Assembly (NCBI GenBank): GCA_013151235.1
Contig: JAADIO010000055.1
Coordinates: 1-39,742, forward strand
Direction: 5' to 3'
Source: Deltaproteobacteria bacterium
Lineage (GTDB): Bacteria > CG2-30-53-67
Length of the DNA stretch: 39,742 nucleotides
This document shows positions 1-39,742 of the stretch, in pieces. The notes beneath the pieces are model-generated. The model was not told the DNA's origin and ran no database searches. It was given only the letters and a program-made list of their open reading frames with translations. The number at the start of each line of letters is the position of its first letter. Position 1 is the first letter of the stretch. Position numbers and translations under genes: made by a program.

Positions 1-40
1 AGGAGTACTTTTTTTTCTTGACAACTGTCAACCATATCAG

Positions 41-92
41 CCTGTCGAACCATGAACGGAATCCGAAAAACGACTTTTTACGACACCATCAA
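41..92 (-). repeat. Half copy of a MITE-like repeat
   Basis: The reverse complement of this 52-bp stretch matches the left part of the element at 25094-25145 with only a few mismatches, including the core TCGTAAAAAGTCG and the word GGATTCCGTTCATGGTTCG. Only one terminal repeat is present, so this is a truncated copy. It carries no gene. Confidence 0.75.
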
Positions 93-239
93 GGTTTATT
101 GCAGAATCTTCGTCTTCGGGAATCTTCGAATCCGCACTCCCTCCATAATGTATCTTTATTGAAAGTAGGCGTGTATATTCCGTTCTGCTTTAAACACCTG
201 TCGCAGGCACGCCTTTCGAACTGGACTTGATCTGTATGG

Positions 240-423
240 TCCGAGAATAACAAAGTCTGCCCCCGGGAGGTTCGGATAGTTGCCCATACCGCTATACAGC
301 GCTTTGTCGATGGGTTAGAAGGTAACATTTCCATCGCCCCCCTACCACCCAAGCTACATGACTCCGGCTTTTACCATGACGGGACTTGCACCCGTTAGTG
401 TATGCCGCCCTTCGCCGGGCACG
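240..423 (-). mobile_element. Possible truncated 5' fragment of a group II intron
   Basis: Read on the minus strand, the segment starts GTGCCCGGCG and continues within 50 nt to CGGGTGCAAGTCCCG, a short hairpin-forming word typical of domain I of bacterial group II introns, which usually begin GTGYG. No reverse transcriptase ORF or domain V is visible and the sequence runs out towards the half MITE, so at most a 5' remnant is present. The short ORF across 89-352 on this strand looks like chance reading. The left edge is uncertain. The rest of 1-474 shows nothing else I can name. Confidence 0.35.
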
Positions 424-424
424 C

Positions 425-438
425 TCAAGATTAAAGAC
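425..438 (+). repeat. Copy of dispersed 14-mer repeat core
   Basis: The 14-mer TCAAGATTAAAGAC occurs here, at 1240-1253 and at 14385-14398 in the same orientation, and inverted at 1173-1186. The copy here and the one at 14385 share additional upstream sequence (TTCGCCGGG followed by ACGC), so the repeat unit is longer than the core. Confidence 0.6.
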
Positions 439-474
439 TTGATCCTCAATCTCCACTTATTCGTTTATAATTCC

Positions 475-503
475 TTGACGACAGCCCAAAGTTGTTGTAC
501 AAT
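475..503 (+). promoter_or_regulatory. Sigma-70 promoter of the toxin-antitoxin operon
   Basis: A -35 box TTGACG (475-480) and a -10 box TACAAT (498-503) are separated by 17 bp. Both are one base from consensus and lie just upstream of the antitoxin start codon at 536. Confidence 0.75.
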
Positions 504-520
504 TTACACATAATGTACAT
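495..520. promoter_or_regulatory. Two-site TGTACA operator (YefM/Phd type)
   Basis: Two palindromic hexamers TGTACA lie at 496-501 and 514-519, inside the larger palindromes TTGTACAA and ATGTACAT. The first overlaps the -10 box. TGTACA is the known core recognised by YefM antitoxins, so this is a good candidate for the autoregulatory site of the operon that follows. GGAGG at 524-528 serves as the ribosome binding site. Confidence 0.7.
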
Positions 521-535
521 TTTGGAGGTATCGTC

Positions 536-784
536 ATGATTACTGTAACTACAGCCGAAGCCAGAAGAAAACTTGCAGAAATCGTCAACAAGGTTAAGTA
601 TGGGAAAGAGCCTGTTGTCTTAACCCGAAGGGGCAAGGAAATTGTCGCTCTTGTTTCCATGGAAGAACTTGAACTGCTACAGTACATTGAAGATCGCATT
701 GATATTGAAGATGCCAGGAAAGCCCTTAAAGAGCCAGGTGAAAATATTCCGGCGGAAAAACTCTGGAAGGAGTTGGGGCTTTAA
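536..784 (+). CDS. Type II antitoxin, Phd/YefM family
   Basis: This 82-residue protein neutralises the toxin encoded immediately downstream and should repress its own operon. The N-terminal half has the Phd/YefM pattern: TVTTAEARRKLAEIVNKV, followed by LTRRGKEIVALVSMEEL, which is the usual DNA-binding fold with the strand that ends in a Glu-Glu-Leu helix. The C-terminal tail, rich in Glu and Lys, is the expected disordered toxin-binding segment. The start at 536 is preceded by GGAGG at good spacing. The stop is 3 bp before the toxin start, as in a coupled operon. The family call is firm; the biological name (YefM versus Phd or RelB-like) is not resolved. Confidence 0.92.
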   Translation: MITVTTAEARRKLAEIVNKVKYGKEPVVLTRRGKEIVALVSMEELELLQYIEDRIDIEDARKALKEPGENIPAEKLWKELGL

Positions 785-787
785 TTC

Positions 788-1054
788 ATGAAATATTCTG
801 TTGAGTTCAGACCGTCCGTTCTGAAAAGCTTGAAGCGGCTTCCCAAAAAGGATTTGCGACGAATCAAGAAAAAGATAGATGACCTTTCAGAAAATCTGCC
901 TGACCCTTCCATCACCAAAATGAAGGGAAACAACTCTTTCCACAGGATACGATCCGGCGATTATCGAATTATATATGAAATACATAATGATCGGCTATTC
1001 ATCCTCGTTGTAAAGATCGGTCACCGGAAAGACGTTTATACAAAACTCCGATAA
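788..1054 (+). CDS. Type II toxin, RelE/ParE superfamily (mRNA interferase-like)
   Basis: An 88-residue basic protein with the RelE/ParE fold signature. MKYSVEFRPSVLKSLKRLPK opens with the first strand and helix. The middle has KMKGNNSFHRIRSGDYRIIY, matching the typical L-x-G-x-x-x-x-R-x-R-x-G-x-Y-R-I-I-Y motif. The end, LFILVVKIGHRKDVY, carries the final strand with the H-R-K-D-V-Y ending common in RelE-type toxins. It is probably a ribosome-dependent mRNA endonuclease, given the Lys and Arg residues and the terminal Tyr; ParE-like gyrase inhibition cannot be excluded from sequence alone. It sits 3 bp after the antitoxin stop. The A+T-rich composition differs from the GC-rich genes that follow, which suggests transfer as a module. 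Confidence 0.92.
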   Translation: MKYSVEFRPSVLKSLKRLPKKDLRRIKKKIDDLSENLPDPSITKMKGNNSFHRIRSGDYRIIYEIHNDRLFILVVKIGHRKDVYTKLR

Positions 1055-1131
1055 ACTGCGTACCCTTTCGTGAAACGGCTTTGTCAATACCCCCCCCCTC
1101 GTGGCCGGGCTCTTCCCGGATTTCATTCATG

Positions 1132-1186
1132 CGCACGGAATAGGGACGGGTCTTCGCACGGAATAGGGACGGGTCTTTAATCTTGA
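1132..1186 (+). repeat. 23-bp perfect tandem duplication with REP-like inverted arm
   Basis: A 23-bp unit beginning CGCACGGAATAGGGACGGG occurs twice in direct abutment at 1132-1154 and 1155-1177. The second copy runs into GTCTTTAATCTTGA (1173-1186), whose exact inverse lies at 1240-1253, leaving a 53-bp loop. Such words commonly flank REP-associated transposase relics in deltaproteobacterial genomes, but no transposase remains here. Confidence 0.7.
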
Positions 1187-1238
1187 ATTTACTTCATCGT
1201 TCAGTATTCAATATTCTGTCCGACCCGCCCAACGGGAT

Positions 1239-1400
1239 ATCAAGATTAAAGACCTGGTACCAAATATCGGTACCAAATCTCCTCCCGGATCAACTGCCTT
1301 TTCAAATCCCCCCTATCCCCCCTTTCGCTAAAGGGGGGGAGCACAAGGTCGTGGGCTATCGTTTTGATCTTCGCCTTTTCCCCGTGCCTCCCCGCCTGCC
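1239..1400 (+). repeat. Dispersed repeat, copy A
   Basis: This stretch matches 14384-14480 over several blocks: the 14-mer core followed by CTGGTACCAAAT, then the block CGCTAAAGGGGGG, then GCACAAGGTCGTGG, ATCGTTTTGATCTT and CCTTTTCCCCGTG. Copy A also has a local duplication of GGTACCAAAT and an insertion rich in CCCCCCTAT that copy B lacks. The 1055-1551 gap contains no credible gene; the short ORFs in it read across these repeats. Confidence 0.7.
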
Positions 1401-1459
1401 TGTGCGTGTCCGCACCTGTCTGCGTGCGGGCCGCCCGCACAGGCAGGCGCAGACAGGTG
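1393..1459 (+). repeat. Overlapping strong hairpins upstream of the alcohol dehydrogenase gene
   Basis: Two perfect stems compete for the same bases: CGCCTGCCTGTGCG (1393-1406) pairs with 1436-1449, and CACCTGTCTGCG (1413-1424) pairs with 1448-1459, with an inner 6-bp stem TGCGGG/CCCGCA. They share positions 1448-1449. No T-tract follows, so this is not a standard terminator. It may be a repeat remnant or a structured leader. Confidence 0.6.
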
Positions 1460-1551
1460 TTCCCCGTGGTTCAGGTCACGATCGCTTTTCATCTTGATTT
1501 CCCCGACGCGGTCCCCTATGATGGGCCAAAATTTTCAAAAGGACCTGTATA

Positions 1552-2559
1552 ATGCAAGTGATGGCGCTTCATTCCCCGAAACCGGTCTCTGAAAATCCGC
1601 TGGTTCCCGAGGAGGTGGACCTTCCCGAACCGGGCCCCGGCGAGATCCGGGTCAAGGTCTCCGTCTGCGGGATCTGCCATACCGATCTTCATACCGTGGA
1701 GGGGGACCTGCCTCTTCCCAGACTTCCACTGGTTCCCGGCCATCAGGTCGTGGGCGTGGTGGAGAAGTCCGGCAAAGGGGCAAAACGCTTTGCCGAGGGC
1801 GACCGGGTGGGACTGGCCTGGCTCCATTCCGCCTGCGGCGCCTGCTCTTTCTGCAGCACGGGGAGGGAAAACCTCTGCGAATCCGGCCGATTTACCGGGT
1901 ACCACACCGACGGGGGATATGCCGAATATACCGTCATCCACGAAGATTTCGCCTACCGCCTTCCCGAGCGGTTCCCCGACGAGGCGGCGGCGCCGCTTCT
2001 CTGCGCCGGGATCATCGGCTACCGGGCGCTGCGACTGAGCGGGATCAAACCGGGGGAACGTCTCGGCCTCTACGGCTTCGGCGCCTCGGCCCATGTAACG
2101 ATCCAGGTGGCCCGGCACCGGGGATGCGAGGTCTATGTCTTCAGCCGGGGGGAAAAGCACCTTAAACTTGCGGAAAAGCTCGGCGCCTGCTGGACGGGAC
2201 GGGCGGAGGAGACTCCGCCTCACCTCCTCGACGCCTCCATCATCTTTGCCCCGGCCGGCGGGATCCTACCGGAGGCGTTGCGGGTCCTCGAAAAAGGAGG
2301 GACCCTTGCCCTGGCGGGGATCACCATGTCGGACATCCCCTCTCTCGACTATACAAAACATCTCTACTTTGAAAAGATGGTCCGCTCCGTAGCAAACAGC
2401 ACCCGGCAGGACGGGGAGGAGCTTCTGAAAATCGCCGGCGAAATCCCGATCGAAACGGAAACGACCCTCTTCCCTCTCCGGGAGGCAAACCGGGCATTGC
2501 AACAATTAAAGGAAGGAAAAATCAACGGGGCCGGGGTGCTGAAGATTCTTCCGGATTAG
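1552..2559 (+). CDS. Zinc-dependent alcohol dehydrogenase (MDR family)
   Basis: A 335-residue medium-chain dehydrogenase/reductase that should interconvert alcohols and aldehydes or ketones with NAD(P). The GroES-like N-terminal domain carries the catalytic zinc ligands Cys42 (in CGICHTDLH), His64 (PGHQ) and Cys151 (LLCAG). The structural zinc site is complete, with Cys95, Cys98, Cys101 and Cys109. The Rossmann domain follows, with LYGFGASAH at 174-181. The length is normal for the family. It resembles the cinnamyl-alcohol-dehydrogenase-like CAD2 group more than classical AdhP. The start has AAAGGA upstream at 1538-1543. It stands alone, 90 bp before the transglycosylase gene, so the substrate is not indicated by context. 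Confidence 0.93.
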   Translation: MQVMALHSPKPVSENPLVPEEVDLPEPGPGEIRVKVSVCGICHTDLHTVEGDLPLPRLPLVPGHQVVGVVEKSGKGAKRFAEGDRVGLAWLHSACGACSFCSTGRENLCESGRFTGYHTDGGYAEYTVIHEDFAYRLPERFPDEAAAPLLCAGIIGYRALRLSGIKPGERLGLYGFGASAHVTIQVARHRGCEVYVFSRGEKHLKLAEKLGACWTGRAEETPPHLLDASIIFAPAGGILPEALRVLEKGGTLALAGITMSDIPSLDYTKHLYFEKMVRSVANSTRQDGEELLKIAGEIPIETETTLFPLREANRALQQLKEGKINGAGVLKILPD

Positions 2560-2649
2560 TATTGCTATTTCCGGGTTTTTATTAGACAATATCTACAAGG
2601 CATTCAATCACTTCCGCTCGTATATTCATATTCTACAAAGGAACCCGTT

Positions 2650-4218
2650 ATGCCGAACCGGTCGAGACAATTGTTCTGCAGAATTCCCGTACTGATCCTT
2701 GTTTTCGCCCTGTTCGCCTGCACCCACCTCCCCGCAAACCGGAAGCATACAGCGTCATCCCTCTCCCCGGCGAACACCTCTGCGGCAAAAACATCTCCGA
2801 AAAAGGAGGAATCCCCCCCTCCGGTGCCGGAGATGACCGACCAGCAGCGGATCGACAACGCCTTAGACGCCTACGAGGCATCCCAGGAAGACTGGGACCA
2901 GGGACTTTTCGATGATGCAATCAATCTGCTCGACCAGAGTTACGACCTGATCCTCGACATCCCCGCCGACCACGATCCCGACATCCTGCAACAGAAGGAG
3001 GACCTTCGACTCCTGATCTCCCGCCGGATTCTGGAGATCTACGCCTCCCGTTCCGGGGCAACCCTTGTCAACGGAGACGGAGCCATTCCCCTGGTGATGA
3101 ACAAGTATGTCAAAGAAGAAATCAAACGTTTTCAAACAAAGGAACGGAAGTATTTTATAGAATCCTACCGGCGCGCAGGAAAATACCGGGGCTACATTGA
3201 AGAGGAGCTGAGCAAGGCGGGACTCCCGAGGGAACTGGTCTGGCTCCCTCTCATCGAAAGCGGGTACAAGGACCATGCCCTCTCCCGGGCCCGGGCGCTG
3301 GGACTCTGGCAGTTCATCGCCTCTACCGGGGCCCGATTCAACCTCAAACGGGACCAGTGGGTCGACGAGCGGATGGATTTCAAGACCTCCACCCGGGCCG
3401 CCATTGCATATCTTACGGCCCTTCATAACCTCTTCGGAGACTGGACAACAGCACTGGCCGCCTACAACTGCGGCGAAGGGAATGTCCTTCGAGCCATTCG
3501 GGAACAGCGGGTGAACTACCTGGACAACTTCTGGGATCTCTACCCCATGCTTCCGCCGGAAACCGCCCGTTATGTGCCCCGTTTTCTGGCCACCCTGCAG
3601 ATCGTTAAAGACCCCGCCAAATACGGGTTCTCTGAACTGAAGGAAGACGCACCGTTGAAATTCGAGGAGGTCACGGTTGAAAAAGAGATGAAACTTTCCG
3701 ACGTTGCAAAATCATTGTCAGTCCCAACCCGGACACTCACCATGCTGAATCCCGCCCTCCGACAGAAGGTCACACCGAACTATGCCTACCTTCTCCGTGT
3801 CCCGCAGAAAAAGAGGGATCTCCTGACGGCAAAACTGGATCAGATCCCCCGGTGCAGGCTGGTCCTCCGTACCTACACCACCCATCGTGTTCGGCGGGGG
3901 GAAACCCTCTCCCAGATCGCAAGGCGTTATCACGCCTCGGTACGGACCATCTCCCGTCTCAACCGAATCCACAACGTCGCTCGTATCCGGATCGGCCAAC
4001 GGATCCGCGTGCCCCTCCGTCATCCCCGCAGTCATTTCAGCACCCTCGCGAAAGCCTCTGCCGGAAATTTTCGCAGGTACCGCGTGAAGCACGGCGACAC
4101 TCTCTGGTCGATCGCACGAAAACACAAGACTTCCGTCTCCGTCATCAAGCGGATCAATGGACTTTCATCAAACTATTTAAAACCGGGACAGATCTTGAGA
4201 GTTCCCGTGGAAACGTAA
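2650..4218 (+). CDS. mltD: Membrane-bound lytic murein transglycosylase with LysM repeats (MltD-like lipoprotein)
   Basis: This 522-residue envelope enzyme cleaves the MurNAc-GlcNAc glycosidic bond of peptidoglycan and forms 1,6-anhydroMurNAc ends. A lipoprotein signal ends in LFAC at Cys24, so it should be anchored to a membrane on the periplasmic side. A helical linker is followed by the SLT domain at about 190-300, with the catalytic Glu203 in LIESGY, then ALGLWQFIASTGARF and AAYNCGEGNV. Residues 335-385 look like a weak LysM-like unit. Two clear LysM domains at about 411-454 and 477-519, each starting YxVxxGDTL-style, bind glycan chains. E. coli MltD has a similar arrangement and is about 450 residues, so this one is slightly long. 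It converges on the symporter gene. Confidence 0.93.
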   Translation: MPNRSRQLFCRIPVLILVFALFACTHLPANRKHTASSLSPANTSAAKTSPKKEESPPPVPEMTDQQRIDNALDAYEASQEDWDQGLFDDAINLLDQSYDLILDIPADHDPDILQQKEDLRLLISRRILEIYASRSGATLVNGDGAIPLVMNKYVKEEIKRFQTKERKYFIESYRRAGKYRGYIEEELSKAGLPRELVWLPLIESGYKDHALSRARALGLWQFIASTGARFNLKRDQWVDERMDFKTSTRAAIAYLTALHNLFGDWTTALAAYNCGEGNVLRAIREQRVNYLDNFWDLYPMLPPETARYVPRFLATLQIVKDPAKYGFSELKEDAPLKFEEVTVEKEMKLSDVAKSLSVPTRTLTMLNPALRQKVTPNYAYLLRVPQKKRDLLTAKLDQIPRCRLVLRTYTTHRVRRGETLSQIARRYHASVRTISRLNRIHNVARIRIGQRIRVPLRHPRSHFSTLAKASAGNFRRYRVKHGDTLWSIARKHKTSVSVIKRINGLSSNYLKPGQILRVPVET

Positions 4219-4286
4219 AAGGCAACGATCAGCGGTCAGCTTTCAGAAACTTCCGTATGTTCTTCACGGCCTTCATTTTGTTCAAT

Positions 4287-5513
4287 TCACGGCCGTCTCT
4301 TCTCCAGATGATCCACGACCGCCGCACCGACTGCGTCCCCCCAGACATTGACCATTGTCCGGCAACGGTCGAGCAGCCAGTCGACGGCGAGGATCATCCC
4401 GATCCCCTCGACGGGAAGCCCCACCGACTGCAGAACCAGGACCATCGTCACCAGTCCCGCCTCGGGAATTCCCGCCGCCCCGATGGCCGCGAGGGTCGCC
4501 GTGAGAAAGATCACCACCAATTCCCCGCCGCCAAGCGAAATCCCATAGCTCTGGGCAATGAAGATCGCCGCCACCGCCTCGTAGAGAGCCGTGCCGTCCA
4601 TGTTGATCGTCGCCCCAAGGGGAAGGACAAAGCCGGCGGTTTCGTTCGAGACCCCCGCCTCTTCCGTAACGCACTCCAGGGTCAGGGGAAGAGTGGACGA
4701 GGAGGATGCCGTGGCAAAGGCCGTCAGAAGCGCCTTGGCCAGTTGCCGGAAATACCGTCCGGGATTTCTCCCGGCAAGGAGATAAAGGATCATCGGCAGA
4801 ACGATCACTCCATGGATCGCAAGGCCGAGTACCACGGTGCCGACATATTTGCCGAGTTGTACCAGAAGGTCCCACACGGCTCCGCCGCCGCCCGTCGACC
4901 CGAGGCGAAAGGCAATGAGTCCGAAAATTCCCAACGGGGCAAAGTACATGATGCCGTGGACGATCTTCATCACCGCCTCGTTACAGGCGGAAAAAAACTG
5001 TGCAACAATCGTCTTCTCCTCTCCCAGCATGGAGAAGGCTACGCCGAAGAAAAGAGAGGCAACGATAATCGGCAGGATCTTCAACTCCATTGCCGCCTGC
5101 ACCAGGTTCGGATAAATCAGCCCGGTCAGGAGGTCAACAACGGAATAGGCTCCCTTTGTACGGACCGCCTCGGGGAGTGGTCCGCCGAAGGTCGGAAAAC
5201 CGACACCCGGTTTCAGAATCAAGACCAGAGCAATCCCGATCGCAACGGAAATCCCTGTCGTCAACATGTAGTAGAGCAAAGTTTTAATGCCCAGGGTCCC
5301 GAGACGGCGTACATCTCCCAGGCTCATAACACCCACGATAATCGAGGTGATGATGAGAGGAAGAACCATCATCTTCAGGGCGTTTAAAAAGAGGACTCCC
5401 AGCACCTCCGTATGGAGAGCTGCTTCAGGGAAAAAGGAGCCGAATGCAATGGCAAGAACGGCGCCCACCACAATCCAGAGAAGGAGGCCGGATCCACGGA
5501 CGGAAAGGTTCAT
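4287..5513 (-). CDS. Dicarboxylate/amino acid:cation symporter (DAACS family, GltP/DctA-like)
   Basis: A 408-residue inner-membrane transporter that would import acidic amino acids or C4-dicarboxylates with Na+ or H+. The family hallmarks are all present: the serine-rich re-entrant loop SSSSTLPLTLE, the following GAxxNMDGTALYE motif (here LGATINMDGTALYE), and hydrophobic helices throughout. The chosen start at 5513 follows GAAGGGGAAA. An in-frame upstream ATG at 5558 would overlap purN and adds 15 residues with no counterpart in the family. The gene lies 16 bp downstream of purN on the same strand, so it is probably the last gene of that transcript. Sequence alone does not say whether glutamate, aspartate or succinate/malate is the substrate. 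Confidence 0.92.
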   Translation of the reverse strand: MNLSVRGSGLLLWIVVGAVLAIAFGSFFPEAALHTEVLGVLFLNALKMMVLPLIITSIIVGVMSLGDVRRLGTLGIKTLLYYMLTTGISVAIGIALVLILKPGVGFPTFGGPLPEAVRTKGAYSVVDLLTGLIYPNLVQAAMELKILPIIVASLFFGVAFSMLGEEKTIVAQFFSACNEAVMKIVHGIMYFAPLGIFGLIAFRLGSTGGGGAVWDLLVQLGKYVGTVVLGLAIHGVIVLPMILYLLAGRNPGRYFRQLAKALLTAFATASSSSTLPLTLECVTEEAGVSNETAGFVLPLGATINMDGTALYEAVAAIFIAQSYGISLGGGELVVIFLTATLAAIGAAGIPEAGLVTMVLVLQSVGLPVEGIGMILAVDWLLDRCRTMVNVWGDAVGAAVVDHLEKRRP

Positions 5514-5529
5514 AAAATTATTTTCCCCT

Positions 5530-6219
5530 TCAATCCTTCCCGGTCGAGGAGGCGGCATCCGACACAGGGGGCGGGTTTATCATGGTTTGATCGACATCAG
5601 GGCGGGAATGAAAAATTCGTACGCGGCGCCCTTCGATCTTCAGGCGCCCTTCCGCAAAGAGACGAATCGCCTCGGGATAGATCCGGTGTTCCTGCCGCAG
5701 GATCCGGGTCCCCAGGCTCTTCCCATCATCGTCCGGAAGGACGGGCACCACGGCCTGAATGATAATCGGCCCCGAGTCCATCCCTTCATCAACAAAATGG
5801 ACGGTACATCCCGAGAAGCGGACTCCATAGTCGGCGGCCTTGGTCTGCACATGGATTCCGGGAAATGCCGGGAGGAGGGCGGGATGGATGTTCATGATCC
5901 GACCGGGGAAGGCCCGGACAAAGTCCGGTGAGATAATCCGCATGTAGCCGGCGAGGATCACCAGTTCAACCCGGGCCTCCTTCAGGGCTGCAATCATTGC
6001 CCGGTCGTGATCCTCCCGCTTTCTGAAATCCGCCGGCATGATGATCCGCCGGGGGATCCCATGCCGCTCCGCCCGGTCCAAGACGCCGGCATCCGGATTG
6101 TCCGTCAGGAGAAGAACCATTTCGGCAGGCAGTCTCCCCGCCTCAATCTGATCAATAATCGACTGGACATTGGAACCACCGCCCGAGGCAAGAGCGCCGA
6201 TCCGGAGTTTTCCCGTCAT
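5530..6219 (-). CDS. purN: Phosphoribosylglycinamide formyltransferase (GAR transformylase)
   Basis: PurN transfers a formyl group from 10-formyltetrahydrofolate to GAR, the third step of purine synthesis. The glycine-rich SGGGSN loop lies at residues 12-17. The catalytic trio is present as Asn110 and His112 (in [13 protein letters not shown]) and Asp148 (in MDSGP), equivalent to Asn106, His108 and Asp144 of the E. coli enzyme. At 229 residues it is slightly longer than usual, because the C-terminal tail extends past the core with a Pro-rich end. Its ATG overlaps the purM stop by 4 bp (ATGA), so translation is coupled. Confidence 0.96.
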
Positions 6220-7253
6220 CGGAAGTGTACCTCCCCCTTCCCTTTGCGAATCTCCCCAATTTTCCAGGCGGACGTTCCCAACTCTTCCAAGTCTGCCAGA
6301 ACATCCTGCGCATCCTCCGGAGAAACAATCAGTACAAAACCGATTCCCATATTGAAGGTACGGTACATCTCCTCTTCCGGAACATGGCCGTGCCCGGCCA
6401 GCCAGGGAAAAACCGGCGGGATTTCCCAGCTCCCACGCTGCAACTCCACGGTACAGCCCTCCGGCAGCACCCGGGGAAGATTTCCGGGCAGCCCCCCCCC
6501 GGTGATGTGAGACAATCCCTTGAGATCGTACCGATCCAGGAGAGGCAGAACGGTCTTCACATAGATCTCCGTCGGTTCCAGCAGGACCTCGCCGTAAGGA
6601 CGGTCAAAAGGGGCGGCTTCCCGGTTCAGGTCGACCCCCATCCGGTCCAAAACAATCTTACGCACAAGGGAATAACCGTTGCTGTGAATCCCTGTTGAAG
6701 CAAGACCAAGGACCTGATCGCCCGGAACAACGGCGGACCCGTCGATGATCCGGGAACGCTCCACCACCCCCACGGCAAAACCGGCCAGGTCGTACTCTTC
6801 ATTACCGTAGAAATCAGGCATCTCCGCCGTCTCCCCGCCGATCAGGGCGCACCCCGCCTGCCGGCACCCCTCCACAATCCCTTTCACCACATCAGCGCTC
6901 CGTTTGACTTTCAGCCTCCCCGTCGCCAGGTAGTCGAGAAAGAAGAGGGGTCGCGCCCCGGAGACAAGAATATCGTTGACGCACATGGCAACAAGATCGA
7001 TCCCGATCGTATCGTGACGTCCCGTGAGGAAGGCAAGCTTCAGTTTCGTCCCTACACCGTCCGTCCCGGAGACCAGGACAGGTTCCCTGTACCGGCCCGG
7101 CTCCAGGGCAAAGAGTCCGCCGAAACCGCCGAGGCCGGTCATCACCTCCGGACCGAAGGTCGTCTTGACCATCGGAGCAATCGCCCGGACAAAGGCCTCG
7201 CCCGCATCGATATCGACACCGGCATCTTTATAAGTCAGTTTTTTTCCGGTCAT
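6216..7253 (-). CDS. purM: Phosphoribosylformylglycinamidine cyclo-ligase (AIR synthetase)
   Basis: PurM closes the imidazole ring, converting FGAM and ATP to AIR in purine synthesis. The 345-residue length is standard. Recognisable segments are [15 protein letters not shown] at the N-terminus, [30 protein letters not shown] (the ATP/phosphate-binding strand), [32 protein letters not shown] and [22 protein letters not shown] stands 5 bases before the start. The gene is upstream of purN in a purM-purN unit as in E. coli. The 207 bp separating it from the kinase gene upstream are filled by repeats, which probably separates the two transcription units. Confidence 0.97.
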
Positions 7254-7255
7254 TG

Positions 7256-7460
7256 CAACTCCTGTTCTTTCTCTTCGAGCTTTGTGCCTCTGTGCCTCGG
7301 CATCTTTATGTCTTTATCCCCGTGCTCTCCGCCTGATCCGTGGTGAATCGCTTTTGACTTTGGCCTTGCCTTTTCTTCAAGATCTTCATGTCCTTCATGG
7401 TGAAGCTTTTCAGCCTTTGATTTTACTCTGTGCCCCTTTGCCTTTGTGCCCGGCTTCTCG
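7256..7460. repeat. Dispersed GTG/CCCC-rich intergenic repeat, locus 2
   Basis: The gap between purM and the hybrid kinase is made of short recurring words: TTTGTGCCTCTGTGCC, CTTTATGTCTTTATCCCCG, TCCGTGGTGAATCGCTTTTG and CTTCATGTCCTTCATGGTGA. The same words reappear at 14465-14600, and in both orientations at 38290-38640. No gene is supported here. Confidence 0.6.
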
Positions 7461-8978
7461 TTACTCCAGCAACGCCGGAAGCAGAATCCGGAAGGTACTT
7501 CCTTTCCCGGTCCCTCCATCCACCCAGATCCGCCCGCCATGCGCCTCGATGATCACCTTGGCGATATACAGTCCCAAGCCCGACCCTTCGATCTCCGTTG
7601 TTCCCCGAACTCTCCGGTATTTTTCGAAGATCGTCGGAAGATCGCCTTCCGGAATCCCCCGGCCGTTGTCGATGATGGAAATCTGCAGAATCCGCTCCGC
7701 CGCCTCCAATTCTTGTGAAGACGGACACCCGGAAGGCTGTTCCGGCAACAGGTCGGCCAGGACACGGATCTTGCCGCCGCCGGGGGTGAACTTGATGGCA
7801 TTCCCGATCAGGTTGATCATCACCCGCATGAGGTAGTCCTTGTCCCCGACAATCGGAAACCGGTCGGCGCCGAAGTCCTTCTCGATGATGATCTCCTTAC
7901 TCCGGGAGAACATCCGCTGTGTCCTGATCGAGATCTCCATCACATCATTCATGTCAATGCGCTGCCGGTTGTATTCCACGGTCCCCGAATCGAGTTTGGA
8001 CAGATCGAGCAGTTCATTGACCAGGTTGAGAAGATGGTTGGCGCCGGTTTCAATATTCTGCAACAATTTCGTCAGGTCTTCATCAATCACTCCCCTGGTT
8101 TCGTTCAGGACAATCTTGTCACAGATGGTAATCGTCGTCAGGGGATTCTTCAGGTCATGGATGACCATGGAGACAAAGTCCGCCTTCTTCTGTTCCAATT
8201 CCTTGTCCTTGGCGATATCCCGGAAGACCTCCACCCGGCCGATCACTTCCCCCTCGGCGGAAAAGATGAATCGCGTACTTTTTACAATGGGAACACGACT
8301 CCCGTCCTTGCGGACAAGATTGAACTCTTTCATGATCTTCCGGTCCCGACCGATTGCCCCCTTCGTCTCAAGGATACGACAGTCGGCATCATCGGGACAA
8401 TTGAAGATCTCCGTACATTTCCGGCCGATCGCCTCCCGGAAGCTGTAACCGGTAATCTCTTCGGCGGCGGCATTAAAGAAGACGATCTCCATCTCCTGGT
8501 TCACGGAAAAGAGCCCTTCCCCCATGGTATTGATGATGGTCTCGATCTGTTCTTTCTGATTGGCAAGCATCCGGTTGGTATGGCGCACCTCATCGTGAAG
8601 GTGTTTCATCTGCAGGGCGGATCTGACCCGGGCCAGCAGCTCCATCTCATTGTAGGGCTTGCGGATATAGTCATCGGCGCCGTGGCTCAATCCTTCGATG
8701 GTATCCTCGATGGAACTCTTGGCGCTGACCAGGATAATCGGGATGTTCCGGGTCTCCGGCTTTTTCTTAATCGTTTCACAGACCCGGTATCCATCAATCC
8801 CCGGCATCATGATGTCGAGGAGAATCAGGTCCGGCTGTTCCCGGTAGACCTCCTTTAACGCCGCCTCTCCGCTCCGGGCCGTCCGGACATAGTACCCATC
8901 CATCTTCAGAATATCGGAGAGGAGTTCCAGGTTGTTCCGGTTGTCATCGACAACGAGGATATTGGAAACAATTTCCAT
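7461..8978 (-). CDS. Soluble hybrid histidine kinase: receiver-PAS-HisKA-HATPase
   Basis: A 505-residue cytosolic signalling protein without membrane segments. Order: an N-terminal receiver (about 5-122) with a complete active site (Asp11/Asp12, phosphoacceptor Asp55 in LILLDIMMPGIDG, Lys107 in IRKPY); a short coiled-coil; a PAS domain (about 142-265); a HisKA domain with His274 in VIHDLKNP; and an HATPase with N-box LIGNAIKFTPGGG, IIDNGRGIP and GSGLGLYIAK. The receiver at the N-terminus suggests its activity is gated by another kinase, plausibly the one encoded just upstream. The start at 8978 has AAAAAGGCGG before it. An upstream in-frame start at 9128 would overlap the neighbour by 125 bp and was rejected. 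Confidence 0.93.
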   Translation of the reverse strand: MEIVSNILVVDDNRNNLELLSDILKMDGYYVRTARSGEAALKEVYREQPDLILLDIMMPGIDGYRVCETIKKKPETRNIPIILVSAKSSIEDTIEGLSHGADDYIRKPYNEMELLARVRSALQMKHLHDEVRHTNRMLANQKEQIETIINTMGEGLFSVNQEMEIVFFNAAAEEITGYSFREAIGRKCTEIFNCPDDADCRILETKGAIGRDRKIMKEFNLVRKDGSRVPIVKSTRFIFSAEGEVIGRVEVFRDIAKDKELEQKKADFVSMVIHDLKNPLTTITICDKIVLNETRGVIDEDLTKLLQNIETGANHLLNLVNELLDLSKLDSGTVEYNRQRIDMNDVMEISIRTQRMFSRSKEIIIEKDFGADRFPIVGDKDYLMRVMINLIGNAIKFTPGGGKIRVLADLLPEQPSGCPSSQELEAAERILQISIIDNGRGIPEGDLPTIFEKYRRVRGTTEIEGSGLGLYIAKVIIEAHGGRIWVDGGTGKGSTFRILLPALLE

Positions 8979-9003
8979 TAACGTTCCGCCTTTTTCTCGG
9001 GTT

Positions 9004-9909
9004 CTACTGCAACGACCGATTCTGCGGAGATCCGGATTCGGCATCCGCAACAGGGAGCGTAAACGAAAAGATACTCCCCTCTCCTTCGGCGCTTTCGACA
9101 CGGATGCCCCCGCCATAGGCCTCGACAAACTTTTTGCTGATATAGAGGCCGAGACCGGCCCCCCGTTGTTCCGAATCCGACTCTCCGTTTAACTGGCGAA
9201 ACTGGTCAAAGATGACCTCCTGGTCCTCTTCCCGGATTCCGATCCCGTTATCCCGGACGCGGATCTCTACAACCCCCCTTGCCGTACTTCCCGGCGGAGC
9301 AGGAAGGGCTTTTGCCTCAACAAAGATCCGGCCGTGATCGGGCGTAAACTTGACGGCATTCCCAATCAGGTTGATGAGGACCTCTTTGATCCGGACCTCT
9401 CCCGCCAAAACCTTCGGAAGGTCCTCGGGAATCCGGTGTTCCAGATGGAGGACACGGTCCACCAACTGGGGCTCTATGCTGACCAATGAAGAGAGGACCA
9501 GTTTTTTCACACTCAACGGTTCAATCCTGAGTTCGGCCTTCCCCAATTCCAGATGAGAAAGATTGAGCAGGTCATCAATGACGTGCATCAGATGCTGTGC
9601 GTTTTCATAGACCTTCATCAGATTCTTCAGCTGATTCTCGTTCAGGTAACCGTAGCTCCCTTTGATCAGCATGTTGGTATAGCCGAGAATCGAATTCATG
9701 GGCGTGCGCAGTTCGTGGGAAATGTTGGCAAGAAATTCCGATTTGAGCCGGTCCGCCTCCCGGATCTTCTCGTTTGCACGGGCAAGAACACGATTCTGCC
9801 GCTCCAGTTCCCGGCTTTTTTCGTTCAGCTCCTCCGTCCGGAGGAGGATCATCTCTTCAAGGCGTCGGTTCAGCTCCCGCAGTTCCTCCGGCCTTCCCTT
9901 CGGCTCCAT
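9004..9909 (-). CDS. Soluble sensor-less histidine kinase (HisKA-HATPase)
   Basis: A 301-residue histidine kinase that begins with a coiled-coil (about 8-55, rich in Glu and Arg) and has no membrane segment or recognisable sensor domain. HisKA carries His65 in FLANISHELRTP. The HATPase has LINLIGNAVKFTPDHG, IRVRDNGIGI and GAGLGLYISKKFVEAYGGG. The coiled-coil start (LRELNRRLEEMILLRTEEL) resembles the linker that normally follows PAS or receiver domains, so its input probably comes from a partner protein. The start codon is 3 bp after the tldD stop, and its ribosome binding site (GGGGAGAGG) lies inside the end of tldD. The hybrid kinase follows 25 bp downstream. Confidence 0.93.
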   Translation of the reverse strand: MEPKGRPEELRELNRRLEEMILLRTEELNEKSRELERQNRVLARANEKIREADRLKSEFLANISHELRTPMNSILGYTNMLIKGSYGYLNENQLKNLMKVYENAQHLMHVIDDLLNLSHLELGKAELRIEPLSVKKLVLSSLVSIEPQLVDRVLHLEHRIPEDLPKVLAGEVRIKEVLINLIGNAVKFTPDHGRIFVEAKALPAPPGSTARGVVEIRVRDNGIGIREEDQEVIFDQFRQLNGESDSEQRGAGLGLYISKKFVEAYGGGIRVESAEGEGSIFSFTLPVADAESGSPQNRSLQ

Positions 9910-9912
9910 CCT

Positions 9913-11295
9913 TCACACCTCTCCCCCAACGGTAATTTCCGGGATTCTCAGGGTCGGTTGGGCATCGGAGACGGGAACTCCCTGGCCGTCCTTCCCGCAG
10001 GTCCCGATGGCATCGCCTGAATCGCTCCCAACCCGGTCGATCTTCATTAAGACCTCCGGACCGTTGCCGGTAAGCGTAGCTCCCCGCACCGGTTCCCCCA
10101 CCTTTCCGTTCTCAATCCGGTAACCTTCACTGACCTCGAAAACAAAATCTCCATTAATGGTGTTGACCTGTCCGCCTCCCATCCGGACCACAAAGAGACC
10201 TGTGGGTGTGGAACGAAGGATCTCCTCCGGGTCCTCGTCACCGGGCAAAATCATGGTATTGGTCATCCGGGGGATGGGACGCCGGCGGAAGGACTCACGC
10301 CGTCCGTTCCCCGTCGGTACGGTCCCCTCCTTCATGGCCGTGAGACGGTCATAGAGATAACCTTTCAGGACGCCCCGATCGATGAGAACCGTCCGGGCCG
10401 CCGGGGTCCCTTCATCATCAAACCGGAAAGAGCCCCGCTTGTTGGGCAGGGTCGCATCATCCACCACCGTCACGGCCGGAGAAGCGATCGTATCCCCGAT
10501 CCTCCCGCTGTAAACGGAGAGCCGCTGCTGCGCCAGGTCGGCCTCCAGGCCGTGCCCCACCGCTTCATGAATCATGGTCCCCCCCGCCTGCGAAGAGAGA
10601 ACCACCGGCATCCGTCCTCCGGGAGCGGGTGCGGCATTCAGCATCAGGAGGGCCCGCCGAGCCGCCCGTCGGGCGACCTCATCGAAGGATTCCATTTCAA
10701 AGAGTTCAAAACCGACGGCCCCGCCGACCGATTCCAGGCCGGTCTGGATCACTTCTTCTTCCCGGGCCACCACCTGTACCCGTCCGATCAAAGAAACCCG
10801 GTCATCCTCGGCCAGTTCGCCGATGGAGTTGGCGATCAGGATCCGTTTGCGGGAATCTCCGTAAACCGTCGTGGACTGGCGGATTCGCGGATCAACACTG
10901 CGGGCGGCGGCATCGGCCGACTTTACCAATTCTACCTTATGCACTGTTTCCACGCCGGCCGGATTGATCCGGACAGGATGCTGCACGGCGGATTCCCGGG
11001 AGGCCAGAAGGATGGTTTGATCCCGCCCCTCTCCCTTCAGCGCCCGGCTCACCCTCCCGGCAAGTTCCATCAGGGAGGTCAGGGAGAGATCATTGGTATA
11101 GGCATAGAGGGTACGATGATCGTGGAGAAGCCGGAGACCGGCGCCCCGCGTGATCCCGGTAACAACCTTTTCAATTTTGTTGTCTTCCAGAACGATGGAG
11201 GAGTGTTCCCCCCGCTCCAGGTAGAGCTCGGCGAAGTCACCGCCATGACGCAGGGCCTGCTTCAGGATCTTCGGAATCTGTTCTTTCGGGATCAT
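9913..11295 (-). CDS. tldD: TldD-type metalloprotease (TldD/PmbA family)
   Basis: A 460-residue zinc metalloprotease subunit that with TldE/PmbA degrades peptides such as microcin precursors and the CcdA antitoxin. The active-site helix carries the H-E-x-x-x-H motif (His243, Glu244, His248) in GGTMIHEAVGHGLEADLAQQ. The third ligand expected of the family is the Cys in GTCGKDGQGVPV near residue 434. The characteristic beta segment GDTIASPAVTVVDD is followed by GSFRFDDEGTPAARTVLIDRG. The length is close to the usual 470-480. No pmbA/tldE partner gene lies in this window. It begins 21 bp after asd and leads into the two kinases. Confidence 0.96.
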   Translation of the reverse strand: MIPKEQIPKILKQALRHGGDFAELYLERGEHSSIVLEDNKIEKVVTGITRGAGLRLLHDHRTLYAYTNDLSLTSLMELAGRVSRALKGEGRDQTILLASRESAVQHPVRINPAGVETVHKVELVKSADAAARSVDPRIRQSTTVYGDSRKRILIANSIGELAEDDRVSLIGRVQVVAREEEVIQTGLESVGGAVGFELFEMESFDEVARRAARRALLMLNAAPAPGGRMPVVLSSQAGGTMIHEAVGHGLEADLAQQRLSVYSGRIGDTIASPAVTVVDDATLPNKRGSFRFDDEGTPAARTVLIDRGVLKGYLYDRLTAMKEGTVPTGNGRRESFRRRPIPRMTNTMILPGDEDPEEILRSTPTGLFVVRMGGGQVNTINGDFVFEVSEGYRIENGKVGEPVRGATLTGNGPEVLMKIDRVGSDSGDAIGTCGKDGQGVPVSDAQPTLRIPEITVGGEV

Positions 11296-11316
11296 GGTGT
11301 TTCACTTCTCCGGCGG

Positions 11317-12336
11317 CTATCCGGCGTCTTGGATCAACCGCTCTGCAATCTGGATCGTGTTCAGGGCCGCCCCTTTCCGGAGGTTATCCGAAACAATCCA
11401 GAGGTTCAGTCCCTTCTCGATCGATTCATCTTCCCGGATCCGCCCGACGAAGGTATCATCCTTCCCGGCCGCGTCGATGGCCAGAGGATAGACATTGTCC
11501 GCAGGATGATCAAGGACGCAGACCCCCTCGGCACAGGCCAGAAGTTCACGGGCATGATCGGCCGTAAGTTTTTTCTCCGTCTCGATATTGACCGCCTCGG
11601 AATGACAGCGAAAAACCGGCACCCGCACCGTCGTGGCCGTCACGGCAATGGCGTCATCCTCCAGGATCTTTCGCGTCTCGTTGACCATCTTCAGTTCTTC
11701 CCGGGAATAGCCGTTCTCGAAAAAGATATCAATATGAGGAAGGCAGTTGAAGGCAATCTGGTGGGGATAGACCTCCGTCCTGACCTCCTGAAAACCGAGG
11801 AGCGCCCGGGTCTGATTGAGGAGTTCATCCATCGCTTTTTTGCCCGTACCGGAGACCGCCTGATAAGTGGAGACAACAATCCGCTTGATCTTCGCCGCAT
11901 CATGGATCGGTTTCAGGGCAACCACCATCTGGATCGTTGAACAGTTGGGATTGGCGATAATCCCCTGATGCCGTGTAATCGCATGGGCATTGACCTCGGG
12001 AACCACGAGGGGAACCTCCGGATCCATCCGGTAGGCACTGCTGTTATCGACCACCACGGCTCCGCTCTTCACGGCCGCCGGTGCAAAAATCAGGCTCCGA
12101 TCACCCCCGGCGGAAAAGAGGGCAACATCAATCCCCTCGAAAGAATTCTCCTTCATTTCCATGACGGGGATTTCTTTGCCCCGGAAGGGGATGGTTTTCC
12201 CCGCGGAACGGGACGAGGCGAGAAGCCGGAGTTCCTCCACGGGAAAATTCCGTTCCTCCAGGATGGAGACCATCTCACGCCCCACGGCGCCGGTCGCACC
12301 GGCCACGGCAACGTTATAGAACTCTTTCTGCAGCAT
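11317..12336 (-). CDS. asd: Aspartate-semialdehyde dehydrogenase
   Basis: Asd reduces aspartyl phosphate to aspartate semialdehyde with NADPH, a branch point to lysine/DAP (hence murein), threonine and methionine. The Rossmann loop GATGAVG lies at residues 13-19. The nucleophile Cys132 is in IANPNCSTIQ, and the general acid-base His245 is in FRCHSEAVN. The 339-residue length is typical of the short bacterial ASADH class. ACAGGAGGGAAA precedes the ATG, a strong ribosome binding site. A 193-bp gap separates it from the hypothetical gene upstream, with no clear -35/-10 pair found. Confidence 0.97.
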   Translation of the reverse strand: MLQKEFYNVAVAGATGAVGREMVSILEERNFPVEELRLLASSRSAGKTIPFRGKEIPVMEMKENSFEGIDVALFSAGGDRSLIFAPAAVKSGAVVVDNSSAYRMDPEVPLVVPEVNAHAITRHQGIIANPNCSTIQMVVALKPIHDAAKIKRIVVSTYQAVSGTGKKAMDELLNQTRALLGFQEVRTEVYPHQIAFNCLPHIDIFFENGYSREELKMVNETRKILEDDAIAVTATTVRVPVFRCHSEAVNIETEKKLTADHARELLACAEGVCVLDHPADNVYPLAIDAAGKDDTFVGRIREDESIEKGLNLWIVSDNLRKGAALNTIQIAERLIQDAG

Positions 12337-12529
12337 TTTCCCTCCTGTTATGAAAAAGGGGGTCCTTCTCCGCCGGCAGACGGAAAAAGAGTGTATTATT
12401 GCGGATTTTATATTTGATGGATCTTACTGATTCCGGGGGGAAGCTGTCAAGAAGATAAAAAACGGAATGGATTTTTTTTGAGGAAACGCAGTACTCCCGG
12501 TTGTCCGGCTTTCAGGCAAGGAACAAGGT

Positions 12530-13927
12530 TCATGTCCGTCCCCCGCCTCTTCGTTTCTTCCGTTCGTCATCGTCCATTAAATCAGGTAAATCCCCGTCTG
12601 AAAAATCGTACACCCTTTCACTTCCGGGGACCGGCGGATCGGCACAAGGCGCTTCATCTTCCTCGGAGACCTCTTCCAGTTCCAGCTTGAGATCGGTTTC
12701 GGGGTCCGAAAGGTCGACCACCTCTTTTTCGGAAGAGGCCCCGTTCTCCTCGCCGGCGTCATACCCGAGAGAGATCACATCCTCCGGCGATTCAGGCGCA
12801 GGCGCCGCTTCCTGTTTTTGCGTATCGTTCAGAAAAAAGGACTCTTCTTCACCCTCGTCGTCTCCCCCCCCTTCGGGTCGCCCCGGTTCGGGCAGGGCCG
12901 CCGGTCCACTCATCCCGGACGCAGAGGCTCCCTCCGGACCGGGAAGGGCCATAGATCCGGATCGTTTCGGTGCCCCGACCAGATCCTCGTATCGTACACC
13001 CGCCGAGGCTTTCTGCGGCACGGACGGCTCTTCCGGCTCGGGAACCGCCGGTTTCCGATCGTCTTCCGTGATCACCTTTACGGTTTTCCATTTCCGGAGA
13101 AGCACCAGAAAGACGGCCAGTCCCACCACGGCAACCAGGCCCACCCCCCAGAGCAAAAGCATCCGGTGATGATGTTTTGCCCGGGCCTGCACTGCAGCAC
13201 GTTGCGCCGCCTGAGCCTGTTGCTGTAATTTCCGTTCTCTGCGCTGCTCCGCCGACTTCTGCAAAGCATGGATCCGATCCTGAAGCCTCTTTTGCAGGGC
13301 GGAATCGCTGACTTTGCCGGCAAAAGACCGAAGATCGGAGATCGTGCCTGTTTTCAGGAGATGATCCAGTGTAATCAACTCCAGAGCCTTCTTGGCAGCA
13401 TCAACAAACCGGCCTTCCGGATAAATTTTCAGATATTCCTGGAATTTCTCCTGATGATTCGTCCGGACGGCATCCTGAAAAACCAGGACCTCCGCCCGAT
13501 TCTTGGCCTCATCCAGAAAGAGGCTGTTCGGATTGCGACGGATATAATCGAGATAAACCGGCGCTGTATCAATTCTTTTGACCTCTTCAAACTGCAGGGC
13601 CATGATCCGATCTTCCGCGAGAGAAGCAAATTCGCTCTTCGGAAACTGATGAAGAAACGCCTCGTAGTCGGCGATGGTGTCCTTCTTTTTCACCTCCGTG
13701 AAGGCCACCATGTCCGGCGTGACGATCTTCTCCACCTCCGACATCGGAATACCGACAATCCCGCCGAGACTCTCGTATTTGACCATCCCTTCTTCACGCC
13801 AGAAATTATCCACCTTAATCACCCGGCCGTCTTTCAGAAAGATCCGGCTTTCGGCAAATCCCACAGCGGGCGCAAAGAAAAAAGAAAAAATGATAATCAA
13901 CAAAAGAAGGTTTCTGATTCGAAGCAT
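12530..13927 (-). CDS. Conserved-style hypothetical membrane protein with signal peptide, helical repeats and acidic tail
   Basis: I do not recognise a family. The 465-residue protein starts with a signal peptide (about 1-25, ending GFAES). A small beta-rich segment (about 27-70, with FLKDGRVIKVDNFWREEGMVKYE) resembles the short fold seen at the start of other deltaproteobacterial envelope proteins. Next is a helical region (about 80-225) with TPR-like spacing, then a Lys/Gln/Ala-rich coiled-coil, a membrane helix (about 255-276, LLLWGVGLVAVVGLAVFLVLL) and a 190-residue Pro/Glu/Asp-rich tail that looks disordered. Probable topology: helical domain in the periplasm, acidic tail in the cytoplasm. 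A scaffold or assembly role is possible but not shown. It has its own promoter at 13975-14004. Confidence 0.8.
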   Translation of the reverse strand: MLRIRNLLLLIIIFSFFFAPAVGFAESRIFLKDGRVIKVDNFWREEGMVKYESLGGIVGIPMSEVEKIVTPDMVAFTEVKKKDTIADYEAFLHQFPKSEFASLAEDRIMALQFEEVKRIDTAPVYLDYIRRNPNSLFLDEAKNRAEVLVFQDAVRTNHQEKFQEYLKIYPEGRFVDAAKKALELITLDHLLKTGTISDLRSFAGKVSDSALQKRLQDRIHALQKSAEQRRERKLQQQAQAAQRAAVQARAKHHHRMLLLWGVGLVAVVGLAVFLVLLRKWKTVKVITEDDRKPAVPEPEEPSVPQKASAGVRYEDLVGAPKRSGSMALPGPEGASASGMSGPAALPEPGRPEGGGDDEGEEESFFLNDTQKQEAAPAPESPEDVISLGYDAGEENGASSEKEVVDLSDPETDLKLELEEVSEEDEAPCADPPVPGSERVYDFSDGDLPDLMDDDERKKRRGGGRT

Positions 13928-13974
13928 AAACGGATCCTTCTTCCTGGATTAAGTCTCATCCGGCCAATAGATTT

Positions 13975-14004
13975 ATTATATAATATTTTCTCTGCGGATG
14001 GCAA
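13975..14004 (-). promoter_or_regulatory. Promoter of the 12530-13927 gene, with overlapping opposite -10
   Basis: On the minus strand, TTGCCA (13999-14004) and a perfect TATAAT (13975-13980) are 18 bp apart, about 48 bp before the start codon. A second perfect TATAAT at 13979-13984 faces the plus strand, towards the small gene at 14080, but has no convincing -35. Confidence 0.65.
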
Positions 14005-14079
14005 ACAAATGGAATCAGGAGACACCTTCATATTGAACGACAATTTGTATCAAATCATTCTTCAGTCCCTGGAGGTACC

Positions 14080-14289
14080 ATGAAGCGCAAGCTGCCCCGT
14101 TTGACGATTTTAGCGAGAACAGCTCTCAACAACGCAGTTGCCAAAGTTATTGAAGAACATCGTCGGACGGGAGCCCCGGTTGCTCTTTGGCAAAACGGCA
14201 AGGTCGCTTTGATCCATCCGGACCGGTTGCCGGTTCACAGGCCGAAAGAGAGCAGACAACTTTCCGGTAAGAAATCCCGACAACATTGA
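14080..14289 (+). CDS. Small uncharacterised protein (69 aa)
   Basis: I do not recognise a named family. The protein is basic and short, with MKRKLPRLTILARTALNNAV leading into VIEEHRRTGAPVALWQNGKVALIHPDRLP. The last segment, a helix ending in EHRRTG followed by a strand with W-x-N-G-K-V-x-L-I-x-P-D, recurs in small stand-alone proteins of anaerobic Proteobacteria and Cyanobacteria as far as I recall, often near toxin-antitoxin loci. A strong GGAGG stands 6 bases before the ATG, which is the main reason to accept it. No second small ORF follows in the expected position. Confidence 0.7.
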   Translation: MKRKLPRLTILARTALNNAVAKVIEEHRRTGAPVALWQNGKVALIHPDRLPVHRPKESRQLSGKKSRQH

Positions 14290-14370
14290 AGTGGAGCCGG
14301 GGCCAATGCGTATGCTGGTGTCAATTTTTTTTGCTTGACAAAATTATAGCGCATGACCCTCAATCTTTCT

Positions 14371-14600
14371 TTCGCCGGGGACGCTCAAGATTAAAGACCT
14401 GGTACCAAATCTCTGCCTTCGCTAAAGGGGGGGGCACAAGGTCGTGGTCCATCGTTTTGATCTTTGCCTTTTCCCCGTGACTCCCCGTGTTCCCCGTGGT
14501 TAAATGTTTTTGCTTTTCGCCCTTGATCTTGCCTTTTCCATGTTTTGTTTTCCCCGTGTTTTTTGTGTCCTTCGTGGTAAGTCGCTTTTGCTCTTGACTT
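14371..14600. repeat. Dispersed repeat, copy B, with GTG/CCCC-rich extension
   Basis: 14384-14480 repeats the blocks of copy A at 1239-1400. It then continues into TGACTCCCCGTGTTCCCCG; positions 14471-14500 are identical, base for base, to 38536-38565. Words such as TTTTCCCCGTG, CCTTCGTGGTAAGTCGCTTTTG and CTTGACTTTGATC follow. The rest of the 14290-14792 gap holds the promoter listed next and no credible gene. Confidence 0.7.
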
Positions 14601-14686
14601 TGATCCCGCCTCTGCCGGATCCCGATTATCCCCGTTTCACCTGTCTCCTGCAAATTGGGGTAAGTCCTGTTAAGCCCTTTAAAACA

Positions 14687-14715
14687 TTGACATTTTACCG
14701 TAGAGGACATACAAT
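14687..14715 (+). promoter_or_regulatory. Strong sigma-70 promoter of the Glu-receiver/GAF operon
   Basis: A perfect -35 TTGACA (14687-14692) and a -10 TACAAT (14710-14715) are spaced 17 bp apart. The leader to the start codon at 14793 is about 70 nt. Confidence 0.8.
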
Positions 14716-14792
14716 AAAAAAGATGGTATTTTCCAGTTTCCAGGCAATCTCCTCATGCCGGGTTCCGTGACGGTCGATCAACGAGGCCATGT

Positions 14793-15629
14793 ATGATTCA
14801 GAACAAGGCAATTCTCATCGTCGACAGTGAAAACCATACCCTCAGGATCCTGAAGGACCTCCTGATCGGGAACGGGTTTGTCGTCTATTTTGCGCCGAAC
14901 TGTGCCCTGGCCATGCAGATTGCCATCAAGGATCTGCCCGACCTGATCCTCTCGGAAATCGTGCTGGAGGACATGGACGGCCGGGAGTTCATGAAAACGG
15001 TACATAACGCACCGGAGACAAGTGAGATCCCTTTTATTTTCCTGACCTCCCGGACCCTTCTGTCGGACAAGGTATCCGCTCTCGATGCTGGCGCCGAAGA
15101 CTATATTACGAAGCCCTTCAATGAGACGGAACTTTTAGCCCGAGTCCACGTGGTCCTGCGCCGCTACAACAGACGGCCGGTGACGGCGCTGACCGAGGAG
15201 GACGGCATAAAAGGGGATCTGAAGGACATCAATCTCGTCGACTTTGTCCAGCTCTTCGACATGGGAAGAAAAACGGCAACCATTGAAATCTCCGGGGAAG
15301 ACCGGGAGGGACGGATCTATTTTGAAGGGGGGGAACTCATTCACGCCGTTTCCGGAAAGCGTTTCGGGAAAGAGGCACTCTATGATCTTTTTGCCGTTCG
15401 GGAAGGGTCCTTTATCGTTCACCTGAATGTCTCGTCACGGATCCGGACGATCCAGGAGGGCTCGACGAACCTGATGATGGAGATCATGCACCGTCTGGAC
15501 GAACAGGGAATCCATCCCGTCGTTTCAGGACCGGAAAAGCGGACACCCCCGGAACGATCTTCCCTGCACAACGAAGGAATCCGGGAACTCTTTGAAAAAG
15601 GCGTGATTGAAGAATTCACAAAAGGGTAA
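14793..15629 (+). CDS. Atypical response regulator: receiver with Glu at the phospho-site, fused to DUF4388
   Basis: A 278-residue cytosolic protein. The receiver (about 5-125) keeps Asp11, Thr85 and Lys107 (in ITKPFNETELLAR). The phosphoacceptor position, which should be Asp in LILxD, reads LILSEIVLEDMDG, so it is Glu55. The second acidic residue after Asp11 is Ser12. Glu at this place mimics phosphorylated Asp in known response-regulator mutants, so this receiver is probably locked on or phosphorylation-independent (inference). Residues 138-215 form a DUF4388 (PatA-type) domain: KGDLKDINLVDFVQLFDMG, then GRIYFEGGELIHA and GKEALYDLFAVREGSFIV. A short tail follows. GAGG precedes the start at 6 bases. 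The gene is 56 bp upstream of the GAF protein. Confidence 0.92.
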   Translation: MIQNKAILIVDSENHTLRILKDLLIGNGFVVYFAPNCALAMQIAIKDLPDLILSEIVLEDMDGREFMKTVHNAPETSEIPFIFLTSRTLLSDKVSALDAGAEDYITKPFNETELLARVHVVLRRYNRRPVTALTEEDGIKGDLKDINLVDFVQLFDMGRKTATIEISGEDREGRIYFEGGELIHAVSGKRFGKEALYDLFAVREGSFIVHLNVSSRIRTIQEGSTNLMMEIMHRLDEQGIHPVVSGPEKRTPPERSSLHNEGIRELFEKGVIEEFTKG

Positions 15630-15685
15630 AGCTCCCTTTGCCCGTCGGCGGCATCGCCGAAGCTTGCGTCCTCCGAAAGGACTTT

Positions 15686-18004
15686 ATGGATACGGCCAAA
15701 AATATCGCCATCATCGGCGGCAACAAAGAAGCGCTGGGGCTTCTTCCGCTCCTTGAGAAGAAGAACGTCCGCGTCAAGATCATCGTAGACACCAATCCCG
15801 ACGCCCTGGTATTTAAGCTCAATGAATTAGGCTTCCGCCTGGCCCGAAAGTACCATATCATCCTGAGTTCCGACCTGACCGACCTGTTGGCGCAGGAGGA
15901 TCTCGATCTGATCATCGATGCATCCTCCGATCCTGCAACCCGGGCCTTTCTCGAAAAAGAAGAGTTCTCGGGAAGGGAGGTCATCAGTGTACTGAGCGCC
16001 CGTCTGCTCTGGGGGCACAAGGAGGAAGAGGCCGGATCGGACCTCCCGAAGCATTCCAAGCTCCTCTCCAGCCTGAACGACATTGTCGAGGCCGTCAATC
16101 TCACCAAGGATAAACGGCAGGTCTCCTCTCTGATCCTGCAAGTCGCCATCGAATCGACAGGCGCCGACAACGGCTCTCTCATGATCGTCGACCCCGAGGA
16201 AAAAGTCCTGAAGATCGAAGTCGCCGAAGGAATCCCGGAAGAGATCATCCCGACGATCCGCTGCCCTCTGGGCGAGGGGATTGCCGGGAAAGTCGCGCAG
16301 GAGGGACAGCCGCTGCTTCTCTCCGGGAAGTCCGACGACAGGACCTTTCGGACTCTCCGGGAACGGGAAGAGATCAAATCCGCCCTTTGTGTCCCCCTGA
16401 CGGTGAACGGTTCCACCGTCGGTGTTCTGAACCTGAACAACCTGAGGGATCTCGACGGATTTACCGAGGAAGACCTTTCCTTCATTACCCGGCTGGCCGC
16501 CTTCGATGCGGAGATCCTTCTCAAATCACAGGAGTATGCCTCCCTCCGGGAAAATGCCGAAACCTTCCGGATCTGGAAAGAACTGAACCGGATCCTTAAC
16601 ACCTCAGCGCCGATCGAAGAACGGTTGCTGCAAACCTGCCGGACCCTCTCCGCCCGGTTTCGGGAGAGCGTCTGTTCGATCTATCTTTTCGACACCAACA
16701 CACGGGAACTGACCCTCAAAGCGAGCAGTCTGAAAAGATTTACCCCCACCGATCAGAGCCACATCCAGCTGCATGAAGGCATAGACGGGTGGGCCGCGGG
16801 AGAGCAGGAGGTCGTCATCCTGAAGGAGCACCCGAATCTCGACCCGGAGGTCAGGAAGACATTCATGTCGATTCCCCTCGTCTCCGAGGGGACGATTACC
16901 GGCGTCATGAATATCCAGTTGATCTCCGCAAAGGGGCTCTCCGAAGAGGAGGAAATCCTTCTCCGGGACATCGCACGGCACCTCTCCAGCGCCGTGAAAA
17001 GCGCCCGGAAGGAAGACAGGGCCTATCTGCGGGCGACAAAGATCGAGGCGATCAACGAGGCAGGGATCAATATCCTCTCCATCATGGACCTGCAAAAACT
17101 TCTGGAACTCGTTCCCCCCTCGGCCGCCATGATCATGGACGCCGACGGCTGTATCCTCCGGCTCAAGGGGACCGACGGCGGGATGGAAATCCGGTCGACC
17201 TACTCCATGTGGGAGGAGGAGATTGAAGACCGGGTCTTTGCACTCGATGCGGAGATCGGAGCCCAGGTGGAACTCGGCAAAAAACCGCTCTATATCCGGG
17301 ATCTCGGCGAGGAAGAAGGATATGAATCCTTCGGACGGGTTGTCAAATCGGTCGTGGCCATGCCCCTGATGGAACAGGGAGAGGTCCGCGGCATCCTCTC
17401 CATCTATGACAAGATCCCGAAAGGCTCATTTCACGCCACCGCCTTCGGCAGGGAGGACCTGGAAATCTTTCAGAAGTTCGTCCACTATGTTGAAAAGGCA
17501 ATCGTCAACGTACAGCGAAACGACCGGACGCGGACGATCCGGAACTGTGATAATCTCACGGGCCTGCCGAATGAAGGGGCGCTCAAACGGAAGATCGAAA
17601 ATGAAATCAACCGCTCCCGGCGCTACGAACGGCGGTTCATTCTGCTCACCCTCTGCTGGAGTCATGAAAAGAACGGGAGCCCACCCCTCGATGTGGAAAA
17701 GCGGAACAGCCTGATCGTGGAAATCAGTTCCGTCCTCCAGGAGAATATCCGGGAATATGATACCCTGGCTCGAACGGGACCCCGGAAATTCGAGGCTCTC
17801 TTCCCCGAGTCCATGGAAGAGATCCGCGATCTGACGACACGATTGACCCGATCGATTCGTGATCGCAAAAAAATGAAAACTTCCCCGCTGGCCGACATGG
17901 AACTGCAACTCAAATTCGGTTACGCCGTTTTTCCCGACGATGGAGTCACGATCGAAGCCCTTCTCAACGAGTCCCACCGCCTGCGCCTCGGCGCACGGAT
18001 CTAA
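15686..18004 (+). CDS. Multidomain sensor: Rossmann-like, three GAF domains, degenerate GGDEF
   Basis: A 772-residue soluble protein. Residues about 5-110 look like a dinucleotide-binding fold: KNIAIIGGNKEALGLLPLLE, then VRVKIIVDTNP and a DLDLIIDASSDPATRAFL strand. GAF domains follow at about 130-300 (GSLMIVDPEEKVLKIEVAEG, ALCVPLTVNGSTVGVLNLNN), 310-460 (SIPLVSEGTITGVMNIQ) and 475-610 (VVAMPLMEQGEVRGILSIYD). The C-terminal GGDEF-like domain (about 620-772) begins CDNLTGLPNEGALKRKIENE, but its signature reads RTGPRKFEALFP in place of RxGGDEF, so cyclase activity is not expected; a GTP- or c-di-GMP-binding regulatory role is possible. Start at 15686 is preceded by GAAAGGA; an in-frame TTG at 15638 was rejected. 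Its stop overlaps the PASTA gene stop. Confidence 0.88.
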   Translation: MDTAKNIAIIGGNKEALGLLPLLEKKNVRVKIIVDTNPDALVFKLNELGFRLARKYHIILSSDLTDLLAQEDLDLIIDASSDPATRAFLEKEEFSGREVISVLSARLLWGHKEEEAGSDLPKHSKLLSSLNDIVEAVNLTKDKRQVSSLILQVAIESTGADNGSLMIVDPEEKVLKIEVAEGIPEEIIPTIRCPLGEGIAGKVAQEGQPLLLSGKSDDRTFRTLREREEIKSALCVPLTVNGSTVGVLNLNNLRDLDGFTEEDLSFITRLAAFDAEILLKSQEYASLRENAETFRIWKELNRILNTSAPIEERLLQTCRTLSARFRESVCSIYLFDTNTRELTLKASSLKRFTPTDQSHIQLHEGIDGWAAGEQEVVILKEHPNLDPEVRKTFMSIPLVSEGTITGVMNIQLISAKGLSEEEEILLRDIARHLSSAVKSARKEDRAYLRATKIEAINEAGINILSIMDLQKLLELVPPSAAMIMDADGCILRLKGTDGGMEIRSTYSMWEEEIEDRVFALDAEIGAQVELGKKPLYIRDLGEEEGYESFGRVVKSVVAMPLMEQGEVRGILSIYDKIPKGSFHATAFGREDLEIFQKFVHYVEKAIVNVQRNDRTRTIRNCDNLTGLPNEGALKRKIENEINRSRRYERRFILLTLCWSHEKNGSPPLDVEKRNSLIVEISSVLQENIREYDTLARTGPRKFEALFPESMEEIRDLTTRLTRSIRDRKKMKTSPLADMELQLKFGYAVFPDDGVTIEALLNESHRLRLGARI

Positions 18005-18948
18005 CGATATTCCCGCGTCTGAACCTTTCGTCCATTCAGATAAACCTCCACCACCGCCTTCCCCTGTATTTCCAGATCGAGATCCAGGAGGGTCTCCGGA
18101 AACTTTCGGCCGGAGAAGACCTGACGCCGTCCCTTGCGGTCGTTGACGAAAACATCGGCCGTCACGGGAAGCAGCCCGAAAGGAATCCGGTAGCGGAAGC
18201 GAACCCGGATAATCGGTGCCGACGAATGCATACGTCCTTCCCGGCTCACGACAAGCGCCACCGGATGATCCCGGTCCACAGGATACCCGAAGGCGGGGGA
18301 CTGGTTGATAATCCGGTTTTCAGCCACCCCCTCGTATTCCTGATACCGGACATTGCCCATCTCCAGGCCCGCAGTCTCAAACAATGCAAGAACGGAATCG
18401 AAATCCTTTCCAATCAGGTCCGGCATCCGGTACACCGGTGGACGCCCCCCCCGACTGATCAGAAGATCCACACGATTCTCTTTCAGATGGGTCGTCCCGG
18501 GATCAGGATTTTGAGAGAGAACCGTGTCCGCTTCCGTTCCGGGGAAAAAGGCCCGGGTCAACCTGCCGATGGTCAGGCCCTCTTCCTTCAGGACCACTTC
18601 GGCTTTATTCAGAGACATTCCCCGCACCTCCGGAATGGTCACATCCCGCATCCCGAGGCTCAGAACAACCTCAATGTTTCGATCCACCTTGAGCCGGGTC
18701 CCCGGCGGCGGCAACTGCCTCAAAACCGTCTTGGGGGAAAAAACAGGATCATACTCCTCTCCCGCCACCCGAAGATCCAGCCCCACCCGTCCGGACTCTT
18801 TCAGCGCCCGGACAATATCTTTCCCCTTGAGGTCCGGTACGAGAACCGTTCTGCCGGAGCTCACCCACCGCATGGCGAACCAGGCGGAGAAGATAAAGAC
18901 CAGGAAAAAGCTGAAGGCAATACCGATCAGATAAAGATAACGACGCAT
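18001..18948 (-). CDS. Membrane-anchored PASTA-domain protein without kinase domain
   Basis: A 315-residue protein with one N-terminal membrane helix (about 5-27) and short cytosolic N-terminus. Three PASTA domains follow: about 36-97 (VPDLKGKDIVRALKESG to VLSLG), 103-167 (IPEVRGMSLNKAEVVLKEEG to LLISRGG) and 172-235 (MPDLIGKDFDSVLALFETAG to ALVVSREG). Each has the P-x-x-x-G start and the x-x-Q-x-P-x-x-G turn, as in PPPGT, NPDPGT and SPAFGY. About 80 residues of beta-rich sequence remain at the C-terminus. PASTA domains bind muropeptides or lipid II in Gram-positive Ser/Thr kinases and PBP2x. Here no kinase or transpeptidase is fused. It comes 57 bp after the UbiB-like kinase gene. Confidence 0.93.
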   Translation of the reverse strand: MRRYLYLIGIAFSFFLVFIFSAWFAMRWVSSGRTVLVPDLKGKDIVRALKESGRVGLDLRVAGEEYDPVFSPKTVLRQLPPPGTRLKVDRNIEVVLSLGMRDVTIPEVRGMSLNKAEVVLKEEGLTIGRLTRAFFPGTEADTVLSQNPDPGTTHLKENRVDLLISRGGRPPVYRMPDLIGKDFDSVLALFETAGLEMGNVRYQEYEGVAENRIINQSPAFGYPVDRDHPVALVVSREGRMHSSAPIIRVRFRYRIPFGLLPVTADVFVNDRKGRRQVFSGRKFPETLLDLDLEIQGKAVVEVYLNGRKVQTREYR

Positions 18949-19004
18949 CGGAGGGCTCCTGCAACAACGAAAACATATTCAGGGGGGTCCCGGATCAGGG
19001 ATCT

Positions 19005-20699
19005 TCATCCCCCCCCTGTCTTCCCTTTTTTGCGAGGGGGAACAGAGGAAGGGACGCGGCCGTTCGATTTTCTTTTCTTCCTGCCGAGGTCCATCCAAAG
19101 ATGAAACCCGTAGGTCGAGGGAATGGGGATCAGGATCAGACCGATGAGGATCCCCCCGGAAAGAGTCAGCCCTCCGGCCAGCAGATAGGAGTTGCCGTCG
19201 GCAAGATAGAGCAAACCGGAAGTAATCGCCAGGGTCATGGCCATAAGGCCGAGGATACTTCTCCGGAAGATTCTGGCTACATACCGTTCCGTCTGGCTGA
19301 TGGTCACCGGATGAATCCGCACACGCAGCTCTTCCCGCCGCAAGGCCTTGAGTAATCCCGCCGCATCACGGTACATTCGCTGCAAATTCTCAAGTTCCGT
19401 CTTTCCCTGTTGGCAGACCGACGCGGCCTTCTCCTCACGGAGGACCTGACGGGCCAGGGGGACAATATCCTTGACGGCATTGAAATCATTCCGGTAGAGG
19501 GTCCCGATCCCCTCCACCAAGGCGGCGGTCTTGAAGAGATAGACCAGATTGCTCGGCAACTCGAAGGGGAAGGCGTAAAAACTCTCCAAGATTTCAATGG
19601 CAATCTCCTGAATCCGCTTCTGGGTCATCCCTTCCATCGTAAGGATGTCAAACATCGTTTCCGCAGCTTCCCGCAGAACCGCAGGACTCACTTCCCGGTT
19701 GGCAATACCGAGGTTATAGTACCCTTCAACCAACCGGTCGAAATCCCTCCGGGCACCGGCCAGCGTCGTCTGGATCAGTTCCTTCCTGGTTTCGGCATCG
19801 AGTTCCACCACCAACCCGTAATCGAGAAGCACAATCTTTTCCTCCGCAGTGACCAGGATATTGCCGGGATGGGGGTCGGCATGGATCACACCATCAAGGA
19901 GAATCTGTTGCGTATAGACCTCAATCAGTTTCGAAAGAACCCGATCCACATTGATGCCCTGCGCCTTCAGTTTTTCGAATTCCGTGATCTTGATCCCGTG
20001 GTAATAGCGCATCACCAGAATCCGGGGAGTGGTCAACTCGGGAAAGTATTCCGGCACGCAGAGGGCGGGGCGGTCCTTCATCAGTTCCTGGAACCGCCGG
20101 ATGTTCAGCGCCTCGTGTTCAAAATCCATCTCTTCGTAGATGGTCCTGGAAAACTCATCGATCACCACCTGCAGGGAACGGAGCTGGTAGGACTGAAAAA
20201 GGTGATTCAAGACACTCAAGATCCGGTTGATGATCTTCAGGTCGATCGTAACCAGATGATGGATCCCCGGGCGCTGAACCTTGACGGCGACCTCCTCGCC
20301 CCGATATTTCGCCTTGTGGACCTGACCGAGGGAGGCGGCCGCAAGCGGTGTCGGGTCGAAATCATCAAAGACCTCTCCGAGAGGACGCCGGTATTCCTCT
20401 TCCACAACCTTCTTCACCACGGCAAAGCTTACCGGAGGGACCTCATCATGGAGACGGGAAAGTTCCCGAAGATAAAGGGGCGGGATAATATCCGCCCGAG
20501 TGGAGATCACCTGAGTCAGTTTGATAAAGGACGGTCCCAGCGCGGCAATCCGGGCCGTGAGATCACGGGCCCGCTTCTCGTGAAAACCATCGTTGACCTG
20601 CCGGCCGGCGCCGAAAAAAACAAAACGGCGATAATCCCGAAGAAAGGAAAGGAGAAAGGGAAGTGCCGTAAAAAAGATTTTCAGACCACGCAGTATCAT
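19005..20699 (-). CDS. ABC1/UbiB-family atypical protein kinase-like membrane protein
   Basis: UbiB/COQ8-type ATPase/kinase (564 residues), a family linked to ubiquinone or other isoprenoid-lipid metabolism. Visible kinase-like elements: the nucleotide lysine Lys140 (EVAVKVQRPG), HADPHPGN with His273, Asp275 and Asn280, and the metal-binding Asp293 in LLDYGLV. The Ala-rich loop reads PLAAASLGQVH (118-128). The family KxGQ motif reads Lys60-Leu-Thr-Gln63, so Gly is replaced by Thr. Two membrane helices lie near the C-terminus (about 475-525), as usual. I chose Met at 20699, 97 bp past the preceding stop, because the homologous region begins there; an ATG at 20939 lies inside the upstream gene. 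No ubiquinone or menaquinone gene lies nearby. Confidence 0.88.
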   Translation of the reverse strand: MILRGLKIFFTALPFLLSFLRDYRRFVFFGAGRQVNDGFHEKRARDLTARIAALGPSFIKLTQVISTRADIIPPLYLRELSRLHDEVPPVSFAVVKKVVEEEYRRPLGEVFDDFDPTPLAAASLGQVHKAKYRGEEVAVKVQRPGIHHLVTIDLKIINRILSVLNHLFQSYQLRSLQVVIDEFSRTIYEEMDFEHEALNIRRFQELMKDRPALCVPEYFPELTTPRILVMRYYHGIKITEFEKLKAQGINVDRVLSKLIEVYTQQILLDGVIHADPHPGNILVTAEEKIVLLDYGLVVELDAETRKELIQTTLAGARRDFDRLVEGYYNLGIANREVSPAVLREAAETMFDILTMEGMTQKRIQEIAIEILESFYAFPFELPSNLVYLFKTAALVEGIGTLYRNDFNAVKDIVPLARQVLREEKAASVCQQGKTELENLQRMYRDAAGLLKALRREELRVRIHPVTISQTERYVARIFRRSILGLMAMTLAITSGLLYLADGNSYLLAGGLTLSGGILIGLILIPIPSTYGFHLWMDLGRKKRKSNGRVPSSVPPRKKGKTGGG

Positions 20700-20796
20700 T
20701 TCGAGGGCTTTTCCATGTACGGCGGCACCGTCCAGTTCGGCCGAGGAGGAACGGGAACCGGCAGAAAGTCTTTTCGGACAAAACACCACCACGGTT

Positions 20797-22581
20797 TTAG
20801 GGATACTTCTTTTCCAGATCTTGAAGCCAGGCCTCACGGAGACCGGCATAGTCCATCCCGGTCGCAGCCACCAGGGACTTCTCGAAAGGAACACCGGAGG
20901 CCAGGTCGCCCAACATCTTCTGTACGGCGTAGATCCCATGATTCCGGATGATATAATCTACAACGGTAAAACTCTCCGTGTACGCAAGAGAAGCCGTATC
21001 CCCACCCATTTTGAGAAAGGACCCTTCCAGATCCCGCAAGGGAAGGACATCCCGGCTACGAAGGATATAGGCCACATTACGGTCATGCACCTTCAGGGGC
21101 TCCCCCTCAAAATACTGTGCCAGACCTTCATTGAGCCATGTGGGAATATCACGCCCGACCATCCGGCGGATCAGGGCATGGGTGTACTCGTGATTGACGA
21201 CCCGTTCCAGTTGATCACTCCGCTCCTTCAGGCCGCCGATGGGAATTCGGATCTTGCCGTCATAGACGCCTCCGGTCCAATCCGGCGTCCGGGTAACCGC
21301 TCGAAAATCATCGTCCGAATAGAGAATCGTCGTCAACCGTCCGGCAGGATAATAATTGAATTCCGCCCCGATCCTCTGGTAGGCTTCATCCAGCAGACTG
21401 ATGACGAGCCATCCCGCTTCGGTGTTCTCCCGGCCGTCGTAACGGACGTCGAAATGCTCTCCCTCCCGGGTATCAAAACCGGCTTCCGCTTCCGCTTCCC
21501 GACCGGCCTTGTCGACCAGTTTCCGGATTTTGACGTCGTCGGGATTAGCCGAGAGATAGTTCTTCAGGTGGGAAATTCCTTCTTTCAGACGGTTCTGTTT
21601 ATAGAGAAGTTCACCGAACATCTTCTCCACCTCCGGGTCCCGGGGGACCCTGGAAAGATATTCCTTGAAATACCTTTCGGCACGCGTCGTATCGGAGAGA
21701 TTCAGCGCGGCAACCCCCATGAACTTGTAGATATCCGGAGACGGATCAAGGACCTTGACCGCCTCCTCAAAAGCGGCGATCGCTCCCTCATTGTCCTTCC
21801 CCTTCATGGCAGCGTATCCCTTCTGCAGCCAGGCACGCTGAAGATTCCGGCGAAGAACGATCTCATCAGGCAGCCGCTTTAAGGCACGCTGAAAACGATC
21901 GACCGCATCGTCATAGCGTCCCTCTTTCATGAAGGTCACCCCTTCATTGTTCCATCGGATCCCTTCGGAATCTTTCCGTGCCGAGACGTCAACCTTTTCG
22001 ACTGCGCCCACCGGAATGCGCCGGCTCCCGTTGCGGGAAAGAGACTCCGGGAAATGAGAGGTGATTTTTCGTACCGCCCGTTCGACGCTCTTTCGGTCTT
22101 GCGTAAAGTTACGATGAAGTCCCAGGTAAATCACGGAGAGAAGGGAAAGAACAAGGAGAAGGAGATAACCGCTCCCGCTCCATCCGGATTTCTTTACGGA
22201 GACCGGTTCCGGGTTCTCCTCTTCCGGCTCCCCGAGTTTTTTCGCCATGCCCCGTCCCCGCATCCGCCGTTCACGGATTTCAATAATCGCTCCCGTACCT
22301 TCCAGTTCCGTCCGCAGAACATGAGCCCGTTCCAGGGACATCTCCTTGGTCAGCAGGAGAGGGAGCTGACCAAGGCGGGCCTGAAATTCTTCGGAGGATT
22401 CCCAGAAGGTCCGGCTTTTCAGAAAATCGATCACCTGATCGGCAACAGAGGGATCGGCATAGCCCATGAGAAAGAGATCACAAACCCGGTCGGAGGAGGA
22501 GGGAAAAACGCCCTCCATTCCGCAACGGGAACAAAGAATCGCTTCCGGATCCACCTTGCTGGAACAGTGAGGACAAAACAT
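20797..22581 (-). CDS. Zinc-ribbon, TPR and MA-type (gluzincin) peptidase membrane protein
   Basis: A 594-residue single-pass membrane protein. It opens with a zinc ribbon (Cys3, Cys6, Cys17, Cys20), followed at about 30-103 by a segment ending LTKEMSLERAHVLRTELEGT that resembles the C-terminal fold of ribosomal protein L7/L12. A membrane helix spans about 139-156. The outer part has TPR repeats (about 205-360) and then a peptidase MA-like domain with His464-Glu465-x-x-His468 (NHEYTHALIRRM) and Glu485 in WLNEGLAQYF, the zinc site of gluzincins. The zinc ribbon should be cytosolic and the peptidase periplasmic. The start at 22581 follows AGAGGGG; a start at 22680 was rejected. It is the first gene of a minus-strand unit with UbiB-like and PASTA genes. 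Confidence 0.88.
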   Translation of the reverse strand: MFCPHCSSKVDPEAILCSRCGMEGVFPSSSDRVCDLFLMGYADPSVADQVIDFLKSRTFWESSEEFQARLGQLPLLLTKEMSLERAHVLRTELEGTGAIIEIRERRMRGRGMAKKLGEPEEENPEPVSVKKSGWSGSGYLLLLVLSLLSVIYLGLHRNFTQDRKSVERAVRKITSHFPESLSRNGSRRIPVGAVEKVDVSARKDSEGIRWNNEGVTFMKEGRYDDAVDRFQRALKRLPDEIVLRRNLQRAWLQKGYAAMKGKDNEGAIAAFEEAVKVLDPSPDIYKFMGVAALNLSDTTRAERYFKEYLSRVPRDPEVEKMFGELLYKQNRLKEGISHLKNYLSANPDDVKIRKLVDKAGREAEAEAGFDTREGEHFDVRYDGRENTEAGWLVISLLDEAYQRIGAEFNYYPAGRLTTILYSDDDFRAVTRTPDWTGGVYDGKIRIPIGGLKERSDQLERVVNHEYTHALIRRMVGRDIPTWLNEGLAQYFEGEPLKVHDRNVAYILRSRDVLPLRDLEGSFLKMGGDTASLAYTESFTVVDYIIRNHGIYAVQKMLGDLASGVPFEKSLVAATGMDYAGLREAWLQDLEKKYP

Positions 22582-22639
22582 CCGGTTACCCCTCTTGCTT
22601 TGGAAAAAGCCCCCCCGGAGAAGCGGCATAAGCCCGTTC

Positions 22640-22668
22640 ATATTAATCGATCCGTAAATGAGAGTCAA
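22640..22668 (-). promoter_or_regulatory. Promoter of the TPR-peptidase/UbiB-like/PASTA operon
   Basis: On the minus strand, TTGACT (22663-22668) and TAATAT (22640-22645) are spaced 17 bp, about 58 bp upstream of the start codon at 22581. Its -35 stands back to back with the one of coaE. Confidence 0.55.
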
Positions 22669-22673
22669 TGGGA

Positions 22674-22701
22674 TTGACATTTCTCCCGGAGGTACGATAA
22701 A
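22674..22701 (+). promoter_or_regulatory. Promoter of coaE
   Basis: A perfect TTGACA (22674-22679) and GATAAA (22696-22701) are spaced 16 bp, leaving a leader of about 40 nt before the coaE ATG. Only 5 bp separate it from the opposing -35 box. Confidence 0.5.
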
Positions 22702-22751
22702 AGTAGCGCAAGGCGCTGTTCTTCATGGAAGCGGGAATAAGGAGTCATGCC

Positions 22752-23366
22752 ATGCCGTTGATCGGCCTGACCGGCGGAATCGCCACCGGGAAAAGTCTCG
22801 TTACGGATTACCTGCGCGACAAGGGGATCCTTGTCGTCGATGCCGATCAGCTTGCCCGGAAGATGGTAGAACCGGGAAGGCCTGCATGGGAAAAGATCCG
22901 CCGGGAATTCGGGCGGGAATACCTGCGGAAAGATCAGACCCTGGACCGCAGGAAGCTGGGAGACCTGGTTTTTGCAACCCCGGAAAAGCGCAGGGCGCTC
23001 GAGCGGATCATCCATCCCGAAGTTTTAAATGCAGCTCGAAAGATCATCCACCCCCTGCTTGATGCCGATCCGGATCGATGGATCATTTTCTCCGTTCCGC
23101 TGCTCTTTGAAAGTGGCTTTGATAAAATAACGGATCGGGTTGCGGTTGTCTATGTCGATGAAGCGACACAGTTGCAACGCCTGATCATGAGGGACGGGTT
23201 GACAAAAGCAGATGCGCTGAAACGCATTCGCGCACAGATGCCGATAGAGGAGAAGAAAAACCTGGCGGATGACCTGATAGACAACAGCGGCGCCCCGGAC
23301 GAGACCCGCCGGCAGGTGGACGGCTGGCTGTTGAGGGTACGTCTGTCCGACAAGACTTCCGGTTAA
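22752..23366 (+). CDS. coaE: Dephospho-CoA kinase
   Basis: CoaE phosphorylates the 3'-hydroxyl of dephospho-CoA, the last step in CoA synthesis. The P-loop GGIATGKS is at residues 8-15; Ala-Thr replaces the commoner Gly-Ser. The family segments are DADQLARKMVEPG, LGDLVFATPEKRRALERIIHP and VPLLFESGFDKITDRVAVVYVDE, and the lid carries RDGLTKADALKRIRAQMP. The 204-residue length is standard. Start at 22752 has AAGGAG seven bases upstream; the in-frame ATG at 22725 would add nine residues and lacks a good site. The S4-domain gene follows 43 bp downstream. Confidence 0.95.
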   Translation: MPLIGLTGGIATGKSLVTDYLRDKGILVVDADQLARKMVEPGRPAWEKIRREFGREYLRKDQTLDRRKLGDLVFATPEKRRALERIIHPEVLNAARKIIHPLLDADPDRWIIFSVPLLFESGFDKITDRVAVVYVDEATQLQRLIMRDGLTKADALKRIRAQMPIEEKKNLADDLIDNSGAPDETRRQVDGWLLRVRLSDKTSG

Positions 23367-23409
23367 AGCTCCATCTCCCGGAAAGGGGCCACCGGCCGTG
23401 GGGTGAAAT

Positions 23410-23658
23410 ATGAAAATGCGGCTCGACAAATACCTTCAGACCGTGGGAATCTTCAAGCGACGGACCGCCGCCCGGGAGGTCTGCGAGGAGGGAATCGTCG
23501 AGATCAACGGCCACCGGGCCAAAAGCGGCAAGACCGTCCAGGCCGGGGACCGGATCGACCTCCATCTCTACAATCGAGAACTCTCCATCGAGGTCTTGAG
23601 AATTCCCGCCGGGGTCGTTCCCAAAAAAGACCGGCCCGACTATTTTCGGACATTATAG
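23410..23658 (+). CDS. S4-domain RNA-binding protein (RqcP/HslR-like)
   Basis: An 82-residue protein that is essentially one S4 RNA-binding domain: MRLDKYLQTVGIFKRRTAAREVCEEG, then VEINGHRAKSGKTVQAGDRIDLHL. The pattern fits the RqcP/YlmH/Hsp15 group, which bind rRNA or stalled 50S subunits carrying peptidyl-tRNA. The C-terminal RIPAGVVPKKDRPDYFRTL is like the short tail of RqcP-type proteins. Hsp15 would be about 130 residues, so RqcP is closer. GGGGTGAAAT precedes the ATG. It is probably co-transcribed with coaE. It converges on the ammonium transporter gene with 37 bp between the stops and no clear terminator hairpin. Confidence 0.9.
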   Translation: MKMRLDKYLQTVGIFKRRTAAREVCEEGIVEINGHRAKSGKTVQAGDRIDLHLYNRELSIEVLRIPAGVVPKKDRPDYFRTL

Positions 23659-23695
23659 ATCTGTCGCCCCGGATCCCTGCCCTTAAAATTCCGTC

Positions 23696-24925
23696 TTATT
23701 TCATCATGGATCCTTCTTCCGGATAGGCCTCAATGTTATGAATGGCAAGGTCGGGTCCCCGCATCTCCTCTTCCTCGGTGAGCCGGATACCCACAGTGAC
23801 CTTCAACAGACCGTAAAGCAGGACACTACAGACGAGGGCAAGAAGAAGGGCCATGACACTCCCCATAAGCTGACTGACGAAGGAGACCCCCCCCATGCCC
23901 CAGAGGGCCCTGGAGCCGAAGATCCCGGCGGCGATCCCGCCCCAGGTTCCGCAAAGGCCATGCAGGGGCCAGACGCCGAGAACATCGTCGATCTTCCATC
24001 TCTCCTGCTCGACCGTAAACATCATTACGAAGATCACCGCAGCGACGATCCCGATGACCAGGGCGCCTAATGGATGGACAAGGTCGCTTCCGGCACAGAT
24101 CGCAACCAGCCCCGCCAAGGCCCCGTTATGGATGAACCCGGGATCTCCCCGGGTCACAAAAAGCGCTGCCAGAACACCGCCGACCATGGCAAAGAGTGAA
24201 TTGACCGCAACAAGACCCGAGATCCCGTTGATCGCCTGGGCGCTCATCACGTTGAAACCGAACCATCCGACACAGAGAATCCAGGAACCGAGGGCCAGGA
24301 AGGGGATGTTGCTGATCGGAATCGGGTGGCTCTTCCCGTTCTTGCCGTAGCGGCCGATCCGGGGTCCCAAGAGGATCACCGCCGGCAGGGCCAACCAGCC
24401 CCCCATGGAGTGGACGATCACCGAACCGGCATAGTCATGAAAAGGAAGCCCTCCGATCTTTTCGATCCATGCCTGCACGCCGATCATCCCTTTCTCCCCG
24501 ACCCCCATCCGTCCCCACATGAGTCCTTCGAAAAAAGGGTAAACCAGGGCGGCAAACACCCCCCCGGCGAAGAGTTGAGGCCAAAACTTGGCCCGCTCGG
24601 CGATCCCGCCGGAGATAATGGCCGGGATACAGGCGGCAAAGGTGAGGAGGAAAAAATAGTGAACAAGATTAAAGCCTTTCTCCGGCCCCATCAACTCCCC
24701 GGCCGGTTTCAGAAAGCTCAAACCATAAGCGAGGGGAAACCCGATCAAAAAATAGACAACCGTCGAGACCGACCAGTCGGAGAGTATTTTAACCAGGGCA
24801 TTGACCTGGCTCTTTTGCCGGACTGATCCGACTTCGAGAAAGGCAAACCCGGCATGCATGGCGAAAATCATCACGGCGCCTAACATCATAAAAAGAACGT
24901 CATTACTTCTCAACAGTTCATTCAT
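23696..24925 (-). CDS. amt: Ammonium transporter (Amt/MEP family)
   Basis: A 409-residue inner-membrane channel for ammonium. The twin pore histidines are His172 (in DYAGSVIVHSMGG) and His322 (in WPLHGLCGTWGGIAAG). The Asp before the first His is Asp164, as required. Other hallmarks are FLEVGSVRQKSQVN near the N-terminus, FFLLTFAACIPAIISGGIAER and WFGFNVMSAQ. There is no signal-peptide-like extension; the protein begins directly with MNELLRSNDVLFMMLGAVMIF. The cytosolic tail is short. The usual glnK partner is absent from this window. A sigma-54 promoter lies upstream (25018-25034), in line with nitrogen-limited expression. Confidence 0.96.
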   Translation of the reverse strand: MNELLRSNDVLFMMLGAVMIFAMHAGFAFLEVGSVRQKSQVNALVKILSDWSVSTVVYFLIGFPLAYGLSFLKPAGELMGPEKGFNLVHYFFLLTFAACIPAIISGGIAERAKFWPQLFAGGVFAALVYPFFEGLMWGRMGVGEKGMIGVQAWIEKIGGLPFHDYAGSVIVHSMGGWLALPAVILLGPRIGRYGKNGKSHPIPISNIPFLALGSWILCVGWFGFNVMSAQAINGISGLVAVNSLFAMVGGVLAALFVTRGDPGFIHNGALAGLVAICAGSDLVHPLGALVIGIVAAVIFVMMFTVEQERWKIDDVLGVWPLHGLCGTWGGIAAGIFGSRALWGMGGVSFVSQLMGSVMALLLALVCSVLLYGLLKVTVGIRLTEEEEMRGPDLAIHNIEAYPEEGSMMK

Positions 24926-25017
24926 ACACCTACCCCCTTATTCACATGATTTAAGAAAAACCTACGAATTCGTCACTCCATCCAAAATTGTAGCCACCTT
25001 CTGAAACTTTTTTACAA

Positions 25018-25034
25018 AGCAATTCCGATGCCAA
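25018..25034 (-). promoter_or_regulatory. Sigma-54 promoter of the ammonium transporter gene
   Basis: On the minus strand the sequence TTGGCATCGGAATTGCT matches the consensus TTGGCAC-N5-TTGCT: the GG of the -24 box and the GC of the -12 box are exactly 10 bp apart. The predicted start lies about 12 bp downstream, leaving an untranslated leader of about 80 nt before the ATG at 24925. No clear NtrC binding pair is seen in the 60 bp upstream. Confidence 0.75.
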
Positions 25035-25089
25035 AATCTTCGGGCAAACCCATTCCGCGATTTTAGCAATTAACTTATTGTATCCATAT

Positions 25090-25280
25090 ATATATGATGA
25101 AGTCGTAAAAAGTCGTTTTCCGGATTCCGTTCATGGTTCGACAGGCTACCGAGCATGGTGAGCCGGCCGAACCACACGAACGGAATATCAATCACTTACA
25201 CCGTTCGCCCTGAGCGGGCCTGTCCTGAGCCGGCCGAAGGGTCGAAGGGCTTCGTGACTTTTTACGAGACCATCATATAT
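25090..25280. mobile_element. MITE-like element, 191 bp, with 25-bp terminal inverted repeats
   Basis: The ends 25090-25114 and 25256-25280 are inverted copies that agree at 22 of 25 positions. They share ATATATGATG followed by TCGTAAAAAGTC, with three mismatched bases between. The interior contains CATGGTTCGACAGG and CCTGTCCTGAGCCGGCCG, related to 28599-28622. It has no ORF, so it is non-autonomous. A half copy lies at 41-92. No target-site duplication is evident because the flanks are TA-rich. Confidence 0.75.
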
Positions 25281-25331
25281 GGTCTTTTTCATTTCTCTTC
25301 GGACAGCGTGCCGATGGGTGATTAAACGCTG

Positions 25332-25357
25332 AAAAAACAGGCAGCTGCCTGTTTTTT
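25332..25357. terminator. Bidirectional rho-independent terminator (26-bp perfect palindrome)
   Basis: Six A residues, ACAGGCAGCTGCCTGT-type core and six T residues form a perfect palindrome: a GC-rich stem with a T-run on either strand. It lies 44 bp beyond the stop of the PBP1A gene and so may end transcription from that operon, or read-through from the amt side. Confidence 0.6.
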
Positions 25358-25400
25358 AGACAACGATGGATTCTCTCGTTACAAAAAAACAGGAAACAAA

Positions 25401-27872
25401 TTACAGCGTCCCCGTTCCGCTTCGTCCGGTTGCAGGAGCGGGATTCTCCGGAGGGGGAGCCGGTTGCAACCCCTTGGAATCCATATCAAAAAAATTGGTC
25501 CCCTGCGTCTTTTTGACCGGGGCATATTCATGAGGTTCCCGGCCGGTTCTGAAACACTCGAAATAGGTTTTTTCTCCGCCGGAAGGAAGCAACCCCGTTT
25601 TCTTGTCCACCCGCACGAAGATCACACCCGGCGGTACGGTAAAGGGGAGTTTCTCCCGCCCCTTCAGGGCATCCTTCATAAAGTCAAGCCAGATGGGACC
25701 GGCAGCCCTGGCTCCGAACTCGCCCTTCCCGAGGGTACGCATATCGTCAAACCCGACCCAGACCGCCGTGACCAGGTTCGGGACAAAACCAACATAGAGT
25801 GCATCCAGATAATTGTTGGTTGTCCCCGTTTTTCCTGCTGAGGGACGTCCCAACTTCTGCATCCGTCGCCCCGTTCCGTGACGGACGACTTCCTCAAGCA
25901 TATCCGTGACGATGTAAGCCGTTTCAGGATCCATTGCCTTCTCCACGGAAGGGTGGTTCTCCCGAATCACATTTCCATCATAATCGAGGATTCGGCGGAT
26001 AAAATAGGGCCGAGCCCGCATCCCATGATTATCATAAACCGAATAGGCCGAAGCCAGTTCGGACAGCGAGAGGACCGACGACCCCAGCGCCAGGGAATAG
26101 TCTTTGGCCAGGGGACTTTCAATACCGAGTTTCCGGGCAAATCTTACCACGTTCCGGATGCCCACCTTCTGCAGAAGCTTCACCGTCACCACATTCCGGG
26201 ACTTGGCCAGGGCCACGCGAAGCCGGGTCGGACCGTAAAACCGCTCGCTGTAATTGGCGGGTTTCCATTTCGTCTCCATGGAGGGATCCTGGAAAATCAC
26301 CGGCGTATCAATGATCACGGTCGCCGGAGAAAATCCCTTCTCCATGGCCGCTCCATAAATAATCGGTTTGAAGGCCGAACCGGGCTGCCGCTTGGCTTGA
26401 ATGGCCCGGTTGAATTCGCTCTTTTTGAAATCGTAGCCGCCGACCATGGCCTTGACCTCTCCGGTGGCGGGATCAATCGCGATCAGCGCCCCCTGTACCT
26501 GCGGCTCCTGCTCCAGCGCCAGCCGGTAGGCACCCAGTTTGGAATCATAGGAGAGGATGCGCACCAGGATCCGGTCTCCGGGAACGACGACATCCAGAAC
26601 ATTCTCCGGTTCGACCCAACGGACCCCGTCCGGATTGTCCGGCGTTGGATCCTTTACAGCACGTTTGGCCCACTTCATTTCATCAAACGGAAGAAATCCC
26701 AGCTCTCCTTCAACCCAGACCCAAGCCTCTTTCTTGTTGGCTTCCACCACAAGACCGTCATAAATCTTCCCGGACGGCAAGGACTCCGATCCTTCACTCG
26801 CTTGATCGTTCAACCGGGATTGGACATCCCAGTCCAGGGTATCAAGTTCGATATGTTCCAGCGGTCCTCGATAACCGTGACGTTTATCATAGGCCCGCAG
26901 TCCCTCCTGAACGGCCTTCACGGCGGCCCGTTGCATCGGCAGGTTCAGGGTCGTATACACATTGAGACCGCTCTCGTAAAGCCGGCTGCTGCCGTACTGG
27001 TCAAGAAGATAACGACGTACATGTTCCACAAAATAGGCCGAATCATTATGCTCCTCCTCCTTCTGCCGAAGCTTCAGGGGTTCCGCCTTCGCCTCTTCCA
27101 TCTGTGCACGTGTGATGAAATGTTCTGCAAACATTCTCGTAAGTACAAGGGAGCGACGCGCCTTCGATTCATCCGGATGTTTGAACGGATTGAAACGTCC
27201 CGGCGACTTGGGAAGGGCCGCCAGAGTCGCCATCTCAGACAACCGGAGTTTCTCCACAGGTTTATCAAAATAGGTCTCCGAGGCCGCTTCAACTCCGTAG
27301 GCACCGGCGCCGAAATAGATCTGATTCAGATACAGCTCCAGAATTTCGTCTTTGGAAAACCGTTTTTCAATCTCCAGGGCCAGGATCACCTCCTTGATCT
27401 TCCGCTCAATCTTCCGTTCCGGAGAGAGAAAGAGTGTCTTGGCCAACTGTTGCGTAATCGTACTTCCCCCCTGGGTGATCTGTTTTGCCCGAAGGTCCGC
27501 CCAGAAAGCCCGGGTGATCCCCTGCAGATCGATCCCATGATGATGATAGAAACGGGCATCCTCGATGGCAATGAACGCCTTGACGAGCAGATCGGGGATC
27601 TCGTTCAGGGGACGGAGCACTCTCTTTTCGATATAGAACTTTCCGACCACATCCCCGCCGTCGGAATAGACCGTGGTCACCAGGCTCGGCCGATAGTCCT
27701 TGAGAACAGAGACGTCGGGAAGGCCCCGCTGAAATTTAAGATAGAAGTGAAATCCCACCGCCCCGCCGACCAGGATCAGGAGAAAGATGAAGACCAGCAT
27801 CACGGTCAGGCAAGAACGAAGAGGAAAACGTCTTTTGGGGAAATTGTGAGAGGGCGGAAAAGATTCTTTCAT
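25401..27872 (-). CDS. Class A penicillin-binding protein 1A (transglycosylase/transpeptidase)
   Basis: An 823-residue bifunctional murein synthase. An N-terminal membrane helix (about 20-44) is followed by a GT51 glycosyltransferase domain with the catalytic Glu104 in IAIEDARFYHHHGID, then GGSTITQQLAKTLF and RKIKEVILALEIEKRFSKDEILELYLNQIYFG. An OB-like insertion (about 335-460) is typical of PBP1A. The transpeptidase domain has Ser499-x-x-Lys502 (QPGSAFKP), Ser558-x-Asn560 (KSRN) and Lys681-Thr-Gly683. The C-terminal tail is Pro-rich. Its ATG overlaps the stop of the zinc-ribbon gene by 4 bp. Paralogues in other species are called ponA or mrcA; the exact orthologue name is not certain. Confidence 0.96.
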   Translation of the reverse strand: MKESFPPSHNFPKRRFPLRSCLTVMLVFIFLLILVGGAVGFHFYLKFQRGLPDVSVLKDYRPSLVTTVYSDGGDVVGKFYIEKRVLRPLNEIPDLLVKAFIAIEDARFYHHHGIDLQGITRAFWADLRAKQITQGGSTITQQLAKTLFLSPERKIERKIKEVILALEIEKRFSKDEILELYLNQIYFGAGAYGVEAASETYFDKPVEKLRLSEMATLAALPKSPGRFNPFKHPDESKARRSLVLTRMFAEHFITRAQMEEAKAEPLKLRQKEEEHNDSAYFVEHVRRYLLDQYGSSRLYESGLNVYTTLNLPMQRAAVKAVQEGLRAYDKRHGYRGPLEHIELDTLDWDVQSRLNDQASEGSESLPSGKIYDGLVVEANKKEAWVWVEGELGFLPFDEMKWAKRAVKDPTPDNPDGVRWVEPENVLDVVVPGDRILVRILSYDSKLGAYRLALEQEPQVQGALIAIDPATGEVKAMVGGYDFKKSEFNRAIQAKRQPGSAFKPIIYGAAMEKGFSPATVIIDTPVIFQDPSMETKWKPANYSERFYGPTRLRVALAKSRNVVTVKLLQKVGIRNVVRFARKLGIESPLAKDYSLALGSSVLSLSELASAYSVYDNHGMRARPYFIRRILDYDGNVIRENHPSVEKAMDPETAYIVTDMLEEVVRHGTGRRMQKLGRPSAGKTGTTNNYLDALYVGFVPNLVTAVWVGFDDMRTLGKGEFGARAAGPIWLDFMKDALKGREKLPFTVPPGVIFVRVDKKTGLLPSGGEKTYFECFRTGREPHEYAPVKKTQGTNFFDMDSKGLQPAPPPENPAPATGRSGTGTL

Positions 27873-28285
27873 GAGAGCGCCAACCGATATCCCAGAAGAG
27901 CCGAAAATAGAAGAACCACAAAAATGAGCGCATACAGAAGAGAGAGGGGCAAGGGACTCTTATCCGGATGGCCGAAGGCCAGGCTTTCCTTCTCCGCCCC
28001 GTCGAGTATTTCACAGGCGGGACATAGAGGACGCTCAGCAGAGGGAACTTCGCGTTCCAACAAATGCCCGCAGGCAATGCAGTAATGATACGGGGAAACA
28101 GATGGGGATGAAACCTGAGAGATTGCACCGGGAAGTCCCTTTCCAGCCCCCGACGTCTCCTTCTTCCGGAGCCGAATCCGAAGAACGGCGCCGCACTTCC
28201 GGCACTTTGCCCGGATCCCCTCTTCCGTCAGATACTCTTTCCTGACCCGGTACTCTTTCCCGCACTGTTTGCAATGTATACGCAT
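27869..28285 (-). CDS. Small zinc-ribbon membrane protein (MJ0042-like)
   Basis: A 138-residue protein. The N-terminal zinc ribbon has CKQCGKEYRVRKEYLTEEG followed by CRKCGAVLRI, the MJ0042-type pattern CxxC-x-CxxC common in Deltaproteobacteria. A second cysteine pair appears in HYCIACGHLLE and RPLCPACEIL. A membrane helix (about 115-132, LLYALIFVVLLFSALLGY) ends the protein. I infer a membrane-tethered metal-binding domain of unknown function. The start at 28285 follows GCAGGTGG; an ATG 15 bases earlier is less well supported. It overlaps the PBP1A start by 4 bp, so the two are translated together. Confidence 0.8.
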   Translation of the reverse strand: MRIHCKQCGKEYRVRKEYLTEEGIRAKCRKCGAVLRIRLRKKETSGAGKGLPGAISQVSSPSVSPYHYCIACGHLLEREVPSAERPLCPACEILDGAEKESLAFGHPDKSPLPLSLLYALIFVVLLFSALLGYRLALS

Positions 28286-28329
28286 TTTAACCACCTGCAA
28301 AATCCGAAAAGGGAGGGAAAAATGGTGTC

Positions 28330-28358
28330 ATTATACTGAACTCATTGGACAAAGACAA
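28330..28358 (-). promoter_or_regulatory. Promoter of the zinc-ribbon/PBP1A operon
   Basis: On the minus strand TTGTCT (28353-28358) and a perfect TATAAT (28330-28335) are 17 bp apart, 45 bp upstream of the start codon. Confidence 0.6.
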
Positions 28359-28503
28359 ACAAAAAGAAGGCCCAAATCCAGCGATAGAAAAGTTCGGAGC
28401 GTTTGTCGAAAAAGCTCGTTTTTAAACAGTAACCGTTGACGGGGGTCGGCACAAATCCGGACATCGATTTCCCTCTCATCTTGTAACCCTGTGTTTTCGT
28501 TCA

Positions 28504-28790
28504 TTTTCTTTGCTCGTCCAAAGAAAACGAACCAAAAGAAAAGACGCCCCGGGTCACTGGATCCCGCTGACGCGGGATTCCCCTGCGCTTCTCGAAAGCC
28601 TGCCCTGAGCATGCCGAAGGGGAGAGGGGGGCTCGATAACATGCTCCGCATGGTCGCGCCGAAGGCGCGACACGATCTCGCCCTTTTCCCCTCTCCTTCT
28701 GCGATGCTCGGCTGCGTGACAGGGGGGATGCTCCCCCTCTGGGGGAGTCAGGTGCGCGGATCCCCCTTCTTGTTTCTTTTGTTTTACCTT
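28504..28790. repeat. Composite hairpin-rich intergenic repeat
   Basis: Three perfect hairpins follow each other: TTTTCTTTG/CAAAGAAAA (28504-28527, 6-nt loop), ATCCCGC/GCGGGAT (28561-28578, 4-nt loop) and GTCGCGCC/GGCGCGAC (28653-28671, 3-nt loop). The left edge (AAAACGAACCAAAAGAAAAG) and the right edge (CTTTTGTTTTAC) are loosely inverted. The block also has CCTGCCCTGAGCATGCCG, shared with the MITE at 25219-25241. The ORF at 28491-28823 reads through this block and looks spurious. The remaining part of 28286-28948 contains the promoter above and no other gene. Confidence 0.65.
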
Positions 28791-28948
28791 ACAGCTGTGT
28801 CGTTAACTCACCATAAACCTTAAAACCAAGAGGGGTTTTTTCCCGGGTGAAACTCCTATCGCTAATTTAGGGAAGGTTCCTCCCCGGGGGCTCCATAGTC
28901 AATGTTTTTCGGTTTTGATCTTCAAAGACGTTCATGGTATAAGGTTTC

Positions 28949-30034
28949 ATGGACCGGATGCAACAGATCGGACAGCTCTTTGTCTGCGGTTTCGAAGGGA
29001 TCCGCCCGAATGGGACGATCCTTCGGCTGATCCGGGAGTACGGGATCGGCGGGGTGATCCTCTTTTCCCGGAACATCGAAACACCCCGTCAGACGGCGGA
29101 ACTGGTACAGGAACTCCAGGCAGCCGCCAAGATCCCCCTCTTCATCGGGATCGATCAAGAAGGGGGACGGGTCTCCCGGCTTCCCTCCCCTTTCACCCGG
29201 TTCCCTGGAAATGACGCCCTTGGACGGACCGCTTCCGGAAGACTGGCCTGCCGGTTCGGCCGCGCCGTGGGGAAGGAACTGGCTGTGGTGGGAATCAATC
29301 TCGACTTCGCCCCCGTCCTCGACATCAACACCCGTCCCGACAACCCGGTGATCGGAACCCGTGCCTTCGGCAGCGATCCGACGATCGTCTCGGACCTCGG
29401 CTGTGCCGTCATCGACGGACTGCAAAAGGAAATCATCGCCTGCGGCAAGCATTTCCCCGGCCACGGCGACACCTCTCTCGACTCGCACCTAACCCTCCCC
29501 GAAGTCCCTCACGGGATCGATCTCCTGCGCCGGCGGGAGCTGATCCCCTTCATCCGGGCCGTCGCCTGCGGTGTGGAATCAATCATGACGGCCCATGTCC
29601 TCTACCGGCCGATCGACCCGGATTATCCGGCCACACTTTCCCCCAAGATCGTGCAGGGAATCCTCCGCAAGGAACTCCATTTCAATGGGGTCGTCTTTTC
29701 CGATGACCTGGAGATGAAGGCCGTGGAGGATCATTTCGGGATCGAAACCTCGTCGATCCTTGCGCTGCAGGCCGGAGTCGATTCCCTCCTGATCTGCCAT
29801 CATCCGGAGAAACAGGAAAAGGCGATCGAGGCGGTGACCCGCTCCGTGGAAGAGGGAGCGATTTCTCTTTCCCGGATCGAGGAATCGGCGGGACGGATCC
29901 TTGATCTCAAGAGACGTCGGCTGTCGCCGAAACCTTCGATCGACTTCACTGAAGCGGAAGAGACCGCGGGATGGCCGGAACACCGAAAACTGGCGGAAGA
30001 AATCGAGCGCCCGCAGGGTGGAAAAGGATCGTGA
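28949..30034 (+). CDS. nagZ: Beta-N-acetylhexosaminidase, glycoside hydrolase family 3
   Basis: NagZ removes GlcNAc from 1,6-anhydroMurNAc-peptides in the cytosol, a step of murein recycling. Recognised segments: GIDQEGGRVSRLPSPFTRFP (67-86), the acid-base loop KHFPGHGDTSLDSH (167-180) and the nucleophile Asp252 in GVVFSDDLEMKAV. There is no signal peptide, so it is cytosolic. The length of 361 is in the family range of about 340 to 550. The start has AAGG 4 bases upstream of the ATG, a modest site. Murein-recycling genes nagA and slt lie 5 kb or more away on the other strand. Confidence 0.94.
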   Translation: MDRMQQIGQLFVCGFEGIRPNGTILRLIREYGIGGVILFSRNIETPRQTAELVQELQAAAKIPLFIGIDQEGGRVSRLPSPFTRFPGNDALGRTASGRLACRFGRAVGKELAVVGINLDFAPVLDINTRPDNPVIGTRAFGSDPTIVSDLGCAVIDGLQKEIIACGKHFPGHGDTSLDSHLTLPEVPHGIDLLRRRELIPFIRAVACGVESIMTAHVLYRPIDPDYPATLSPKIVQGILRKELHFNGVVFSDDLEMKAVEDHFGIETSSILALQAGVDSLLICHHPEKQEKAIEAVTRSVEEGAISLSRIEESAGRILDLKRRRLSPKPSIDFTEAEETAGWPEHRKLAEEIERPQGGKGS

Positions 30035-30036
30035 GG

Positions 30037-30057
30037 CCCGGCCCCATTCAGGCCGGG
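30037..30057. terminator. GC-rich hairpin between converging nagZ and gshA
   Basis: CCCGGCC (30037-30043) pairs with GGCCGGG (30051-30057) around a 7-nt loop, between the nagZ stop and the end of gshA. There is no T-run, so its terminator function is uncertain; a second stop element may not be needed with only 13 bp between the genes. Confidence 0.45.
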
Positions 30058-31403
30058 GAGACAAGAGACGACTGAAAGAAGGAACTCTCCTTGACCAGAC
30101 GATGCAGGTCGTGACCGGACTGATCCCATTTTTCCAGAAGGACCTCCGCCGGGCACTTCCCCGCCCCCAGGATCAGCTCTTCGAGCGGCCCGAGCAGTTG
30201 GACCTCCTCGCCCAGCCGGGAAAGCCCCTCCCGTGCAATCCGTACCAGTTCCCGGGCCAGATCGAGAAGAAGCGTCCCCCGGATCTTTGCATGCAGCCCC
30301 AGGCGGCAGACCGATGCATGCAGTTGCCTCCGCTCCGAAAAGGACCAGTCCCGCACTAATTCCCAGGCAGCCTTCCGGGCGCCGTCATCATAGAGGATCC
30401 CCATCCAGAAGGCCGGCACCGTTATCACCATCCCCGGCGCCTGCCCGTCCACACCCCGGATCTCCAGGTACTGCTTCAGACGGACCTCCGGGAAGAGGGT
30501 ACTCTGATGGAGATCCCAATCCTCCCGGATGGCATGAAAACCCTCAACCCCCTTTTTGAGATACTCTCCGAAAGGGATACCCTTCATCGGGATCCACTCC
30601 CCCTCCCGGATGATGAACAACATCGGCACTGCCAGCGCGTAGTGAAGATAATCCTCAAAGGCGGCGTCCTCCCCGAAGGCAAAAGGGAGGAGACCGCATC
30701 GGTCCGGATCGGTATGCATCCAGACATGCTCCCGCATCGTCATAAAACCGTTCGGCCGTCCGCCGGAAAGGGGGGAGTTGGCATACATGGCCGAGACGAT
30801 GGAGGTGATCCCCATGGCCGTCCGGAACTTCTCCATGGCATCTTCCTCACTGGTGTAGTCGAGGTTGACCTGAACGGTGGCGGTCTCCTTCATCATGGTG
30901 TGCGCCAGGCGTCCCTGCTTTTCCAGGTAGGGCGCCATGATGCCGTAGCGGCACTTGTTCACAAAGGGGATCTCATCGGCCCGGCTCACGGGGTGCATCC
31001 CGGCGCCGATAAAATCGACGGCAAGGTCCTCCGTTACCCGGCGAAGCTGTGTCACGTATGAAGAGAGCTCATCCCGGACCCCGCCAAGACCGGGAGAAGG
31101 CTTCCCGGAGAGTTCGAGCTGCCCCCCCGGTTCGAGGGTGATGTTGGAGCCGTTCGCCCCGAGAAGACAGATCAGTTCCCCCCCTTCACACTGGGGACCC
31201 CACTGCGGTTCTTCCAGCAACCGGTCCAGGATGAGATGAACCCCCGGCACCCCGTTGTAGCCGACCGCACGAGCCGAATCCGGATCGACGCCGAGAAGTT
31301 CGAACTCTCCCCCGATGGAAAGACGGGCCGGATCCTTGCACCCCTCCCGAAAATAACGGGACAGGTCATCAAGAGTAATGCGTCGTGATTCAGTCACCAC
31401 CAT
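30048..31403 (-). CDS. gshA: Glutamate-cysteine ligase (plant/alphaproteobacterial type, GCS2 family)
   Basis: GshA joins glutamate and cysteine through the gamma-carboxyl, the first and limiting step of glutathione synthesis. It has 451 residues, typical of the plant and proteobacterial GCS2 class. Recognised motifs: SIGGEFELLGVD near the N-terminus, YNGVPGVHLILDRLLEE, EGGELICLLGANGSNITLEPGG, HTMMKETATVQVNLDY, MYANSPLSGGRPNGFMTMR and VRLKQYLEIRGVDGQ. Regulation may come from the divergent promoter shared with gshB. CGGAGGAACCTCG with GGAGG precedes the ATG at 31403, so the start is well placed. Confidence 0.94.
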   Translation of the reverse strand: MVVTESRRITLDDLSRYFREGCKDPARLSIGGEFELLGVDPDSARAVGYNGVPGVHLILDRLLEEPQWGPQCEGGELICLLGANGSNITLEPGGQLELSGKPSPGLGGVRDELSSYVTQLRRVTEDLAVDFIGAGMHPVSRADEIPFVNKCRYGIMAPYLEKQGRLAHTMMKETATVQVNLDYTSEEDAMEKFRTAMGITSIVSAMYANSPLSGGRPNGFMTMREHVWMHTDPDRCGLLPFAFGEDAAFEDYLHYALAVPMLFIIREGEWIPMKGIPFGEYLKKGVEGFHAIREDWDLHQSTLFPEVRLKQYLEIRGVDGQAPGMVITVPAFWMGILYDDGARKAAWELVRDWSFSERRQLHASVCRLGLHAKIRGTLLLDLARELVRIAREGLSRLGEEVQLLGPLEELILGAGKCPAEVLLEKWDQSGHDLHRLVKESSFFQSSLVSPA

Positions 31404-31449
31404 CGAGGTTCCTCCGGGGTTTGCCGTTGACGACAGCCCCGATCATTTG

Positions 31450-31499
31450 TTAAAGTTATTCAAAGTTCGTATTATAATTCTGAAAGGCCTCTCTGTCAT
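31450..31499. promoter_or_regulatory. Divergent promoters of gshA and gshB with overlapping -10 boxes
   Basis: On the minus strand ATGACA (31494-31499) and TATAAT (31471-31476) are 17 bp apart and should drive gshA. On the plus strand a perfect TATAAT (31473-31478) with a weak TTAAAG (31450-31455) at 17 bp should drive gshB. The two -10 boxes overlap by four bases, so the promoters would compete or be coordinated. Confidence 0.6.
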
Positions 31500-31537
31500 C
31501 CGAAAAGAAAGCCTTCCTGTCATAACAAAGGAAGTCA

Positions 31538-32506
31538 ATGGCGGCGCTGAAAATCGGCTTTATCATCGACCCCATAGAGACGATCCGCCCCGACGAGGAC
31601 TCTACCTACCTCTTCATGCTGGAGGCACAACGCCGGGGGCACGAGATCTTCTACATGACCGTTCCCGACCTCTTCATGAAGGGAAACCGTCCGGGCGCCT
31701 CGGGCGTCCGGCTGGAAGTCTTCCGAGACAAAGAATACTACCGTCTCGGGAAAAAGAAGACCCTCGACCTGAACGGGTTCGACATTCTCTTCATGCGAAA
31801 GGACCCCCCCTTCAACCTCGAGTACTATACGGCTACGCTGATCCTGGAACGGGTCAATCCATCCACACTGGTCATCAACGACCCGAAGGGACTTCGAAAC
31901 AACAATGAAAAAGCAAGTACGCTCCGTTTCCCCGGGCTGACCCCCGAAACACTGATTACCCATCGAATCGATCAGTTGCAGCGTTTCCTTGACGACGTGG
32001 GTGGTGAGATGATCGTCAAGTCCCTCTTTCGATCCTACGGAAGGGAGGTCCTCTACGTCAACCGGGAAGGGATGAACTGCAACACCCTGCTCGAGATGGC
32101 CACACGGGACGAGACCCGTTTCGTCATGGCCCAGCGCTACCTCTACGAGGCGGCCGACGGGGACAAGCGGATCATTCTGTTAAACGGCGAGCCGGTCGGC
32201 GCCGTCCTCTGGCTCCCGCCGGAGAAATACGGGGACAAGCCCCCCATCCGGACCCCCTGGCGGGAGGTCAAGACGGAACTGACGGAACGGGAACGGTTCG
32301 TCTGTGAGACCATCGCTCCCCACCTGAAAGAGAACGGCCTCTATTTTGCGGGAATCGATATGATCGGAGGCTACCTGACGGAGATCAATATCACCAGTCC
32401 CACATGCCTTCATGAAATCAACCGGCTCAACCATGTTCATCTCGAGGAAAAGGTGATTGATTTTGCGGAAGAGGAACAAAGGCGCAGGGCAGCATCCGGA
32501 AGATAG
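31538..32506 (+). CDS. gshB: Glutathione synthetase-like ATP-grasp ligase, altered loops
   Basis: Glutathione synthetase joins glycine to gamma-glutamylcysteine. The 322-residue protein aligns with E. coli GshB end to end: FIIDPIETIRPDEDSTYLFMLEAQRRG, LFMRKDPPFNLEYY, NEKAST with Lys125, Lys161, KRIILLNGEPV, GIDMIG and TEINITSPTC with Glu282 and Asn284, all of which bind ATP-Mg. Two parts differ. Where E. coli has DGMGGASIFR after the lysine, this has SLFRSYGREVLYV, so the glycine-rich loop is gone. Where E. coli has ETRGNLAAGGRGE, this reads KYGDKPPIRTPWREV. AAAGGAAG precedes the ATG. The change suggests a different substrate or a less typical member; the name is given with reservation. Confidence 0.8.
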   Translation: MAALKIGFIIDPIETIRPDEDSTYLFMLEAQRRGHEIFYMTVPDLFMKGNRPGASGVRLEVFRDKEYYRLGKKKTLDLNGFDILFMRKDPPFNLEYYTATLILERVNPSTLVINDPKGLRNNNEKASTLRFPGLTPETLITHRIDQLQRFLDDVGGEMIVKSLFRSYGREVLYVNREGMNCNTLLEMATRDETRFVMAQRYLYEAADGDKRIILLNGEPVGAVLWLPPEKYGDKPPIRTPWREVKTELTERERFVCETIAPHLKENGLYFAGIDMIGGYLTEINITSPTCLHEINRLNHVHLEEKVIDFAEEEQRRRAASGR

Positions 32507-32530
32507 GCGGGGAACACCCCGTACGGGCCG

Positions 32531-33259
32531 TCACCCCGGCTGCATACTCCGGGCAGCCTCCCCGACCAGCGCCTTGATGATCTTTGCTTTTCCGTCTCCC
32601 TCCCCCGCGATCAATTCGGGGTGCCACTGCACCCCCAGGGCAAAGCGATGACGACCGCTTTCGATCCCCTCAACCACCCCGTCTTCGGCCCGGGCATTGA
32701 CGATCAACCCTTCTCCCAGCTTCCGGACCGACTGGTGATGGGAACTGTTGACAGGGAGCCGGGGCCTTCCGACGATGGATGAGAGGAGCGTACCGGAAAC
32801 CACTTCAATCGTATGGAGCGGGTCTTGCTCCTTCTTCCTTTCATGGTTCATCGCACCTGCAACCTGTTCGAGAATATCCTGATAGAGACTCCCCCCGAAA
32901 AGAACGTTCAAGAGCTGTTCGCCGCCGCAGATCCCGAGGAGGGGAAGATCCGCCACCAGCGCCAGCCGGGTGATCTCCATCTCAAAGGCGGTCCGTCGAT
33001 CCTTGACCTTCCCTTCGGTGACCGACCAGACTTCTCCGTAGAGAACGGGATCGATATCGAAGGCGCCGCCGGTGACGATCAGGCCGTCGATCCGGTCGAC
33101 CAGGCGGGGGACCTCCCCGGTGGAGACATAAGGAAGGATCAGGGGAATCCCGCCGGCCTCTTCCACGGCCGTCACATACCGCTCGTAGAGAAAGTATCCT
33201 CCTGCCTTCTTTTCTCCCCGCTCCTCAAAATCGGGGGTGATCCCGATGGCCGGTTTCAT
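32531..33259 (-). CDS. Class-I glutamine amidotransferase-like peptidase (C26, gamma-glutamyl hydrolase family)
   Basis: A 242-residue hydrolase of the PuuD-type group that cleaves gamma-glutamyl amide bonds. The nucleophile Cys111 is in LLGICGGEQLLNV; PuuD-like enzymes usually have GICRG(H/L)Q, so Gly and Glu here are a variant. The catalytic dyad is completed by His213 and Glu215 in GVQWHPE. GPxx-like strand TGGAFDIDP is present. PuuD acts on gamma-glutamyl-GABA, but no putrescine genes are near. Because the stop of the deacylase gene overlaps this start by 4 bp and murein genes precede it, a gamma-D-glutamyl murein-peptide substrate is a reasonable guess. Confidence 0.88.
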   Translation of the reverse strand: MKPAIGITPDFEERGEKKAGGYFLYERYVTAVEEAGGIPLILPYVSTGEVPRLVDRIDGLIVTGGAFDIDPVLYGEVWSVTEGKVKDRRTAFEMEITRLALVADLPLLGICGGEQLLNVLFGGSLYQDILEQVAGAMNHERKKEQDPLHTIEVVSGTLLSSIVGRPRLPVNSSHHQSVRKLGEGLIVNARAEDGVVEGIESGRHRFALGVQWHPELIAGEGDGKAKIIKALVGEAARSMQPG

Positions 33260-34848
33260 GGAGCTCGTCTCTCTTTCCGGAGGATCCTTCCCGGCCGCGC
33301 CCCGGTATGGCGACCCTCCTCCACCACGACCGTTCCGTTGACCCAGACGCGTTCGATCCCCCGGGGGGGTTGTTTCGGATCTTCGTAGGTGGCCGGATCT
33401 TCGATCCGGTCCGGGTCGAAGAGGACCAGGTCCGCGGCAAGCCTTTCCCGGATCCGTCCCCGACCGCGGACACCGACTCTTTCCAACGGCTGGGAGGTCA
33501 TCTTCCGCACCGCCTCCTCCAGGGTGAGGAGCCCCTCCTCACGGACGAACTGCTGCAGGACCCTCGGGCAGGTGCCGTAAGCGCGGGGATGGGGGTTTCC
33601 CTCTCCGAGAGGACCGTCAAAGGCCTTGGCGCCGCTGTCGGAGCCGATCATGACATAGGGTTTCTTCAGGATTCGGCGGAGGTTGTCCGGACTCATGGTA
33701 AAGTAGATGGCATCGACCATGTTCCGTTCGGCAATGAGAAGATCGGCGACGAAATCGATCGGCGCCTTCCCCTCCGTTTCGGCACATTCCAGAACACGCC
33801 GCGCCACAAAATGCTCATGCTCCGGACGGGTCACGGCACAGATCATGATGTTGGCAAAATAGTCCGGCTCGGGATGTTCCCGGAGGATCTCTTCGGCCAT
33901 CCGTGACCGTTCGGTCCGCTCGGCAAGCCGTGCCAGGAGCCGCTCCACACCCCCCTCAAAGGTCCAGTCGGGAAGGACCGCGGAGAGCCCCGTGTTGGAG
34001 GCCGTATAGGGATAGCGGTCACAGGCGACATCGATACCGCGGCGGCGGGCAGACTCGATGCGGTCAAACACCTCCTCCAGTTTTCCCCAGTTCTTCCGTC
34101 CCGAGGTCTTCAGATGAGAGATCTGCAGGGGGACTCCGGACCGGCCGGCGACGGCAATTACCTCGTCGATCGCCTCCAAGAGCCGGTTTCCCTCACTTCG
34201 CATATGAACGGCAAAGATCCCTCCTTTTTCGGCAACCGCCTTGCACAGGGTCACCAGTTCATCGGCATCCGCAAAACAGGCCGGCGGATAAATCAATCCC
34301 GTGGAGAGGCCCAGCGCCCCCTCCTCCACGGCCCGGCAAAGAGTCGAGATCATGGTCTTCCGTTCTTCCGGCGAGGGTGCCCGGTTACTTCCGTACATTG
34401 CGGAAGAACGGATCGTATTGTGCCCGGCGAGGAGCCCGAAGTTAACCGACATCCCGGTCTCGGAAAGATGACGATAATAGTCGCCCACCCCTTCCCAGGG
34501 GAGCGAGAGGCCGAAGAGGTCGCGGTAGGTCTTGATGCGCTCCTCCCGGATCCGTCCGAAGATCGGCGCCGCCGAATAACCGCAGTTTCCACCGATCTCC
34601 GTCGTCACCCCCTGCAGGACCTTGCCTTCCGCCCGGGGGCCGATCAATAGATAATAATCGGAATGGGAATGGATATCGACGAACCCGGGGGCCGCAGCAA
34701 GGCCCGTCCCGTCGATCTCCCGCTTCCCCTTTGCGGGGCAGTGGGGCCCTACGAAGGCAAACCGCTCCCCTTCGACCCCCAGATCCCCGACAAAGGAAGG
34801 ATCACCGCTGCCGTCCACGATCCGCACATTTCGAATGACATAATCCAT
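33256..34848 (-). CDS. N-acyl-D-amino-acid deacylase (D-aminoacylase, amidohydrolase family)
   Basis: A 530-residue amidohydrolase that removes N-acyl groups from D-amino acids. Metal ligands His60 and His62 are in FVDIHSHSDYYLL. Family features follow: GNCGYSAAP (the Cys that bridges zinc), MYGSNRAPSPEERKTM, GLSTGLIYPPACFADADEL, IFAVHMRSEGNRLLEAIDEV, LQISHLKTSGRKNWGKLEEV, a late IGSDSGAKAFDGP and HPRAYGTCPRVLQQFV. The length is normal. The gene abuts the slt stop codon directly (zero bases between) and overlaps the next gene, so it belongs to the nagA-slt operon. The natural substrate is probably a D-amino-acid derivative from murein peptides (inference). Confidence 0.93.
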   Translation of the reverse strand: MDYVIRNVRIVDGSGDPSFVGDLGVEGERFAFVGPHCPAKGKREIDGTGLAAAPGFVDIHSHSDYYLLIGPRAEGKVLQGVTTEIGGNCGYSAAPIFGRIREERIKTYRDLFGLSLPWEGVGDYYRHLSETGMSVNFGLLAGHNTIRSSAMYGSNRAPSPEERKTMISTLCRAVEEGALGLSTGLIYPPACFADADELVTLCKAVAEKGGIFAVHMRSEGNRLLEAIDEVIAVAGRSGVPLQISHLKTSGRKNWGKLEEVFDRIESARRRGIDVACDRYPYTASNTGLSAVLPDWTFEGGVERLLARLAERTERSRMAEEILREHPEPDYFANIMICAVTRPEHEHFVARRVLECAETEGKAPIDFVADLLIAERNMVDAIYFTMSPDNLRRILKKPYVMIGSDSGAKAFDGPLGEGNPHPRAYGTCPRVLQQFVREEGLLTLEEAVRKMTSQPLERVGVRGRGRIRERLAADLVLFDPDRIEDPATYEDPKQPPRGIERVWVNGTVVVEEGRHTGARPGRILRKERRAP

Positions 34849-36981
34849 TTATTCATCCCGGTAAAGACGTTTATAATTTTCCAGGTTCCGCAATACCCGC
34901 TTCACATACCCCCGGGTCTCCCGGAAGGGGATCGACTCGATCCGCTCATCCACATCAAGGTCCTTGGTCTTCTCCCACCAACGGTCGGAAGGGCGTTCAC
35001 CGGCATTGTAGCTTGAGAAAACCCGGACCAGGTCACCGCCGGACCGTTGAATGAGGTTGTTCAGATACCGGACACCAAAGGCAATATTGGTCTCCGGATC
35101 GAGAAGAGACTCCGGGGTAAAGGTTTCCACCCCGAGATCCCGGGCAATCAATTCACCGGTCGGAGGGATGATCTGCATCAGCCCGCGGGCATCCGAAAGA
35201 GAGATGCTGTCCACCTGATAAAGACTCTCCTGCCGCATCACCGCCAGGACCAGGAAGGGATCGATCCCATACCGGCCCGATTCTCTCCGGACCGTCTCCC
35301 AGAAGGCGCGGGGGTAGAGATACCTTTTGAAGAAGGGAGAATCTCCGCCGTTGACTGCGCTGTAATGATTCGTACTAACCCGGTACATCCAGCGGACGGC
35401 GTCGTAGAAATTGCCGCTCCGCTCGTAGAGATCCCCCACGTAACAGAGGTTCTTGTCCTTCTTTTCCAGAAGGTCCGCGACGGCGCGGATCTCCTCACGG
35501 GCCGCATCGGAAAAGCCGATCCGGATCAACTCTTCGGCATGGTCACGGTAATCGGCAAGGGGGGTGCCTTCCGCTGCTGCGGGTGGAGTGCGGTCACAGT
35601 CGGGGTCGTCCGACTCCGGCGAATCGGCAACAAGGTTCCAGGAGTATGTCAGTCGTTTGCGGGCCATCACGCCGTAAAAGTCCCAACCGAACTCCTTCGC
35701 AAGGCGCCGATAGATCGCCCGTGCTTTTTCAATCTCCTTTAACCGCTCCCTGCATCTTCCTTTCCAGTAAAGGGCGCCGGCATTGATCTTGGAGTCGGGA
35801 TAGCGGTCCATACAGAAATCGAATGCGGCTTCCGCCTTCCGATACTTTCCCGCACGGTATTCCATCCAGCCGATTCGCCAGGCCCCTTTGGACGCAAGAT
35901 CATTTTGCGGAGTCTTTTTCCCGATCCGGAGATAATACTCCCGGGCCTTCGAAATATTGCGACCGGCCTCATAAATCCGTCCCATGGCATAGAGCGCCCT
36001 GACGGTCCACTTACTCTTCGGATAATGCTTCAGAAGACGCTGAAACAGATGCCGGGCGGAACGGTCCTCATTCTTATTCCAAAAGGAATTGCCGAGCCAA
36101 TACAAGGCCTCGGACCGGATCGATGCCGCCCCGGCCTCGCGGGCAACCCGCTTCAGCAGTTTTCTCCCTTCCGGCAGGTCTCCCTCCTTGATCCAGGCCC
36201 GCCCTTTCAGGAGAAGCGCCTGGTCGGTGGGAATCCCCTTCGGATAGAGCTTCACCATCTCATGACAGTTTTCGATAACCCCGGGAAACTTCAGAGCCCG
36301 GAAGAGTTCCCGGATCCGGGTGAGATACAATTTTGCATCAGGAGATTTCGGAGGACTCTTCAGGCGTCCGGCAATCGACTCCCGGCGGCGGTCCGCCTCT
36401 TTCCCTTCCTCCGTGGCCGGGGATTGAAAAGCAAGGTGAAGATAGAGATCGTAGGCTTTCGCCCAGTCTTCCCGCCCCGCAGCGACCTCTCCCGCCAGCA
36501 GAGCGATCTTCCGGGCCAACTCCCCGGAGAGTTTCATCGACTGCAATTTCCGAAGAGCCGAAGCCGCCGGGCCGAACCGCCCGGATGCGATCAGAGACTT
36601 TATCTCTTCGATTCGTACACGTTCCAGGAGAAGACTCTCCGGATACTCTTTGAGAAACTGTTCCTCATGACGAAGGGCCGTCGCCGGATCGCCCGATTCA
36701 TTCTCCGCCCGAATCCGGTAGTAGAGGAGATAATCGTCCAGGATGTAATCAACACCGTCCAGCTTGTCGAGTTCGAGCCGGGCAATGAGGGAGTTCCCGT
36801 TTTTCAGGGCCATGACCCCGCTCACGAAGGTTTTGCGGATCCGTGACAGTGCCTCCCTGCCGGTCTGCTCCGTCCCCTTTTCCCGGGCCGAAAGCGGCCC
36901 GTCCGGAAACGGCAGGGCAAACCCGATCAAAAGGAGCAGCAGAAGCCGGACGGTCCATCCTCTATTTCGATTCCACATCAT
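34849..36981 (-). CDS. slt: Soluble lytic murein transglycosylase (Slt70-like)
   Basis: A 710-residue periplasmic transglycosylase. The N-terminal signal peptide (about 1-32) is followed by a long alpha-helical superhelix with TPR-like repeats, as in Slt70. The C-terminal SLT domain (about 560-705) contains the catalytic Glu585 in AVMRQESLYQVDSISLSDARG, then LMQIIPPTG and VFSSYNAGERPSDRWW. It produces 1,6-anhydro-muropeptides that NagZ processes. The start may be either of two consecutive ATG codons (36979-36984 region); the first was taken. It sits 15 bp after nagA and directly joins the D-aminoacylase gene. Confidence 0.93.
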   Translation of the reverse strand: MMWNRNRGWTVRLLLLLLIGFALPFPDGPLSAREKGTEQTGREALSRIRKTFVSGVMALKNGNSLIARLELDKLDGVDYILDDYLLYYRIRAENESGDPATALRHEEQFLKEYPESLLLERVRIEEIKSLIASGRFGPAASALRKLQSMKLSGELARKIALLAGEVAAGREDWAKAYDLYLHLAFQSPATEEGKEADRRRESIAGRLKSPPKSPDAKLYLTRIRELFRALKFPGVIENCHEMVKLYPKGIPTDQALLLKGRAWIKEGDLPEGRKLLKRVAREAGAASIRSEALYWLGNSFWNKNEDRSARHLFQRLLKHYPKSKWTVRALYAMGRIYEAGRNISKAREYYLRIGKKTPQNDLASKGAWRIGWMEYRAGKYRKAEAAFDFCMDRYPDSKINAGALYWKGRCRERLKEIEKARAIYRRLAKEFGWDFYGVMARKRLTYSWNLVADSPESDDPDCDRTPPAAAEGTPLADYRDHAEELIRIGFSDAAREEIRAVADLLEKKDKNLCYVGDLYERSGNFYDAVRWMYRVSTNHYSAVNGGDSPFFKRYLYPRAFWETVRRESGRYGIDPFLVLAVMRQESLYQVDSISLSDARGLMQIIPPTGELIARDLGVETFTPESLLDPETNIAFGVRYLNNLIQRSGGDLVRVFSSYNAGERPSDRWWEKTKDLDVDERIESIPFRETRGYVKRVLRNLENYKRLYRDE

Positions 36982-36996
36982 CTTCCCCGATCTTCT

Positions 36997-38193
36997 CTAT
37001 CTTCTTCGCTCCACTTCCACACCGCCGATCAGGACCCGTTCAACCTCGAGGGTCCCGGACAGGACGACCACATCGGCATCACCGCCCGGCAGGAGTTCCC
37101 CTTTCCCTTCGGAAAGTCCCAGGAGACGGGCCGGCGCAAGGGTCATCATGGAAAGGGCTTCCGCTAGGGGAATGCCGATCTTTTCAACGAGATGGCGGAA
37201 TGCATCCGCAAGAGTGATCCGGCTCCCGGCAAGATTGCCCGAGGCGTTCACCGCCGCGCCCTGCCGGATCGTCACCTCCTCGCCCCCCATCCGGAAACTC
37301 CCCTCCCCTTTCCCGCTCAGGGGAACGGCATCGGAAACTCCGATCATCCCCCCGGCCCCTTTCAACCGATGAATCATCCGGAGGGTAGCCTCGTGCAAAT
37401 GGCGGCCGTCGGCGATCACTTCCACCGTCACCCCGGGATCAAGAAGGGCAGCCACGGCACAACCGGGATTCCGGTGATGAAACCCCGTCATCGCATTAAA
37501 GAGATGGGTTACATGACGAACCCCGGCGTCAAAGGCGGCCTGCGCCTCTTCAAAGGAGGCCCCGCTGTGTCCGAGCACCGGAAGGATTCCGGCATCTAAA
37601 ATCTCCGAAACGGCCTTCATGCCGCCTTGGATCTCCGGAGCGATCGTCATCAGGCGGATTCTTCCGCTGGCGGCCTCCTGCAATGCCCGCACGGCCCCGG
37701 GTCGTGGTTTTGCCAACCCATCTTTTCCGAGGGCGCCCGCCCTCTGCGGATTGAGGTAGGGACCTTCCAGATTGAAACCGGGGAGATAGGGTAACGGCCC
37801 ATCTCCGGTTCCGGGATATCCGGAGGCAAGACAGGCAAGGGTCTCCTCCAGTTCCGGCAAAGGGAGGGGACGGACCGTCGGCAGAAGCGACGTCGTACCG
37901 TGCAGGGCGTGATACCGGGCCGCCCCGGTCCATCCGCCGGCATCGTTGAAGTCGAAACCACCCCCGCCATGTACATGCAGATCAACAAAACCGGGGACCA
38001 TGATCTTCCCCGTGCAGTCGATCCGGGTCGCACCGGGAGGGACCGGAAGGTTCGCGGCCTCCCCCAGGGCGGCAATCTTCCCCTTCTCCACGAGAAGCGC
38101 CCCGTCAGGGATCACATCCAGGGGGGTCAGGATCTTCCCATGGGTCAAAACAAGGGTCTTCTCCGCCTTTTCGATCCGTCCCATAGGAGTCAT
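36997..38193 (-). CDS. nagA: N-acetylglucosamine-6-phosphate deacetylase
   Basis: NagA hydrolyses GlcNAc-6-phosphate to glucosamine-6-phosphate and acetate, feeding murein amino sugars back into the UDP-GlcNAc pathway or glycolysis. Recognised parts: VDLHVHGGGGFDFND (His73, His75), NLEGPYLNPQRAGALG with the metal-binding Glu, VLGHSGASFEEAQAAFDAG, VTHLFNAMTGFHHRNPG and IGVSDAVPLSGKG with the catalytic Asp. It has 398 residues, the usual 380-400. I take the ATG at 38193, since the upstream stretch back to 38364 translates repeat DNA. No strong Shine-Dalgarno is seen, and no kinase or nagB is nearby. Confidence 0.93.
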   Translation of the reverse strand: MTPMGRIEKAEKTLVLTHGKILTPLDVIPDGALLVEKGKIAALGEAANLPVPPGATRIDCTGKIMVPGFVDLHVHGGGGFDFNDAGGWTGAARYHALHGTTSLLPTVRPLPLPELEETLACLASGYPGTGDGPLPYLPGFNLEGPYLNPQRAGALGKDGLAKPRPGAVRALQEAASGRIRLMTIAPEIQGGMKAVSEILDAGILPVLGHSGASFEEAQAAFDAGVRHVTHLFNAMTGFHHRNPGCAVAALLDPGVTVEVIADGRHLHEATLRMIHRLKGAGGMIGVSDAVPLSGKGEGSFRMGGEEVTIRQGAAVNASGNLAGSRITLADAFRHLVEKIGIPLAEALSMMTLAPARLLGLSEGKGELLPGGDADVVVLSGTLEVERVLIGGVEVERRR

Positions 38194-38289
38194 CCATGAT
38201 GATTTTAAGGAAGAATTCCGTTCTTTAAAATTATCACAAAATAGATGTTTTATAAAGGAACATCTGGATTTAAAGAAAAGCATAAGGCG

Positions 38290-38640
38290 AAAAACTTTCA
38301 CCACGGAGACCACGGAGAAAAACCAAGGGCAAGGGCAGCACCACAGAAAAACAGAGTAAAACAAACGTCAAAAACGAAGAGCATTCACCATGAAGGTCAT
38401 GAAGGACATAAAGAAACCAAAGCCGAATGTTCTTCATGCACTGCATGGTGATTGTCTTTGAATCTGTCCTGCTTGGCGGCCTGCGTTCTTTGCGAGAGGC
38501 AGGTGTTGGTTTTGCCCCTGTCATTGTTTTTTGATTTCCCCGTGACTCCCCGTGTTCCCCGTGGTGCATTGCTTTTATTCTTTGCCTTTGCCATGTCCCG
38601 CTTCTCTCTGTGGTCTCTGTGAGCTCCGTGGTGAATTGCT
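38290..38640. repeat. Dispersed repeat, locus with both orientations
   Basis: The left half (38290-38420) has ACCACGGAGACCACGGAG, CACCATGAAGGTCATGAAGG and ACATAAAGAAAC; the right half (38530-38640) has TTTCCCCGTGACTCCCC, CCCGTGTTCCCCGTGG and CTCCGTGGTGAATTGCT, so the halves are broadly inverted. 38536-38565 equals 14471-14500 exactly. The family also occurs at 7256-7460. No gene is supported in 38194-38729. Confidence 0.7.
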
Positions 38641-38656
38641 ATTGACCTTATTGTTT

Positions 38657-38684
38657 TTGATCTTAGGGAAAATTCGGGTATAAT
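38657..38684 (+). promoter_or_regulatory. Promoter of the aldehyde:ferredoxin oxidoreductase gene
   Basis: TTGATC (38657-38662) and a perfect TATAAT (38679-38684) are 16 bp apart. The predicted start is about 40 nt upstream of the ATG at 38730. Confidence 0.6.
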
Positions 38685-38729
38685 GACTCAACATCCAGGG
38701 CCATCGAAAATCAAACAAACGAGATCCCC

Positions 38730-39742
38730 ATGGACGGCTGGACCGGCAAAATCCTTCATATCGACCTGACCCGCAGGACCCATTCCGTCGAACGGCCCTC
38801 TCCCGCACTCTATGAAACATGGATCGGCGGGAAGGGACTGGCCGGACATTATCTGGCACCGCATATCACGGAAAAATGGGACACCCCCTCCATGCCGCTT
38901 CTCTTCTTCACCGGCCCCCTCGTCGGCACCCCTTCCCCCACATCGGGCCGGATGACCATCATGTCCCGTTCCCCCCTGACCGGCACCGTGGGCGACGCCT
39001 CGGTCGGAGGCAGGCTCGGAACAACGATCAAGCAGGCCGGGTGGGACGGGATCGTCATCACCGGGAAAAGCAGCGCTCTCTGCGGAATCGTGATCGGGGA
39101 TGATGAGAAGATCACTTTCACCGATGCGGAGAAATACCGGGGGATGGAGACGGGAAAGATCTTCGCCGCCCTGGGGAAAGAAGGCGGTTCGGCCGTGACC
39201 GGCCCGGCGGCGGAATCAGGCGTCCTCTTCGCGAACATCGTTGTGGACCGACGCTACTTCGCCGGCCGGAGCGGGCTCGGCCTCGTCATGGCCGCCAAGA
39301 ATCTTAAGTATCTTCATGTCACGGGAACGGGGAAGAACTCCCTTTTCGACCGGGAAGAGGTGATGCACGCACGGGAGGAGATCCTCCGCCTCGCCGCCGC
39401 CTCACCGATCCTGCAGGGCGAGTTCGGGATCACCCGTTTCGGAACCGGCGCCCTCTACGACCTGATGCACAACCGGCGGATGATGCCGACCCGGAATTTC
39501 CGGGCGACCCGCTTTGAAAATGCCGGGAAGATGAACGCCTGGCACTACCGGGAACGCTACGGCTACAGGAAGACCGGCTGCCGGGGGTGCCATATCCTCT
39601 GCAAGAAGAACAACCGGAAGGGGGAGGAACTTCCCGAGTTCGAGACCATGTCCCACTTCAGCGCCCTCATCGACAATCACGACCTCGACACAGTGGTGGA
39701 GGCGAACCGGACCTGCAACGAGACGGGAATGGACACGATCAC
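38730..39742 (+). CDS. Aldehyde:ferredoxin oxidoreductase, N-terminal part (gene continues beyond window)
   Basis: AOR is a tungsten-pterin enzyme that oxidises aldehydes to carboxylic acids with ferredoxin. 337 codons are open to the edge of the window without a stop. MDGWTGKILHIDLTRR opens the N-terminal domain. GGKGLAGHYL and TGPLVGTPSPTSGR follow, then the pterin-binding MSRSPLTGTVGDASVGG and GWDGIVITGKS. Cysteines of the [4Fe-4S] cluster appear in TGCRGCHILCKKN, matching the usual C-x2-C-x3-C; the fourth lies beyond the window. The full protein should be about 600 residues. The start is preceded only by a weak site (GAGA). The gene stands behind its own promoter. Confidence 0.93.
   Translation, partial: MDGWTGKILHIDLTRRTHSVERPSPALYETWIGGKGLAGHYLAPHITEKWDTPSMPLLFFTGPLVGTPSPTSGRMTIMSRSPLTGTVGDASVGGRLGTTIKQAGWDGIVITGKSSALCGIVIGDDEKITFTDAEKYRGMETGKIFAALGKEGGSAVTGPAAESGVLFANIVVDRRYFAGRSGLGLVMAAKNLKYLHVTGTGKNSLFDREEVMHAREEILRLAAASPILQGEFGITRFGTGALYDLMHNRRMMPTRNFRATRFENAGKMNAWHYRERYGYRKTGCRGCHILCKKNNRKGEELPEFETMSHFSALIDNHDLDTVVEANRTCNETGMDTI

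Follow-up and report, generated by a model that had tools for sequence, protein, structure and literature searches.

Gene 2 of a two-gene operon in the window, by which we mean the whole 39,742-nucleotide stretch of DNA analyzed, encodes a 772-residue protein in which a Rossmann-like head precedes three GAF domains and a GGDEF domain that has lost its cyclase site but kept its I-site. We propose, with a probability of about 0.45, that this protein is a cytoplasmic, catalytically dead GGDEF receptor for c-di-GMP that has sensory inputs and acts together with a receiver-DUF4388 adaptor, the product of gene 1. Sensing of c-di-GMP is the most economical account because the I-site is retained, and we favor a receptor because SgmT and PelD show that the same residue pattern makes one. 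The window comes from the 2.62 Mb assembly of an uncultured bacterium, to which MAGs of the Nitrospirae CG2-30-53-67 group are the nearest named relatives, and we compared it with five other genomes of its family (six in all, from three genera).

The longest open reading frame of gene 2 opens at TTG 15638. ATG 15686 is the best start because the aligned orthologues begin there, which places the gene at 15686..18004 on the + strand. The initial annotation had described a dinucleotide-binding-like fold, three GAF domains and a GGDEF-like domain reading RTGPRKF. Domain matches and the orthologue alignment give the same order, Rossmann-GAF-GAF-GAF-degenerate GGDEF, and AlphaFold2 and Foldseek agree on the Rossmann-like head. 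The GAF profile matches three stretches (5e-36), all on the + strand. GAF1 (about residues 141-275, 16106..16510) and GAF2 (about residues 305-440, 16598..17005) were assigned by profile match and AlphaFold2; GAF3 (about residues 465-605, 17078..17500) has a profile match and GAF-like strands and helices with pLDDT mostly 70-90. Judging from the domain map, the chain has no space left for a membrane region. The orthologues in the five other family genomes are 66-86% identical to gene 2 of the window.

The GGDEF domain (residues 620-764, 17543..17977, + strand) was placed by a profile match, which is weak and above threshold (1.5e-12), and by structure-based alignment. An active diguanylate cyclase carries GG(D/E)EF and metal-binding Asp residues. 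The A-site of gene 2 reads RTGPRKF (residues 696-702), all six family genomes have RTGPxKF, and the metal-site residues are replaced; judged from these residues, the cyclase site is dead. R689-E-Y-D692, which lies five residues before G698, falls on the RxxD I-site of active cyclases when aligned with solved structures and is invariant across the six family genomes. A degenerate A-site with an intact RxxD is the residue pattern of receptors of the SgmT, PopA and PelD kind. We compared 11 GGDEF homologues, six from the family and five from four other family-level lineages. Every one has a degenerate A-site and the I-site Arg; the I-site Asp is found in nine and is replaced by Glu (RxxE) in two. 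GGDEF domains at large commonly have Arg and Asp at the I-site. Retention of these two residues is compatible with c-di-GMP binding and is not proof of it, and the full-length AlphaFold2 model, with pLDDT mostly below 50 in the GGDEF part, is too weak to judge the I-site. The organism itself probably contains c-di-GMP since eight strong GGDEF domains are encoded in its genome along with 11 PilZ matches. The initial annotation had raised a path without c-di-GMP synthesis. The loss of synthesis by gene 2 is borne out, but c-di-GMP sensing is predicted rather than excluded because the I-site is invariant in the family. That the cyclase site is lost repeatedly while the I-site stays gives this prediction its clarity.

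In the mechanism that we propose, the GGDEF domain would bind c-di-GMP through its retained I-site, and protein contacts would read out how the ligand changes the shape or oligomeric state of gene 2. The gene 1 protein is the likeliest partner. It would serve as a protein-binding adaptor whose receiver may be partly or wholly freed from phosphorylation; the physical pairing and its output are presumed. A motor or polarity target, such as a type IV pilus ATPase or an MglA-type GTPase, is a lead only.

The head of gene 2 (residues 1-110, 15686..16015, + strand) has the beta/alpha order of the Rossmann type (AlphaFold2 mean pLDDT 76), including the beta-alpha-beta fold of NAD(P)-binding Rossmann domains. 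Its best matches among solved structures by Foldseek are NAD-dependent dehydrogenases of the Gfo/Idh/MocA type and related enzymes (E 4.6e-5, TM 0.63). In profile searches, the six family N-termini alone gave no credible solved relative, and a wider 17-member profile did. No dedicated Pfam model matched the head, its matches being only to general NAD-binding families. In the alignment, Asp36 after strand 2 is kept. The glycine motif departs from GxGxxG and reads GGNKEA in the window and GGNKEA, GGNKEG, GGNKQA or GGSKEG in the family. Cofactor binding by this head is uncertain because the glycine motif is eroded. A search of 386 genomes with the six family sequences showed that 15 genomes outside the family also have this head. 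Related heads there cap sigma-54 activators, histidine kinases, hybrid ones included, and active GAF-GGDEF proteins, and most of them retain GxGxxG. Members of this module match Gfo/Idh/MocA and Rex-type NAD-binding models. At loci L059-L074, from unrelated lineages, a Rossmann-like N-terminal domain of about 110 residues was seen on sigma-54 activators, hybrid histidine kinases and active GAF-GGDEF proteins. By its sequence distribution, the Rossmann head is a recurring, mobile signalling input module. Nothing relevant on a Rossmann sensor head of kinases or sigma-54 regulators was found in the literature searched. A ligand found for one such head would inform many regulators, as in many lineages the head is joined to one of at least three types of output.

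These properties bear on the model of the initial annotation, in which gene 2 senses GAF ligands together with a nicotinamide or other nucleotide cofactor that the Rossmann domain binds. The fold with its dehydrogenase neighbors, the mobility of the module among signalling proteins and the matches to NAD-binding models argue for a cofactor sensor. The proposed cofactor signal is weakened, however, by the glycine motifs GGNKEA, GGNKEG and GGSKEG of the family and YGSSERL of genome G282, set against GxGxxG in most other heads, and a cofactor sensor leaves the invariant I-site Arg unexplained. We regard it as a possible, though rather unlikely, description of gene 2.

A full-length profile search found the complete Rossmann-GAF3-degenerate GGDEF order in two other family-level lineages, represented by G064, the sole genome of its phylum in our set, and G282. 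In G145, from the family of G282, the counterpart gene is interrupted by the contig end, and the forms in G154 and G292 are shorter, with GAF and a degenerate GGDEF. The head motif of the G064 orthologue is GAGPEA. A REC-DUF4388 relative was searched for and not found in G064, and a REC-DUF4388 gene was not found beside the G282 gene. Gene 1 is thus not a universal partner of this protein type, since G064 has the architecture and no such relative was found there. The combination had been called unfamiliar at the outset; the gene pair is indeed kept across the family, but the long protein also occurs in other lineages, and the one searched for it, G064, gave no REC-DUF4388 relative.

Directly upstream of the G282 counterpart, with overlapping open frames, lies a gene for an MglA-like GTPase. 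This neighbor suggests a link between gene 2-type proteins and polarity or pilus systems. The GTPase (L143:5917-6996) is small and has a long acidic linker and an extra C-terminal tail. G145 encodes a closely similar protein (78% identical over residues 12-94) on a contig different from that of its counterpart gene. The gene upstream of the G064 orthologue was aligned with the C-terminal tail of the G282 GTPase; 15 of 500 shuffles scored equally well, which is not convincing, and we do not propose a shared tail. The genome of the window has PilB/PilT-like ATPases and MglA-like genes, one of which, on contig C5, does not adjoin the locus. A wider proposal would make the Rossmann-headed dead GGDEF proteins a widespread, undescribed class of coincidence detectors, responding to c-di-GMP together with a redox or nucleotide cofactor, with output by contact to adaptors (REC-DUF4388 here, an MglA-type GTPase elsewhere) that steer pili or polarity without phosphotransfer. 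This proposal is speculative, and we give it little weight.

Gene 1 and gene 2 are separated by 56 bases, and in each of the six family genomes they are same-strand neighbors. The initial annotation had staked its reading on this co-occurrence in relatives, as well as on the Rossmann fold, and both held. It had also placed the two genes in one operon under a near-consensus promoter. A sigma-70-type promoter, TTGACA-17-TACAAT, is present at 14687..14715 (+ strand), and the form TTGACA-17-TA(C/A/G)AAT, an 11/12 match with a 17-bp spacer, precedes gene 1 by 78-106 bases in all six family genomes. Because it is kept in all six, it is a phylogenetic footprint beyond a pattern match. The promoter and the adjacent same-strand pair support one operon. 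The surroundings are largely conserved across the family. Near the locus are genes for PASTA, ABC1, TldD and semialdehyde dehydrogenase. A conserved protein with no match in Pfam is encoded upstream in all six genomes, on the opposite strand (12530-13927, - strand); its C-terminal half is poorly conserved.

Gene 1 (14793..15629, + strand) encodes a protein of 278 residues with Response_reg (residues 7-118, 5.9e-21) and DUF4388 (residues 140-238, 6.9e-22) domains. Domain matches and alignments with the orthologues and PleD show a receiver with Glu55 in the acceptor position, followed by a short DUF4388 and a conserved C-terminal tail GIRELFEKGVIEE. The orthologues in the five other family genomes are 51-84% identical to it. 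Its DUF4388 has 99 residues (profile positions 1-121) versus about 155 in the paralogues of the same genomes, and judged from this length it lacks the alpha-helical insertion of the PATAN type. DUF4388 is expanded in the family, with 10-17 matches per genome versus one weak match in each of two same-class genomes outside the family. The tail (15590-15629) reads GIxELFEKGVIEE, follows a variable linker and is strongly conserved in all six genomes; it may be a docking peptide.

A phosphorylatable receiver has an acceptor Asp, an acidic pair, a Thr/Ser and a Lys. In the alignment with PleD, Glu55 of gene 1 replaces the acceptor Asp and Ser12 replaces the second Asp of the acidic pair (D11-S12). 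The pair is one residue short in all six orthologues, and Thr/Ser85 and Lys107 are retained. The acceptor position is Glu in four of the six genomes (two genera, the window included) and Asp in the other two, which belong to one sister genus. By these residues, the Glu-receiver is a lineage variant and not a fixed trait, and the receiver of gene 1 probably works without standard phosphorylation. The earlier suggestion of a Glu-receiver path without phosphorylation is therefore upheld in part: Glu55 and the incomplete pair favor it, but the Asp acceptor of the two sister-genus genomes does not. The same residues weigh on an ordinary two-component output, in which gene 1 takes part in a relay with the nearby kinases at 7461-9909, either by being phosphorylated or through a Glu that mimics phosphorylation, while gene 2 acts as an accessory modulator. 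Asp in the sister genus and the invariant Lys107 would suit such a relay, as would the receiver/PAS/kinase genes, which lie 5-7 kb from the pair and are syntenic in relatives. However, the kinase genes are on the opposite strand, outside the operon, and neither the predominance of Glu nor the incomplete acidic pair is expected of it. We consider a two-component output improbable.

It is very improbable that gene 2 keeps some other nucleotide catalysis, for example the synthesis of a different cyclic dinucleotide: the GGDEF fold is retained under purifying selection (dN/dS 0.08-0.15 for this part), but none of the 11 homologues has kept the metal-binding and A-site residues. A decaying or functionless locus, which the degenerate motifs of the Rossmann, receiver and GGDEF domains might indicate, has practically no chance of being correct because dN/dS is 0.06-0.19 in every domain of both genes, a sign of purifying selection on functional genes rather than chance open reading frames, and the locus is open and syntenic in all six genomes with its promoter conserved.

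The predicted receptor has several known counterparts. SgmT of Myxococcus xanthus is a proven c-di-GMP receptor with GAF and a GGDEF that has a dead A-site and an intact I-site (PMC3509222). It resembles gene 2 in its GAF sensor and its C-terminal GGDEF with a degenerate A-site and an intact RxxD. Unlike gene 2, SgmT contains a histidine kinase and a receiver in the same chain, one GAF instead of three and no Rossmann head. PopA of Caulobacter, compared through its description in PMC3509222, is likewise a c-di-GMP receptor with a degenerate A-site and an intact I-site, and that description includes no Rossmann or GAF input. PelD is also a proven receptor with GAF and a GGDEF with a dead A-site and an intact I-site, and its Gram-positive form has an N-terminal SDR domain; most extended PelD proteins have changes in the cofactor and catalytic residues of the SDR (PMC7112168). 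The SDR form and gene 2 thus both combine a dinucleotide-fold domain, GAF and a degenerate GGDEF with RxxD. PelD differs in its transmembrane region, its pel polysaccharide operon, its epimerase-like SDR and its single GAF, and no pel genes are among the neighbors of our locus. By analogy, Gram-positive PelD with its altered SDR offers the closest parallel to the head of gene 2. The Rossmann-headed sigma-54 activators, histidine kinases and active GAF-GGDEF proteins share a homologous domain of about 110 residues with gene 2; they mostly have GxGxxG and active outputs, whereas in gene 2 the glycine motif and the output are both degenerate.

We take the DUF4388 of gene 1 to be related to the PATAN domain; gene 1 would then share receiver and PATAN with PixE, PixG and LsiR, and it differs from them in its receiver-first order, its short DUF4388 without the insertion of the paralogues and its Glu acceptor. 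PixE, PixG and LsiR are PATAN/CheY-like regulators of cyanobacteria, in which PATAN contacts the pilus motor PilB (PMC7690835, PMC10519157). The alpha-helical insertion of PATAN is named in the title of Makarova 2006, cited in PMC7690835. Neither the Rossmann-GAF3-dead GGDEF order nor its operon with a Glu-receiver-DUF4388 gene was found in the literature searched. By analogy, gene 2 most resembles the known degenerate-GGDEF c-di-GMP receptors with GAF input, SgmT and PelD, and its own receptor function is predicted. The building blocks are all known, and their arrangement is new.
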